41,417 nucleotides of DNA, taken from NCBI RefSeq assembly GCF_000935215.1, contig NZ_JXXD01000023.1:1-41417 (forward strand). The letters are read 5' to 3'. Position 1 is the first letter of the stretch. Every line of letters begins with the position of its first letter. A model generated the notes under the pieces. The model made no database searches, was not told the DNA's origin, and was given only the letters and a program-made list of their open reading frames with translations. Below, piece after piece: positions 1-41,417 of the stretch. The stretch is from Stutzerimonas stutzeri (GTDB taxonomy: Bacteria; Pseudomonadota; Gammaproteobacteria; Pseudomonadales; Pseudomonadaceae). The translations under genes and the position numbers were made by a program.

Positions 1-147
1 GGCGTTGAGATGGTAATGCCGGGCGACAACGTGAAAATGGTTGTCAGCCTGATCAAGCCGATCGCCATGGAAGACGGCCTGCGCTTCGCGATTCGCGAAG
101 GTGGTCGTACCGTTGGTGCCGGCGTGGTTGCCAAGATCGTCGAGTAA
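1..147 (+). CDS. tuf: Elongation factor Tu, C-terminal end (partial)
   Basis: The window opens inside an in-frame coding stretch of 48 codons ending in TAA. It encodes the last part of EF-Tu, the GTPase that delivers aminoacyl-tRNA to the ribosome. The residues belong to beta-barrel domain 3: the MVMPGDN turn, the [18 protein letters not shown] block and the AGVVAKI C-terminus are all hallmarks of bacterial EF-Tu. The 5' part lies outside the window. Its position directly before rpsJ is the normal str–S10 arrangement of gammaproteobacteria. Many pseudomonads carry two near-identical tuf copies, so tufA or tufB cannot be assigned here. Confidence 0.97.
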
Positions 148-162
148 TAATTGACGATGATG

Positions 163-188
163 AAAAAGGCCCCCTCGGGGGCCTTTTT
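163..188 (+). terminator. Rho-independent terminator after tuf
   Basis: The stem GGCCCC/GGGGCC with a short loop is flanked by AAAAA on the left and TTTTT on the right, starting 15 bases after the tuf stop codon. The A-tract/U-tract design is typical of an intrinsic terminator. It separates the str-type transcript from the S10 promoter that follows 18 bases later. Confidence 0.93.
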
Positions 189-205
189 CTATTGTTGATC
201 ATTTA

Positions 206-234
206 TTGACACCCTATGGGCGCATCCGTACAAT
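206..234 (+). promoter_or_regulatory. Sigma70 promoter of the S10 operon
   Basis: TTGACA (206-211, perfect -35) is separated by exactly 17 bp from TACAAT (229-234, five of six matches to the -10 consensus). It is by far the strongest promoter match I found in the window. The expected start near 241 gives a leader of only about 57 nt before the rpsJ ATG. One small hairpin (about 248-268) fits in it. That is too short for the long, L4-responsive S10 leader known from E. coli. Confidence 0.9.
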
Positions 235-297
235 TGCGCCTCCTTTTACCGGGGGTATTGCGCCTGGTAGGGTGGCTACTTGGAGTCTGAGGTCAAA

Positions 298-609
298 ATG
301 CAAAACCAACAAATCCGTATTCGGTTGAAGGCTTTTGACCATCGCCTGATCGATCAATCAACCCAGGAAATCGTGGAAACCGCGAAGCGTACTGGTGCTC
401 AGGTGCGTGGTCCGATTCCGCTGCCAACCCGCAAAGAGCGGTTCACTGTGCTGGTCTCCCCGCACGTCAATAAAGACGCGCGCGATCAGTATGAAATTCG
501 AACCCACAAGCGTGTGCTGGACATTGTTCAGCCGACCGACAAAACCGTCGATGCGCTGATGAAGCTCGATCTTGCGGCTGGTGTGGAAGTGCAGATCAGC
601 CTCGGCTAA
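298..609 (+). CDS. rpsJ: 30S ribosomal protein S10 (NusE)
   Basis: This encodes 103 residues, the normal length for bacterial S10, starting [16 protein letters not shown]10 sits in the head of the 30S subunit and, as NusE paired with NusB, takes part in antitermination of rRNA transcription. The open frame extends upstream to a TTG at 280. The ATG at 298 is preferred because it reproduces the family N-terminus and has a GAGG motif 5 bases upstream. It is the first gene of the S10 operon, behind the promoter at 206-234. Confidence 0.98.
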
Positions 610-691
610 AACCTGAGAGTTTTAGTCGTGTAACGCTCTGAAATGGGCGGCCATAGCGGGTGAAAGCCCCGTACACTCAAGAGGTTTCAAA

Positions 692-1327
692 ATGACTATT
701 GGTGTAGTCGGTCGCAAATGCGGTATGACCCGCGTTTTCACCGAGGATGGTGTCTCTATTCCGGTTACGGTCATCGAGATCGAGCCGAATCGCGTCACTC
801 AGTTCAAGAATGAAGAGAGCGATGGCTATCGTGCAGTGCAGGTCACTGTCGGCGAGCGTCGCGCGTCCCGTGTTACCAAGGCTCAGGCCGGTCACTTCGC
901 TAAAGCGAATGTTGCTGCTGGTCGTGGCGTCTGGGAATTCCGCCTCGATGGCGAGGAGTTCCAGGCTGGTGACCAGATCAACGCTGAGATTTTCCAGGCT
1001 GGGCAGATGGTGGATGTCACCGGTCAGTCCAAGGGTAAAGGCTTCGCCGGTACCATCAAGCGCTGGAACTTCCGTGGTCAGGACAATACCCACGGTAACT
1101 CCGTATCCCACCGCGTCCCGGGCTCTATCGGTCAGTGCCAGACCCCAGGTCGTGTATTCAAGGGCAAGAAGATGTCCGGGCACATGGGCGCCGAGCGCGT
1201 AACCGTGCAGTCTCTGGAAATCGTGCGTGTCGATGCTGAGCGGAATCTGCTTTTGGTGAAGGGCGCAGTGCCCGGTGCCACTGGTGGTGACGTGCTCGTG
1301 CGTCCGGCCGCCAAGGCTCGCGGTTAA
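692..1327 (+). CDS. rplC: 50S ribosomal protein L3
   Basis: The product has 211 residues and begins [17 protein letters not shown]3 is an early 50S assembly protein whose long loop reaches towards the peptidyl transferase centre. The stretch around residues 140-165 ([14 protein letters not shown], then KKMSGHMG) contains the glutamine that PrmB methylates in E. coli L3. An AAGAGGT Shine-Dalgarno sequence lies just before the ATG. The 82-base gap after rpsJ is the longest inside the S10 operon and contains no convincing promoter. Confidence 0.98.
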
Positions 1328-1339
1328 GGGGGAGTTCAC

Positions 1340-1942
1340 ATGCAATTGAATGTAAATGGCGCACAGGCCATCGAAGTCTCCGATCGCACCTTTGGTGGTG
1401 AGTTCAACGAGACGCTGGTGCACCAGGCAGTCGTCGCCTACATGGCCGGCGGTCGTCAGGGTAGCAAGCAGCAGAAAACCCGCTCCGATGTGTCCGGTGG
1501 TGGCAAGCGTCCGTGGCGCCAGAAGGGCACAGGTCGTGCTCGTGCTGGTACCAGCCGTGGCCCGATCTGGCGTGGCGGTGGCGTAACTTTCGCCGCTCGC
1601 CCGCAGAATCATGATCAGAAGCTGAACAAGAAGATGTATCGCGCTGCGCTGCGTTCCATTCTTGCTGAGCTGGTCCGCTCCGAGCGTCTGGTTGTCGTAG
1701 AAGATTTCGCCGTCGACGCGCCGAAAACCAAAGTGCTTGCTAGCAAGCTCAATGGTATGGGCCTGAGCGATGTGCTGATCGTTTCCGATGCTGTCGATCA
1801 GAACCTGTACCTGGCTGCGCGCAACCTGCCGCATGTCGATGTGCGTGATGTCCAGGGTTCCGATCCGGTCAGCCTGATCGCCTATGACAAGGTGTTGATC
1901 ACCGTGTCGGCTGTGAAGAAATTCGAGGAGCTGCTGGGATGA
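1340..1942 (+). CDS. rplD: 50S ribosomal protein L4
   Basis: The product has 200 residues. The extended central loop ([19 protein letters not shown], about residues 52-70) lines the nascent peptide exit tunnel, and the globular Rossmann-like body binds 23S rRNA domain I. In E. coli, L4 also represses its own operon through the S10 leader. The leader here is too short for that exact mechanism, so regulation may differ. A GGGGGAG ribosome binding site precedes the ATG, and the stop overlaps the rplW start by 4 bases (ATGA). Confidence 0.98.
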
Positions 1943-2238
1943 ACCAGGAACGCGTATTCAAAGTCCTGCTTGGTCCGCACGTCTCTGAGAAGGCTACCGT
2001 GCTGGCTGACAGCAAGAAGCAATTCGTTTTCAAGGTTGCGACCGACGCAACCAAGCTGGAAATCAAGAAGGCTGTTGAGAGCCTGTTCGACGTGAAGGTC
2101 GCCGCCGTCAACACCCTGAACGTTCAGGGCAAGACCAAGCGTACCGCTCGCGGTCTGGGCAAGCGCAACGACTGGAAGAAGGCGTATATCGCGCTTCAGC
2201 CGGGCCAGGATCTCGATTTCTCCGGCAGTGCTGAGTAA
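1939..2238 (+). CDS. rplW: 50S ribosomal protein L23
   Basis: This 99-residue protein sits at the exit of the ribosomal tunnel, where it docks trigger factor and the signal recognition particle. The surface motif HVSEKAT near residues 14-20 holds the glutamate used for trigger factor binding in E. coli L23. The basic RNA-binding loop [16 protein letters not shown] is at about residues 60-75. Its ATG overlaps the rplD stop as ATGA, so it is probably translationally coupled to L4. Confidence 0.98.
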
Positions 2239-2252
2239 GGAAGGGGTGCATC

Positions 2253-3074
2253 ATGGCAATCGTTAAATGCAAACCGACTTCCGCGGGCCGCCGTTTTGTG
2301 GTCAAGGTGGTCAATCAGGAGCTGCACAAAGGCGCTCCTTACGCACCGCTGCTCGAGAAGAAGTCGAAGACTGGCGGCCGTAACAACAACGGTCGTATCA
2401 CCACTCGCCACATTGGCGGTGGTCACAAGCAGCATTACCGTCTGGTTGATTTTCGTCGCAACAAGGATGGCATTCCTGCCATCGTCGAGCGTATCGAATA
2501 TGACCCGAACCGTACTGCGCACATTGCGCTGCTGAAGTATGCCGACGGTGAGCGTCGCTACATCATCGCGCCGAAGGGTGTAAGCGCTGGCGATCAGCTG
2601 GTCTCGGGCATCAATGCTCCGATCAAGGCTGGCAACAGCCTGCCGCTGCGCAACATCCCGCTGGGTTCTACCGTTCATGGTGTCGAGCTCAAGCCGGGTA
2701 AGGGTGCTCAGATCGCTCGCTCCGCTGGCGCTTCGGCTCAGCTGGTTGCTCGCGAGGGTTCCTACGTGACGCTGCGTCTGCGCTCCGGCGAGATGCGCAA
2801 GGTGCTGGCCGAGTGCCGTGCGACCCTGGGCGAGGTCTCGAACTCCGAGCACAGCCTGCGTTCGCTGGGCAAGGCAGGGGCTAAGCGCTGGAAGGGCATT
2901 CGTCCTACCGTTCGTGGTGTCGCGATGAACCCGGTCGATCACCCGCACGGTGGTGGTGAAGGTCGTACCTCCGGTGGTCGTCATCCGGTGTCGCCATGGG
3001 GCTTCCCGACTAAGGGCGCGAAGACCCGCACTAACAAGCGCACCGATAACATGATTGTCCGTCGTCGCAAGTAA
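2253..3074 (+). CDS. rplB: 50S ribosomal protein L2
   Basis: L2 (273 residues) bridges the subunits and is needed for peptidyl transferase activity. The C-terminal motif [15 protein letters not shown] includes the conserved histidine equivalent to E. coli His229. The SH3/OB-like RNA-binding core and the N-terminal TSAGRRF start are both intact. It has a strong AAGGAAGGGG ribosome binding site and a 14-base gap from rplW. Confidence 0.98.
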
Positions 3075-3090
3075 CTAGAGGGATACGACA

Positions 3091-3366
3091 GTGCCGCGTT
3101 CTCTGAAAAAAGGTCCTTTTATCGATCTTCACCTACTGAAGAAGGTCGAAGCGGCGGTGGAAAAGAGCGATCGTAAGCCAGTTAAAACCTGGTCGCGTCG
3201 TTCGATGATCCTGCCGCAAATGGTCGGTCTGACCATCGCTGTACATAACGGTCGTCAACATGTGCCGGTCCTCGTGTCCGAAGACATGGTCGGCCACAAA
3301 CTCGGCGAGTTCGCTGCAACCCGTACATATCGCGGGCATGTGGCGGACAAGAAAGGCAAGCGCTAA
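3091..3366 (+). CDS. rpsS: 30S ribosomal protein S19
   Basis: The product has 91 residues and begins at a GTG codon (protein [15 protein letters not shown] after the initiator). S19 lies in the 30S head, bound with S13, and faces the A-site finger of the 50S. The GTG is supported by the GAGGGAT ribosome binding site and by the exact match of the family N-terminus. The conserved [16 protein letters not shown]-terminal block is complete. Confidence 0.98.
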
Positions 3367-3379
3367 GGGGTAAGGAAAG

Positions 3380-3712
3380 ATGGAAGTAGCCGCTAAGTTG
3401 TCGGGCGCTCGCATCTCCGCCCAGAAAGCCCGCCTGGTCGCCGACCAGATCCGCGGGAAGAAGGTGGGCGAAGCGCTCAACCTCCTGGCTTTCAGTAGCA
3501 AGAAAGCCGCCGAGATCATGAAGAAAGTGCTGGAGTCGGCCGTTGCCAACGCCGAGCACAACGAAGGCGCAGATGTGGATGACTTGAAAGTCTCCACGGT
3601 CTTCGTCAACGAGGGGCGTTCGCTTAAGCGCATCATGCCGCGTGCCAAAGGCCGCGCTGATCGCATCGTCAAGCGGTCTTGCCATATCACTGTCAAGGTT
3701 GCGGACAAGTAA
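3380..3712 (+). CDS. rplV: 50S ribosomal protein L22
   Basis: This 110-residue protein has a long beta-hairpin ([17 protein letters not shown], about residues 83-100) that lines the exit tunnel near the macrolide site. Insertions or deletions there give erythromycin resistance in other bacteria. The hairpin here is normal length. It has an AAGGAAAG ribosome binding site and lies 13 bases after rpsS. Confidence 0.98.
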
Positions 3713-3725
3713 CGGAGTCGATCAG

Positions 3726-4412
3726 ATGGGTCAGAAAGTACATCCCACTGGCATTCGCCTGGGAATCGTCAAGGAGCACACCTCCGTCTGGTACGCAGAC
3801 GGCCGTACGTATGCAGACTATCTGCTTGCAGATCTGAACGTGCGTGAGTACCTCCAAGACAAATTAAAAAGCGCGTCCGTAAGCCGTATCGATATCCATC
3901 GCCCGGCTCAAACCGCACGCATCACCATCCACACCGCTCGTCCCGGCATTGTGATCGGCAAGAAGGGTGAGGATGTTGAGAAGCTGCGTCAGGACCTGAC
4001 CAAGCAAATGGGTGTGCCGGTGCACATCAATATCGAAGAGATCCGCAAGCCGGAGCTCGACGCAATGCTGGTTGCACAGAGCGTAGCTCAGCAGCTGGAG
4101 CGTCGCGTGATGTTCCGTCGCGCCATGAAGCGCGCCGTACAGAACGCCATGCGCATTGGTGCCAAAGGCATCAAGATCCAGGTCAGTGGTCGTCTGGGTG
4201 GGGCTGAAATTGCCCGTACCGAGTGGTATCGCGAAGGTCGTGTGCCTCTGCACACCCTGCGTGCCGATATCGATTACAACACTTACGAAGCGCACACCAC
4301 TTACGGTGTGATCGGCGTGAAGGTGTGGATCTTCAAGGGCGAAGTAATTGGTGGTCGCCATGAAGAGCTCAAGCCTCAAGCGCCTGCTCCTCGTAAAAAA
4401 GCTGCTAAGTAA
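3726..4412 (+). CDS. rpsC: 30S ribosomal protein S3
   Basis: S3 lies at the mRNA entry site and takes part with S4 and S5 in ribosomal helicase activity. The product has 228 residues, starting [15 protein letters not shown]. The open frame extends upstream to 3642 inside rplV, but only the ATG at 3726, with a GGAG motif nearby, gives the family N-terminus. A type II KH domain lies at about residues 39-107 with its GxxG loop (IGKKGED). The Lys/Ala-rich tail is usual. Confidence 0.97.
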
Positions 4413-4424
4413 GGGGTACGCCAA

Positions 4425-4838
4425 ATGTTGCAACCCAAGCGTACAAAATTCCGCAAGCAGATGACCGGCCACAACCGTGGTCTGGCTCAGCGCGGTAGCA
4501 AGGTCAGCTTCGGCGAATTCGCGCTGAAGTCTGTTTCCCGTGGTCGTCTGACCGCGCGTCAGATCGAGGCTGCACGTCGTGCGCTCACCCGTCACGTAAA
4601 GCGTGGCGGAAAGATCTGGATCCGCGTGTTCCCCGACAAGCCTGTAACCAAGAAGCCTCTGGAAGTCCGGATGGGTAAAGGTAAGGGTAGCGTCGAGTAC
4701 TGGGTAGCCCAGATTCAGCCGGGCAAGGTGCTCTACGAGATCGAGGGTGTTTCCGAAGAGCTGGCGCGTGAGGCTTTCGCCCTGGCCGCTGCAAAGCTGC
4801 CGCTCGCCACCTCCTTTGTTAAGCGGACGGTGATGTGA
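4425..4838 (+). CDS. rplP: 50S ribosomal protein L16
   Basis: L16 (137 residues) organises the A-site region of the 50S and contacts tRNA. The [20 protein letters not shown] segment around residues 65-85 contains the arginine that the oxygenase RoxA/YcfD hydroxylates in E. coli. Its TGA stop shares one base with the rpmC ATG. Confidence 0.98.
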
Positions 4839-5029
4839 TGAAAGCGAATGAACTTCGTGAAAAATCCGTTGAGCAGCTGAACGAGCAACTGCTCGAGCTG
4901 CTGCGGGACCAGTTCAATCTGCGTATGCAGAAAGCGACTGGCCAGTTGGGGCAGTCTCACCTGCTCTCGCAAGTCAAGCGCGACATCGCTCGTGTCAAGA
5001 CTGTGCTCAACCAGCAGGCAGGTAAGTGA
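4838..5029 (+). CDS. rpmC: 50S ribosomal protein L29
   Basis: This small helical-hairpin protein of 63 residues lies beside L23 near the tunnel exit. The frame also opens at a GTG at 4835. The ATG at 4838 is preferred because it gives the exact family start [14 protein letters not shown] and forms a TGATG overlap with the rplP stop, a common translational coupling design. Confidence 0.97.
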
Positions 5030-5031
5030 TC

Positions 5032-5298
5032 ATGGCTGAAGCTCAGAAAACCGTCCGCACGCTGACCGGCCGCGTCGTCAGCGACAAGATGGACAAGACC
5101 ATCACCGTTCTGATCGAGCGTCGCGTCAAGCACCCGATCTACGGTAAATACGTGAAGCGTTCGACCAAACTGCACGCCCACGACGAAACCAACCAGTGCC
5201 GTATCGGCGACAAGGTCACCATCCGCGAGACTCGTCCGCTGGCAAAGACCAAGTCCTGGATGCTGGTTGATGTCGTTGAACGCGCCGTCGAAGTCTAA
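5032..5298 (+). CDS. rpsQ: 30S ribosomal protein S17
   Basis: S17 is an OB-fold primary binder of the 16S 5' domain. The product has 88 residues, the usual Pseudomonas length, starting [16 protein letters not shown]. An upstream in-frame GTG at 5026 overlaps the rpmC stop. The ATG at 5032 fits the family better. The motifs DKMDKTITV and KHPIYGKY(V)KRSTK are conserved. Confidence 0.97.
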
Positions 5299-5321
5299 GG
5301 GCTAGGGGTCGGAGAAATTAT

Positions 5322-5690
5322 ATGATTCAGACTCAATCCATGCTCGATGTGGCTGATAACAGTGGCGCTCGTCGCGTCATGTGTATCAAGGTGCTCGGCG
5401 GTTCTCACCGTCGTTACGCCGGCATCGGCGACATTATCAAAGTAACCGTCAAGGAAGCGATTCCTCGTGGCAAGGTCAAGAAAGGCCAGGTGATGACCGC
5501 TGTTGTGGTTCGCACTCGTCACGGTGTTCGTCGTCCCGATGGCTCCATCATTCGCTTCGATGGCAATGCTGCTGTTCTGCTGAACAACAAGCAGGAGCCT
5601 ATCGGCACCCGTATCTTTGGGCCGGTGACGCGTGAACTTCGTACCGAGAAGTTCATGAAGATCGTCTCGCTCGCCCCTGAAGTGCTGTAA
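5322..5690 (+). CDS. rplN: 50S ribosomal protein L14
   Basis: L14 has 122 residues, starts [17 protein letters not shown], and forms intersubunit bridge B8 with 16S helix 14. It is also the docking site for the silencing factor RsfS. The five-stranded barrel motif [14 protein letters not shown] and the [13 protein letters not shown] block are intact. A GGAG ribosome binding site lies about 8 bases upstream. It begins the stretch that in E. coli is the spc operon, but only 23 bases separate it from rpsQ and no promoter is evident. Confidence 0.98.
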
Positions 5691-5701
5691 GGAGTAGCCG
5701 C

Positions 5702-6016
5702 ATGCAAAAGATTCGTCGCAACGACGAGATCATCGTCATCGCCGGCAAAGACAAGGGCAAGCGCGGTAAGGTGCTGAAGGTCCTCGCGGACGACCGTCTG
5801 GTCGTTGGCGGGATCAATCTCGTGAAGCGCCATACCAAGCCTAACCCGATGTCCGGCGTTCAGGGCGGTATCGTCGAGAAGGAGGCGCCTTTGCACGTCT
5901 CTAACGTCGCCATTTTCAACGGTGAGACCAACAAGGCAGACCGCGTTGGCTTCAAGGTTGAAGAGGGCAAGAAAATTCGTGTCTTCAAGTCGACCCAGAA
6001 GCCGGTTGACGCTTGA
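5702..6016 (+). CDS. rplX: 50S ribosomal protein L24
   Basis: L24 starts 50S assembly by binding the 5' end of 23S rRNA. The product has 104 residues, with an N-terminal KOW motif (about residues 5-30, [17 protein letters not shown]) as its RNA-binding core. An AAGGAG ribosome binding site directly follows the rplN stop. Confidence 0.98.
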
Positions 6017-6035
6017 GACTGCTAGGTAGATAACC

Positions 6036-6575
6036 ATGGCACGACTAAAAGAAGTTTATCGGAAGGAAATCGCGCCCAAGCTGAAGGAAGAACTGAAGCT
6101 TGGCAACGTGATGGAAGTTCCGCGTATCACCAAGATCACCCTCAACATGGGTATCGGCGAAGCGATCGGTGACAAGAAGATCATCGACAATGCTGTTGCC
6201 GATCTGGAAAAGATCACCGGCCAGAAGGTTGTAGTGACTCACGCTCGCAAGTCCATCGCAGGCTTCAAAGTTCGCGAAGGCTGGCCGATCGGCGTCAAGG
6301 TCACGCTGCGCAGTGATCGTATGTATGAATTCCTGGATCGCCTGCTTTCGATCTCCCTGCCGCGCGTGCGTGACTTCCGCGGCCTGAATGCCAAGTCCTT
6401 CGATGGCCGCGGCAACTACAGTATGGGCGTCAAAGAGCAGATCATCTTCCCGGAAATCGATTACGACAAGATCGATGCCCTGCGTGGTCTGGACATCACT
6501 CTGACCACTACTGCTCGGACGGATGAAGAAGGTCGCGCTCTGCTGCGTGCTTTCAACTTCCCGTTCCGTAACTGA
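6036..6575 (+). CDS. rplE: 50S ribosomal protein L5
   Basis: This 179-residue protein carries 5S rRNA into the central protuberance with L18 and touches P-site tRNA. The conserved blocks [19 protein letters not shown] and [12 protein letters not shown] are clear. Its ribosome binding site (AGGTAG) is weaker than its neighbours'. The rplX–rplE junction is where S8 binds mRNA to repress the spc operon in E. coli. I did not identify a clear S8 mimic here. Confidence 0.98.
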
Positions 6576-6588
6576 TTGGAGTAGGCAC

Positions 6589-6894
6589 ATGGCTAAGCAA
6601 AGCATGAAGAACCGTGAGCTGAAGCGTCAGCAAACGGTCGCCAAGTTCGCCCAGAAGCGTGCTGCACTGAAAGCAATCATCGCAAGTCCGGAGTCCTCTC
6701 CGGAAGCGCGCTGGGAAGCTCAGGTCGCACTGCAGAAGCAGCCTCGTGACGCAAGCGCTTCGCGCCTGCGCAACCGCTGCCGTCTGACTGGTCGTCCGCA
6801 CGGCGTTTACCGCAAGTTCGGCCTCGCGCGCAACATGCTGCGTCAGGCGGCAATGCGTGGTGACGTGCCGGGTCTGGTTAAGGCCAGCTGGTAA
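6589..6894 (+). CDS. rpsN: 30S ribosomal protein S14 (zinc-free form)
   Basis: S14 is a late-assembling 30S head protein. The product has 101 residues, starting [15 protein letters not shown]. It is the longer form without the CxxC–CxxC zinc knuckle found in the short 61-residue S14, so its function does not depend on zinc. The open frame runs back to 6523 inside rplE, but the ATG at 6589 with its GGAG motif matches the family. A hairpin/promoter module follows it. Confidence 0.97.
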
Positions 6895-6936
6895 TAGAAG
6901 CATCCAGGGCCCTGCGGGTCCTGTTTGTTTTTCGTT

Positions 6937-6956
6937 CAAGCCCCTCATGGGGCTTG
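6937..6956 (+). terminator. Hairpin between rpsN and rpsH (partial terminator?)
   Basis: CAAGCCCC (6937-6944) pairs perfectly with GGGGCTTG (6949-6956) across a TCAT loop. The following bases ATTCGTTTCT are only moderately T-rich, so termination is probably incomplete. The 3' arm runs into the -35 element of the putative rpsH promoter. Confidence 0.6.
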
Positions 6957-6982
6957 ATTCGTTTCTGGCAACTCTCTAGAAT
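6954..6982 (+). promoter_or_regulatory. Putative internal sigma70 promoter for rpsH onward
   Basis: TTGATT (6954-6959) and TAGAAT (6977-6982) are separated by exactly 17 bp. The expected start near 6989 leaves a leader of about 90 nt before rpsH, which includes a small GGCTC/GAGCC hairpin. The 184-base gap, very long for this operon, supports a separate transcription start. Confidence 0.6.
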
Positions 6983-7078
6983 GCCCGGCTCGCCTGAGCC
7001 TTGCATTTTTGTGGGGTTTGCCTGTTGGCGACACGAGCCGTCCAAGGCTTATTTTTTTGTATTAGGAGCTAAGAGCCC

Positions 7079-7471
7079 ATGAGTATGCAGGACCCGTTAG
7101 CGGACATGCTAACTCGTATCCGTAATGCCCAGATGGCCGAAAAGTCCGTCGTAAGCATGCCGTCTTCCACTCTGAAGGTGGCTGTTGCCAACGTTCTTCA
7201 AGGTGAAGGCTATATCGCGGGATACCAGGTCAGTGGCGACGCCAAGCCGCAACTGTCCATCGAGCTGAAGTATTTCGAAGGCCGTCCGGTCATCGAAGAG
7301 CTCAAGCGCGTAAGTCGTCCTGGCCTGCGCCAGTACAAATCCGTTGACCAGTTGCCGAAAGTACGTGGCGGTTTGGGTGTGTCGATTGTCTCCACCAACA
7401 AGGGTGTGATGACTGATCGGGCTGCTCGGGCTGCTGGTGTTGGCGGCGAAGTGCTCTGCACTGTGTTCTAA
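7079..7471 (+). CDS. rpsH: 30S ribosomal protein S8
   Basis: S8 has 130 residues, starts [18 protein letters not shown], and is a primary binder of 16S central domain helix 21. In E. coli it also represses spc operon translation. The C-terminal signature [20 protein letters not shown] is intact. The ATG follows an AGGAGCT ribosome binding site. Being first after the internal promoter at 6954-6982, S8 could feed back on this distal unit separately. That is inference. Confidence 0.98.
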
Positions 7472-7483
7472 GGGGGGATAAGC

Positions 7484-8017
7484 ATGTCTCGCGTTGCTAA
7501 GAACCCCGTCAAGCTGCCTGCTGGCGTCGAAATCAAGATGTCTGGTCAGCAGCTTTCGGTGAAGGGCGCAAAAGGCGCTCTCGAACTGAATGTTCATCCG
7601 TCCGTGGAGGTCATCCAGGAGTCTGGTGAGCTGCGTTTTGCTGGCCGTAATGGCGATCAGCAAACTCGCGCCATGGCCGGCACTACCCGTGCGCTGGTCA
7701 ACAACATGGTGATCGGCGTCAGCCAAGGCTTCGAGCGCAAGCTTCAGCTGGTTGGTGTTGGTTACAAGGCGCAAGCCAAAGGTCAAGTGCTGTCCCTGGC
7801 TCTCGGTTTCTCGCATCCGGTGGATTACGAACTGCCGCAAGGCGTTACCGCTGAGACCCCCAGCCAGACCGACATCCTGATCAAGGGTGTCGACAAGCAA
7901 CTGGTCGGTCAGGTGGCTGCTGAAATCCGCGACTTCCGTCGCCCTGAGCCTTACAAGGGCAAAGGCGTGCGGTACTCGGATGAAGTAGTCCGTCGCAAAG
8001 AAGCTAAGAAGAAGTAG
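7484..8017 (+). CDS. rplF: 50S ribosomal protein L6
   Basis: L6 (177 residues) consists of two similar alpha/beta domains and sits near the sarcin-ricin loop and factor-binding site. The second-domain motif [24 protein letters not shown] forms the C-terminus. An AGGGGGGA ribosome binding site lies in the 12-base gap after rpsH. Confidence 0.98.
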
Positions 8018-8027
8018 GGCATAGCAA

Positions 8028-8378
8028 ATGAGCGTAAAGAAAGAAACTCGTCTGCGTCGCGCTCGCAAGGCACGCCTGAAGATGCGCGAGCTGGAAACCG
8101 TACGCCTCTGCGTGTACCGCTCTTCCCAGCACATCTACGCCCAGGTCCTTTCGGCCGACGGCGGCAAGGTCCTGGCCAGCGCCTCGACTCTGGACAAAGA
8201 ACTGCGTGACGCCGTCACCGGCAACGTCGACGCTGCCAAGAAAGTCGGTCAGCTGGTCGCTGAGCGCGCGAAAGCCGCAGGTGTCACTCAGGTGGCGTTC
8301 GACCGTTCTGGCTTCAAGTACCACGGTCGTGTCAAGGCACTGGCTGAAGCTGCTCGTGAAGGCGGGCTGGAGTTCTAA
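8028..8378 (+). CDS. rplR: 50S ribosomal protein L18
   Basis: This 116-residue protein binds 5S rRNA together with L5 in the central protuberance. It has a basic N-terminal arm (about residues 1-22, [20 protein letters not shown]) and the conserved C-terminal block [26 protein letters not shown]. It lies 10 bases after rplF. Confidence 0.98.
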
Positions 8379-8381
8379 GTT

Positions 8382-8882
8382 ATGGCAAATAACGAGCAAA
8401 AGCGCGACGAAGGCTACATCGAGAAGCTGGTTCAAGTTAACCGCGTCGCAAAAACTGTAAAAGGTGGTCGTATCTTCACCTTCACCGCGCTGACTGTGGT
8501 CGGTGATGGCAAGGGTCGTGTCGGCTTCGGTCGTGGCAAGTCCCGTGAAGTACCGGCTGCTATTCAAAAGGCTATGGAGGCGGCTCGCCGCAACATGATC
8601 CAGGTCGACCTGAATGGCACTACTCTGCAGTACGCCACCAAGGCCGCGCATGGCGCGTCCAAGGTCTACATGCAGCCTGCCTCCGAGGGTACCGGCGTGA
8701 TTGCCGGTGGTGCCATGCGCGCCATTCTGGAAGTTGCTGGCGTTCAGAACGTACTGGCCAAGTGCTACGGCTCTACCAACCCGGTCAACGTGGTTCACGC
8801 CACCTTTAAGGGTCTGAAGGCGATGCAGTCGCCTGAGTCGATTGCTGCCAAGCGTGGCAAGAGCGTCGAGGAGATTTCCTGA
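8382..8882 (+). CDS. rpsE: 30S ribosomal protein S5
   Basis: S5 (166 residues) is a decoding-fidelity protein at the mRNA entry channel; spectinomycin resistance maps to it in E. coli. It has an N-terminal double-stranded-RNA-binding-like domain (about residues 10-75, with [18 protein letters not shown]) and a GHMP-like C-terminal domain. Only 3 bases separate it from rplR. Its GGAG ribosome binding site (8369-8372) lies inside the end of rplR, which suggests coupled translation. Confidence 0.98.
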
Positions 8883-8884
8883 TC

Positions 8885-9064
8885 ATGGCTAACACCGTCA
8901 AGGTCACGCTGATCAAGAGTGTCAGCGGTCGTATCCCCAATCACAAGCTGTGCGTCAAGGGTCTTGGCCTGCGTCGCATTGGTCACACCGTCGAGGTTCA
9001 GGATACTCCTGAAAATCGCGGCATGATCAACAAGGCTTATTACATGCTCCGTGTGGAGGGCTAA
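8885..9064 (+). CDS. rpmD: 50S ribosomal protein L30
   Basis: This short gene encodes 59 residues, starting [12 protein letters not shown]. The family core ([21 protein letters not shown]) and the ending [13 protein letters not shown] are clear. L30 is a small, non-essential 50S surface protein near 5S rRNA. It starts 2 bases after the rpsE stop and ends 3 bases before rplO, so it is fully embedded in the operon. Confidence 0.97.
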
Positions 9065-9067
9065 GCC

Positions 9068-9502
9068 ATGCAACTGAACGATCTGCGTTCTGCGCCGGGT
9101 GCCCGTCGCGAAAAGCTGCGTCCCGGTCGTGGTATCGGTAGTGGCCTGGGCAAGACCTGTGGCCGTGGTCACAAGGGTCAGACCTCTCGTTCCGGCGGCA
9201 AGATCGCTCCCGGTTTCGAGGGTGGTCAGCAGCCTCTGCATCGTCGTCTGCCGAAGTTCGGTTTCGTTTCGCTGAAAGCCATGGATCGCGCTGAGGTTCG
9301 TACCTCTGAGTTGGCCAAGGTGGAAGGTGATGTCGTTACCGTGCAAAGCCTGAAAGACGCCAACGTAATCAACCAGAACGTACAGCGCGTGAAAATCATG
9401 CTGTCGGGCGAGGTTGGTCGTGCGGTTACTCTCAAGGGTATCGCAGCCACCAAAGGTGCGCGTGCGGCTATCGAAGCAGCTGGCGGCAAGTTCGAGGAAT
9501 AA
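9068..9502 (+). CDS. rplO: 50S ribosomal protein L15
   Basis: L15 (144 residues) has the typical glycine/arginine-rich N-terminal tail (about residues 15-55, [19 protein letters not shown]) that threads into 23S rRNA, plus a globular C-terminal domain. It is a late assembly protein contacting 5S-region helices. Its TAA stop is immediately followed by the secY ATG with no gap. Confidence 0.98.
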
Positions 9503-10831
9503 ATGGCTAAGCAAGGTGCTCTCTCCGCGCTGAGTAATGGTGGTCTGTCCGAACTCTGGGCTCGTCTGCGCTTTCTGTTCATGGCGATCATCGTCTATCG
9601 GATTGGCGCACACATCCCTGTTCCCGGGATAAATCCCGATCGGCTGGCCGAGCTGTTCCGTCAGAACGAGGGGACCATCCTTAGCTTGTTCAACATGTTT
9701 TCCGGTGGTGCGCTGGAGCGCATGAGTATTTTTGCTTTGGGGATCATGCCGTACATTTCGGCATCGATCATCATGCAGCTCATGACCGCTGTCAGCCCAC
9801 AGCTGGAGCAGTTGAAGAAAGAAGGTGAGGCCGGTCGTCGCAAGATCAGTCAGTACACGCGTTACGGTACGCTCGTGCTGGCCATCGTTCAGGCGATCGG
9901 TATGTCGGTCGGGTTGGCGGGGCAAGGTGTCGCGTTCAGCAACGATTTCGGCTTCTACTTCGTGGCCATCACGACGTTCGTGTCTGGTGCTATGTTCATG
10001 ATGTGGCTGGGTGAGCAGATCACCGAGCGTGGCGTTGGCAACGGTATCTCGATGTTGATCTTCGCAGGTATCGTCGCCGGCTTGCCGGGTGCGCTCGGTC
10101 AGTCGTTCGAGTCTGCTCGCCAGGGCGATATCAATATCATCGCGCTGCTCGCTGTCGGCCTGCTCGCTGTAGCGATCATCGGTTTCGTGGTGTTTATCGA
10201 GCGTGGTCAGCGCCGTATCGCGGTTCACTACGCGAAGCGTCAGCAGGGCCGTAAGGTCTTTGCCGCGCAGACCAGTCACTTGCCGTTGAAGGTGAATATG
10301 GCAGGGGTCATCCCGGCTATCTTTGCCAGCAGCATTCTGCTGTTCCCGGCTTCGCTGGGGCAGTGGTTCGGTCAGTCAGAGAGCATGGGCTGGTTGGCTG
10401 ACATTTCGCAGGCGATCGCGCCCGGGCAGCCGTTGAACATTCTGCTGTTCAGTGCCGGGATCATCTTCTTCTGCTTCTTCTATACGGCATTGATGTTCAA
10501 TCCGAAAGACGTAGCAGAGAACCTGAAGAAGTCTGGCGCGTTTATTCCCGGGATTCGTCCTGGTGAGCAGTCGGCTCGCTACATTGATGGCGTGTTGACT
10601 CGTTTGACCATGTTCGGCGCCCTGTACATGACGGCTGTCTGCCTGCTGCCACAGTTTCTTGTGGTCGCAGCCAACGTGCCGTTCTACCTTGGTGGGACCT
10701 CGTTGCTGATCGTGGTCGTGGTTGTAATGGACTTCATGTCCCAAGTGCAGTCACACCTCATGTCGCACCAGTACGATTCCCTGATGAAGAAAGCCAACCT
10801 GAAGGGCTACGGCAGTGGAATGCTCCGCTGA
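9503..10831 (+). CDS. secY: Protein translocase subunit SecY
   Basis: SecY is the central channel of the SecYEG translocon in the inner membrane and moves unfolded proteins in partnership with SecA or the ribosome. The 442 residues contain about ten hydrophobic segments. Recognisable motifs are HIPVPGIN in the first periplasmic region, [14 protein letters not shown] in TM2, and [16 protein letters not shown] in TM4-5. The cytosolic C-terminal tail includes [11 protein letters not shown]. The start abuts the rplO stop, so translation is presumably coupled. Confidence 0.98.
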
Positions 10832-10860
10832 GGTGGCTCGTAAGGTTCTAGGAGTTGGTG

Positions 10861-10977
10861 ATGAAAGTTCGTGCATCGGTTAAAAAGCTGTGCCGTAACT
10901 GCAAGATCATCCGTCGCGACGGTGTCGTGCGCGTGATCTGTAGCGCAGAACCGCGTCACAAGCAGCGCCAAGGCTGA
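10861..10977 (+). CDS. rpmJ: 50S ribosomal protein L36 (zinc-binding form)
   Basis: A 38-codon gene starts [14 protein letters not shown]. Cys11, Cys14, Cys27 and His33 form the zinc ribbon of the C+ type L36, which reaches into 23S rRNA. Under zinc starvation many bacteria replace this form with a zinc-free paralogue. None is in this window, although a Zur-like site near 32920 suggests zinc control exists in this organism. It has a TAGGAGT ribosome binding site. Confidence 0.97.
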
Positions 10978-10993
10978 TTGTGTAAGGCGTTAT

Positions 10994-11021
10994 AACCCGG
11001 CAGCTAGTGCGCTGCCGGGTT
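10994..11021 (+). terminator. Hairpin between rpmJ and rpsM
   Basis: An 11-bp perfect stem (AACCCGGCAGC / GCTGCCGGGTT) with a six-base TAGTGC loop lies 16 bases after rpmJ. The following GAATATTTGTTATT is AT-rich but has no uninterrupted T run, so it may terminate only partially. Its last base overlaps the -35 of the next promoter. Confidence 0.7.
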
Positions 11022-11048
11022 GAATATTTGTTATTACAGCGTTAATAT
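11020..11048 (+). promoter_or_regulatory. Putative alpha operon promoter
   Basis: TTGAAT (11020-11025) and TAATAT (11043-11048) are separated by 17 bp. The predicted start near 11055 gives a leader of roughly 50 nt to the rpsM ATG at 11107. As at rpsH, the -35 element begins at the 3' base of the upstream hairpin. Confidence 0.65.
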
Positions 11049-11106
11049 CTCGCGCCCTTTTCTTGGCTTCCGGGGCGTAGGTAGCTGTCAATTGGAGTTT
11101 CACTGA

Positions 11107-11463
11107 ATGGCCCGTATTGCAGGCGTCAACATTCCGGATAACAAGCACACTGTTATCTCGCTGACCTACATCTACGGTGTTGGTCGCACCCGTGCACAGG
11201 AAATCTGTGCTGCTACCGGTGTGAATCCGGCAGCGAAGATCAAGGATCTTTCCGACGAGCAGGTCGAACTGCTGCGTGGCGAAGTCGGCAAGTTCATCGT
11301 TGAAGGCGACCTGCGTCGCGAAGTCAACATGAAAATCAAGCGCTTGATGGACCTGGGCTGCTATCGCGGCCTGCGTCATCGTCGTGGTCTGCCGGTTCGC
11401 GGTCAGCGTACCAAGACCAACGCACGTACCCGTAAGGGCCCGCGCAAGCCGATCCGCAAGTAA
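11107..11463 (+). CDS. rpsM: 30S ribosomal protein S13
   Basis: S13 (118 residues) crowns the 30S head, forms bridges B1a/B1b with the 50S, and touches P-site tRNA through its basic tail. It has a helix-hairpin-helix region ([16 protein letters not shown], about residues 25-40) and a C-terminal [18 protein letters not shown] tail. A TTGGAG ribosome binding site precedes the ATG. It is the first gene of the alpha operon unit. Confidence 0.98.
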
Positions 11464-11493
11464 TCGCGTTAGCGAATCGACAGGAATTTAGTC

Positions 11494-11883
11494 ATGGCAA
11501 AACCTGCTGCTCGTCCTCGTAAAAAAGTCAAAAAGACAGTGGTTGATGGCATCGCCCACATCCACGCGTCTTTCAACAACACCATCGTGACCATCACCGA
11601 TCGTCAGGGCAATGCGTTGTCCTGGGCTACTTCGGGTGGTTCCGGTTTCCGCGGCTCGCGTAAGAGCACTCCGTTCGCTGCCCAGATCGCTGCAGAGCGC
11701 GCTGGCCAGGCTGCGCTGGAGTACGGCCTGAAGAACCTCGACGTCAACGTCAAGGGCCCAGGTCCGGGTCGGGAGTCCGCCGTGCGTGCTTTGAACGCAT
11801 GTGGTTATAAAATCGCCAGCATCACCGACGTGACGCCTATCCCGCATAACGGGTGCCGTCCGCCGAAGAAGCGCCGCGTGTAA
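11494..11883 (+). CDS. rpsK: 30S ribosomal protein S11
   Basis: S11 (129 residues) shapes the 30S platform and lies near the anti-Shine-Dalgarno end of 16S rRNA. The family core ([19 protein letters not shown]) and the C-terminal [13 protein letters not shown] tail are complete. In E. coli an Asn of the HNGCRPPK loop is converted to isoaspartate; the Asn-Gly pair is present here. Confidence 0.98.
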
Positions 11884-11900
11884 TCAGGAGACAGTGAAGA

Positions 11901-12521
11901 ATGGCTCGTTATATTGGTCCCAAGTGCAAACTGTCTCGTCGTGAAGGCACCGATCTCTTCCTGAAGAGTGGTGCGCGCGCGCTCGAATCCAAGTGCAATA
12001 TCGAAACCCCGCCGGGTGTTCACGGTCAGCGTCGCGGACGTCTGTCCGATTACGGCACCCAGCTGCGTGAAAAGCAGAAGGTACGCCGCATCTACGGTGT
12101 GCTGGAGCGTCAGTTCAGTGGTTATTACAAGGAAGCAGCCAGCCGTAAGGGCGCTACCGGTGAGAATCTGCTGCAGCTGCTCGAGTGCCGTCTGGACAAC
12201 GTCGTGTACCGCATGGGCTTCGGCTCTACTCGTGCCGAATCGCGTCAGCTGGTCTCGCACAAGTCAATCAGCGTCAACGGTCAGACCGTGAACATTCCGT
12301 CTTACCAGGTCAAGGCCGGTGACGTAGTGGCTGTTCGTGAGAAGTGCCGTAACCAGCTGCGTATCGCCCAGGCCCTCGAACTGTGCGCTCAGCGCGGTCG
12401 CGTTGAATGGGTCGAAGTAGATGCCGACAAGAAATCCGGTGTTTTCAAGAATGTTCCGGCTCGCAGCGATCTGTCCGCCGACATCAACGAAAACCTGATT
12501 GTCGAGCTCTACTCCAAGTAA
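11901..12521 (+). CDS. rpsD: 30S ribosomal protein S4
   Basis: S4 (206 residues) is a primary 16S 5'-domain binder, a fidelity protein, and in E. coli the repressor of the alpha operon. The N-terminal helical region runs through about residue 90. An S4 RNA-binding domain follows at about residues 96-160 ([21 protein letters not shown]). Two cysteines, in PKCKLS and ESKCNI, are seen as I recall them in Pseudomonas S4; I do not assign them a metal. Confidence 0.98.
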
Positions 12522-12543
12522 GGGCTAGAAAATAGGTGTATCC

Positions 12544-13545
12544 ATGCAGAGTTCGGTAAATGAGTTCCTGACCCCCCGCCATATCGATGTGCAGGTGGTC
12601 AGTCCGACCCGTGCCAAGATCACTCTCGAGCCCCTCGAGCGTGGTTTTGGCCACACCCTTGGCAACGCGCTGCGTCGTATTCTGTTGTCCTCCATGCCCG
12701 GCTGCGCTGTGGTCGAGGCCGAGATCGACGGTGTGCTCCACGAGTACAGCGCCATCGAGGGCGTGCAGGAAGATGTCATCGAAATCCTGCTCAACCTCAA
12801 AGGTATCGCCATCAAGCTGCACGGCCGTGATGAAGTGACCTTGAGCCTGGTGAAGAAGGGCGCGGGCGCTGTTACCGCTGCCGATATCCAGCTGGATCAC
12901 GATGTCGAAATCGTCAATGGCGATCACCTGATCGCCAATCTGGCGGCCAACGGCTCGCTCAACATGAAGCTCAAGGTCGCTCGCGGCCGCGGTTACGAGC
13001 CTGCTGATGCGCGTCAGAGCGATGAAGACGAGAGCCGTAGCATCGGTCGTCTGCAGCTCGACGCCACTTTCAGCCCGGTTCGTCGCGTGGCTTACGTGGT
13101 CGAGAATGCTCGTGTCGAGCAGCGCACCAACCTGGACAAACTGGTCATTGACCTGGAAACCAACGGCACCCTGGATCCCGAAGAGGCGATCCGTCGTGCA
13201 GCGACCATCCTGCAGCAGCAGCTGGCTGCGTTCGTCGACCTCAAGGGCGACAGCGAGCCGGTTGTAATCGAGCAGGAAGACGAGATCGATCCGATCCTGT
13301 TGCGTCCGGTTGATGACCTGGAGCTGACCGTACGTTCGGCCAACTGCCTGAAGGCGGAAAACATCTACTACATTGGTGATCTGATTCAGCGCACCGAAGT
13401 AGAGCTGTTGAAGACGCCGAATCTGGGCAAGAAGTCCCTGACTGAGATCAAGGACGTTCTGGCTTCGCGTGGTTTGTCCCTCGGTATGCGTCTGGATAAC
13501 TGGCCGCCGGCAAGTCTCAAGAAGGACGATAAGGCCACTGCCTGA
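12544..13545 (+). CDS. rpoA: DNA-directed RNA polymerase subunit alpha
   Basis: Alpha dimerises to nucleate RNA polymerase assembly. Its C-terminal domain binds UP elements and activators. The product has 333 residues. The N-terminal domain (about residues 1-235) contains the [18 protein letters not shown] dimerisation helix, and the alpha-CTD (about 250-325) contains [16 protein letters not shown] and [13 protein letters not shown]. It lies 22 bases after rpsD within the alpha operon, so polymerase and ribosome synthesis are co-expressed. Confidence 0.98.
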
Positions 13546-13590
13546 TCGCCCCCAGTAACCGAACTGAACGTTTGGTAAGGAATTTCAATC

Positions 13591-13977
13591 ATGCGTCATC
13601 GTAAAAGTGGCCGTCACCTGAGCCGCACCAGCGCCCACCGCAAGGCCATGTTCCAAAACATGGCGGTGTCGCTGTTCGAGCACGAACTGATCAAGACCAC
13701 CCTGCCCAAGGCCAAGGAGCTGCGTCGCGTTGCCGAGCCGCTGATCACCCTGGCTAAGGAAGACAGCGTCGCCAACCGTCGTCTGGCTTTCGACCGTACG
13801 CGTTCGAAGGCTGCCGTAGGCAAGCTGTTCAACGATCTGGGCAAGCGTTACGCCACCCGTCAGGGCGGCTATCTGCGTATCCTCAAGTGCGGCTTCCGCG
13901 CTGGTGACAACGCACCTATGGCTTACGTCGAGCTGGTTGACCGTCCGGTCACTGGTGAAGTGGAAGCCGCCGAGTAA
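13591..13977 (+). CDS. rplQ: 50S ribosomal protein L17
   Basis: L17 (128 residues) begins [20 protein letters not shown] and sits near the tunnel exit. The central [14 protein letters not shown] segment and the [27 protein letters not shown] block are typical. A TAAGGAAT ribosome binding site lies in the 45-base gap after rpoA. It is the last gene of the ribosomal cluster and is followed by a strong terminator. Confidence 0.98.
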
Positions 13978-13994
13978 GATCGGTAGCAGCAATT

Positions 13995-14024
13995 AAAAAC
14001 CGAGCCTTTTGGCTCGGTTTTTTT
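13995..14024 (+). terminator. Rho-independent terminator ending the alpha operon
   Basis: AAAAACCGAGCC pairs with GGCTCGGTTTTTTT across a TTTT loop, 18 bases after rplQ. The long T tract and complementary A tract make this one of the clearest terminators in the window. Confidence 0.95.
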
Positions 14025-14171
14025 ATGCCCAAAGGATTCTGAGAGACTGGCTCTATAAGGGGCGTTGATCTTCATCATTAGTCGCCGTTGCGCTTGCTTC
14101 CTATGATGGCATTCAACCAGCAGGTACTTACCAAGACCCTGGAAGCTATTGAATACCAAGGAGCTGCAACC

Positions 14172-15632
14172 ATGACTGACAAGCCGAAGCTCACAACCGT
14201 TGCCGGTGCGCCGGTATCCGAAAACCAGAACTCCATGACTGCGGGCCGCCGTGGTCCCATGCTGCTTCAGGACGTATGGTTTCTAGAGAAGCTCGCTCAT
14301 TTCGACCGCGAGGTGATTCCGGAGCGTCGTATGCACGCGAAAGGTTCCGGCGCGTTTGGCGAGTTCGTCGTCACCCATGACATCACCCGCTACACCAAAG
14401 CCAAGCTGTTTTCCGAGGTTGGTAAGCGCACCCCGTTGTTCGCCCGCTTCTCTACCGTCGCCGGTGAGCGCGGCGCGGCCGACGCCGAGCGTGACATTCG
14501 TGGTTACGCACTGAAGTTCTACACCGAGCAAGGCAACTGGGACATGGTGGGCAATAACACCCCGGTGTTCTTTTTCCGCGATCCGCTGAAGTTTCCGGAC
14601 CTCAACCACGCAGTAAAACGCGATCCGCGCACCAACATGCGCAGCGCGAACAACAACTGGGACTTCTGGACCGGGCTGCCTGAGGCCTTGCACCAGATCA
14701 CCTATGTCATGGGTGATCGGGGCATTCCGGCGTCGTACCGCCATATGCACGGTTTCGGTTCGCACACCTACAGCTTCATCAGTCCGAACAACGAGCGTTT
14801 CTGGGTGAAGTTTCACTTTCGGACCCAGCAGGGCATCAAGAATCTCACCGACGCCGAGGCTGCAGCCATCGTTGCCAATGACCGGGAGAGTTCGCAGCGC
14901 GATCTGTTCGAGGCCATCGAGCGTGGCGAATATCCACGTTGGACGATGTATGTGCAGATAATGCCGGAGGCCGACGCCGCCAAGGTGCCGTACCATCCGT
15001 TCGACCTCACCAAGGTCTGGCCGCATGCTGACTACCCATTGATCGAGGTCGGCTATTACGAACTCAACCGCAATCCCGACAACTACTTCCAGGATGTCGA
15101 GCAGGCGGCATTCACGCCGGCGAATGTCGTTCCGGGCATCAGCTTCTCTCCAGACCGTATGTTGCAGGGCCGTCTTTTCTCCTACGGGGATGCGCAACGC
15201 TACCGGCTGGGGGTGAATCACCATCAGATTCCGGTCAACGCTCCGCGTTGCCCGGTCCACAGCTACCATCGCGATGGTGCCATGCGCGTAGATGGCAATC
15301 AGGGCGGTCGTCTGCATTACGAGCCGAATACCTATGGCGAGTGGCAGGAACAGCCTGACTTCAGCGAGCCACCGCTGGCTCTCGAGGGGGCGGCGGATCG
15401 TTACGACTACCGTGCCGACGACGCCGATTACTTCACTCAGCCGGGCAACCTGTTCCGCTTGATGAAGGCTGATGAACAGCAGCGGTTGTTCGAAAATACC
15501 GCTCGGTCGATGCAGGGAGTGGCGCGTCATATCAAGATTCGCCACATCAGCCACTGCCTGAGGGCTGATCCGGCCTATGGAGCAGGTATTGCCGCCGCCC
15601 TGGATATTCCGTTGTCGGAAGTGCCGGCATAA
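14172..15632 (+). CDS. katA: Monofunctional heme catalase (clade 3 type)
   Basis: This catalase dismutates hydrogen peroxide to water and oxygen. The product has 486 residues, the usual small-subunit length. Catalytic residues are visible: distal His55 (in [11 protein letters not shown]), Asn128 (in [10 protein letters not shown]), and proximal heme ligand Tyr338 (in [14 protein letters not shown]). There is no signal peptide. The frame opens at 14088, but the ATG at 14172 has an AAGGAG motif and gives the family start. A TATGAT -10-like element (14102-14107) lacks a good -35, as is common at OxyR-activated promoters, but I could not identify an OxyR site. In PAO1, as I recall, bfrA follows katA; here it does not. 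Confidence 0.95.
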
Positions 15633-15658
15633 GCGATTCGCGGTATCCGCAAGATCGA

Positions 15659-15690
15659 GAAGCCCGCAGCGAGTGCTGCGGGCTTTCTTG
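15659..15690 (+). terminator. Terminator after katA
   Basis: AGCCCGCAGC (15661-15670) pairs with GCTGCGGGCT (15675-15684) over a GAGT loop, followed by TTCTTGTCTC. It lies between katA and the convergent peptidase pseudogene. The opposite strand has few Ts, so it should work mainly for katA. Confidence 0.8.
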
Positions 15691-15701
15691 TCTCTTCAGC
15701 G

Positions 15702-16966
15702 CTATTCGTGGGGATTGTTGAGCGGCTTATCGCTCTCCTGTCCGGGTGGCAGAAGGCGATCGGCCTCTGCCGGATCGATCGCCGTCAGACTGCCGTCGGC
15801 AGTTGCGACAAGTACGGCCTCAAGCATTTCACGCACATTGTTGCGCAGCATGCCGGCAGACTTCTGGCCGCGACTGTTCAATCCGCCGATTCCATGAGCA
15901 CGCTGCCGCCAAATGGGCCTGTTTCGCCGGCGGCCAGTCGCTCGGTCCCCAGCAGGCCGTATGCGTTTCGGGCAATGCCTGGGTCGCCGCCGCCGCGGCG
16001 GACATCGCCGCTGGGGTGCTCATAGTAGTAGTTGGTGATTTCCATGAAGCCAAGCTGCGTGGAGCGCTGCTTCATCACGATTGCCAGCTGCTTCGACAGT
16101 GCTACCGCTTCCGGGGCGACATCCGGGTGAGTTGGCCAGGTGATAGAGCCGGTCACCTGGCGTCCCGGGCGGTTCACTTCAGGATCCACATCCTCGAGTA
16201 CCACGGCAGGGTTCTGATTATGCACATCTACCAGCCAGATGGGACGGTAACGGTCATAGATGCCGCGTACCGCAACCGCTTCGGGCACCGGGTTCTGCCC
16301 TGGGTTGAAGTGCCACTCACTGGCCAGGCCTGGATTGCAGCGTATCTGCGTGCTCTTGCTCCAGTCTGTCCAGTGGTAGCGGTTGATGTCGTAGCTAAAT
16401 CGGCGTTGGCCGTCGGCATTGTTGAAGGCGGTCACGTTGGCGCCGAGGTGCTGATCCAACTTGGCAGGATTCAGGGTGCCATCGGCGCGCAGGCAGTCAG
16501 CGCTGGTTTGCGGGGCGCTGAAATCCATGTTGCCGCGACTGAAACGCTCGGCGCCGTCCGGGTTGACCCTCGGCACGATCAGCACCTGCAGATTATCCAG
16601 TACCTGGCGGGACAAGGCCCCGCCCGAGGCAAGGCGTTTTATCAGATTGACCGCCGCTTCGGTGCCGTGAGGTTCGTTTCCGTGCTGTTGGGTGATGATC
16701 ATCACGGCTGGTTTGTCTGAATTACCCAGCCTGGCCAGCCAGATTGGCCGGCCTTCGTTGCTGCTGCCGGCCTGTTCTAGTCGCAGGGCATCCGGGAAGC
16801 GTCGTGAAAGTGCGTTGAGCTGATCGTACAGCTGGTTGTTGCTCATGAACGCCTCCAGCGAGACGTTCTGCTCATTGGTGATCCAAGGGCCGTTGGGTTG
16901 GGCAGCAGCGGCGAGACCGGGTAGCAGGCCGGCGCCAAGCAAGCAGGCAGCAAGCGCAATTCGCAT
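15702..16966 (-). pseudogene. M14 family zinc carboxypeptidase, frameshifted
   Basis: The first open part (15878-16966) encodes 362 residues: a signal peptide (about 1-22), the zinc motif HGNE (His95, Glu98), PRVNPDG, DINR, and a second zinc histidine in LVDVHNQ. These are marks of M14 metallocarboxypeptidases, here exported to the periplasm or outside. After LME (Glu359, equivalent to the catalytic Glu270 of carboxypeptidase A) the frame runs into TGA after three codons. One frame over, the reading continues without interruption (GGLNSRGQKSAGMLRNN… to PLNNPHE) and stops at 15702. This is consistent with loss of one base at about 15886-15892. The product would lose about 60 C-terminal residues. 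A sequencing error is possible. Confidence 0.85.
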
Positions 16967-16995
16967 CAGGATTTCTGCTTATCGGGCTGAGAGTG

Positions 16996-17018
16996 TCCCG
17001 CCCAACTGCCCGGCGGGA
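16996..17018 (-). terminator. Hairpin between uvrA and the peptidase gene
   Basis: TCCCGCC (16996-17002) and GGCGGGA (17012-17018) form a perfect 7-bp stem downstream of the uvrA stop. No T run follows on the minus strand, so termination is doubtful. It could instead stabilise the uvrA 3' end. Confidence 0.3.
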
Positions 17019-17076
17019 TCCGTAGTGGACCCCGCTGCGCTTGCGCTTGTTGCCGAAACGGCTGCCGACGCGATGA

Positions 17077-19920
17077 TCAACCCGCCGAGCGGTCGCGCTC
17101 GAGTAACGGTTTGAGGAAATGACCGGTATGAGACTGGGCCATGCCTGCCACCTCTTCCGGCGTACCGCAGGCGATTATCTGGCCACCCTTCGAGCCGCCT
17201 TCCGGGCCGAGATCCACCAGCCAGTCGGCCGTCTTGATGACGTCAAGGTTGTGCTCGATCACCACGACCGTATTGCCGTGGTCGCGCAGACGGTGCAGTA
17301 CGTCGAGCAGCTGCTGGATATCGGCGAAATGCAGGCCGGTGGTGGGTTCATCAAGAATGTACAGCGTCTTGCCCGTGTCACGCTTGGACAGCTCGCGGGA
17401 CAGCTTGACGCGCTGCGCCTCACCGCCAGACAGGGTCGTCGCACTCTGCCCCAGCTTGATGTAGGACAGCCCAACATCCATCAGCGTCTGCAGTTTTCGC
17501 GCGACGGCCGGCACCGGATCGAAGAACTCGCGGGCTTCCTCGATAGTCATGTCGAGCACTTCGGTGATGCTCTTGCCCTTGTACTTCACCTCCAGCGTTT
17601 CGCGGTTGTAGCGCTTGCCCTTGCACACGTCGCAGGGCACGTAGATGTCGGGCAGGAAGTGCATTTCCACCTTGATCACGCCGTCGCCCTGGCAGGCTTC
17701 ACAGCGTCCGCCCTTGACGTTGAAAGAGAAGCGGCCCGGGCCGTAGCCGCGTGAGCGCGCTTCCGGCACGCCGGCAAACAGCTCGCGAATCGGCGTGAAC
17801 AGCCCCGTGTAGGTCGCCGGGTTGGAGCGCGGTGTGCGGCCGATCGGGCTCTGATCGATGTCCACCACCTTGTCCAGATGCTGCAGCCCATCGAAGCTGT
17901 CGTGCGGGGCTACTTCCAGCGTGGTCGCGCCATTGAGTGCAGTCGCCGTGATCGGGAACAGCGTGTTGTTGATCAGCGTTGATTTGCCCGAGCCCGACAC
18001 ACCGGTGATGCAGGTGAGCAGGCCGACCGGAATCTCCAGGTCGACGTTGCGCAGGTTGTTGCCACGCGCGCCCTTGAGCTTGAGCAGCATCTTCGGATCA
18101 CGGCGGGTGCGCTCAGGCCGATAGTTGATCTTCACCCGGCCAGAGAGGTACTTGCCGGTCAGCGAATCCGGGTGCGCCATCACCTCGTCAGGTGTGCCTT
18201 CAGCGACGATGCGGCCGCCATGTATGCCGGCACCTGGACCGATGTCTACGACGTAGTCGGCGAGACGGATCGCATCCTCGTCATGCTCCACGACGATCAC
18301 CGTATTGCCGATGTCGCGCAGGTGGCGAAGGGTGCCCAGCAAGCGTTCGTTGTCGCGCTGATGCAGGCCGATCGAAGGTTCGTCGAGGATGTACATCACC
18401 CCAACCAGGCCGGCGCCGATCTGACTGGCCAGGCGAATACGCTGGGCTTCGCCGCCGGACAGGGTGTCGGCGCTGCGATCCAGGGTCAGATAATCCAGGC
18501 CGACGTTGACCAGGAACTGCAGGCGTTCGCGGATCTCCTTGAGAATCTTGTCGGCGATCTCGCCGCGTCGTCCGCTGAGCGAGAGGACGCCGAAGTAGTC
18601 GGTGGCGTCGCCGATGGGCATGGCCGTGACCGCAGGCAGGGTCTTGTCGCCAACCCACACGTGGCGTGCTTCGCGGCGCAGACGCGTGCCGCGGCAGTCC
18701 GGGCAGGGCTGGGTGCTCAGGTATTTGGCGAGCTCTTCGCGAACCGAATTGGATTCGGTTTCGCGGTAGCGGCGTTCCAGGTTGGGAACGATGCCTTCGA
18801 ACGGGTGCGAACGCTTGACGATATCGCCGCGGTCGTTGAGGTAGCGGAACTCGACATTCTCACGGCCGCTGCCGCGCAGGATGGACTTCTGATGATCGGC
18901 GGCCAGTGAGTCGAAAGGCTCGTCGAGGCTGAAGCCATAATGCGAGGCCAGTGAGCCGAGCATCTGGAAATAGTAAACGTTGCGCCGGTCCCAGCCGCGT
19001 ATGGCGCCTTCGGCCAGGGTCAGCTCCCCATTGACCAGGCGCTTGGCGTCGAAGAACTGCTTCACGCCCAGGCCGTCACAGGTGGGGCAGGCGCCGGCTG
19101 GGTTGTTGAAGGAGAACAGCTTGGGCTCAAGCTCGCTGATCGAGTGGCCGCAGATCGGGCAGGCGAAGCGTGCGGAGAAGATCATTTCCTCGCTGTCGTC
19201 GTCCTCTTCCATGGAGGCGACCAGGGCGATGCCATCGGCCAGCTTGAGCGCCGTTTCGAAGGATTCGGCCAGGCGCTGCTGCAGGTCGCCGCGAACCTTG
19301 AAGCGATCCACCACCACGTCGATCGAGTGTTTCTTCTGCTTGTCCAGCTTGGGTAGCTCGTCGAGCTCGTACAGCCGCCCGTTGACGCGGGCGCGCACGA
19401 AACCCTGAGCACGCAGTTCGTCGAACACGGCCAGGTGCTCGCCCTTGCGTTCGCGGATGACCGGGGCCAGCAGCATCAGCTTGCGGCCTTCGGGCAGTGC
19501 CAGCACCTGGTCGACCATCTGGCTGACCGTCTGCGCTTCCAACGGGGCATCGTGATCTGGACAGCGCGGCGTGCCGACCCGCGCATAGAGCAGACGCAGG
19601 TAGTCGTAGATCTCGGTGATGGTGCCCACGGTGGAGCGCGGGTTGTGCGAGGTCGATTTCTGCTCGATGGAGATCGCCGGGGAGAGCCCCTCGATGGTGT
19701 CGACGTCGGGCTTTTCCATCATCGAGAGGAACTGGCGCGCATACGCCGAAAGCGATTCGACGTAACGGCGCTGGCCTTCTGCGTAGAGAGTGTCGAATGC
19801 CAACGATGATTTGCCAGAACCGGACAAGCCGGTGATGACGATCAGCTTGTCGCGCGGCAGGGTGAGGTCGATGTTCTTCAGGTTGTGGGTGCGGGCCCCA
19901 CGAATCAGAATCTTGTCCAA
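17077..19920 (-). CDS. uvrA: Excinuclease ABC subunit A
   Basis: UvrA is the damage-sensing ATPase of nucleotide excision repair; it loads UvrB at lesions. The product has 947 residues. It has two ABC ATPase modules, with Walker A at residues 31-39 (GLSGSGKSS) and again near 640 (GVSGSGKST), and two LSGGEAQR signatures. Zinc modules are CPICGH…CPTC in the first half and CEACQGDG…CDVCKG in the second. The start is a TTG (protein [16 protein letters not shown]) with GAGG 8 bases upstream; no better ATG is near. No LexA box of the CTGT-N8-ACAG type was seen. Confidence 0.97.
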
Positions 19921-19951
19921 AACAGCCTCGCGTGGCGGGCGGAAACCCGAA

Positions 19952-19981
19952 AGTATACGGCCGGGGTGATAGTCGCGGCAA
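19952..19981 (-). promoter_or_regulatory. Putative uvrA promoter
   Basis: On the minus strand TTGCCG (19981-19976) and TATACT (19957-19952) are separated by 18 bp. The predicted start near 19945 leaves a leader of about 25 nt before the TTG codon of uvrA. Confidence 0.55.
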
Positions 19982-20015
19982 AACCGCGCGCCTGTGCCGA
20001 ACAGGGTAGGGCTGC

Positions 20016-20021
20016 TAGAAT
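20016..20021 (+). promoter_or_regulatory. -10 element of the yajR-like gene
   Basis: TAGAAT lies 31 bases before the ATG at 20052. No good -35 lies 16-18 bp upstream, so only the -10 is called. It falls in the 131-base divergent region shared with uvrA. Confidence 0.4.
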
Positions 20022-20051
20022 CGCCGCCGGTTCATACAAGCGAGACCCTCC

Positions 20052-21419
20052 ATGCAGGACCCCTACAGCGAGCGCATGAGCGCCAGCGAAAAACGCGCAG
20101 CTTCCGGGCTGGCCCTGGTTTTCGCTTTTCGCATGCTCGGCATGTTCATGGTTTTGCCCGTGCTGGCAACCTACGGCATGGACCTGGAAGGCGCTACGCC
20201 GACCCTGATCGGTCTTGCGATAGGTGCCTATGGTTTGACCCAGGCGCTGCTGCAAATTCCCTTCGGTATTCTTTCCGATCGTATTGGTCGCTTGCCTATC
20301 ATCTATTTCGGCCTGCTGATCTTCGCCGCTGGAGCGGCGCTCGCGGCGATGTCCGACAGCATCTGGGGCGTCATCGCCGGGCGCATCCTGCAAGGGGCGG
20401 GGGCGATTTCCGCTGCAGTGATGGCGCTGCTCTCGGACCTGACCCGCGAACAGCATCGGACCAAGGCAATGGCGCTGATCGGCGTGAGCATCGGTTTTTC
20501 CTTCGCTGTCGCGATGATCGTCGGGCCGTTGCTGACCCGTGCCTTCGGTCTCTCCGGGCTGTTCTGGGTAACCGCCGGCATGGCGTTGCTTGGCGGAGTC
20601 ATCGTCGCGGCGCTGCCCAAGGCCCATGCGCATGTGCGCCATCGCGAATCGGGCGTCGCCAAGCAGGCACTCGGCCTGACGCTGCGCCATCCTGATCTGC
20701 TGCGTCTGGATTTCAGTATTCTGGCGCTGCACGCGATCCTGATGGCCAGCTTCGTCGCGCTGCCGCTGGCATTGGTCGAGCAGGGCGCATTGCCCAAGGA
20801 AGAGCATTGGTGGGTCTACCTCACGGCACTGCTGGTCGGATTCTTCGGCATGATTCCCTTCATTATTTATGGCGAGAAGAAGCGCCAGATGCGCCGCGTG
20901 CTGTTGGGCGCGGTCTCCGCGTTGCTGCTCTGCGAGCTGTTCTTCTGGTGGTTCGGAAATGGCTTGTGGATGCTGGTCGTCGGCATGGTGGGGTTCTTCA
21001 TCGCGTTCAATCTGCTGGAAGCGTCGCTGCCTTCGTTGATCAGCAAGGTCGCGCCGGCCGGCGGCAAGGGCACCGCGATGGGCGTCTACTCCACCAGTCA
21101 GTTTCTCGGTGCCGGTCTCGGTGGCGTGCTGGGCGGCATGCTCTATCAGCAGGGTGGCCTGGCGCTGGTGTTCGCCGGTTGCGCTGCACTTTGCGCGTTG
21201 TGGTTCGTGGTGGCCTTCAGCATGCGCGAACCTCCTTATGTAACGAGCCTGCGCTTGCCACTGTCGGCCGGAGCGCTGGCCAACGCAGGACTTGGGCGTG
21301 ACTTGCTACAAGTCGCCGGTGTTAGCGACGTGCTCATCGTTGCCGACGAGGCGGCGGCCTATATCAAGGTCGATACGCAGCAGCTGGATCGTGAAGCTCT
21401 TGATCGCCTGGTTGCCTGA
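20052..21419 (+). CDS. YajR-like major facilitator transporter with C-terminal YAM domain
   Basis: This inner-membrane exporter-type MFS protein of 455 residues has about twelve hydrophobic segments. The motif A sequence GILSDRIGRLP lies between TM2 and TM3 (about residues 75-85), and the TM5 region is GVSIGFSFAVAMIVGP. The soluble tail (about residues 415-455, VSDVLIVADEAAAYIKVDTQQLDREALDRL) resembles the small ferredoxin-like YAM domain of E. coli YajR. The substrate is unknown. The gene is divergent from uvrA and upstream of ssb, an arrangement I recall from P. aeruginosa. Confidence 0.85.
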   Translation: MQDPYSERMSASEKRAASGLALVFAFRMLGMFMVLPVLATYGMDLEGATPTLIGLAIGAYGLTQALLQIPFGILSDRIGRLPIIYFGLLIFAAGAALAAMSDSIWGVIAGRILQGAGAISAAVMALLSDLTREQHRTKAMALIGVSIGFSFAVAMIVGPLLTRAFGLSGLFWVTAGMALLGGVIVAALPKAHAHVRHRESGVAKQALGLTLRHPDLLRLDFSILALHAILMASFVALPLALVEQGALPKEEHWWVYLTALLVGFFGMIPFIIYGEKKRQMRRVLLGAVSALLLCELFFWWFGNGLWMLVVGMVGFFIAFNLLEASLPSLISKVAPAGGKGTAMGVYSTSQFLGAGLGGVLGGMLYQQGGLALVFAGCAALCALWFVVAFSMREPPYVTSLRLPLSAGALANAGLGRDLLQVAGVSDVLIVADEAAAYIKVDTQQLDREALDRLVA

Positions 21420-21468
21420 GGCGCCTGTTCGCGGCTGCATAGTGCCGCGCAACATGAAAGTGCGTCGG

Positions 21469-21497
21469 TTGGCCGTCAGGGGTGGCTGAGGTAAGAT
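21469..21497 (+). promoter_or_regulatory. Putative ssb promoter
   Basis: TTGGCC (21469-21474) and TAAGAT (21492-21497) have a 17-bp spacer, each matching four of six consensus bases. The start would be near 21504, giving a leader of about 70 nt. Confidence 0.5.
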
Positions 21498-21516
21498 TCG
21501 CGGTCATCGGCTTTGC

Positions 21517-21533
21517 TGGCGGTACAACCGCCA
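21517..21533 (+). other. Hairpin in the ssb leader
   Basis: TGGCGGT / ACCGCCA is a perfect 7-bp inverted repeat with a three-base ACA spacer. It lies in the predicted 5' untranslated region of ssb, 43 bases before the ATG. No T tract follows, so it is not a typical terminator. Its role is unknown. Confidence 0.45.
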
Positions 21534-21576
21534 TCGGTGAATCCATCCAATTCAACGTTCCAATGAGGAGTTACCC

Positions 21577-22071
21577 ATGGCCAGAGGGGTGAATAAAGTC
21601 ATCTTGATCGGCAATGTCGGCGGCGACCCGGAAACCCGCTACATGCCCAATGGCAATGCGGTGACCAACATCACGCTGGCAACCACCGATAGCTGGAAGG
21701 ACAAGCAGACCGGCCAGCTTCAGGAGCGTACCGAGTGGCATCGCGTGGTGTTGTTCGGCAAGGTTGCCGAGATCGCCGGCGAATACCTGCGCAAGGGTTC
21801 GCAATGCTACATCGAGGGACGCCTGCAGACCCGCGAGTGGGAGAAGGACGGCGTCAAGCGCTACACCACCGAAATAGTCGTCGACATGAACGGCACCATG
21901 CAGCTGCTCGGTGGCCGTGGCGGCAGTTCCGACGATGCGCCGCGTCAGGCTCGCCCGCAGCAGCGTGAGCCGCAGCAGGCGCCGCGTCAGCAGGCCCAGC
22001 CGCAGCAGCCCGCTGCGCGGCAGCAGCCGGCACCGGACTACGACAGCTTCGACGACGACATCCCCTTTTAG
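21577..22071 (+). CDS. ssb: Single-stranded DNA-binding protein
   Basis: SSB coats single-stranded DNA in replication, recombination and repair. The product has 164 residues. The N-terminal OB fold (about 1-110) starts [21 protein letters not shown] Gln/Pro/Arg-rich disordered linker follows (about 118-152), then the acidic tip DDDIPF, which binds SSB partner proteins. A GAGGAG ribosome binding site precedes the ATG. The next gene begins 10 bases after its stop with no terminator, so the two are probably co-transcribed. Confidence 0.97.
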
Positions 22072-22081
22072 AGTTATCTGA

Positions 22082-22966
22082 ATGCGAATGCGCCTGATGC
22101 TGTTGGGCGGCGGCAATGCCCTGGGCCAGGCGCTCATCCGCCTCGGCGCCGAGGAAGACATAGGCTTCCTCGCGCCGCGACCGCCCGCTCAGGGCTGGGA
22201 CGCCGCCAGTCTTACCCAGTTGCTCGACGACAACCGTCCGGATGTCGTGGTCAACCTTGCCTACTATTACGACTGGTTTCAGAGCGGACAGCCCAACGAG
22301 CCGGCGCTCGCCGCACAGGAGCGTGCGGTCGAGCGGCTCGCCGAACTCTGTCAGCACCATGATTTCGTCCTGTTGCAGCCATCGAGCTACCGGGTATTCG
22401 ACGGTGCCCGAACCACGGCCTATAGCGAAAAGGACGAAGTGGCGCCGCTGGATGCACGAGGCAGGGCGCTTTGGCGCATCGAGCAGAGTGTGCGTTCGCT
22501 ATGCCCGCGACATGTCCTGCTGCGTTTTGGCTGGTTGCTCGATGACAGTCGGGACGGTGTTCTAGGGCGCGTGCTGCAACGACTCGAGCAGAGCGAGGCG
22601 ATACTGCTGGCGGATGACCGGCGCGGCAATCCGACACCTGTCGACGATGCCGCGCGTGTGATCCTTGCGGTATTGAAGCAGCTCGACTGCCAGGCTCCGC
22701 TGTGGGGTACCTATCACTACGGCGGACATGAGGCTTCCACCCCGTTGCTGGTCGCCCAGGCGTTGCTCGGCGAGGCCGGCAAGTATCGCGACGTCACAAC
22801 GGCGAATCTGACGGCCGTGGCGCATGCCGCCTGTTCGGATGCCGCAGCCGAGCCGCAGCACGGCGTACTCGCCTGCAAGAAGATTTTTACCACTTTCGGC
22901 ATCAAGCCTCGCGCCTGGCGCACCGGGTTGCCGAACCTGTTGGAGCGTTACTACCGTCATGGCTGA
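22082..22966 (+). CDS. RmlD-like sugar-nucleotide-binding SDR protein, catalytic motif lost
   Basis: This 294-residue protein has an N-terminal Rossmann segment (MLLGGGNALGQALIRLG) and the VFDG motif (in PSSYRVFDG) of RmlD-type dTDP-4-dehydrorhamnose reductases. Where family enzymes have YGxxKxxxE, it reads DARGRALWRIEQ, lacking both the catalytic Tyr and Lys. It may bind a nucleotide sugar or NAD(P) without classical reductase chemistry. It is tightly packed after ssb (10 bases) and overlaps the next epimerase gene by 8 bases, so the two SDR proteins probably act together. Substrate unknown. Confidence 0.75.
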   Translation: MRMRLMLLGGGNALGQALIRLGAEEDIGFLAPRPPAQGWDAASLTQLLDDNRPDVVVNLAYYYDWFQSGQPNEPALAAQERAVERLAELCQHHDFVLLQPSSYRVFDGARTTAYSEKDEVAPLDARGRALWRIEQSVRSLCPRHVLLRFGWLLDDSRDGVLGRVLQRLEQSEAILLADDRRGNPTPVDDAARVILAVLKQLDCQAPLWGTYHYGGHEASTPLLVAQALLGEAGKYRDVTTANLTAVAHAACSDAAAEPQHGVLACKKIFTTFGIKPRAWRTGLPNLLERYYRHG

Positions 22967-23888
22967 TGCCCCGATTCTGGTCACCGGCGGTGCCGGGTTC
23001 ATTGGATCGAACCTGGTCGATGCGTTGCTGGCGCGCGGCTATGCCGTTCGTGTGCTGGACAATCTCTCGACCGGCAAGCGCGAAAACCTGCCGCAAGATA
23101 CACGCGTCGAGCTGATAGTCGGCGATGTCGCCGATGCCGATTGCGTGCGTCGTGCGGTGCAGGGATGTCGGGCGGTGGTGCATCTGGCCGCGGTGGCGTC
23201 GGTGCAGGCGTCGGTGGATGATCCATTCCGTACGCACCAGAGCAACCTGATTGGCACGCTGAATCTGTGCGAGGCGATGCGCGAGGCGGGTGTGAAACGT
23301 GTGCTGTTCGCCTCGAGTGCGGCGGTCTATGGCAACAATGGCGAAGGCCAAGCCATCGACGAAGAGACGCCGATGGCGCCCCTGACACCCTATGCCGCGG
23401 ACAAGCTAGCCAGCGAGCACTACCTGGATTTCTATCGGCGCCAGCATGGTCTGGAGCCGGTGGTGTTCCGTTTCTTCAATATCTTCGGGCCGCGGCAGGA
23501 TCCATCGTCACCGTATTCCGGTGTGATCAGCATCTTCACCGAGCGGGCGCAGAAGGGTTTGCCGATTGCGGTGTTCGGCGATGGCGAGCAGACGCGCGAT
23601 TTTCTCTACGTTGCCGATCTGGTCGAGGTGTTGGTGCAGGCGCTGGAGTCGCCCGAGGCAGTGGAGGGCGCGGTGAATGTTGGGCTGAATCAGGCCACTT
23701 CTCTGAATCAGCTGCTAGCGGCCATCGGTGACGTGTTGGGCGGGCTTCCCGAGGTGAGCTATCAGGCCGCGCGGCCGGGGGATATTCGACATTCGCGGGC
23801 GAATAATGCCCGGCTAGTGCAGCGCTATCGTCTGCCGGAACCGCCGACCGGCATGCGGGAAGGGTTGGCGAAGCTGTTGGGTTTGTAG
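22959..23888 (+). CDS. NAD-dependent nucleotide-sugar epimerase/dehydratase (GalE-like extended SDR)
   Basis: The product has 309 residues, starting MADAPILVTGGAGFIGSN, with the dinucleotide motif TGGAGFIGS at residues 9-17. The catalytic Tyr145 and Lys149 lie in PYAADKLASEH, with ASSAAVYG upstream. RFFNIFGPRQDPSSPYSGVIS and GDGEQTRDFLYVADL are typical of UDP-sugar 4-epimerases such as WbpP or GalE. It probably modifies a UDP-hexose for surface polysaccharide, but the exact substrate cannot be read from sequence. The frame opens earlier at 22824 inside the preceding gene; the ATG at 22959 gives the normal N-terminus. Confidence 0.88.
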   Translation: MADAPILVTGGAGFIGSNLVDALLARGYAVRVLDNLSTGKRENLPQDTRVELIVGDVADADCVRRAVQGCRAVVHLAAVASVQASVDDPFRTHQSNLIGTLNLCEAMREAGVKRVLFASSAAVYGNNGEGQAIDEETPMAPLTPYAADKLASEHYLDFYRRQHGLEPVVFRFFNIFGPRQDPSSPYSGVISIFTERAQKGLPIAVFGDGEQTRDFLYVADLVEVLVQALESPEAVEGAVNVGLNQATSLNQLLAAIGDVLGGLPEVSYQAARPGDIRHSRANNARLVQRYRLPEPPTGMREGLAKLLGL

Positions 23889-23907
23889 GTTGCAAACTCT
23901 GAAAGCA

Positions 23908-23932
23908 CAAAAGGCGCCCTAGGCGCCTTTTG
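23908..23932. terminator. Bidirectional terminator between the epimerase gene and ompW
   Basis: CAAAAGGCGCC / GGCGCCTTTTG with a CTA loop is a symmetrical 11-bp stem, with T runs for either direction. It lies between two convergent genes and can serve both. Confidence 0.9.
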
Positions 23933-23962
23933 TCTGTCTGCGATCCGGCTGGGCCGGTTACG

Positions 23963-24646
23963 TCAGAACTTGTAGCCGAGACCGACCATGTAGACGAAGG
24001 GGTCGACGTCTACGTCGACTTTGACTTTGTCGCCAGCCAAGTAAGTGGTGCCGGTCGTGTCGATGTCGATATAGCGAAGCTGAGCGTTCAGCATGATGTT
24101 GTCGGTCAGCATATAGTCCATGCCAACTTGAGCGGCCAGGCCCCAAGAGTCCTTCATGTCCAGTCCGCTAAAACCTTTGTCTTCGGCGCTGCTGCTCAGT
24201 TCGGTGTCGAAGAACCAAGTGTAGTTGATGCCGGCACCGACATAAGGCTGGAACGCTGAGGTCTTGTCCAGCGGGTAGTAGATAACGCTGAGGGTCGGCG
24301 GCAGGTGCTTGAGGCTGCCCAGCTTGCCGTTCAGGCCTGCATATGGTCCTGGCATTCCCTTCACGCCAACGTCGTGACTGAAAGGAGTTGCGGCCAACAG
24401 TTCAATACCCACCTTGTCGGTGACCATGTAGGCGAAGTTCAGGCCCAGCTGAGTATTGCTGTCCAGCGTAGCTTTGGAGCCAGCGACGTCGCCGAGAACG
24501 GCATGGTTGATGTCACTGCTATCTTCGTGCGGATCAACGGTAATAGCACCAGCGCGAACGATGATGTCCCCGGCTTCGAAAGCCTGGGCGAAGGGTGCGG
24601 CCAGCGCCAGGGCCAGCGCGGAAGCGGTGAACAGGGTCTTGCGCAT
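23963..24646 (-). CDS. ompW: OmpW/OprG family outer membrane protein
   Basis: This 227-residue protein has a signal peptide (about 1-22, ending AQA) and ends in phenylalanine (YKF), the usual outer-membrane insertion signal. The eight-stranded barrel family is recognised from AGDIIVRAGAITVDP, the LPPTLSVIYYPLD strand, the PYVGAGINYTWFF strand and the C-terminal DPFVYMVGLGYKF. OmpW/OprG channels pass small hydrophobic molecules. Expression is usually anaerobically induced, which fits the ANR-like box upstream. I recall PAO1 oprG also next to a similar epimerase gene. Confidence 0.93.
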   Translation of the reverse strand: MRKTLFTASALALALAAPFAQAFEAGDIIVRAGAITVDPHEDSSDINHAVLGDVAGSKATLDSNTQLGLNFAYMVTDKVGIELLAATPFSHDVGVKGMPGPYAGLNGKLGSLKHLPPTLSVIYYPLDKTSAFQPYVGAGINYTWFFDTELSSSAEDKGFSGLDMKDSWGLAAQVGMDYMLTDNIMLNAQLRYIDIDTTGTTYLAGDKVKVDVDVDPFVYMVGLGYKF

Positions 24647-24682
24647 GATGATGCTCCGTTTGTTGGAATGCGATTGGGCGCC

Positions 24683-24688
24683 ATGGTA
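24683..24688 (-). promoter_or_regulatory. Putative -10 element of ompW
   Basis: Minus-strand TACCAT (24688-24683) matches four of six -10 bases. It would give a start near 24676, about 40 bases from the centre of the ANR-like box, the spacing expected for FNR-type class II activation. Confidence 0.5.
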
Positions 24689-24709
24689 GGTGCTGAGCGC
24701 TGGGGCTTT

Positions 24710-24723
24710 TTGATCCAGCTCAA
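24710..24723 (-). promoter_or_regulatory. ANR/FNR-like box upstream of ompW
   Basis: The sequence TTGAT-CCAG-CTCAA matches nine of ten conserved positions of the FNR/ANR consensus TTGAT-N4-ATCAA. On the ompW strand it reads TTGAG-CTGG-ATCAA. It lies 64 bases from the ompW ATG and at about -41.5 relative to the predicted start. Confidence 0.75.
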
Positions 24724-24760
24724 TGAAAAACGCCGCCTCGACTGCGACGAAACGCCCGGG

Positions 24761-24789
24761 TTGCTTTGCGTCAACTCACAGATGATAAT
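24761..24789 (+). promoter_or_regulatory. Promoter of the DUF3450–TonB operon
   Basis: TTGCTT (24761-24766) and GATAAT (24784-24789) are separated by exactly 17 bp; the start would be near 24796. A Fur-like sequence overlaps the -10. Confidence 0.6.
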
Positions 24790-24796
24790 GTTTCTC
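24778..24796 (+). promoter_or_regulatory. Possible Fur box over the TonB operon -10
   Basis: The 19-mer at 24778-24796, with core GATGATAATGTTTCTC, matches 12 of 19 positions of the classical GATAATGATAATCATTATC Fur box; matches cluster in the centre and right half. Its position over the -10 fits iron-dependent repression. The match is moderate. Confidence 0.45.
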
Positions 24797-24830
24797 TTTT
24801 GAGTTAACGACCGTCTGCAAGGACCCTTCA

Positions 24831-25616
24831 ATGCCTTCCTTCTTTCCCCGCCTGCTGGCGGTTGCCGTGCTGCCGTGCTGTCTTCAGCTTTATGCCGGGT
24901 CGCTGTCCGCGGCACCGCTGGATGCTGCGCTGGATGAGAGCGAGCGTTTGTCTGCGGAGGCGAAGGCCTCGCAGGCGCGGATCGACCAGCTCGACGACGC
25001 CACTCGCGAGATGCTCAACGAGTACCGCAGTGCTTTGCAGCAGACCGAAGCGCTGAAGGCCTACAACAAGCAGTTGCAGGAGCTGACCGCGGCGCAGAAC
25101 AAGGAGCTGGTGGGCTTTCAGCGCCAGCTGGACAGCATCGAGCGCACCCAGGAAGCCGTTACGCCGCAGATGAGCCGTATGGTCGAGGTGCTGGGGGAAT
25201 TCATCGCGGCCGATCTGCCGTTCCTCCCCGATGAGCGTGCCGACCGTCTGGCCGGCCTGCAGGACCTACTGCCACGCGCCGACGTCAGCCTGGCGGAAAA
25301 GTACCGGCGCATCCTCGAGGCCTATCAGATCGAAAGCGATTACGGTCGCACGCTGGAAGCCTGGCGTGGCGAGCTGCCGGGCGACGCGGAGTCACGCAGC
25401 GTCGAATTCCTGCGGCTCGGTCGAGTGATGCTCTATTACCAGACTCTCGATGCTCACGAGAGCGGCTGGTGGAATCCGCGGACGCGCGCCTGGGAAGTGC
25501 TCGACGGCAGCGCCCGCCGACCGCTTACGCAGGCCATCGCCATCGCCCGTCAGCAACAGGCTCCGGCCTACCTGCAATTGCCCGTGAAGACCCTGGCCGA
25601 GGAGGCCGCGCAATGA
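24831..25616 (+). CDS. DUF3450 family periplasmic protein of a TonB2-type operon
   Basis: This exported 261-residue protein has a signal peptide (about 1-28, ending SAA) and a long coiled coil at about residues 32-115 (ESERLSAEAKASQARIDQL… onward). The C-terminal part (LRLGRVMLYYQTLD, SGWWNPRTRAWEVLD) is the DUF3450 signature region. Its biochemical role is unknown. DUF3450 genes regularly precede ttpC-exbB-exbD-tonB, so it may help assemble or tune that complex. Its stop overlaps the next ATG by 4 bases. Confidence 0.85.
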   Translation: MPSFFPRLLAVAVLPCCLQLYAGSLSAAPLDAALDESERLSAEAKASQARIDQLDDATREMLNEYRSALQQTEALKAYNKQLQELTAAQNKELVGFQRQLDSIERTQEAVTPQMSRMVEVLGEFIAADLPFLPDERADRLAGLQDLLPRADVSLAEKYRRILEAYQIESDYGRTLEAWRGELPGDAESRSVEFLRLGRVMLYYQTLDAHESGWWNPRTRAWEVLDGSARRPLTQAIAIARQQQAPAYLQLPVKTLAEEAAQ

Positions 25617-26959
25617 GCCGTCTGTTTTCCCTCCTTCTTGTCGTGCTGTTGCCCCTCACGGCTCATTCGGCAGAAACGCTCAGTCCCGACCAGCTGCTCG
25701 AGCGCATTCGCAGCGACCGTGCCGCCGAGGTCAGCGCCATGCAGGCCCGCGAGCAGGCCTTCGTTCGTGATCGTGGCGAGCAGCAGCAACTGCTTTCCCG
25801 TGCCCGTGCCGCACTGGCCGAGCAGAAGGTCGAGGCCGAGCGCCTGAAGGCCGACTTCGATCGCCAGGAGGCCGAGCTGGCCGAGCAGGAAAAACTCCTG
25901 GCGCAGCGTGTTGGCCATCTGGGTGAGCTGTTCGGCGTCGTGCGCCAGAGTGCAGGTGACATCGCTGGCCAGTGGCAGGACAGTCTGCTCAACGCCCAGT
26001 ATCCCGAGCGCCTGACCCAGCTGCGTAGCCTGGCGGAAAGCCGCGCGCTGCCGTCGGCCGATGACCTCGATGCGTTCTGGATGACCCTGCTGGAAGACCT
26101 GGCGGCCAGCGGCCGCGTCGAGCGCGTACCGCTGCCGGTGGTGGGCACCGATGGCGCGCGCAGCGAGCAGCCGGTACTGCGGGTCGGCAGCTTTTCCGCA
26201 TTCACCGACGAGGCCTTCCTGCGCTACGACGCCGATGCCGGCGAGCTGCTGGTACCGACACGCCAGCCGTCCGGTCAGGGTTTGATCGAAGACTATCTGA
26301 GCAGCTCCGATGCGCTGGCTACATTGCCGGTGGATCCGAGCCGCGGCACGCTGATCGCCCAGCTGCAACGCCAGCCGGACCTGTGGGATCGCGTCAAGCA
26401 GGGTGGTCTGGTGGGTGGCGTCATTCTGGTGCTCGGTGCCGTCGGCCTGCTGCTGGCGATCTGGCGCATGGTGTATCTGGGTGGCGTCGGTCGCAAGGTG
26501 GGCAGCCAGATGCGCGAGCTGAACCAGCCGCGCGACGACAATCCGCTCGGCCGCATCATCGGCGTGCTGGGGCCGAAGCCACAGTTGTCGGATCTGGAGA
26601 CCCTCGAGCTCAAGCTGGACGAGGCGATCCTCCAGGAGACCCCGCCGCTGGAGCGCGGTCAGCCGCTGCTCAAGCTGCTGGCGGCCGTTGCTCCGCTGCT
26701 CGGCCTGCTGGGGACCGTGACCGGCATGATCATCACTTTTCAGGCCATCACCCAGAGCGGTGGCGGCGACTCGCGGCTGATGGCCGACGGCATCTCCCAG
26801 GCGCTGGTAACCACGGTGCTGGGCCTGGTGGTGGCGATTCCGCTGCTGTTCCTGCACAGCCTGCTGGCCAGCCGTAGCAAGGCGCTGATCCAGTTGCTGG
26901 AGCAGCAGAGCGCCGGCCTCATCGCGCTGCACCTGTCGGGGGCGCCACGCCGTGACTGA
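25613..26959 (+). CDS. TtpC-like MotA/TolQ/ExbB proton channel protein with periplasmic extension
   Basis: This 448-residue protein has a signal peptide (about 1-19, TAHSA) and a coiled-coil periplasmic part (about 25-120). A membrane segment follows near 265-288 (GGVILVLGAVGLLLAIW), then an ExbB-type core with LLGLLGTVTGMIITF and VTTVLGLVVAIPLLF. This matches the TtpC component first described in Vibrio TonB2 systems, which is required alongside ExbB2, ExbD2 and TonB2. The open frame starts at 25469, but the ATG at 25613, overlapping the previous stop, restores the signal peptide. Confidence 0.88.
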   Translation: MSRLFSLLLVVLLPLTAHSAETLSPDQLLERIRSDRAAEVSAMQAREQAFVRDRGEQQQLLSRARAALAEQKVEAERLKADFDRQEAELAEQEKLLAQRVGHLGELFGVVRQSAGDIAGQWQDSLLNAQYPERLTQLRSLAESRALPSADDLDAFWMTLLEDLAASGRVERVPLPVVGTDGARSEQPVLRVGSFSAFTDEAFLRYDADAGELLVPTRQPSGQGLIEDYLSSSDALATLPVDPSRGTLIAQLQRQPDLWDRVKQGGLVGGVILVLGAVGLLLAIWRMVYLGGVGRKVGSQMRELNQPRDDNPLGRIIGVLGPKPQLSDLETLELKLDEAILQETPPLERGQPLLKLLAAVAPLLGLLGTVTGMIITFQAITQSGGGDSRLMADGISQALVTTVLGLVVAIPLLFLHSLLASRSKALIQLLEQQSAGLIALHLSGAPRRD

Positions 26960-27497
26960 TCTGCGCGCTCACTGGCTGGGTCTGATCGACAGCGGTCACG
27001 CGCTGCTCGATTTCATGGCTGCCGGCGGCGTGGTGATGTGGGCGCTGGCCGGCCTGTGCGTACTGTATTGGACACTGGTCTTCGAGCGCCTCTGGTTCAT
27101 GCGGCGGGTCTTCCCGCACTGGGTCGAATCGCGTCGGCAGGCCTGGGCGCAGATGGCCGATGAGCCTGGTAGCTGGCAGCGTGCGGTGCGTTCGGCCTGG
27201 CTGGCGCAGGCTCAGCAGCAGTTGTCCGGACCGCTACGGCTGAGCAAGACTCTGGTGGCGATGTATCCGCTGCTTGGCTTGCTCGGTACGGTCAGCGGCA
27301 TGATCGCGGTTTTCGACGTGCTGGCGCTCAGTGGCTCCGGCAACCCACGCGGCATGGCCGCGGGTGTCTGGCAGGCGACCCTGCCGACCATGGCCGGCAT
27401 GGTGCTGGCCATTACAGGATTGTTCAGTCTGGCGCGCCTAGAGCGAATCGCGCGCCAGTCTCTCGACCGGCTGGCTGACCAGCTGCGTCACGACTGA
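26952..27497 (+). CDS. exbB: ExbB-like proton channel protein (second, short form)
   Basis: The product has 181 residues from a GTG start that overlaps the preceding stop by 8 bases. It has three hydrophobic segments: VVMWALAGLCVLYWTLVF (about 25-45), MYPLLGLLGTVSGMIAVF (about 105-122), and TMAGMVLAITGLFSLARL. This is the short ExbB found next to TtpC in TonB2 systems. It conducts protons with ExbD to energise TonB. Confidence 0.9.
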   Translation: MTDLRAHWLGLIDSGHALLDFMAAGGVVMWALAGLCVLYWTLVFERLWFMRRVFPHWVESRRQAWAQMADEPGSWQRAVRSAWLAQAQQQLSGPLRLSKTLVAMYPLLGLLGTVSGMIAVFDVLALSGSGNPRGMAAGVWQATLPTMAGMVLAITGLFSLARLERIARQSLDRLADQLRHD

Positions 27498-27508
27498 GGA
27501 TTAGCGGG

Positions 27509-27922
27509 ATGCGTATGCGCCGTCATCATTACCAGCAGGAAGAAGATACCGGCATCGATCTCACGCCGATGCTCGATGTGGTCTTCATCATGCTGATCTT
27601 CTTCATCGTCACCAGCTCCTTCATCAAGGAATCCGGTGTCGAAGTCCAGCGCCCGCAGGCGGACACCGCCAGCACCCAGGACAAGGGCAATATCCTCATC
27701 GCCGTCACGGCCGATGGCCAGGTCTGGATCGACAAGCAGGTGGTTGACGTACGCAGTGTGCGGGCGCATGTCGAGCGTCTGCGCGTGGATCAGCCGGAGG
27801 GCGCGGTGGTCGTCCAGGCTGACCAGGATGCGCGCACCGGCCTGGTGGTGCAGGTCATGGACCAGGCGCGTCAGGCCGGCGTGCAAGACGTTGCACTGGC
27901 CGCCAGCACGGGGTCGCGCTGA
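27509..27922 (+). CDS. exbD: ExbD-like biopolymer transport protein
   Basis: ExbD (137 residues) has one N-terminal membrane helix. The motif DLTPMLDVVFIMLIFFIVTSSF contains Asp23, the proton-translocating residue of the family. The C-terminal periplasmic domain (about 45-137) ends LVVQVMDQARQAGVQDVALA, the usual ExbD/TolR fold. It forms the motor stator with ExbB and overlaps tonB by one base. Confidence 0.93.
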   Translation: MRMRRHHYQQEEDTGIDLTPMLDVVFIMLIFFIVTSSFIKESGVEVQRPQADTASTQDKGNILIAVTADGQVWIDKQVVDVRSVRAHVERLRVDQPEGAVVVQADQDARTGLVVQVMDQARQAGVQDVALAASTGSR

Positions 27923-28635
27923 TGCAACCGCGGCTGGTCCGTTTCAGTCTGGCCTTCATCGCCGCCTGTGTGGTGGCGTTGCTGCTGTTCGCCCTGATGC
28001 TGAGCATGGTCAATCCCCCGCGCAGCAAGATTGAGGAAGATCCATTGGCGATTGCCAATTTCGTGCGCATGGATGGGCGCAACGAGGACACCGCCACGCG
28101 CTCACGTCAGCAGGCGCCACAGCCGCCGCAGCCGAAGACGCCGCAACCGCCGACGCCACCGACGCCGAATATGGCGACGCCAGACGCCAATCTGCCCAAG
28201 CTCGACCTCGACCTGCCGAACATCGACGCAGGCGTATCGGTCGCCACCGCTCCGGCGCCCAGTCTGTCCGGCCTGACGGCGGCACAGAGTGCCCCGGCCG
28301 CGGCGCCAGCGCCGGCCAGTGCGGCAGTCGAAGCGGCGGGCAAGCCCGGCGGCCCGGAGCAGGAAGTGATGCCGCTCAATGATGTACGTCCGGAGTATCC
28401 CTACCGTGCGCGGCAACAGGGCATCGAAGGGCATATCAAACTGGCGTTCACCATCAACCCGCAGGGGCGGGTGGAGAACATCCGCGTGCTGGAAGCCTCG
28501 CCTCGTAACGTGTTCGATCGCGAGGCCCGGCGCGCGGCGGCCCGCTGGCGTTTCGCGCCGCGTACCGAAAACGGTGCACCGGTATCCCGTGAAGCCGTGA
28601 AAACCCTGCACTTCCGCCTGCAAGGAGAACGCTGA
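27922..28635 (+). CDS. tonB: TonB energy-transducing protein
   Basis: TonB links the inner-membrane ExbB–ExbD motor to outer-membrane receptors for siderophores, vitamin B12 or metals. The product has 237 residues. The N-terminal anchor is LAFIAACVVALLLFALMLSM (about 9-28). A Pro/Gln/Thr-rich span follows (about 65-85, PQPPQPKTPQPP), then a linker and a C-terminal domain (about 150-237). The YP box (RPEYPYRARQQGIEGHI) and the ENGAPVSREAV segment before the final strand are visible. The start overlaps the exbD stop (TGATG). Confidence 0.92.
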   Translation: MQPRLVRFSLAFIAACVVALLLFALMLSMVNPPRSKIEEDPLAIANFVRMDGRNEDTATRSRQQAPQPPQPKTPQPPTPPTPNMATPDANLPKLDLDLPNIDAGVSVATAPAPSLSGLTAAQSAPAAAPAPASAAVEAAGKPGGPEQEVMPLNDVRPEYPYRARQQGIEGHIKLAFTINPQGRVENIRVLEASPRNVFDREARRAAARWRFAPRTENGAPVSREAVKTLHFRLQGER

Positions 28636-28636
28636 G

Positions 28637-29728
28637 ATGCTTCGTTTGCTGCTCGTGCTGTCGCTTTTTCTCTCCGCTTCGGCCCAGGCCGCCCAGGCCA
28701 TCGACCCCGCGGTGTTCATGGCGCTCGAGCGAGCGCAGACCGCGCAGAGCAAGGGCGACTATGCCACTGCGCGCAAGGCGCTGGAGGGCGTCAGCGCCAA
28801 GGCCGGTAGCGGTGAAGAGGCGTTGCTCTGGCGCAGTCGCGGCTATCTGGCCTGGGCCGAAGGCAATAATCGCCAGGCGCTGGAATGGCTGGACAAGGCA
28901 GTGGCCAGCGGCAAGCTGGACGAAGAGCTGCTGGCCGGCGAGCGGATGAACCTTGCGCGGCTGAACCTGGTCGAGGGTCGCTACGCCAAGGTGGTCAGCC
29001 TGCTGGGATCGGCTAATCAGGGCAACGAAGAAGTGCTGCAGATGCTGGTGCAGGCTTACCAGGGCCTCGGTCAGCATGCCAAGGCGCTGCCGCTGGCCGA
29101 GCGTTATGTGCAGGCGAACCCGAAGGCGGGCGATACCTGGCTGCAGTTCCTGGTTGCCGGCAACGCCGAGCTCAAGCGCTATCAGGCTGCCGAACGCTGG
29201 CAACAAAAGCTGCTGTTGCGCCACCCCGATCAGGTCAAGGCCTGGCGGCAGCTGGCCGGCCTGCAGCAGATGGCCGGCGCTGAAGATCGCGCGCTGGCGA
29301 CGCTGCGCACTGCGCACGCGAAGGGCTTGCGCTTCAGTGAGGCGGAGCTGGACAACCTGGTCGCTCTCGCTAGTGCCGCTGGGCAGCCATGGCAAGGCGC
29401 CAAACTGCTCGAAGGTATGCTGGCGTCACGCTTGCTGCCGAGCAATGCCAGTCGCCAGGAGCGCATGGGCATGCTCTGGTGGCAGGCCCGCGAGCGCACC
29501 GAGGCCGCGAAGATCTATCGCCAGCTGGCGACTCAGACCGGCAGCGCGAAGTTCTGGATGAATGTGGCGCAGCTCGAGCTGGAACAGGCTCGTTGGCAGG
29601 CCGGGCTTGACGCGTTGAAGCAGGCCGAGCGGGCCGGCGCCGAGCGTCGTCGCGTGCGCGAATGGCGCGAGTGGGCGGAAGGTGAGCTCAGTTTCGAGCG
29701 TGAGAAGCAGATCGCCAGCGCGCACTGA
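28637..29728 (+). CDS. Tetratricopeptide-repeat periplasmic protein of the TonB2 operon
   Basis: This 363-residue protein has a signal peptide (about 1-21, ASAQA) followed by several TPR-like helical pairs, for example EALLWRSRGYLAWAEGNNRQALEWLDKAV (given in part) and LVQAYQGLGQHAKALPLAERYV. A TPR protein closes TonB2-type operons in Vibrio and relatives, and its function is not settled. It begins one base after tonB and ends convergently with the DUF3299 gene, 34 bases away. Confidence 0.85.
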   Translation: MLRLLLVLSLFLSASAQAAQAIDPAVFMALERAQTAQSKGDYATARKALEGVSAKAGSGEEALLWRSRGYLAWAEGNNRQALEWLDKAVASGKLDEELLAGERMNLARLNLVEGRYAKVVSLLGSANQGNEEVLQMLVQAYQGLGQHAKALPLAERYVQANPKAGDTWLQFLVAGNAELKRYQAAERWQQKLLLRHPDQVKAWRQLAGLQQMAGAEDRALATLRTAHAKGLRFSEAELDNLVALASAAGQPWQGAKLLEGMLASRLLPSNASRQERMGMLWWQARERTEAAKIYRQLATQTGSAKFWMNVAQLELEQARWQAGLDALKQAERAGAERRRVREWREWAEGELSFEREKQIASAH

Positions 29729-29762
29729 TCGAGCTGGCAGAACGTAACCTGCCGGCTGGTGA

Positions 29763-30275
29763 TTACTGCAATTCGTAGGGATAGATCTTCTGTGCCTGCA
29801 TGCGATAACCAGCCTCCGCCAGCTCGCTGCTGGCGTGTTCCACCCTCAGCGGCCCCTCGATCCAGAAGGGTTCATATAGCGCTTCCACCCGCACGCCCAG
29901 CTCGCTGGTGGCATGCACGATCTGGTTGGATGGCGGCGGGGGCACATGAATGCAGGCGCCGAAGTAGGGCACCAGCAGGAATTCGATGACGCGCCCTTCC
30001 TCGGTCATGTCCAGCGGCACGATATACCCCGGCAGCTTCACCATCTGCCCATCGAGCGCTTCGACCACTGGCGCGGCCGGCGACTGTTGTGCGGCAGCCG
30101 GCCCAGCCTCGGCAGCGAGTGCATCGGCCAGCTGCGACATGTCATGCATGGCCATTGGCGGCGGTGGTGGCGGCGCGCCCTCGGGAATCAGCTCCGACCA
30201 CTGTAGATCGCGGACGTCATCGGCATGGGCAGAGACTGCACAGGCCAGTAGCAGAGCAAGCAGCAGGCGCGACAT
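29763..30275 (-). CDS. DUF3299 periplasmic protein of the zinc operon
   Basis: This 170-residue exported protein has a signal peptide (about 1-18, AVSAHA). The family core is LPGYIVPLDMTEEGRVIEFLL, then CIHVPPPPSNQIVHA, which has a Cys and His that could bind metal. The open frame begins further upstream, but ATG at 30275 has a GAGGA motif and restores the signal peptide. It is the last gene of the four-gene operon and lies 8 bases after the permease. The molecular function is unknown. Confidence 0.85.
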   Translation of the reverse strand: MSRLLLALLLACAVSAHADDVRDLQWSELIPEGAPPPPPPMAMHDMSQLADALAAEAGPAAAQQSPAAPVVEALDGQMVKLPGYIVPLDMTEEGRVIEFLLVPYFGACIHVPPPPSNQIVHATSELGVRVEALYEPFWIEGPLRVEHASSELAEAGYRMQAQKIYPYELQ

Positions 30276-30283
30276 CGGGTTCC

Positions 30284-31549
30284 TCACAGTCGAATCGACA
30301 GGCCATCGGCCAGCGATTGGCGATAGGCCCGCCAGGCCGGCACGCTGCCCATCAGCAGTGCCGCCAGCAGAATAGCGCCGAGCAGTCCCCACTCATAGGC
30401 GCTCGGCCAGGCCAGCGGCAGATAAAGGCCGTAGAGGCTCTGCAGCGGCGACTGCGCGATCGCGATGCCGATATACAGCAGGGCCAGCCCCAGCAGCGTG
30501 CCCGCGAGGGCGAGGCCGAACGCCTCGATGATCAATAGCGCGGCGATATGCCAGGGGCGAGCACCCACCGAGCGCAGGATCGCCATCTCCCGGCGTCGCT
30601 CGTTGAGGCTGGTGAGGATCGCCGTGAGCATGCCGATCAGGCCGGTCAGCACGACGAACAGCGAGACCACGAACAGCGCCTTCTCGGCCGTGCCCATCAG
30701 GCTCCAGAGCTCCTGAAGGGCGACGCCGGGCAGGATCGCCAGCAGCGGCTCGCCGCGGTACTGGTTGATTTCCCGTTGCAGGGTGAAGGTGGCGACCTTG
30801 CTGTTCAGACCGAGCAGGACCGCAGTGATCTGCTGCGGCTGGAGATCGAGTGCCCGCGCTTGCTCGGCGTCGATACGCGCGGCGCCGCGGGCTGGCATGC
30901 CGTTCTGCCAGTCGACATGCAGCGCTTCCATGCCGGCCAGGCTGATGTGCAGGGTACGGTCGACCGGCGTGCCGGTGCGCTGCAGCACGCCGACCACGCG
31001 GAACGGTTTGTCATCGTGCTGTACAAGGCTGACACGCGCTACGCCATGGGCGAGGACGATGCTGTCGTCGAGTTTGTAGCCCAGTGCACTGGCCACTTCC
31101 GCGCCAAGCACGACCTCGAAAGGATCGCTTTCGAAGGCGCGGCCTTCGGCCAGTTGCAGCGGCTGTTTGCGGCCGTAGCGGTAATGCTCGAAATAGGCCG
31201 TGTTGGTGCCCATTACGCGATAGCCACGATGGGAGTCGCCCAGGGAAATCGGAATCGCCCAAGCGACCCGCGGGTGTTCGGCGAAGCGCTGGTAGCTGTC
31301 CCAACGGATGTTGTTGGTCGCATTGCCGATGCGGAAGACCGAGTACAGCAACAGATTGACCGAGCCGGAGCGCGCACCGACCACCAGATCGGTGCCGCTA
31401 ATGGTGCTGGCGAAGCTGGCGCGGGTTTCGTTGCGCACCCGTTCGACGGCGAGCAGCAGGCACACCGAGAGGGCGATGGAGAACACGGTCAGCAGGGCGG
31501 TGAAGCGCCGATTGTTCAGGCTCGCCAGGGCCAGGCGCAGGAGATACAT
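30284..31549 (-). CDS. FtsX/MacB-like ABC transporter permease
   Basis: This 421-residue inner-membrane permease has an N-terminal helix (RFTALLTVFSIALSVCLLLAV), a large periplasmic domain (about 45-275), and three C-terminal helices including KALFVVSLFVVLTGLIGMLTAI. The EMAILRSVGARPWHI motif that follows is typical of the FtsX/LolC/MacB group. Such systems are usually mechanotransmission or lipoprotein/efflux pumps rather than classical importers. With the ATPase upstream it forms the transporter of the zinc-associated operon. Confidence 0.88.
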   Translation of the reverse strand: MYLLRLALASLNNRRFTALLTVFSIALSVCLLLAVERVRNETRASFASTISGTDLVVGARSGSVNLLLYSVFRIGNATNNIRWDSYQRFAEHPRVAWAIPISLGDSHRGYRVMGTNTAYFEHYRYGRKQPLQLAEGRAFESDPFEVVLGAEVASALGYKLDDSIVLAHGVARVSLVQHDDKPFRVVGVLQRTGTPVDRTLHISLAGMEALHVDWQNGMPARGAARIDAEQARALDLQPQQITAVLLGLNSKVATFTLQREINQYRGEPLLAILPGVALQELWSLMGTAEKALFVVSLFVVLTGLIGMLTAILTSLNERRREMAILRSVGARPWHIAALLIIEAFGLALAGTLLGLALLYIGIAIAQSPLQSLYGLYLPLAWPSAYEWGLLGAILLAALLMGSVPAWRAYRQSLADGLSIRL

Positions 31550-31552
31550 CGC

Positions 31553-32260
31553 TCAGCACTCCACTGCGCGCGTCGCGCGATTGAGCTCGGCCAGCGACAA
31601 GCTGCGGTCGAACAGTGGCGCCAGGCTCTGGTCATGGCTGACGAACAGCAGGCTCGCGCCGGCTGCGCGGCACTCGGAGAACAGCAGCTGCAGAAAGACT
31701 TCGCGGCTATCCGCATCCAGCGCCGAGGTCGGCTCGTCGGCGATGACCAGCTCCGGCTGGCCGATCAGTGCGCGGGCAGCGGCGACGCGTTGCTGCTGGC
31801 CGATGGAGAGCGCATCGGCACGACGCTCGAACATCCCCGGGGGCAGTCCCAGATGCTCCAGCAGGCTCGCCGCCGCGGCATCCGTACTGCCGTGGCGCTT
31901 GCGCGCACGTTCGGCACGCAGCGGCGAAAAATGGCAGGGCAGGCCGACGTTCTCGCGTACCGAAAGAAAAGGCAGCAGGTTGAACTGCTGGAAGATGTAG
32001 CCGGTGTGATCGACGCGGAAGCGGTCACGGGCACCGGCCGACAGGCTGCCGAGGTCGCGGTCGAGCAGGCGGATACTGCCGCGGCCGGCCTTTTGCACAC
32101 CGCCGATCAGGCCGAGCAGGGTGGTCTTGCCGCTGCCCGACGGGCCCTTGAGGAACAGGCTTTCGCCGCGTTCGAGGCGAAACGTGGGAATGTCCAGCAG
32201 CTCGGCCTGGCGGGGCCAGGCGAAGCCGAGGTTGTCGATTGCGAGGAGTGGAGCGCTCAT
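31553..32260 (-). CDS. ABC transporter ATP-binding protein (MacB/LolD type)
   Basis: This 235-residue ATPase has Walker A GPSGSGKTT (about residues 39-47), the signature LSIGQQQRVAAARAL, and Walker B LVIADEPTSALD. It pairs with the FtsX-like permease 3 bases downstream and follows the ZrgA-like gene by 17 bases. Confidence 0.92.
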   Translation of the reverse strand: MSAPLLAIDNLGFAWPRQAELLDIPTFRLERGESLFLKGPSGSGKTTLLGLIGGVQKAGRGSIRLLDRDLGSLSAGARDRFRVDHTGYIFQQFNLLPFLSVRENVGLPCHFSPLRAERARKRHGSTDAAAASLLEHLGLPPGMFERRADALSIGQQQRVAAARALIGQPELVIADEPTSALDADSREVFLQLLFSECRAAGASLLFVSHDQSLAPLFDRSLSLAELNRATRAVEC

Positions 32261-32277
32261 CGGGGTCCCGTGCTGGT

Positions 32278-32895
32278 TCAGAAGGGCAATTGCGCGCGGG
32301 CCGGCGTCAGTTCCGTGCCCTGCTGGCCGCTCGGGCCGATCAGTTGTACCTGAATCTTTTCCGTGCCGGGAAAGCTTTCGAACAGCCGTGTGAGATCCAG
32401 TGCGCGCAGCGCCTCTGGGTTGCTGCAGTCGAGTTGGTAGTGCGCTTCGATGTCGCTGTGGCCACCGGCTTCGTGGTCGTCGTGGTCGTGCTTATCCTCC
32501 TGCTTGTGTTCGTGATCATCGCCGCGCTGATAGCCCGCATGGGCCGAGCCGAGCAGTTCGCCGGCAAACTGCTGCTCACTGACGCTGCAACCTGCCGCCG
32601 CCGGGAGGCCGAACAGGGCCAGAGGTTGTTCCAGTTGCGAGCGTACGCTGGCGATCTTCGCCTCATCTGCTGCGCTGGCAGCAGCGTGCTCGAAACCGAG
32701 CAGGTTCATCGCCGGGCTGATCAGCTCCAGCTCCAGCTGATTGCCATCCAGTGCCGCATTCAGGCGCGCCGCGCCATGCTCATGCGCACCCAGGCTGGTG
32801 GCGCCTTCGTGTTCATGGTGATGATCGTCTTCATGTGCTTGGCTGTAGCTCAGGGGCAGCAGAAGCATAGGCACGGCAAAAAGTAGGTGGCGCAT
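32278..32895 (-). CDS. zrgA: ZrgA-like (DUF2796) histidine-rich zinc-binding periplasmic protein
   Basis: The product has 205 residues: a signal peptide (about 1-20), a His-rich N-terminus (HEDDHHHEHEG, then GAHEHGAAR), and a second His/Asp-rich loop at about residues 124-155 (DDHEHKQEDKHDHDDHEAGGH). These clusters are suited to zinc capture in the periplasm. The DUF2796 family includes ZrgA of Vibrio, and I recall PA4063 of P. aeruginosa as zinc-responsive. The ATG at 32895 is preferred over 32907 because a GGAG lies just upstream. A Zur-like palindrome is 25 bases further upstream. Confidence 0.85.
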   Translation of the reverse strand: MRHLLFAVPMLLLPLSYSQAHEDDHHHEHEGATSLGAHEHGAARLNAALDGNQLELELISPAMNLLGFEHAAASAADEAKIASVRSQLEQPLALFGLPAAAGCSVSEQQFAGELLGSAHAGYQRGDDHEHKQEDKHDHDDHEAGGHSDIEAHYQLDCSNPEALRALDLTRLFESFPGTEKIQVQLIGPSGQQGTELTPARAQLPF

Positions 32896-32919
32896 GGTCG
32901 GCTCCATCGAAAGGGGTTC

Positions 32920-32932
32920 GTTACGTTATAAC
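32920..32932. promoter_or_regulatory. Zur-like palindrome upstream of zrgA
   Basis: GTTACGTTATAAC matches ten of twelve defined positions of the GTTATA-N-TATAAC core of gammaproteobacterial Zur boxes. It contains a minus-strand TATAAC that could act as the -10 of the operon, so zinc-bound Zur would block transcription. Confidence 0.65.
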
Positions 32933-33002
32933 AACTTTGCCGTGCGGCTGGCCAGTCCGCTGCCTTCATGTGAGGATGAACGCATAGCTCTGGAGGGACA
33001 GC

Positions 33003-33353
33003 ATGATTCGAATCCGCGGACGCATAGGAGATTGGCCGGTCGATCTTGAAATCGAGCTGGACGCCCAGGACTGGATGAACCTGACCCGTAGCGTCGGCAC
33101 CGATGAGGCTGCGGTGGGTGGCGTCCAGGCGCCTGCGACGCCACCTGGCGATGCCCTGTGGCACAGTGCGCGGGAGCGACTGCGCTGCGCCGGCAAACTG
33201 GACGGCCCGGAATTGCTCGCCGAACTGGAAGCGCTCGCCGGCAATGCGTTGCTGGCCAAGCGGCTGCTGGTGCGCTTGCGTCACTGTGACGAGGTGAAGG
33301 TCGAGCACGGCGCCGACTCGGCTTGCTATCACTGGGTCGGCGCGCCTTCCTGA
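33003..33353 (+). CDS. Conserved small hypothetical protein
   Basis: The product has 116 residues, starting MIRIRGRIGDWPVDLEIELDAQDW, with no signal peptide and no membrane segment. An acidic N-terminal strand-like part is followed by an Ala/Pro linker and a helical C-terminal half (LLAELEALAGNALLAKRLLVRLRH). A GGAGGG ribosome binding site lies 6 bases before the ATG. It diverges from the zrgA operon and converges on the thioredoxin gene. I do not recognise a function. Confidence 0.75.
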   Translation: MIRIRGRIGDWPVDLEIELDAQDWMNLTRSVGTDEAAVGGVQAPATPPGDALWHSARERLRCAGKLDGPELLAELEALAGNALLAKRLLVRLRHCDEVKVEHGADSACYHWVGAPS

Positions 33354-33379
33354 TGGGCGCGCCGGAGGTTTGCCCGCGA

Positions 33380-34249
33380 TCAGTAGATCGCCTGGTAAAG
33401 CTTGCGGCGGTACAGCGTCACCAGCGGGTGGTCATTACCCAGCAGATCGAAAACCTGTAGCAGCGTCTTGTGCGGCTGCCCATCGGCGTACCCGCGGTTG
33501 CGCACGAACAGCTTGAGCAGGCCGTCGAGCGCCGCCTCGTATTGCTGGCGAGCCAGTTGCTGGATGGCCAGCTGATACGCCGCTTCATCGTCCTCGCCAT
33601 TCTGCGCCAGGCGACTCTTCAAGGTGGCGACTTCCGGCAGGTCGTTGGCCTGGCGCAGAAACGTCAGCTGAGCACGGGCGCCGGCCAGAACCTGCTTGTG
33701 CTCATCGCCTTTTACCGCGTTGAGCACCGTTTCCGCTTCGCCCAGTTCTCCGCGCTCGGCCAGGCAGCGGGCATAAAGAATCAGCCCGGCAGCGTTCTCG
33801 TTGTCTTCACTCAGCAGCTGCTGCAGCTGCGCCTCGGCCTCGGCGAAACGGCCTTCGGCGAAGGCGGCCTGCGCGCTTTCCAGCAGGTTGCCCTGCGGCG
33901 TCGCCGGAGCCTGCACGTGGGGCTCGAGCATGGCGCGAATCGCCGATTCGGGCTGCGCACCGGCGAAACCGTCCACTGGTTGACCATCCTTGAACAACAC
34001 CACGGTTGGCAGGCTGCGGATGCCGAAACGGGCGACGACCTCCTGTTCGATGTCGCAGTTGACCTTGGCCAGCAGCAGCTCACCCTGATACTCCTCGGCG
34101 ATCTTCGCCAGTAACGGCATCAGGGCCTTGCACGGCGCGCACCATTCGGCCCAGAAATCCACCAGTACCGGCTTGTGAAACGAGTTCTCGAGCACCAGCT
34201 GTTCGAAGCTGGCGGTGGTGACATCGAAGATATAGGGCGTCTGGCTCAT
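33380..34249 (-). CDS. cnoX: CnoX-like thioredoxin-TPR co-chaperone
   Basis: The product has 289 residues. The thioredoxin domain (about 1-110) has the motif WCAPC, with Cys37 and Cys40, and the cis-Pro loop SLPTVVLF. A TPR-type C-terminal region (about 120-289) follows, starting LLESAQAAFAEGRFAEAEAQL. This is the architecture of E. coli CnoX (YbbN), which protects chlorine-stressed proteins and hands them to GroEL or DnaK. E. coli CnoX lacks the full CxxC, while this one has it, so reductase activity is possible. The frame opens at 34390; ATG at 34249 matches the family. Confidence 0.88.
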   Translation of the reverse strand: MSQTPYIFDVTTASFEQLVLENSFHKPVLVDFWAEWCAPCKALMPLLAKIAEEYQGELLLAKVNCDIEQEVVARFGIRSLPTVVLFKDGQPVDGFAGAQPESAIRAMLEPHVQAPATPQGNLLESAQAAFAEGRFAEAEAQLQQLLSEDNENAAGLILYARCLAERGELGEAETVLNAVKGDEHKQVLAGARAQLTFLRQANDLPEVATLKSRLAQNGEDDEAAYQLAIQQLARQQYEAALDGLLKLFVRNRGYADGQPHKTLLQVFDLLGNDHPLVTLYRRKLYQAIY

Positions 34250-34454
34250 CGGGATTCTCGTGGGCACGAATGACAGGAAAGGCGTGCATGGTATGTGGGG
34301 GCGCCCGCCACGGGAAGCAAGGGCTCGCATGCCCGCGGCCATTGGTCTATGGTTGCGCCCGCCGGATGGCACGGCTCTTTGCCGGCTCATCGTGGCGCAA
34401 CCCTTTTCCTAGACCGGTGCGGCGTTTGCAGTCGCGCGTCATAAGGAGCTTCAC

Positions 34455-35681
34455 ATGTCCGTTCTCTCCGACTTCCGGGAGCGCTACCTCGTGCGCTTCT
34501 GGTCGCCGCTGCCCGCGCTTGTCGCGCTGGGCGTCGCTTCCGCTTACTACTTCGCCATAACTGGCACCTTCTGGGCCGTCACCGGCGAGTTCACTCGCTG
34601 GGGTGGGCACGTCATTTCCTGGTTCGGCTACGCACCCGAGGAGTGGAGTTACTTCAAGCTGATCGGCTTGTCCGGCACGCCGCTCGATCGCGTGGATGGC
34701 GTGATGATCATCGGCATGTTGCTTGGCGCACTGTGTGCGGCGCTGTGGGCAAACAACGTCAGCCTGCGCTGGCCGACCAGCAAGCGCCGCCTGTTGCAGG
34801 GGCTGATCGGCGGGGTGGTCGCCGGCTTCGGCGCGCGCCTGGCGATGGGTTGCAACCTGGCGGCTTTCTTCACCGGCATTCCGATGTTCTCGCTGCACGC
34901 CTGGGCTTTCATGTTGGCTACCGTGGGTGGTGCCTGGATCGGCGTGAAGATCTGCCTGTTGCCCTGGTTGCGCACGCCGCTGAAGGTCGGCAGCCAGGCC
35001 AGTACGCTGTTCGGCGATGCGGAAGGCACGCGGCGGCGGGCCACGGTGCAGGCCCGGATCGGCACGGCGGTCGCGGTGCTTGCGGTCGCCTTCGCTGCCT
35101 GGCGTTTCGATGCCTCGCTGGTGCTGGGCATGGCGGTGCTGTTCGGACTCCTGTTCGGCGGGCTGATCGAGCGCGCACAGATCTGCTTTACCAGTGCCGC
35201 GCGCGATCTCTGGACCACCGGCCGAACCCGCGCTGCCTACGGCATCCTGCTGGGCATGGCTGTGGCCTGCGTCGGTACTTTCGGTGCCATCGCGCTAGGG
35301 GCAAGCCCGAAGATTTTCTGGATGGGGCCGAACGCAATCATCGGTGGCGTGCTGTTTGGTATCGGTATCGTCGTTGCCGGCGGCTGCGAAACCGGCTGGA
35401 TGTATCGCGCCATGGAAGGGCAGGTGCATTTCTGGGTGGTCGGCGTCGGTAACGTTATCGGCGGTACTCTGGTGGCGGTCTACTGGGACGAACTCGGCAC
35501 CTCGCTGGCACTGCCCTATCCGAAGATCAATCTGCTGGAGAGCTTTGGCCCGGCCAGTGGCTTGCTGCTGACCTTCGCCGGCCTGGCCGTCGCCATGTTA
35601 CTGGTGCACCTCAATGCACGTCGTTTCCAATCGAAAAGGAGCCCTGCCCGTGAGCCAGGCCAAACCGAATCTCTCGCTTGA
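34455..35681 (+). CDS. yedE: YedE-family inner membrane transporter (sulfur/selenium type)
   Basis: This 408-residue polytopic protein has about nine to ten hydrophobic segments. It closely resembles E. coli YedE in the segments FAITGTFWAVTGEFTRWGG, GVMIIGMLLGALCAALWANN and GFGARLAMGCNLAAFFTGIP; the last holds a conserved Cys. A second Cys-containing repeat lies near residue 310 (GGCETGWMYRAM). YeeE/YedE proteins import thiosulfate or handle selenium, and YedE is usually linked to selenium. An AAGGAG motif precedes the ATG. The next gene overlaps its end by 32 bases. Confidence 0.88.
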   Translation: MSVLSDFRERYLVRFWSPLPALVALGVASAYYFAITGTFWAVTGEFTRWGGHVISWFGYAPEEWSYFKLIGLSGTPLDRVDGVMIIGMLLGALCAALWANNVSLRWPTSKRRLLQGLIGGVVAGFGARLAMGCNLAAFFTGIPMFSLHAWAFMLATVGGAWIGVKICLLPWLRTPLKVGSQASTLFGDAEGTRRRATVQARIGTAVAVLAVAFAAWRFDASLVLGMAVLFGLLFGGLIERAQICFTSAARDLWTTGRTRAAYGILLGMAVACVGTFGAIALGASPKIFWMGPNAIIGGVLFGIGIVVAGGCETGWMYRAMEGQVHFWVVGVGNVIGGTLVAVYWDELGTSLALPYPKINLLESFGPASGLLLTFAGLAVAMLLVHLNARRFQSKRSPAREPGQTESLA

Positions 35682-35889
35682 TCTGCGTGGCGAGCATTGC
35701 CCGTACAACGCCATCGCTACGCTGGAAACCCTGGAAACCATGCAGCCGGGGCAGCTGCTCGAGGTGGTAACCGATTGTTCGCAGTCGGTGCATGGCATCC
35801 CCGAGGACGCCAAGGCCAAGGGCTACAACTGCCTGGCAGTGGAACAGCACGGCCCGCTGTTTCGTTTTCTGATCGAAGTGCCGCGTTGA
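35650..35889 (+). CDS. yedF: YedF-like TusA-family sulfurtransferase
   Basis: The product has 79 residues from a GTG start with AAGGAG 8 bases upstream; a longer in-frame ATG at 35614 lacks such a site. The family pattern LDLRGEHCPYNAIATLE is followed by EVVTDCSQSVHGIPEDAKAKGY, close to E. coli YedF. Cys17 is the sulfur/selenium carrier position. The usual CPxP motif is CPYN here, with the second proline replaced. The gene overlaps yedE by 32 bases, so the two are translationally linked and probably work together. Confidence 0.88.
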   Translation: MSQAKPNLSLDLRGEHCPYNAIATLETLETMQPGQLLEVVTDCSQSVHGIPEDAKAKGYNCLAVEQHGPLFRFLIEVPR

Positions 35890-35920
35890 GAGACTGCGCC
35901 ATGGCGGCTTTGAAGGGGTG

Positions 35921-36439
35921 TTATGGCAGAAGTGGCCAGCTGCCCAGCTCGTCGTAGCGCACGCCGTCCGCCGTATTGACTGAACGGTAGAGCACGAAGC
36001 GATCGACATGCCAGGTGAGGTCCGGCGCCGGTTGCTGCGCTCGGCTCCGGGCCTGGCGGCTCAGCGTCAGGTGCGGCAGGAATGGCCGGCAGTCGAGCAC
36101 GACGCCAAGCGCTGCCAGTCGTTCGCTCAGTGCTTCGACCAGCTGCAGCAGTGCGGGTGGTGTGCTGGCGGGCTGCAGGCAGATGAAACCTTTGCCGATG
36201 GTGGTCAGGCGGTCGAGGGTCAGGCTGAAAGCTTCGGCGTGCACGGTTGCAGCCATCTGCAGCAGGGCGTCGAGGTGTTCTCTCGGTTGTGCGCCAAGAA
36301 AGGCCAGGGTCAGATGCAGGTTGTCCTGCGGCACTATTCTGCCGTCGAGGGCCTGGTCTTCACGCCAAGCGCAGATGGCTGCCGCCTGCTCGGGCGGGCA
36401 GGGCAGGGCGAAGAACAGGCGCAGGGTGTCGTCGATCAT
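35921..36439 (-). CDS. thpR: RNA 2',3'-cyclic phosphodiesterase (2'-5' RNA ligase family)
   Basis: This 172-residue protein has the two HxT motifs of the 2H phosphoesterase fold: His42–Thr44 (in NLHLTLAFLG) and His123–Thr125 (in LPHLTLSR). These enzymes open 2',3'-cyclic phosphates on RNA and ligate tRNA halves in vitro. The physiological role is unsettled. It is convergent with yedF across a 31-base gap. Confidence 0.9.
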   Translation of the reverse strand: MIDDTLRLFFALPCPPEQAAAICAWREDQALDGRIVPQDNLHLTLAFLGAQPREHLDALLQMAATVHAEAFSLTLDRLTTIGKGFICLQPASTPPALLQLVEALSERLAALGVVLDCRPFLPHLTLSRQARSRAQQPAPDLTWHVDRFVLYRSVNTADGVRYDELGSWPLLP

Positions 36440-36469
36440 GGCGGGTCCCTAGTCGCAGCGGCACAGATT

Positions 36470-36497
36470 GGTGGAAAACGCTTCGCGGTTTTTCACC
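36470..36497 (-). terminator. Terminator-like hairpin after the methyltransferase gene
   Basis: GGTGGAAAACGC and GCGGTTTTTCACC form a long imperfect stem with a TTC loop, including outer GGTG/CACC pairs and an A/T-rich middle. It lies 15 bases after the methyltransferase stop and upstream of thpR, so it may separate the two. Confidence 0.45.
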
Positions 36498-36511
36498 CTG
36501 GCTCAGACTCT

Positions 36512-37168
36512 TCAGCTCCTTGCTGCGTGATAGAGGCTCACGTGCCTGAACTCCGCAGGCTCTGCCAGATCCGGCCAGGTGCAGGCATCCAGCACGTCCA
36601 GGCGCCGATACAGCGGATGAGCGAAGTCGCGCACCCGTGAGTCAGCCACCAGCGCTTCCCGGCCTCGGCTGAGGAAGTGATCCAGCAGCGGCAGATTGGC
36701 GCGGTCGTAGAGCACATCGGCGACGATGATCAGATCAAAGCGATCCGCCTCGCCGAAGAAGTCCTGCGAATAGCGTAGCTCGACCTCGTTCAGCGCGGCG
36801 TTGGCCTGGCAGGCGGCGAGCGCCAGCGGATCGAGATCACAGGCCACCACTTCGACCGCGCCGGCCTTGGCGGCGGCGATGGCGGCGACGCCCGAGCCCG
36901 CGCCGAAATCCAGCACGCGCTTGCCGCGCACCCATTCCGGCCGTTCGGCCAGCCAGCGCGCCAGCACCAGGCCGCTGGCCCAGCAAAAGCTCCAGTACGG
37001 CGGCGCTTCGAGTATCCGCCGGGTTTCCTCGGGGCTGAAGGCGCGATCCATGTTGGCGGCGTCGATCAGCCAGAGTCGCAGATCGGTGCCCGGCAGCGGC
37101 TCGGCAACCAGGCGTGCGTCGCCCAGCAGATCGTTCAATGCCGCTTGTAAGGGTGCCGGTGCCGTCAC
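36512..37168 (-). CDS. Class I SAM-dependent methyltransferase (ETFB-lysine / PrmA-like)
   Basis: The product has 218 residues with the SAM-binding motif [19 protein letters not shown] (about 86-104), the acidic motif ACDLDPLAL, and motif [36 protein letters not shown] upstream resembles protein-lysine methyltransferases such as PrmA and the ETF-beta methyltransferase. The target protein is unknown. Its ATG overlaps the stop of the upstream lipoprotein gene by 4 bases. Confidence 0.82.
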
Positions 37169-37590
37169 GGCGCCGGGACCAGCTGTAGCGGGCCGAGCGC
37201 TTGGCTGGCGGGGCTGGCAATGCTGCGCGATGGCAGGCGCATGATCAGCTGTCCCGCTCGCGTGACACGGCCGCGCAGCTCCACGCGCTGGCCTGGACGG
37301 AAAGTGTCCGGGTTGAACTGCAGGATGAATGGCAATTCGCTGCCGCGGCCCTTGAGCTGCACGTTGCTCAGCAGGCGGTCTGGCTGGTCGCGGCGATCGA
37401 CTTCCAGTAAGGCGAGTTCGACGTCGCTGCCAGCCGGCGCGCCGATCAGGCTGCCGCTCAGTTCGTTGAGCAATTTGGAGTGCGGGGCAGTGCTCAGCTC
37501 GACCGGCGCGGTCGGCGGCTCGCTGGGTTGGCTGCTGCAGCCGGCGAGCAAGGTCAGGAAGGCAGGGAGAACGAAAAAACGTGGCGGCAC
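37165..37590 (-). CDS. YbaY/YscW-type lipoprotein
   Basis: The product has 141 residues from a GTG at 37590, chosen because AGGAGG lies 6 bases upstream and the resulting N-terminus ([17 protein letters not shown]) is a lipoprotein signal with lipobox LAGC. The mature domain carries the pattern [20 protein letters not shown], then [32 protein letters not shown]. This resembles the beta-sandwich of YbaY and YscW pilotin-like lipoproteins. The function is unknown. It is co-transcribed with the methyltransferase gene. Confidence 0.78.
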
Positions 37591-37642
37591 GGACAGCCTC
37601 CTGAACGATGATTGCGGGTTGTATAGCAGCAAAGCCGTCGCC

Positions 37643-37670
37643 TTGTCTTGCGGGTCGGATGCGCTACCAT
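37643..37670 (+). promoter_or_regulatory. Putative nrdR-ribD promoter
   Basis: TTGTCT (37643-37648) and TACCAT (37665-37670) are 16 bp apart, each matching four of six consensus bases. The start would fall near 37677, about 26 bases before nrdR. No NrdR box was seen here. Confidence 0.4.
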
Positions 37671-37702
37671 GGCCGTCCCGACGTACGACCGATTTCAGCC
37701 CC

Positions 37703-38170
37703 ATGCATTGTCCCTTCTGTGCCGCCAACGATACCAAGGTCATCGATTCCCGCCTGGTTGCCGAAGGCGATCAGGTGCGCCGCCGCCGCGAGTGTCTGGC
37801 CTGTGGCGAGCGTTTCACCACCTTCGAAACCGCCGAGCTGGTGATGCCGCGCCTGATCAAGTCCGATGGCAGCCGACAGCCGTTCGACGAGCAGAAACTG
37901 CGCGCCGGCATGCAGCGTGCGCTGGAAAAGCGTCCGGTCAGCGTCGAGCGTCTCGAAGCGGCCATCGCCCATATCAAGCATCAGCTGCGCGCCACCGGCG
38001 AGCGCGAAATCAAGTCGCGGGTGCTCGGCGAACTGGTGATGGCCGAGCTGCAGAAGCTCGACGAGGTCGCCTATATCCGCTTCGCCTCGGTCTACCGCCG
38101 CTTCCAGGACCTCAACGAATTCCGTGAGGAAATCGAGCGGCTGTCCCGCGAACCCGCGAAGCCCGAATGA
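37703..38170 (+). CDS. nrdR: Transcriptional repressor NrdR
   Basis: NrdR senses ATP/dATP and represses ribonucleotide reductase genes. The product has 155 residues. An N-terminal zinc ribbon has Cys3, Cys6, Cys31 and Cys34 (MHCPFC … [12 protein letters not shown]). An ATP-cone domain (about 46-136) follows, starting [22 protein letters not shown]. The frame opens at 37220, but the ATG at 37703 gives the exact family start. The 4-base overlap with ribD is a common nrdR-ribD pairing in gammaproteobacteria. Confidence 0.96.
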
Positions 38171-39267
38171 CTACCGGGCACGCCTGGATGGCCCGCGCAC
38201 TGCAGCTGGCGCGAAAAGGCCTGTATTCGACCCATCCGAACCCGCGGGTCGGTTGCGTGATCGTCGCCGCTGGCGAGCTGGTTGGCGAAGGCTGGCACGT
38301 ACGCGCCGGCGAGCCACATGCCGAAGTCCATGCGCTGCGCCAGGCGGGTGAGCGCGCCCGCGGTGCCACCGCTTACGTCACCCTCGAACCTTGCAGCCAC
38401 TACGGGCGTACACCGCCCTGTGCCGAAGCGCTGGTCAAGGCAGGCGTCGGGCGCGTAGTAGCGGCCATGCAGGACCCCAACCCGCAGGTCGCTGGGCGTG
38501 GCCTGCAATTACTGCGCAGCGCCGGCATCGAAGTCGCCAGCGGTGTGCTGGAAGCCGAGGCGCGCGAGATCAACTGCGGCTTTATCAAGCGTATGGAAAG
38601 CGGCCTGCCGTTCGTTCGCGCCAAACTCGCGATGAGCCTGGACGGGCGCACCGCGATGGCCAGCGGCGAAAGCCAGTGGATCACCGGCCCGGCCGCACGT
38701 GCCGAGGTGCAGCGCTTGCGCGCCCGCTCCAGCGTGGTGCTGACCGGCGCCGATACCGTGCTGATGGACGCCGCACGGCTGACCGTGCGTGGCGATGAGC
38801 TGGGGCTGGATGCGGAAACCACGGCACTGGCGCTGCAGCGTCCGCCTCTGCGGGTGCTGGTCGATGGGCAGCTGCGCGTGCCGCTGGATGCGCCGTTCTT
38901 TCAGGCAGGTCCGGCGCTGGTCGCCACCACTGTCGCTGGCCATGAGGGTGCGTTCGCTGCTGCGGGGCATGAGTTGCTGGTGTTGGGCCAGGAGCGGGTC
39001 GATCTAACTGCATTGTTGCGTGAGCTGGGCGCGCGTGGTGCCAACGAGGTGCTGGTCGAAGCCGGCCCGCGGCTGGTCGGCGCCTTCGCCGGTCTTGGTT
39101 TGATCGACGAATACCAGATATTCATGGCCGCCAAGTTTCTCGGCTCCTCGGCGCGGCCGCTGCTGGAGCTTCCGCTCGATCGCATGAGCGAGGCGCGCGA
39201 GCTGAAGATCGTCGACATCCGTGCGGTGGGTGACGACTGGAAGATCGTGGCACGTCCGGCCAGCTGA
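38167..39267 (+). CDS. ribD: Bifunctional riboflavin deaminase/reductase RibD
   Basis: RibD performs two early steps of riboflavin synthesis. The N-terminal deaminase (about 1-145) has zinc ligands His51 (in PHAEVHA, with catalytic Glu53), Cys76 and Cys85 (in [12 protein letters not shown]). The C-terminal reductase (about 150-366) begins [24 protein letters not shown] and includes [17 protein letters not shown]. The length of 366 is normal. It is translationally coupled to nrdR and separated from ribE by a 522-base region holding the FMN riboswitch. Confidence 0.96.
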
Positions 39268-39379
39268 TCGACAACCCGTGCCGGCTGTGGCCGCCGATAG
39301 CCTGCGTCTTGCATTCAGATAGCTGCTACCGGGCGATAACGGGCTGCCCCGCGCCGCTATTTGTGTTAAAAACGCTGCC

Positions 39380-39395
39380 GGGCCGCAAGCGGCCC
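39380..39395 (+). other. Inverted repeat before the FMN riboswitch
   Basis: GGGCCGCAAGCGGCCC can fold as a 6-bp GC stem with a CAAG loop just upstream of the aptamer. No T run follows. It may stall transcription or help isolate aptamer folding. The stretch 39268-39379 before it holds no gene and no convincing promoter. Confidence 0.4.
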
Positions 39396-39397
39396 AA

Positions 39398-39666
39398 CGT
39401 TCTCAGGGCGGGGTGCGATTCCCCACCGGCGGTAATGGCGCAGTTACAAGGATGAAAGCGTAGCGAGCGCTGGGCAGGCAAGGCGTGATTCGACGAGAAA
39501 GCGGAGTTTACTGCGGTAAATGAGCATTTCGAGGAGGAGCACAACGCAGCATGCTCTGCGCGCAGTAGCTTTCAATCGCGTCTAGCCCGCGAGCGCTTGC
39601 TTCGGCAAGGTCAGCAGACCCGGTGTGATTCCGGGGCCGACGGTATAGTCCGGATGAGAGAGAGCG
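39398..39666 (+). ncRNA. FMN riboswitch (RFN element) with long insertion
   Basis: The conserved pieces of the FMN aptamer are present in order: TCTCAGGGCGGGGTG, TTCCCCACCGGCGGTAA, AGCCCGCGAGCGC, GTCAGCAGACCCGGTG, TTCCGGGGCCGACGG and AGTCCGGATGAGAG. P1 pairs CGTTCTC (39398-39404) with GAGAGCG (39660-39666). The variable stem-loop region (39436-39583) is about 148 nt here, compared with roughly 15 nt in E. coli ribB, and carries a large hairpin. The element should down-regulate ribE and ribBX when FMN is abundant. Confidence 0.96.
39454..39573 (+). repeat. 120-nt hairpin insertion in the riboswitch variable arm
   Basis: GAAAGC (39454-39459) pairs with GCTTTC (39568-39573), and a long imperfect stem continues inward. 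The inner arms around 39492-39506 and 39521-39531 also pair imperfectly, ending in a perfect TTTAC-TGCG-GTAAA apex (39507-39520). From memory, similar sequence with the GAGAAAGCGGAGTTTAC and GTAAATGAGCATTTCGAGGAG arms recurs elsewhere in Pseudomonas genomes. Recurrence in this genome is not tested. Confidence 0.7.
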
Positions 39667-39725
39667 GGATATCCCGATGGACGCCGTCCGTGCGCCCGTC
39701 ATGCATCCCTATCGATCCGTAGCGC

Positions 39726-39744
39726 CCTGTTTTTCAAAAACAGG
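39726..39744 (+). promoter_or_regulatory. Hairpin of the likely riboswitch expression platform
   Basis: CCTGTTTTT and AAAAACAGG form an A/T-rich hairpin 60 bases after the aptamer. Its 3' arm contains the CAGG of an AGGAG Shine-Dalgarno sequence (39742-39746). It could sequester this site or act as part of an alternative fold. Which state is FMN-bound cannot be told from sequence alone. Confidence 0.5.
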
Positions 39745-39754
39745 AGTTCGTCGT

Positions 39755-39805
39755 ATGCAGCGTTTTACCCGCCTTCCTCGGGAGGCCACATGTTCACCGG
39801 AATAA
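39755..39805 (+). CDS. Possible 16-residue leader peptide overlapping ribE
   Basis: An ATG at 39755 has AGGAG 8 bases upstream and opens a frame encoding MQRFTRLPREATCSPE, stopping at TAA 39803-39805, 13 bases beyond the ribE start codon in another frame. The spacing and overlap are right for translational coupling of ribE to a short upstream ORF whose ribosome site sits in the riboswitch hairpin. Whether it is translated is unknown. Confidence 0.35.
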   Translation: MQRFTRLPREATCSPE

Positions 39806-40452
39806 TCGAAGCCATCGGCACCATCCGTGCGCTCACGCCCAAGGGCGGCGACGTACGCGTGCTGGTCGAAACCGGCAAGCTGGATCTGGGCGACGTCAAA
39901 CTGGGCGACAGCATCGCCGTCAACGGCGTCTGCCTGACTGCGGTGGAGCTGCCGGGCAACGGCTTCTGGGCCGACGTCAGCCGCGAAACCCTGGCGCGCA
40001 CCGCCTTTATCGACCTCAAGGCCGGCAGTCGGGTCAATCTGGAGAAGGCCCTGACGCCTACCAGCCGCCTCGGCGGGCACCTGGTCAGCGGTCACGTCGA
40101 CGGCGTCGGCGAGGTCGTGGCGCGTGAAGATAACGCCCGCGCCGTACAGTTCCGCATCCGCGCGCCACGCGAGCTGGCCAAGTACATCGCGCTCAAGGGC
40201 TCGATCACCGTCGATGGCACCAGCCTCACGGTCAATGCGGTCAATGGCGCCGAATTCGAGCTGACCATCGTGCCGCACACCCTCGGCGAAACCATCATGG
40301 CCGACTACCGCCCCGGGCGGCAGGTGAACCTGGAAGTCGACCTGCTGGCGCGTTACCTAGAGCGCCTGATGATGGGCGACAAGGCCGCCGAACCCAAGGC
40401 CTCGGGGCTCACCGAAGGTTTTCTCGCCGAGCACGGCTACCTGAAGAATTGA
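39790..40452 (+). CDS. ribE: Riboflavin synthase alpha subunit
   Basis: This enzyme dismutates two molecules of 6,7-dimethyl-8-ribityllumazine to riboflavin. The product has 220 residues with the family start MFTGIIEAIGTI. Two homologous barrels are present: SIAVNGVCLTAVE in the first and SITVDGTSLTVNAV in the second. The GGHLVSGHVDGVGEV linker between them is typical. A GGGAGG ribosome binding site (39779-39785 region) precedes the ATG and may itself pair with the CTTCC just upstream. Some databases call this gene ribC. Confidence 0.96.
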   Translation: MFTGIIEAIGTIRALTPKGGDVRVLVETGKLDLGDVKLGDSIAVNGVCLTAVELPGNGFWADVSRETLARTAFIDLKAGSRVNLEKALTPTSRLGGHLVSGHVDGVGEVVAREDNARAVQFRIRAPRELAKYIALKGSITVDGTSLTVNAVNGAEFELTIVPHTLGETIMADYRPGRQVNLEVDLLARYLERLMMGDKAAEPKASGLTEGFLAEHGYLKN

Positions 40453-40463
40453 GGAGACGCCCC

Positions 40464-41417
40464 ATGGCGCTCAATACCGCTGAAGAACTGATCGAAGACA
40501 TCCGCGCCGGCAAGATGGTCATCCTCATGGATGACGAGGATCGCGAGAACGAGGGCGACATTATCGTCGCCTCCGAATGCGTCACCGCCGAGCACATCAA
40601 CTTCATGGCACGCTTCGCCCGCGGCCTGATCTGCATGCCGATGACCCGCGAGCGCTGTGAGCTGCTCAAACTGCCGCTGATGGCGCCGCGCAATGGTTCC
40701 GGTTTCGGCACCAAATTCACCGTTTCCATCGAGGCGGCTGAAGGCGTGACCACCGGCATTTCCGCGGCCGACCGCGCGCGGACCGTGCAGGCAGCTGTAG
40801 CGCGAGCAGCGAAAGCCGAGGACATCGTCAGCCCGGGTCACATCTTCCCGTTGATGGCGCAACCGGGCGGCGTACTGGCGCGTGCCGGTCACACCGAGGC
40901 GGCATGTGATCTGGCGCGCATGGCGGGCTTCGAACCATCCGGCGTGATCTGCGAGATCATGAACGACGACGGCACCATGGCGCGCCGCCCGGAGCTTGAG
41001 CTGTTCGCCGAGCAGCACGGGCTGAAGATCGGCACCATCGCCGACCTGATCCACTACCGCATGATCCACGAGCGCACCGTCGAGCGGGTTTCCGAGCAGC
41101 CGCTGGAAACCGAGCTGGGTCAGTTCAACCTGGTCACCTACCGCGACGGCGTCGAGGACACCGTGCACATGGCACTGACCCGCGGTGAAATCTCCCCGGA
41201 AGAACCCACGCTGGTGCGCGTGCACAACATGGAGCCGCTGCGTGATCTGCTGCTGGTCACCGTGCCGGGTCGCTGGAGCCTGCGTGCTGCGATGAGCGAA
41301 GTGGCCAAGGCCGGCAAGGGCGTTGTACTGCTGCTCGGCAACCCGCTGACCGGCCCGCAGTTGCTGGCGCAGCTGACCCGCCAGCAGCCGCCGACCCCGG
41401 CGACCTACAGCACCGTC
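40464..41417 (+). CDS. ribB: 3,4-dihydroxy-2-butanone 4-phosphate synthase with degenerate GTP cyclohydrolase II domain (RibBX), 3' end cut off
   Basis: The first 318 codons are visible with no stop. The N-terminal RibB domain (about 1-200) has the acidic loop MDDEDRENEGD (residues 22-32), GISAADRA, and the SPGHIFPLMAQPGGVLARAGHTEAA block. It makes dihydroxybutanone phosphate from ribulose 5-phosphate. The C-terminal part (from about 210) aligns in position with GTP cyclohydrolase II but has no cysteines after about residue 165. The zinc-binding Cys set is therefore missing and cyclohydrolase activity is unlikely. This is the RibBX type described in proteobacteria. A GAGGAG ribosome binding site follows ribE by 11 bases. 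Confidence 0.93.
   Translation, partial: MALNTAEELIEDIRAGKMVILMDDEDRENEGDIIVASECVTAEHINFMARFARGLICMPMTRERCELLKLPLMAPRNGSGFGTKFTVSIEAAEGVTTGISAADRARTVQAAVARAAKAEDIVSPGHIFPLMAQPGGVLARAGHTEAACDLARMAGFEPSGVICEIMNDDGTMARRPELELFAEQHGLKIGTIADLIHYRMIHERTVERVSEQPLETELGQFNLVTYRDGVEDTVHMALTRGEISPEEPTLVRVHNMEPLRDLLLVTVPGRWSLRAAMSEVAKAGKGVVLLLGNPLTGPQLLAQLTRQQPPTPATYSTV

Follow-up and report, generated by a model that had tools for sequence, protein, structure and literature searches.

Several described systems come close to the locus analysed here (descriptions of published systems refer to the relevant passages of the cited papers). In pneumococci, a BOX element lies between two T-box riboswitches, so that an interspersed repeat is transcribed within a riboswitch leader, as in the present case; the BOX-bearing T-box leader was reported still to work (PMC3049150). 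IS1272 of staphylococci, a member of the IS1182 family, targets hairpins, in many cases terminators, irrespective of their primary sequence; the stem-loop hit is deleted and no duplication arises (PMC5678879, PMC4923244); duplication of the loop is given in PMC5678879 merely as a hypothetical pathway. Two further groups are similar by description. The R0 and R2 repeats of P. fluorescens are, like the element studied here, short intergenic repeats with inverted ends and were proposed to be MITEs of resident IS elements (PMC2718517). ERIC, Correia and other palindromic repeats are likewise imperfect palindromes of 100-160 bp, located between genes and folded in mRNA (PMC10969869). The BRE repeat of betaproteobacteria was considered and dropped, being about 90 bp long and from another clade (PMC3110155). 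The passages seen on P. gingivalis repeats (PMC5771137) and in a large IS survey (PMC9208149) held no precedent. In the open-licence part of PubMed Central, as far as its texts were seen, no description of a transposable element within an aptamer was found, the BOX case (PMC3049150) being the nearest; pseudomonad repeats may also be treated in subscription papers.

The FMN riboswitch of the ribE locus and its P3 arm

Analysis of the window, i.e., the whole stretch of 41,417 nucleotides of Stutzerimonas stutzeri DNA, revealed a predicted FMN riboswitch located between two open reading frames (ORFs). The features of the locus are as follows:

38167-39267, + strand: upstream ORF from the ORF list, presumably ribD-like judging by its sequence
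39395-39669, + strand: predicted FMN riboswitch aptamer, split by the arm (two RF00050 halves; core columns as in L107 and L108)
39437-39582, + strand: extended P3 arm with a closing stem of GGCGC (39437-39441) and GCGTC (39578-39582), delimited from the sequence and by comparison with short arms
39445-39582, + strand: copy of the dispersed palindromic element at full model length (model R1)
39454-39573, + strand: element body, which BLAST aligns with dispersed copies of the genus over its positions 1-120 of 120
39507-39520, + strand: tip hairpin TTTAC-TGCG-GTAAA, from the sequence
39790-40452, + strand: ORF from the ORF list, presumably ribE (riboflavin synthase), which adjoins the riboswitch in relatives too

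Searching with the Rfam model RF00050 gave two partial matches, 39395-39463 with 25.8 bits and 39549-39669 with 60 bits. Neither half reached the gathering score of 66.2 bits because the arm interrupts the match, and no uninterrupted match was obtained. The two halves together cover the six-stem conserved core, and the compared columns outside the arm were identical to those of the short-armed relatives L107 (124.3 bits) and L108 (123.2 bits). The sequence-only reading, which had called the aptamer core complete, was correct on this point. The ribE gene would be controlled by the predicted FMN riboswitch. The RibE protein of the window is 100% identical to that of L026 and L027. Elsewhere in the window, the only Rfam match at gathering score was an Alpha operon ribosome binding site (RF00140, 11045-11139, + strand, 50.4 bits).

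With the conserved UAAU and CUA as limits, the P3 arm measures 152 nt, compared with 16-37 nt in 29 of the 30 unarmed genus genomes and 70 nt in the remaining one (L127). Folded by itself (39450-39580), the arm reached -48.6 kcal/mol, with a z value of -2.41 and 5 of 200 shuffles equally good; the entire 269-nt region folded only weakly better than its shuffles (z -1.55, 17/200). The same reading had described a long insertion in one riboswitch arm, structured as a hairpin and ending in a perfect TTTAC-TGCG-GTAAA tip; the length comparison and the folding of the arm alone support the first two statements, and the tip was located as listed above.

RF00050 was matched in 54 of the 56 genus genomes, 30 of which scored over the cut-off; the two genomes with no match are 71-73% complete. 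When all 54 loci were read, the 24 below the cut-off, including the window, proved to be armed, and the 30 above it had no such arm. Named armed records are Stutzerimonas chloritidismutans AW-1 (L026), S. xanthomarina PX_067 (L027) and Pseudomonas sp. Q2-TVG4-2 (L032). The comparison of relatives with and without the arm, which had been proposed earlier, showed an intact aptamer core at 24 of 24 armed loci.

The short arms of relatives include GGC-UUCG-GCC and GGC-CACG-GCC, which, judged by sequence, resemble the putative preferred target of the element. None of the short arms compared represents an exact empty site. The 70-nt P3 arm of L127 (genome G012) retains both element ends with the middle missing and gave no match to R1; it is possibly a deletion derivative, a shrunken element copy. 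At L131, L133 and L134, a short, unrelated insertion resembling a hairpin enlarges the P6 loop of the FMN riboswitch.

The P3 arm is a copy of a dispersed palindromic element

The covariance model R1 was generated from 22 dispersed copies only, with no riboswitch copy included. It matched the window arm with 100 bits (E 1.7e-21) over model positions 1-140 of 140. All 24 armed riboswitches were matched, compared with none of six other loci searched; 23 of the armed loci reached E 3e-10 or better, and the weakest was L144 (20.7 bits, E 0.012). Copy numbers obtained with R1 are lower bounds, as the scoring covered a restricted set of candidates in each genome: the window's genome contains at least 10 matches at E 0.01, the arm included, and at E 1e-4 all 56 genus genomes were positive, with from at least 1 to at least 47 matches each. 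At E 1e-5, R1 detected the family in 163 of 198 family genomes and in 18 of the 19 genera of the family. With the 120-nt insertion as BLAST query, 53 of 56 genus genomes were positive at E 1e-4, counting riboswitch arms, and the full-length dispersed copies among the matches listed showed about 71-79% identity to the insertion. The sequence-only reading had suspected a repeat of pseudomonad genomes and had suggested a search with 39454-39573, regarding confinement of the arm to this riboswitch as evidence against its idea. The suspected repeat is real; the search against genus genomes returned end-to-end dispersed copies, and the R1 family is dispersed. These results show that the P3 arm is a copy of a dispersed palindromic element of about 140 nt.

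Analysis of the structure of the dispersed copies revealed compensatory changes at 28 of 49 pairs, and 96.5% of the cells were paired versus 86.1% in shuffles. G-U cells outnumbered A-C cells (33 versus 14, in copies that are not independent), which hints that the R1-sense strand folds; this hint was not relied on.

Among the matches listed for the genus, the top 23 DNA matches to the arm were all riboswitch arms (217 to 108 bits), with the best dispersed copy at 94 bits and the 24th arm at 61 bits. The element tree separated the 24 P3 arms from 27 dispersed copies by one branch (99/98). Because some copies from outside the genus were closer to the arm by DNA score than some arms (G147, 124 bits; G204, 114; G113, 113), six such copies were added to a second tree, together with the P4 and cobalamin copies described below. 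The P3 arms remained one clade in this enlarged tree (100/99). Judged by their flanks, the six added copies lie outside an FMN riboswitch; in L396 (G147), the element copy was present and the FMN core words were not found.

At gathering scores, Rfam gave no match in 20 element loci, though the family occurs in 163 of the 198 genomes examined. In 60 further loci scanned at E 0.01, the lone match on the element itself, as opposed to matches that just span it, was a hit below threshold to the Xanthomonas sRNA sX9 in L280 (1562-1634; 39.1 bits, cut-off 44, E 0.0015), which overlaps the opposite strand of the element. L304 carries a group II intron match (1683-1759, - strand) approximately 20 nt beyond an element copy. 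An element class of about 208 bp, with a second palindromic stretch nested beside the tip, was observed in eight copies of genome G080 (L336-L343), in which R1 matches across a longer span. In the five named records L028, L029, L030, L042 and L059, element copies were found near 4255-4400 on the - strand, approximately 1.1 kb past the end of ribE, probably beyond ribBA in the same operon.

Insertion marks, putative partner elements and further riboswitch copies

The R1 search yielded 132 hits at 129 loci. After removal of three second or weak hits (L293, L272, L274) and of three loci recorded twice with different ids (L231, L206, L207), 126 copies were left; 35 of these were merged for similar flanks, which gave 91 non-redundant copies, representing the better-scoring loci and not a random sample. 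According to a simple ORF caller, 62 of the 91 copies are positioned between codirectional genes, 30 in the sense and 32 in the antisense orientation, and there is therefore no general strand bias; a role in RNA, for which this orientation served as the test, gained no backing at the codirectional sites. Convergent genes surround 16 copies and divergent genes 7, and the other 6 overlap predicted ORFs or are without a neighbour. Many dispersed copies start at, or a few bases from, a predicted stop codon, and the element end may therefore supply or restore a stop codon.

The flanks of the copies were enriched in two marks. Stems of at least 8 pairs within 8 nt of the element ends were found in 15 of the 91 copies, compared with 2.22 expected from mismatched flanks (0 of 20,000 permutations), and most of these 15 copies carry A or T tracts as in terminators. 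In 11 copies the ends bear exact 4-bp direct repeats, versus 0.73 expected (0/20,000 permutations), and all 11 belong to the 46 copies with CAG..CTG ends. In several cases the repeated 4 nt constitute the loop of the surrounding hairpin (GATG in L246, CGAA in L247 and L229, ATGA in L283, ATTC in L319 and CTTG in L219). The ends used in this duplication test were fixed to the model after the data had been seen; an earlier test with floating boundaries gave a weaker result (k=4, 3 of 64 versus 0.29 expected; k=2, 9 versus 3.7 expected). With fixed ends, 3-bp repeats occurred in 6 of 91 copies versus 2.3 expected (476/20,000 permutations), repeats of 2 and 5 bp were not clearly enriched among the 91 copies, and repeats of 6-9 bp were absent from them. 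A duplicated TA target, as for IS630-like elements, was also considered and rejected: TA is frequent on single sides, and both-sided TA was observed once versus 2.0 expected. Two counts speak against transposition, namely the 76 of 91 copies that lie outside any stem of at least 8 pairs and the 80 of 91 that lack an exact 4-bp duplication.

A search of six genomes for the 16-nt end of the element revealed two larger elements, L349 (1664 bp) and the decayed L345 (1040 bp), both in G169, which belongs to another genus of the family. The ORF of L349 (488 aa) was classified as an IS1182 family transposase (NF033551, 478.8 bits, cut-off 270; Pfam DDE_Tnp_1); the ORF of L345 scored 258 on NF033551, under the cut-off of 270. 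Both elements are flanked by 4-bp repeats (GGCC and AAGT, respectively), and L345 is located in the loop of a GAAGCCCGGC/GCCGGGCTTC hairpin. Relatives of the transposase were detected at E 1e-20 in 23 of 56 genus genomes, the window's genome containing fragments only. Ends were examined in the 16 of 30 fetched loci that had near full-length matches. L367 and L384 (G024, same genus) are intact 1585-bp elements with CAGACTGTGTGAAAAC ends as in the R1 family, and their repeats, TTGC and TTTG, are situated in terminator loops. In 11 of the 16 loci a related but different end, CAGnnnGTGTAAAAAC, was found, with GGCC on both sides in 9 of these; in the other three, no credible ends of the R1-family type were found. 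With its 4-bp duplications, terminator-like loops and IS1182-family elements bearing the same ends, the R1 family looks transposable, as far as sequence comparison can tell. Its copies fit the hypothetical loop-duplication pathway outlined in PMC5678879.

Further riboswitches also contain the element. The FMN riboswitch that precedes ribE in genus g12 has a P3 arm of 21 nt and carries the element in its P4 arm (L398, 8147-8284, 87.6 bits, E 8.5e-19; L397, 6328-6456, 47.5 bits, E 2.8e-9); the match in L399 (14.7 bits, E 0.18) is at most a remnant. In G203, a full copy (L282, 1501-1640) lies inside a cobalamin aptamer match (1378-1730), by sequence directly before the P6 hairpin and outside the P6 loop. 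In G187, a cobalamin aptamer has a long P6 loop in which a degraded copy of 29.7 bits is located (E 3.1e-4 in the locus scan, 4e-7 within 411 bases). Judging by protein motifs, the ORFs after these two aptamers are presumably cobO-like and cbtA-like, respectively. The L282 and L398 copies branch away from the P3 clade, L398 on a long branch. In L272 an element copy abuts a cobalamin aptamer, and in L310 (1519-1735, - strand) one directly follows an SAH riboswitch aptamer on the same strand. The cases with cobalamin and SAH aptamers were drawn from 60 scanned loci, and no enrichment is claimed.

Origin of the arm and comparison with known systems

We consider it likely that the arm is the dispersed element of about 140 nt, which would have entered as a non-autonomous IS1182-type transposon (MITE) into, or in place of, the short P3 side hairpin and been tolerated there. 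In this process, an IS1182 transposase would have moved the mini-element, and the target would have been a hairpin loop in a short arm of the kind seen in relatives (GGC-UUCG-GCC or GGC-CACG-GCC). In the window copy, neither the outer canonical 10-nt ends nor a 4-bp target duplication are recognisable; because these marks are lost, we infer its insertion. The window copy is old and represents a single old entry that has evolved in place since. On the ribE tree, the armed state requires at least 14 changes, 7 of them forced by well-supported branches, and loss or exchange was therefore frequent; later losses, or exchange by recombination, could have generated the patchy pattern of the arm. The likely reason for its toleration is that the arm folds back on itself, away from the unchanged ligand-binding core. 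Toleration is the default reading, under which FMN sensing by the armed RNA would be unchanged.

The alternatives differ in how they account for the arm and its preservation. The window's assembly consists of 397 contigs, which might suggest an artefact or chimera; the arm is also present in single-contig assemblies (e.g., G029, G032, G045 and G048), and such an error is hardly conceivable. A lineage-specific expansion of the P3 hairpin unrelated to mobile repeats would agree with the single clade formed by the P3 arms and with the riboswitch arms that head the genus DNA matches listed, but the E value reached with a model free of riboswitch copies and the end-to-end alignment of the arm with dispersed copies make it highly improbable. 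The insertion might instead have broken the riboswitch and left a decaying relic, as the RF00050 scores under the cut-off in 24 of 24 armed genomes could indicate. These scores are low because the match is split, the core columns are intact in all 24, and the core diverges least; decay is accordingly improbable. Relative to ribE third positions, the divergence slopes in 23 armed loci (L167 was left out as poorly aligned) were 0.095 for the aptamer core, 0.44 for the arm, 0.50 for the leader spacer and 1.5, partly saturated, for the 100 nt upstream, the core being the least divergent of the stretches compared.

The same slopes bear on a co-option of the arm for a task in the mRNA, e.g., as a site for a protein or an RNase, or as an aid to folding, by which expression of the rib operon would be tuned; the sequence-only reading had likewise considered that the arm might bind a protein or be sensitive to RNase. 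The arm diverges more slowly than ribE third positions, which may indicate use rather than mere toleration; 97.5% of the cells pair in 23 distinct arms, with compensatory changes at 3 of 37 pairs, and the arms retain the internal-loop words that are conserved in the family. On the other hand, such an arm is absent from 30 of 54 genomes, among them that of L109, which is 95-100% identical to the armed L166 in its flanks (600 bp upstream, 700 bp downstream). The pairing exceeds that of shuffles by little (97.5 versus 96.6%), the internal loops are equally conserved in dispersed copies and therefore need not serve the riboswitch, and recombination could likewise slow the apparent divergence. Arm divergence and pairing fit either constraint or recent spread by recombination, and co-option is rather unlikely as compared with an inserted and tolerated MITE.

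A wider proposal covers the FMN P3 arm in Stutzerimonas, the FMN P4 arm in another genus and the cobalamin aptamers of two further genera: a hairpin-seeking IS1182-type element would have repeatedly grafted ready-folded arms onto peripheral riboswitch stems, some of which, including that of the window, would now be working parts. We regard this proposal as tentative and somewhat doubtful. A transposon that aims at hairpin loops would show concretely how regulatory RNAs could acquire large side arms, and the near-identical natural loci with and without the arm (L166 and L109) make its effect on FMN sensing directly testable. The arm also creates a blind spot in annotation, as 24 of the 54 RF00050-matched genus genomes fall under the curated cut-off, all of them armed; the silence of Rfam at gathering scores in element loci adds to it.

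In comparison with the described repeats, the element resembles R0 and R2 by description only, since these are reported to be 89 and 110 bp long with another host range (PMC2718517); ERIC and Correia, described in other bacteria, are likened on the same basis (PMC10969869). The R1 family would share with IS1272 the IS1182-family transposase, resembles it in its hairpin targets and differs in its 4-bp duplications, several of which equal the loop, whereas IS1272 deletes the stem-loop (PMC5678879); unlike IS1272, the window copy is a mini-element that carries no transposase. BOX is situated between two aptamers, whereas the window element lies within a peripheral stem of one (PMC3049150). Compared with the RF00050 FMN riboswitch, the window has the complete conserved core before ribE and differs by its 152-nt P3 arm.
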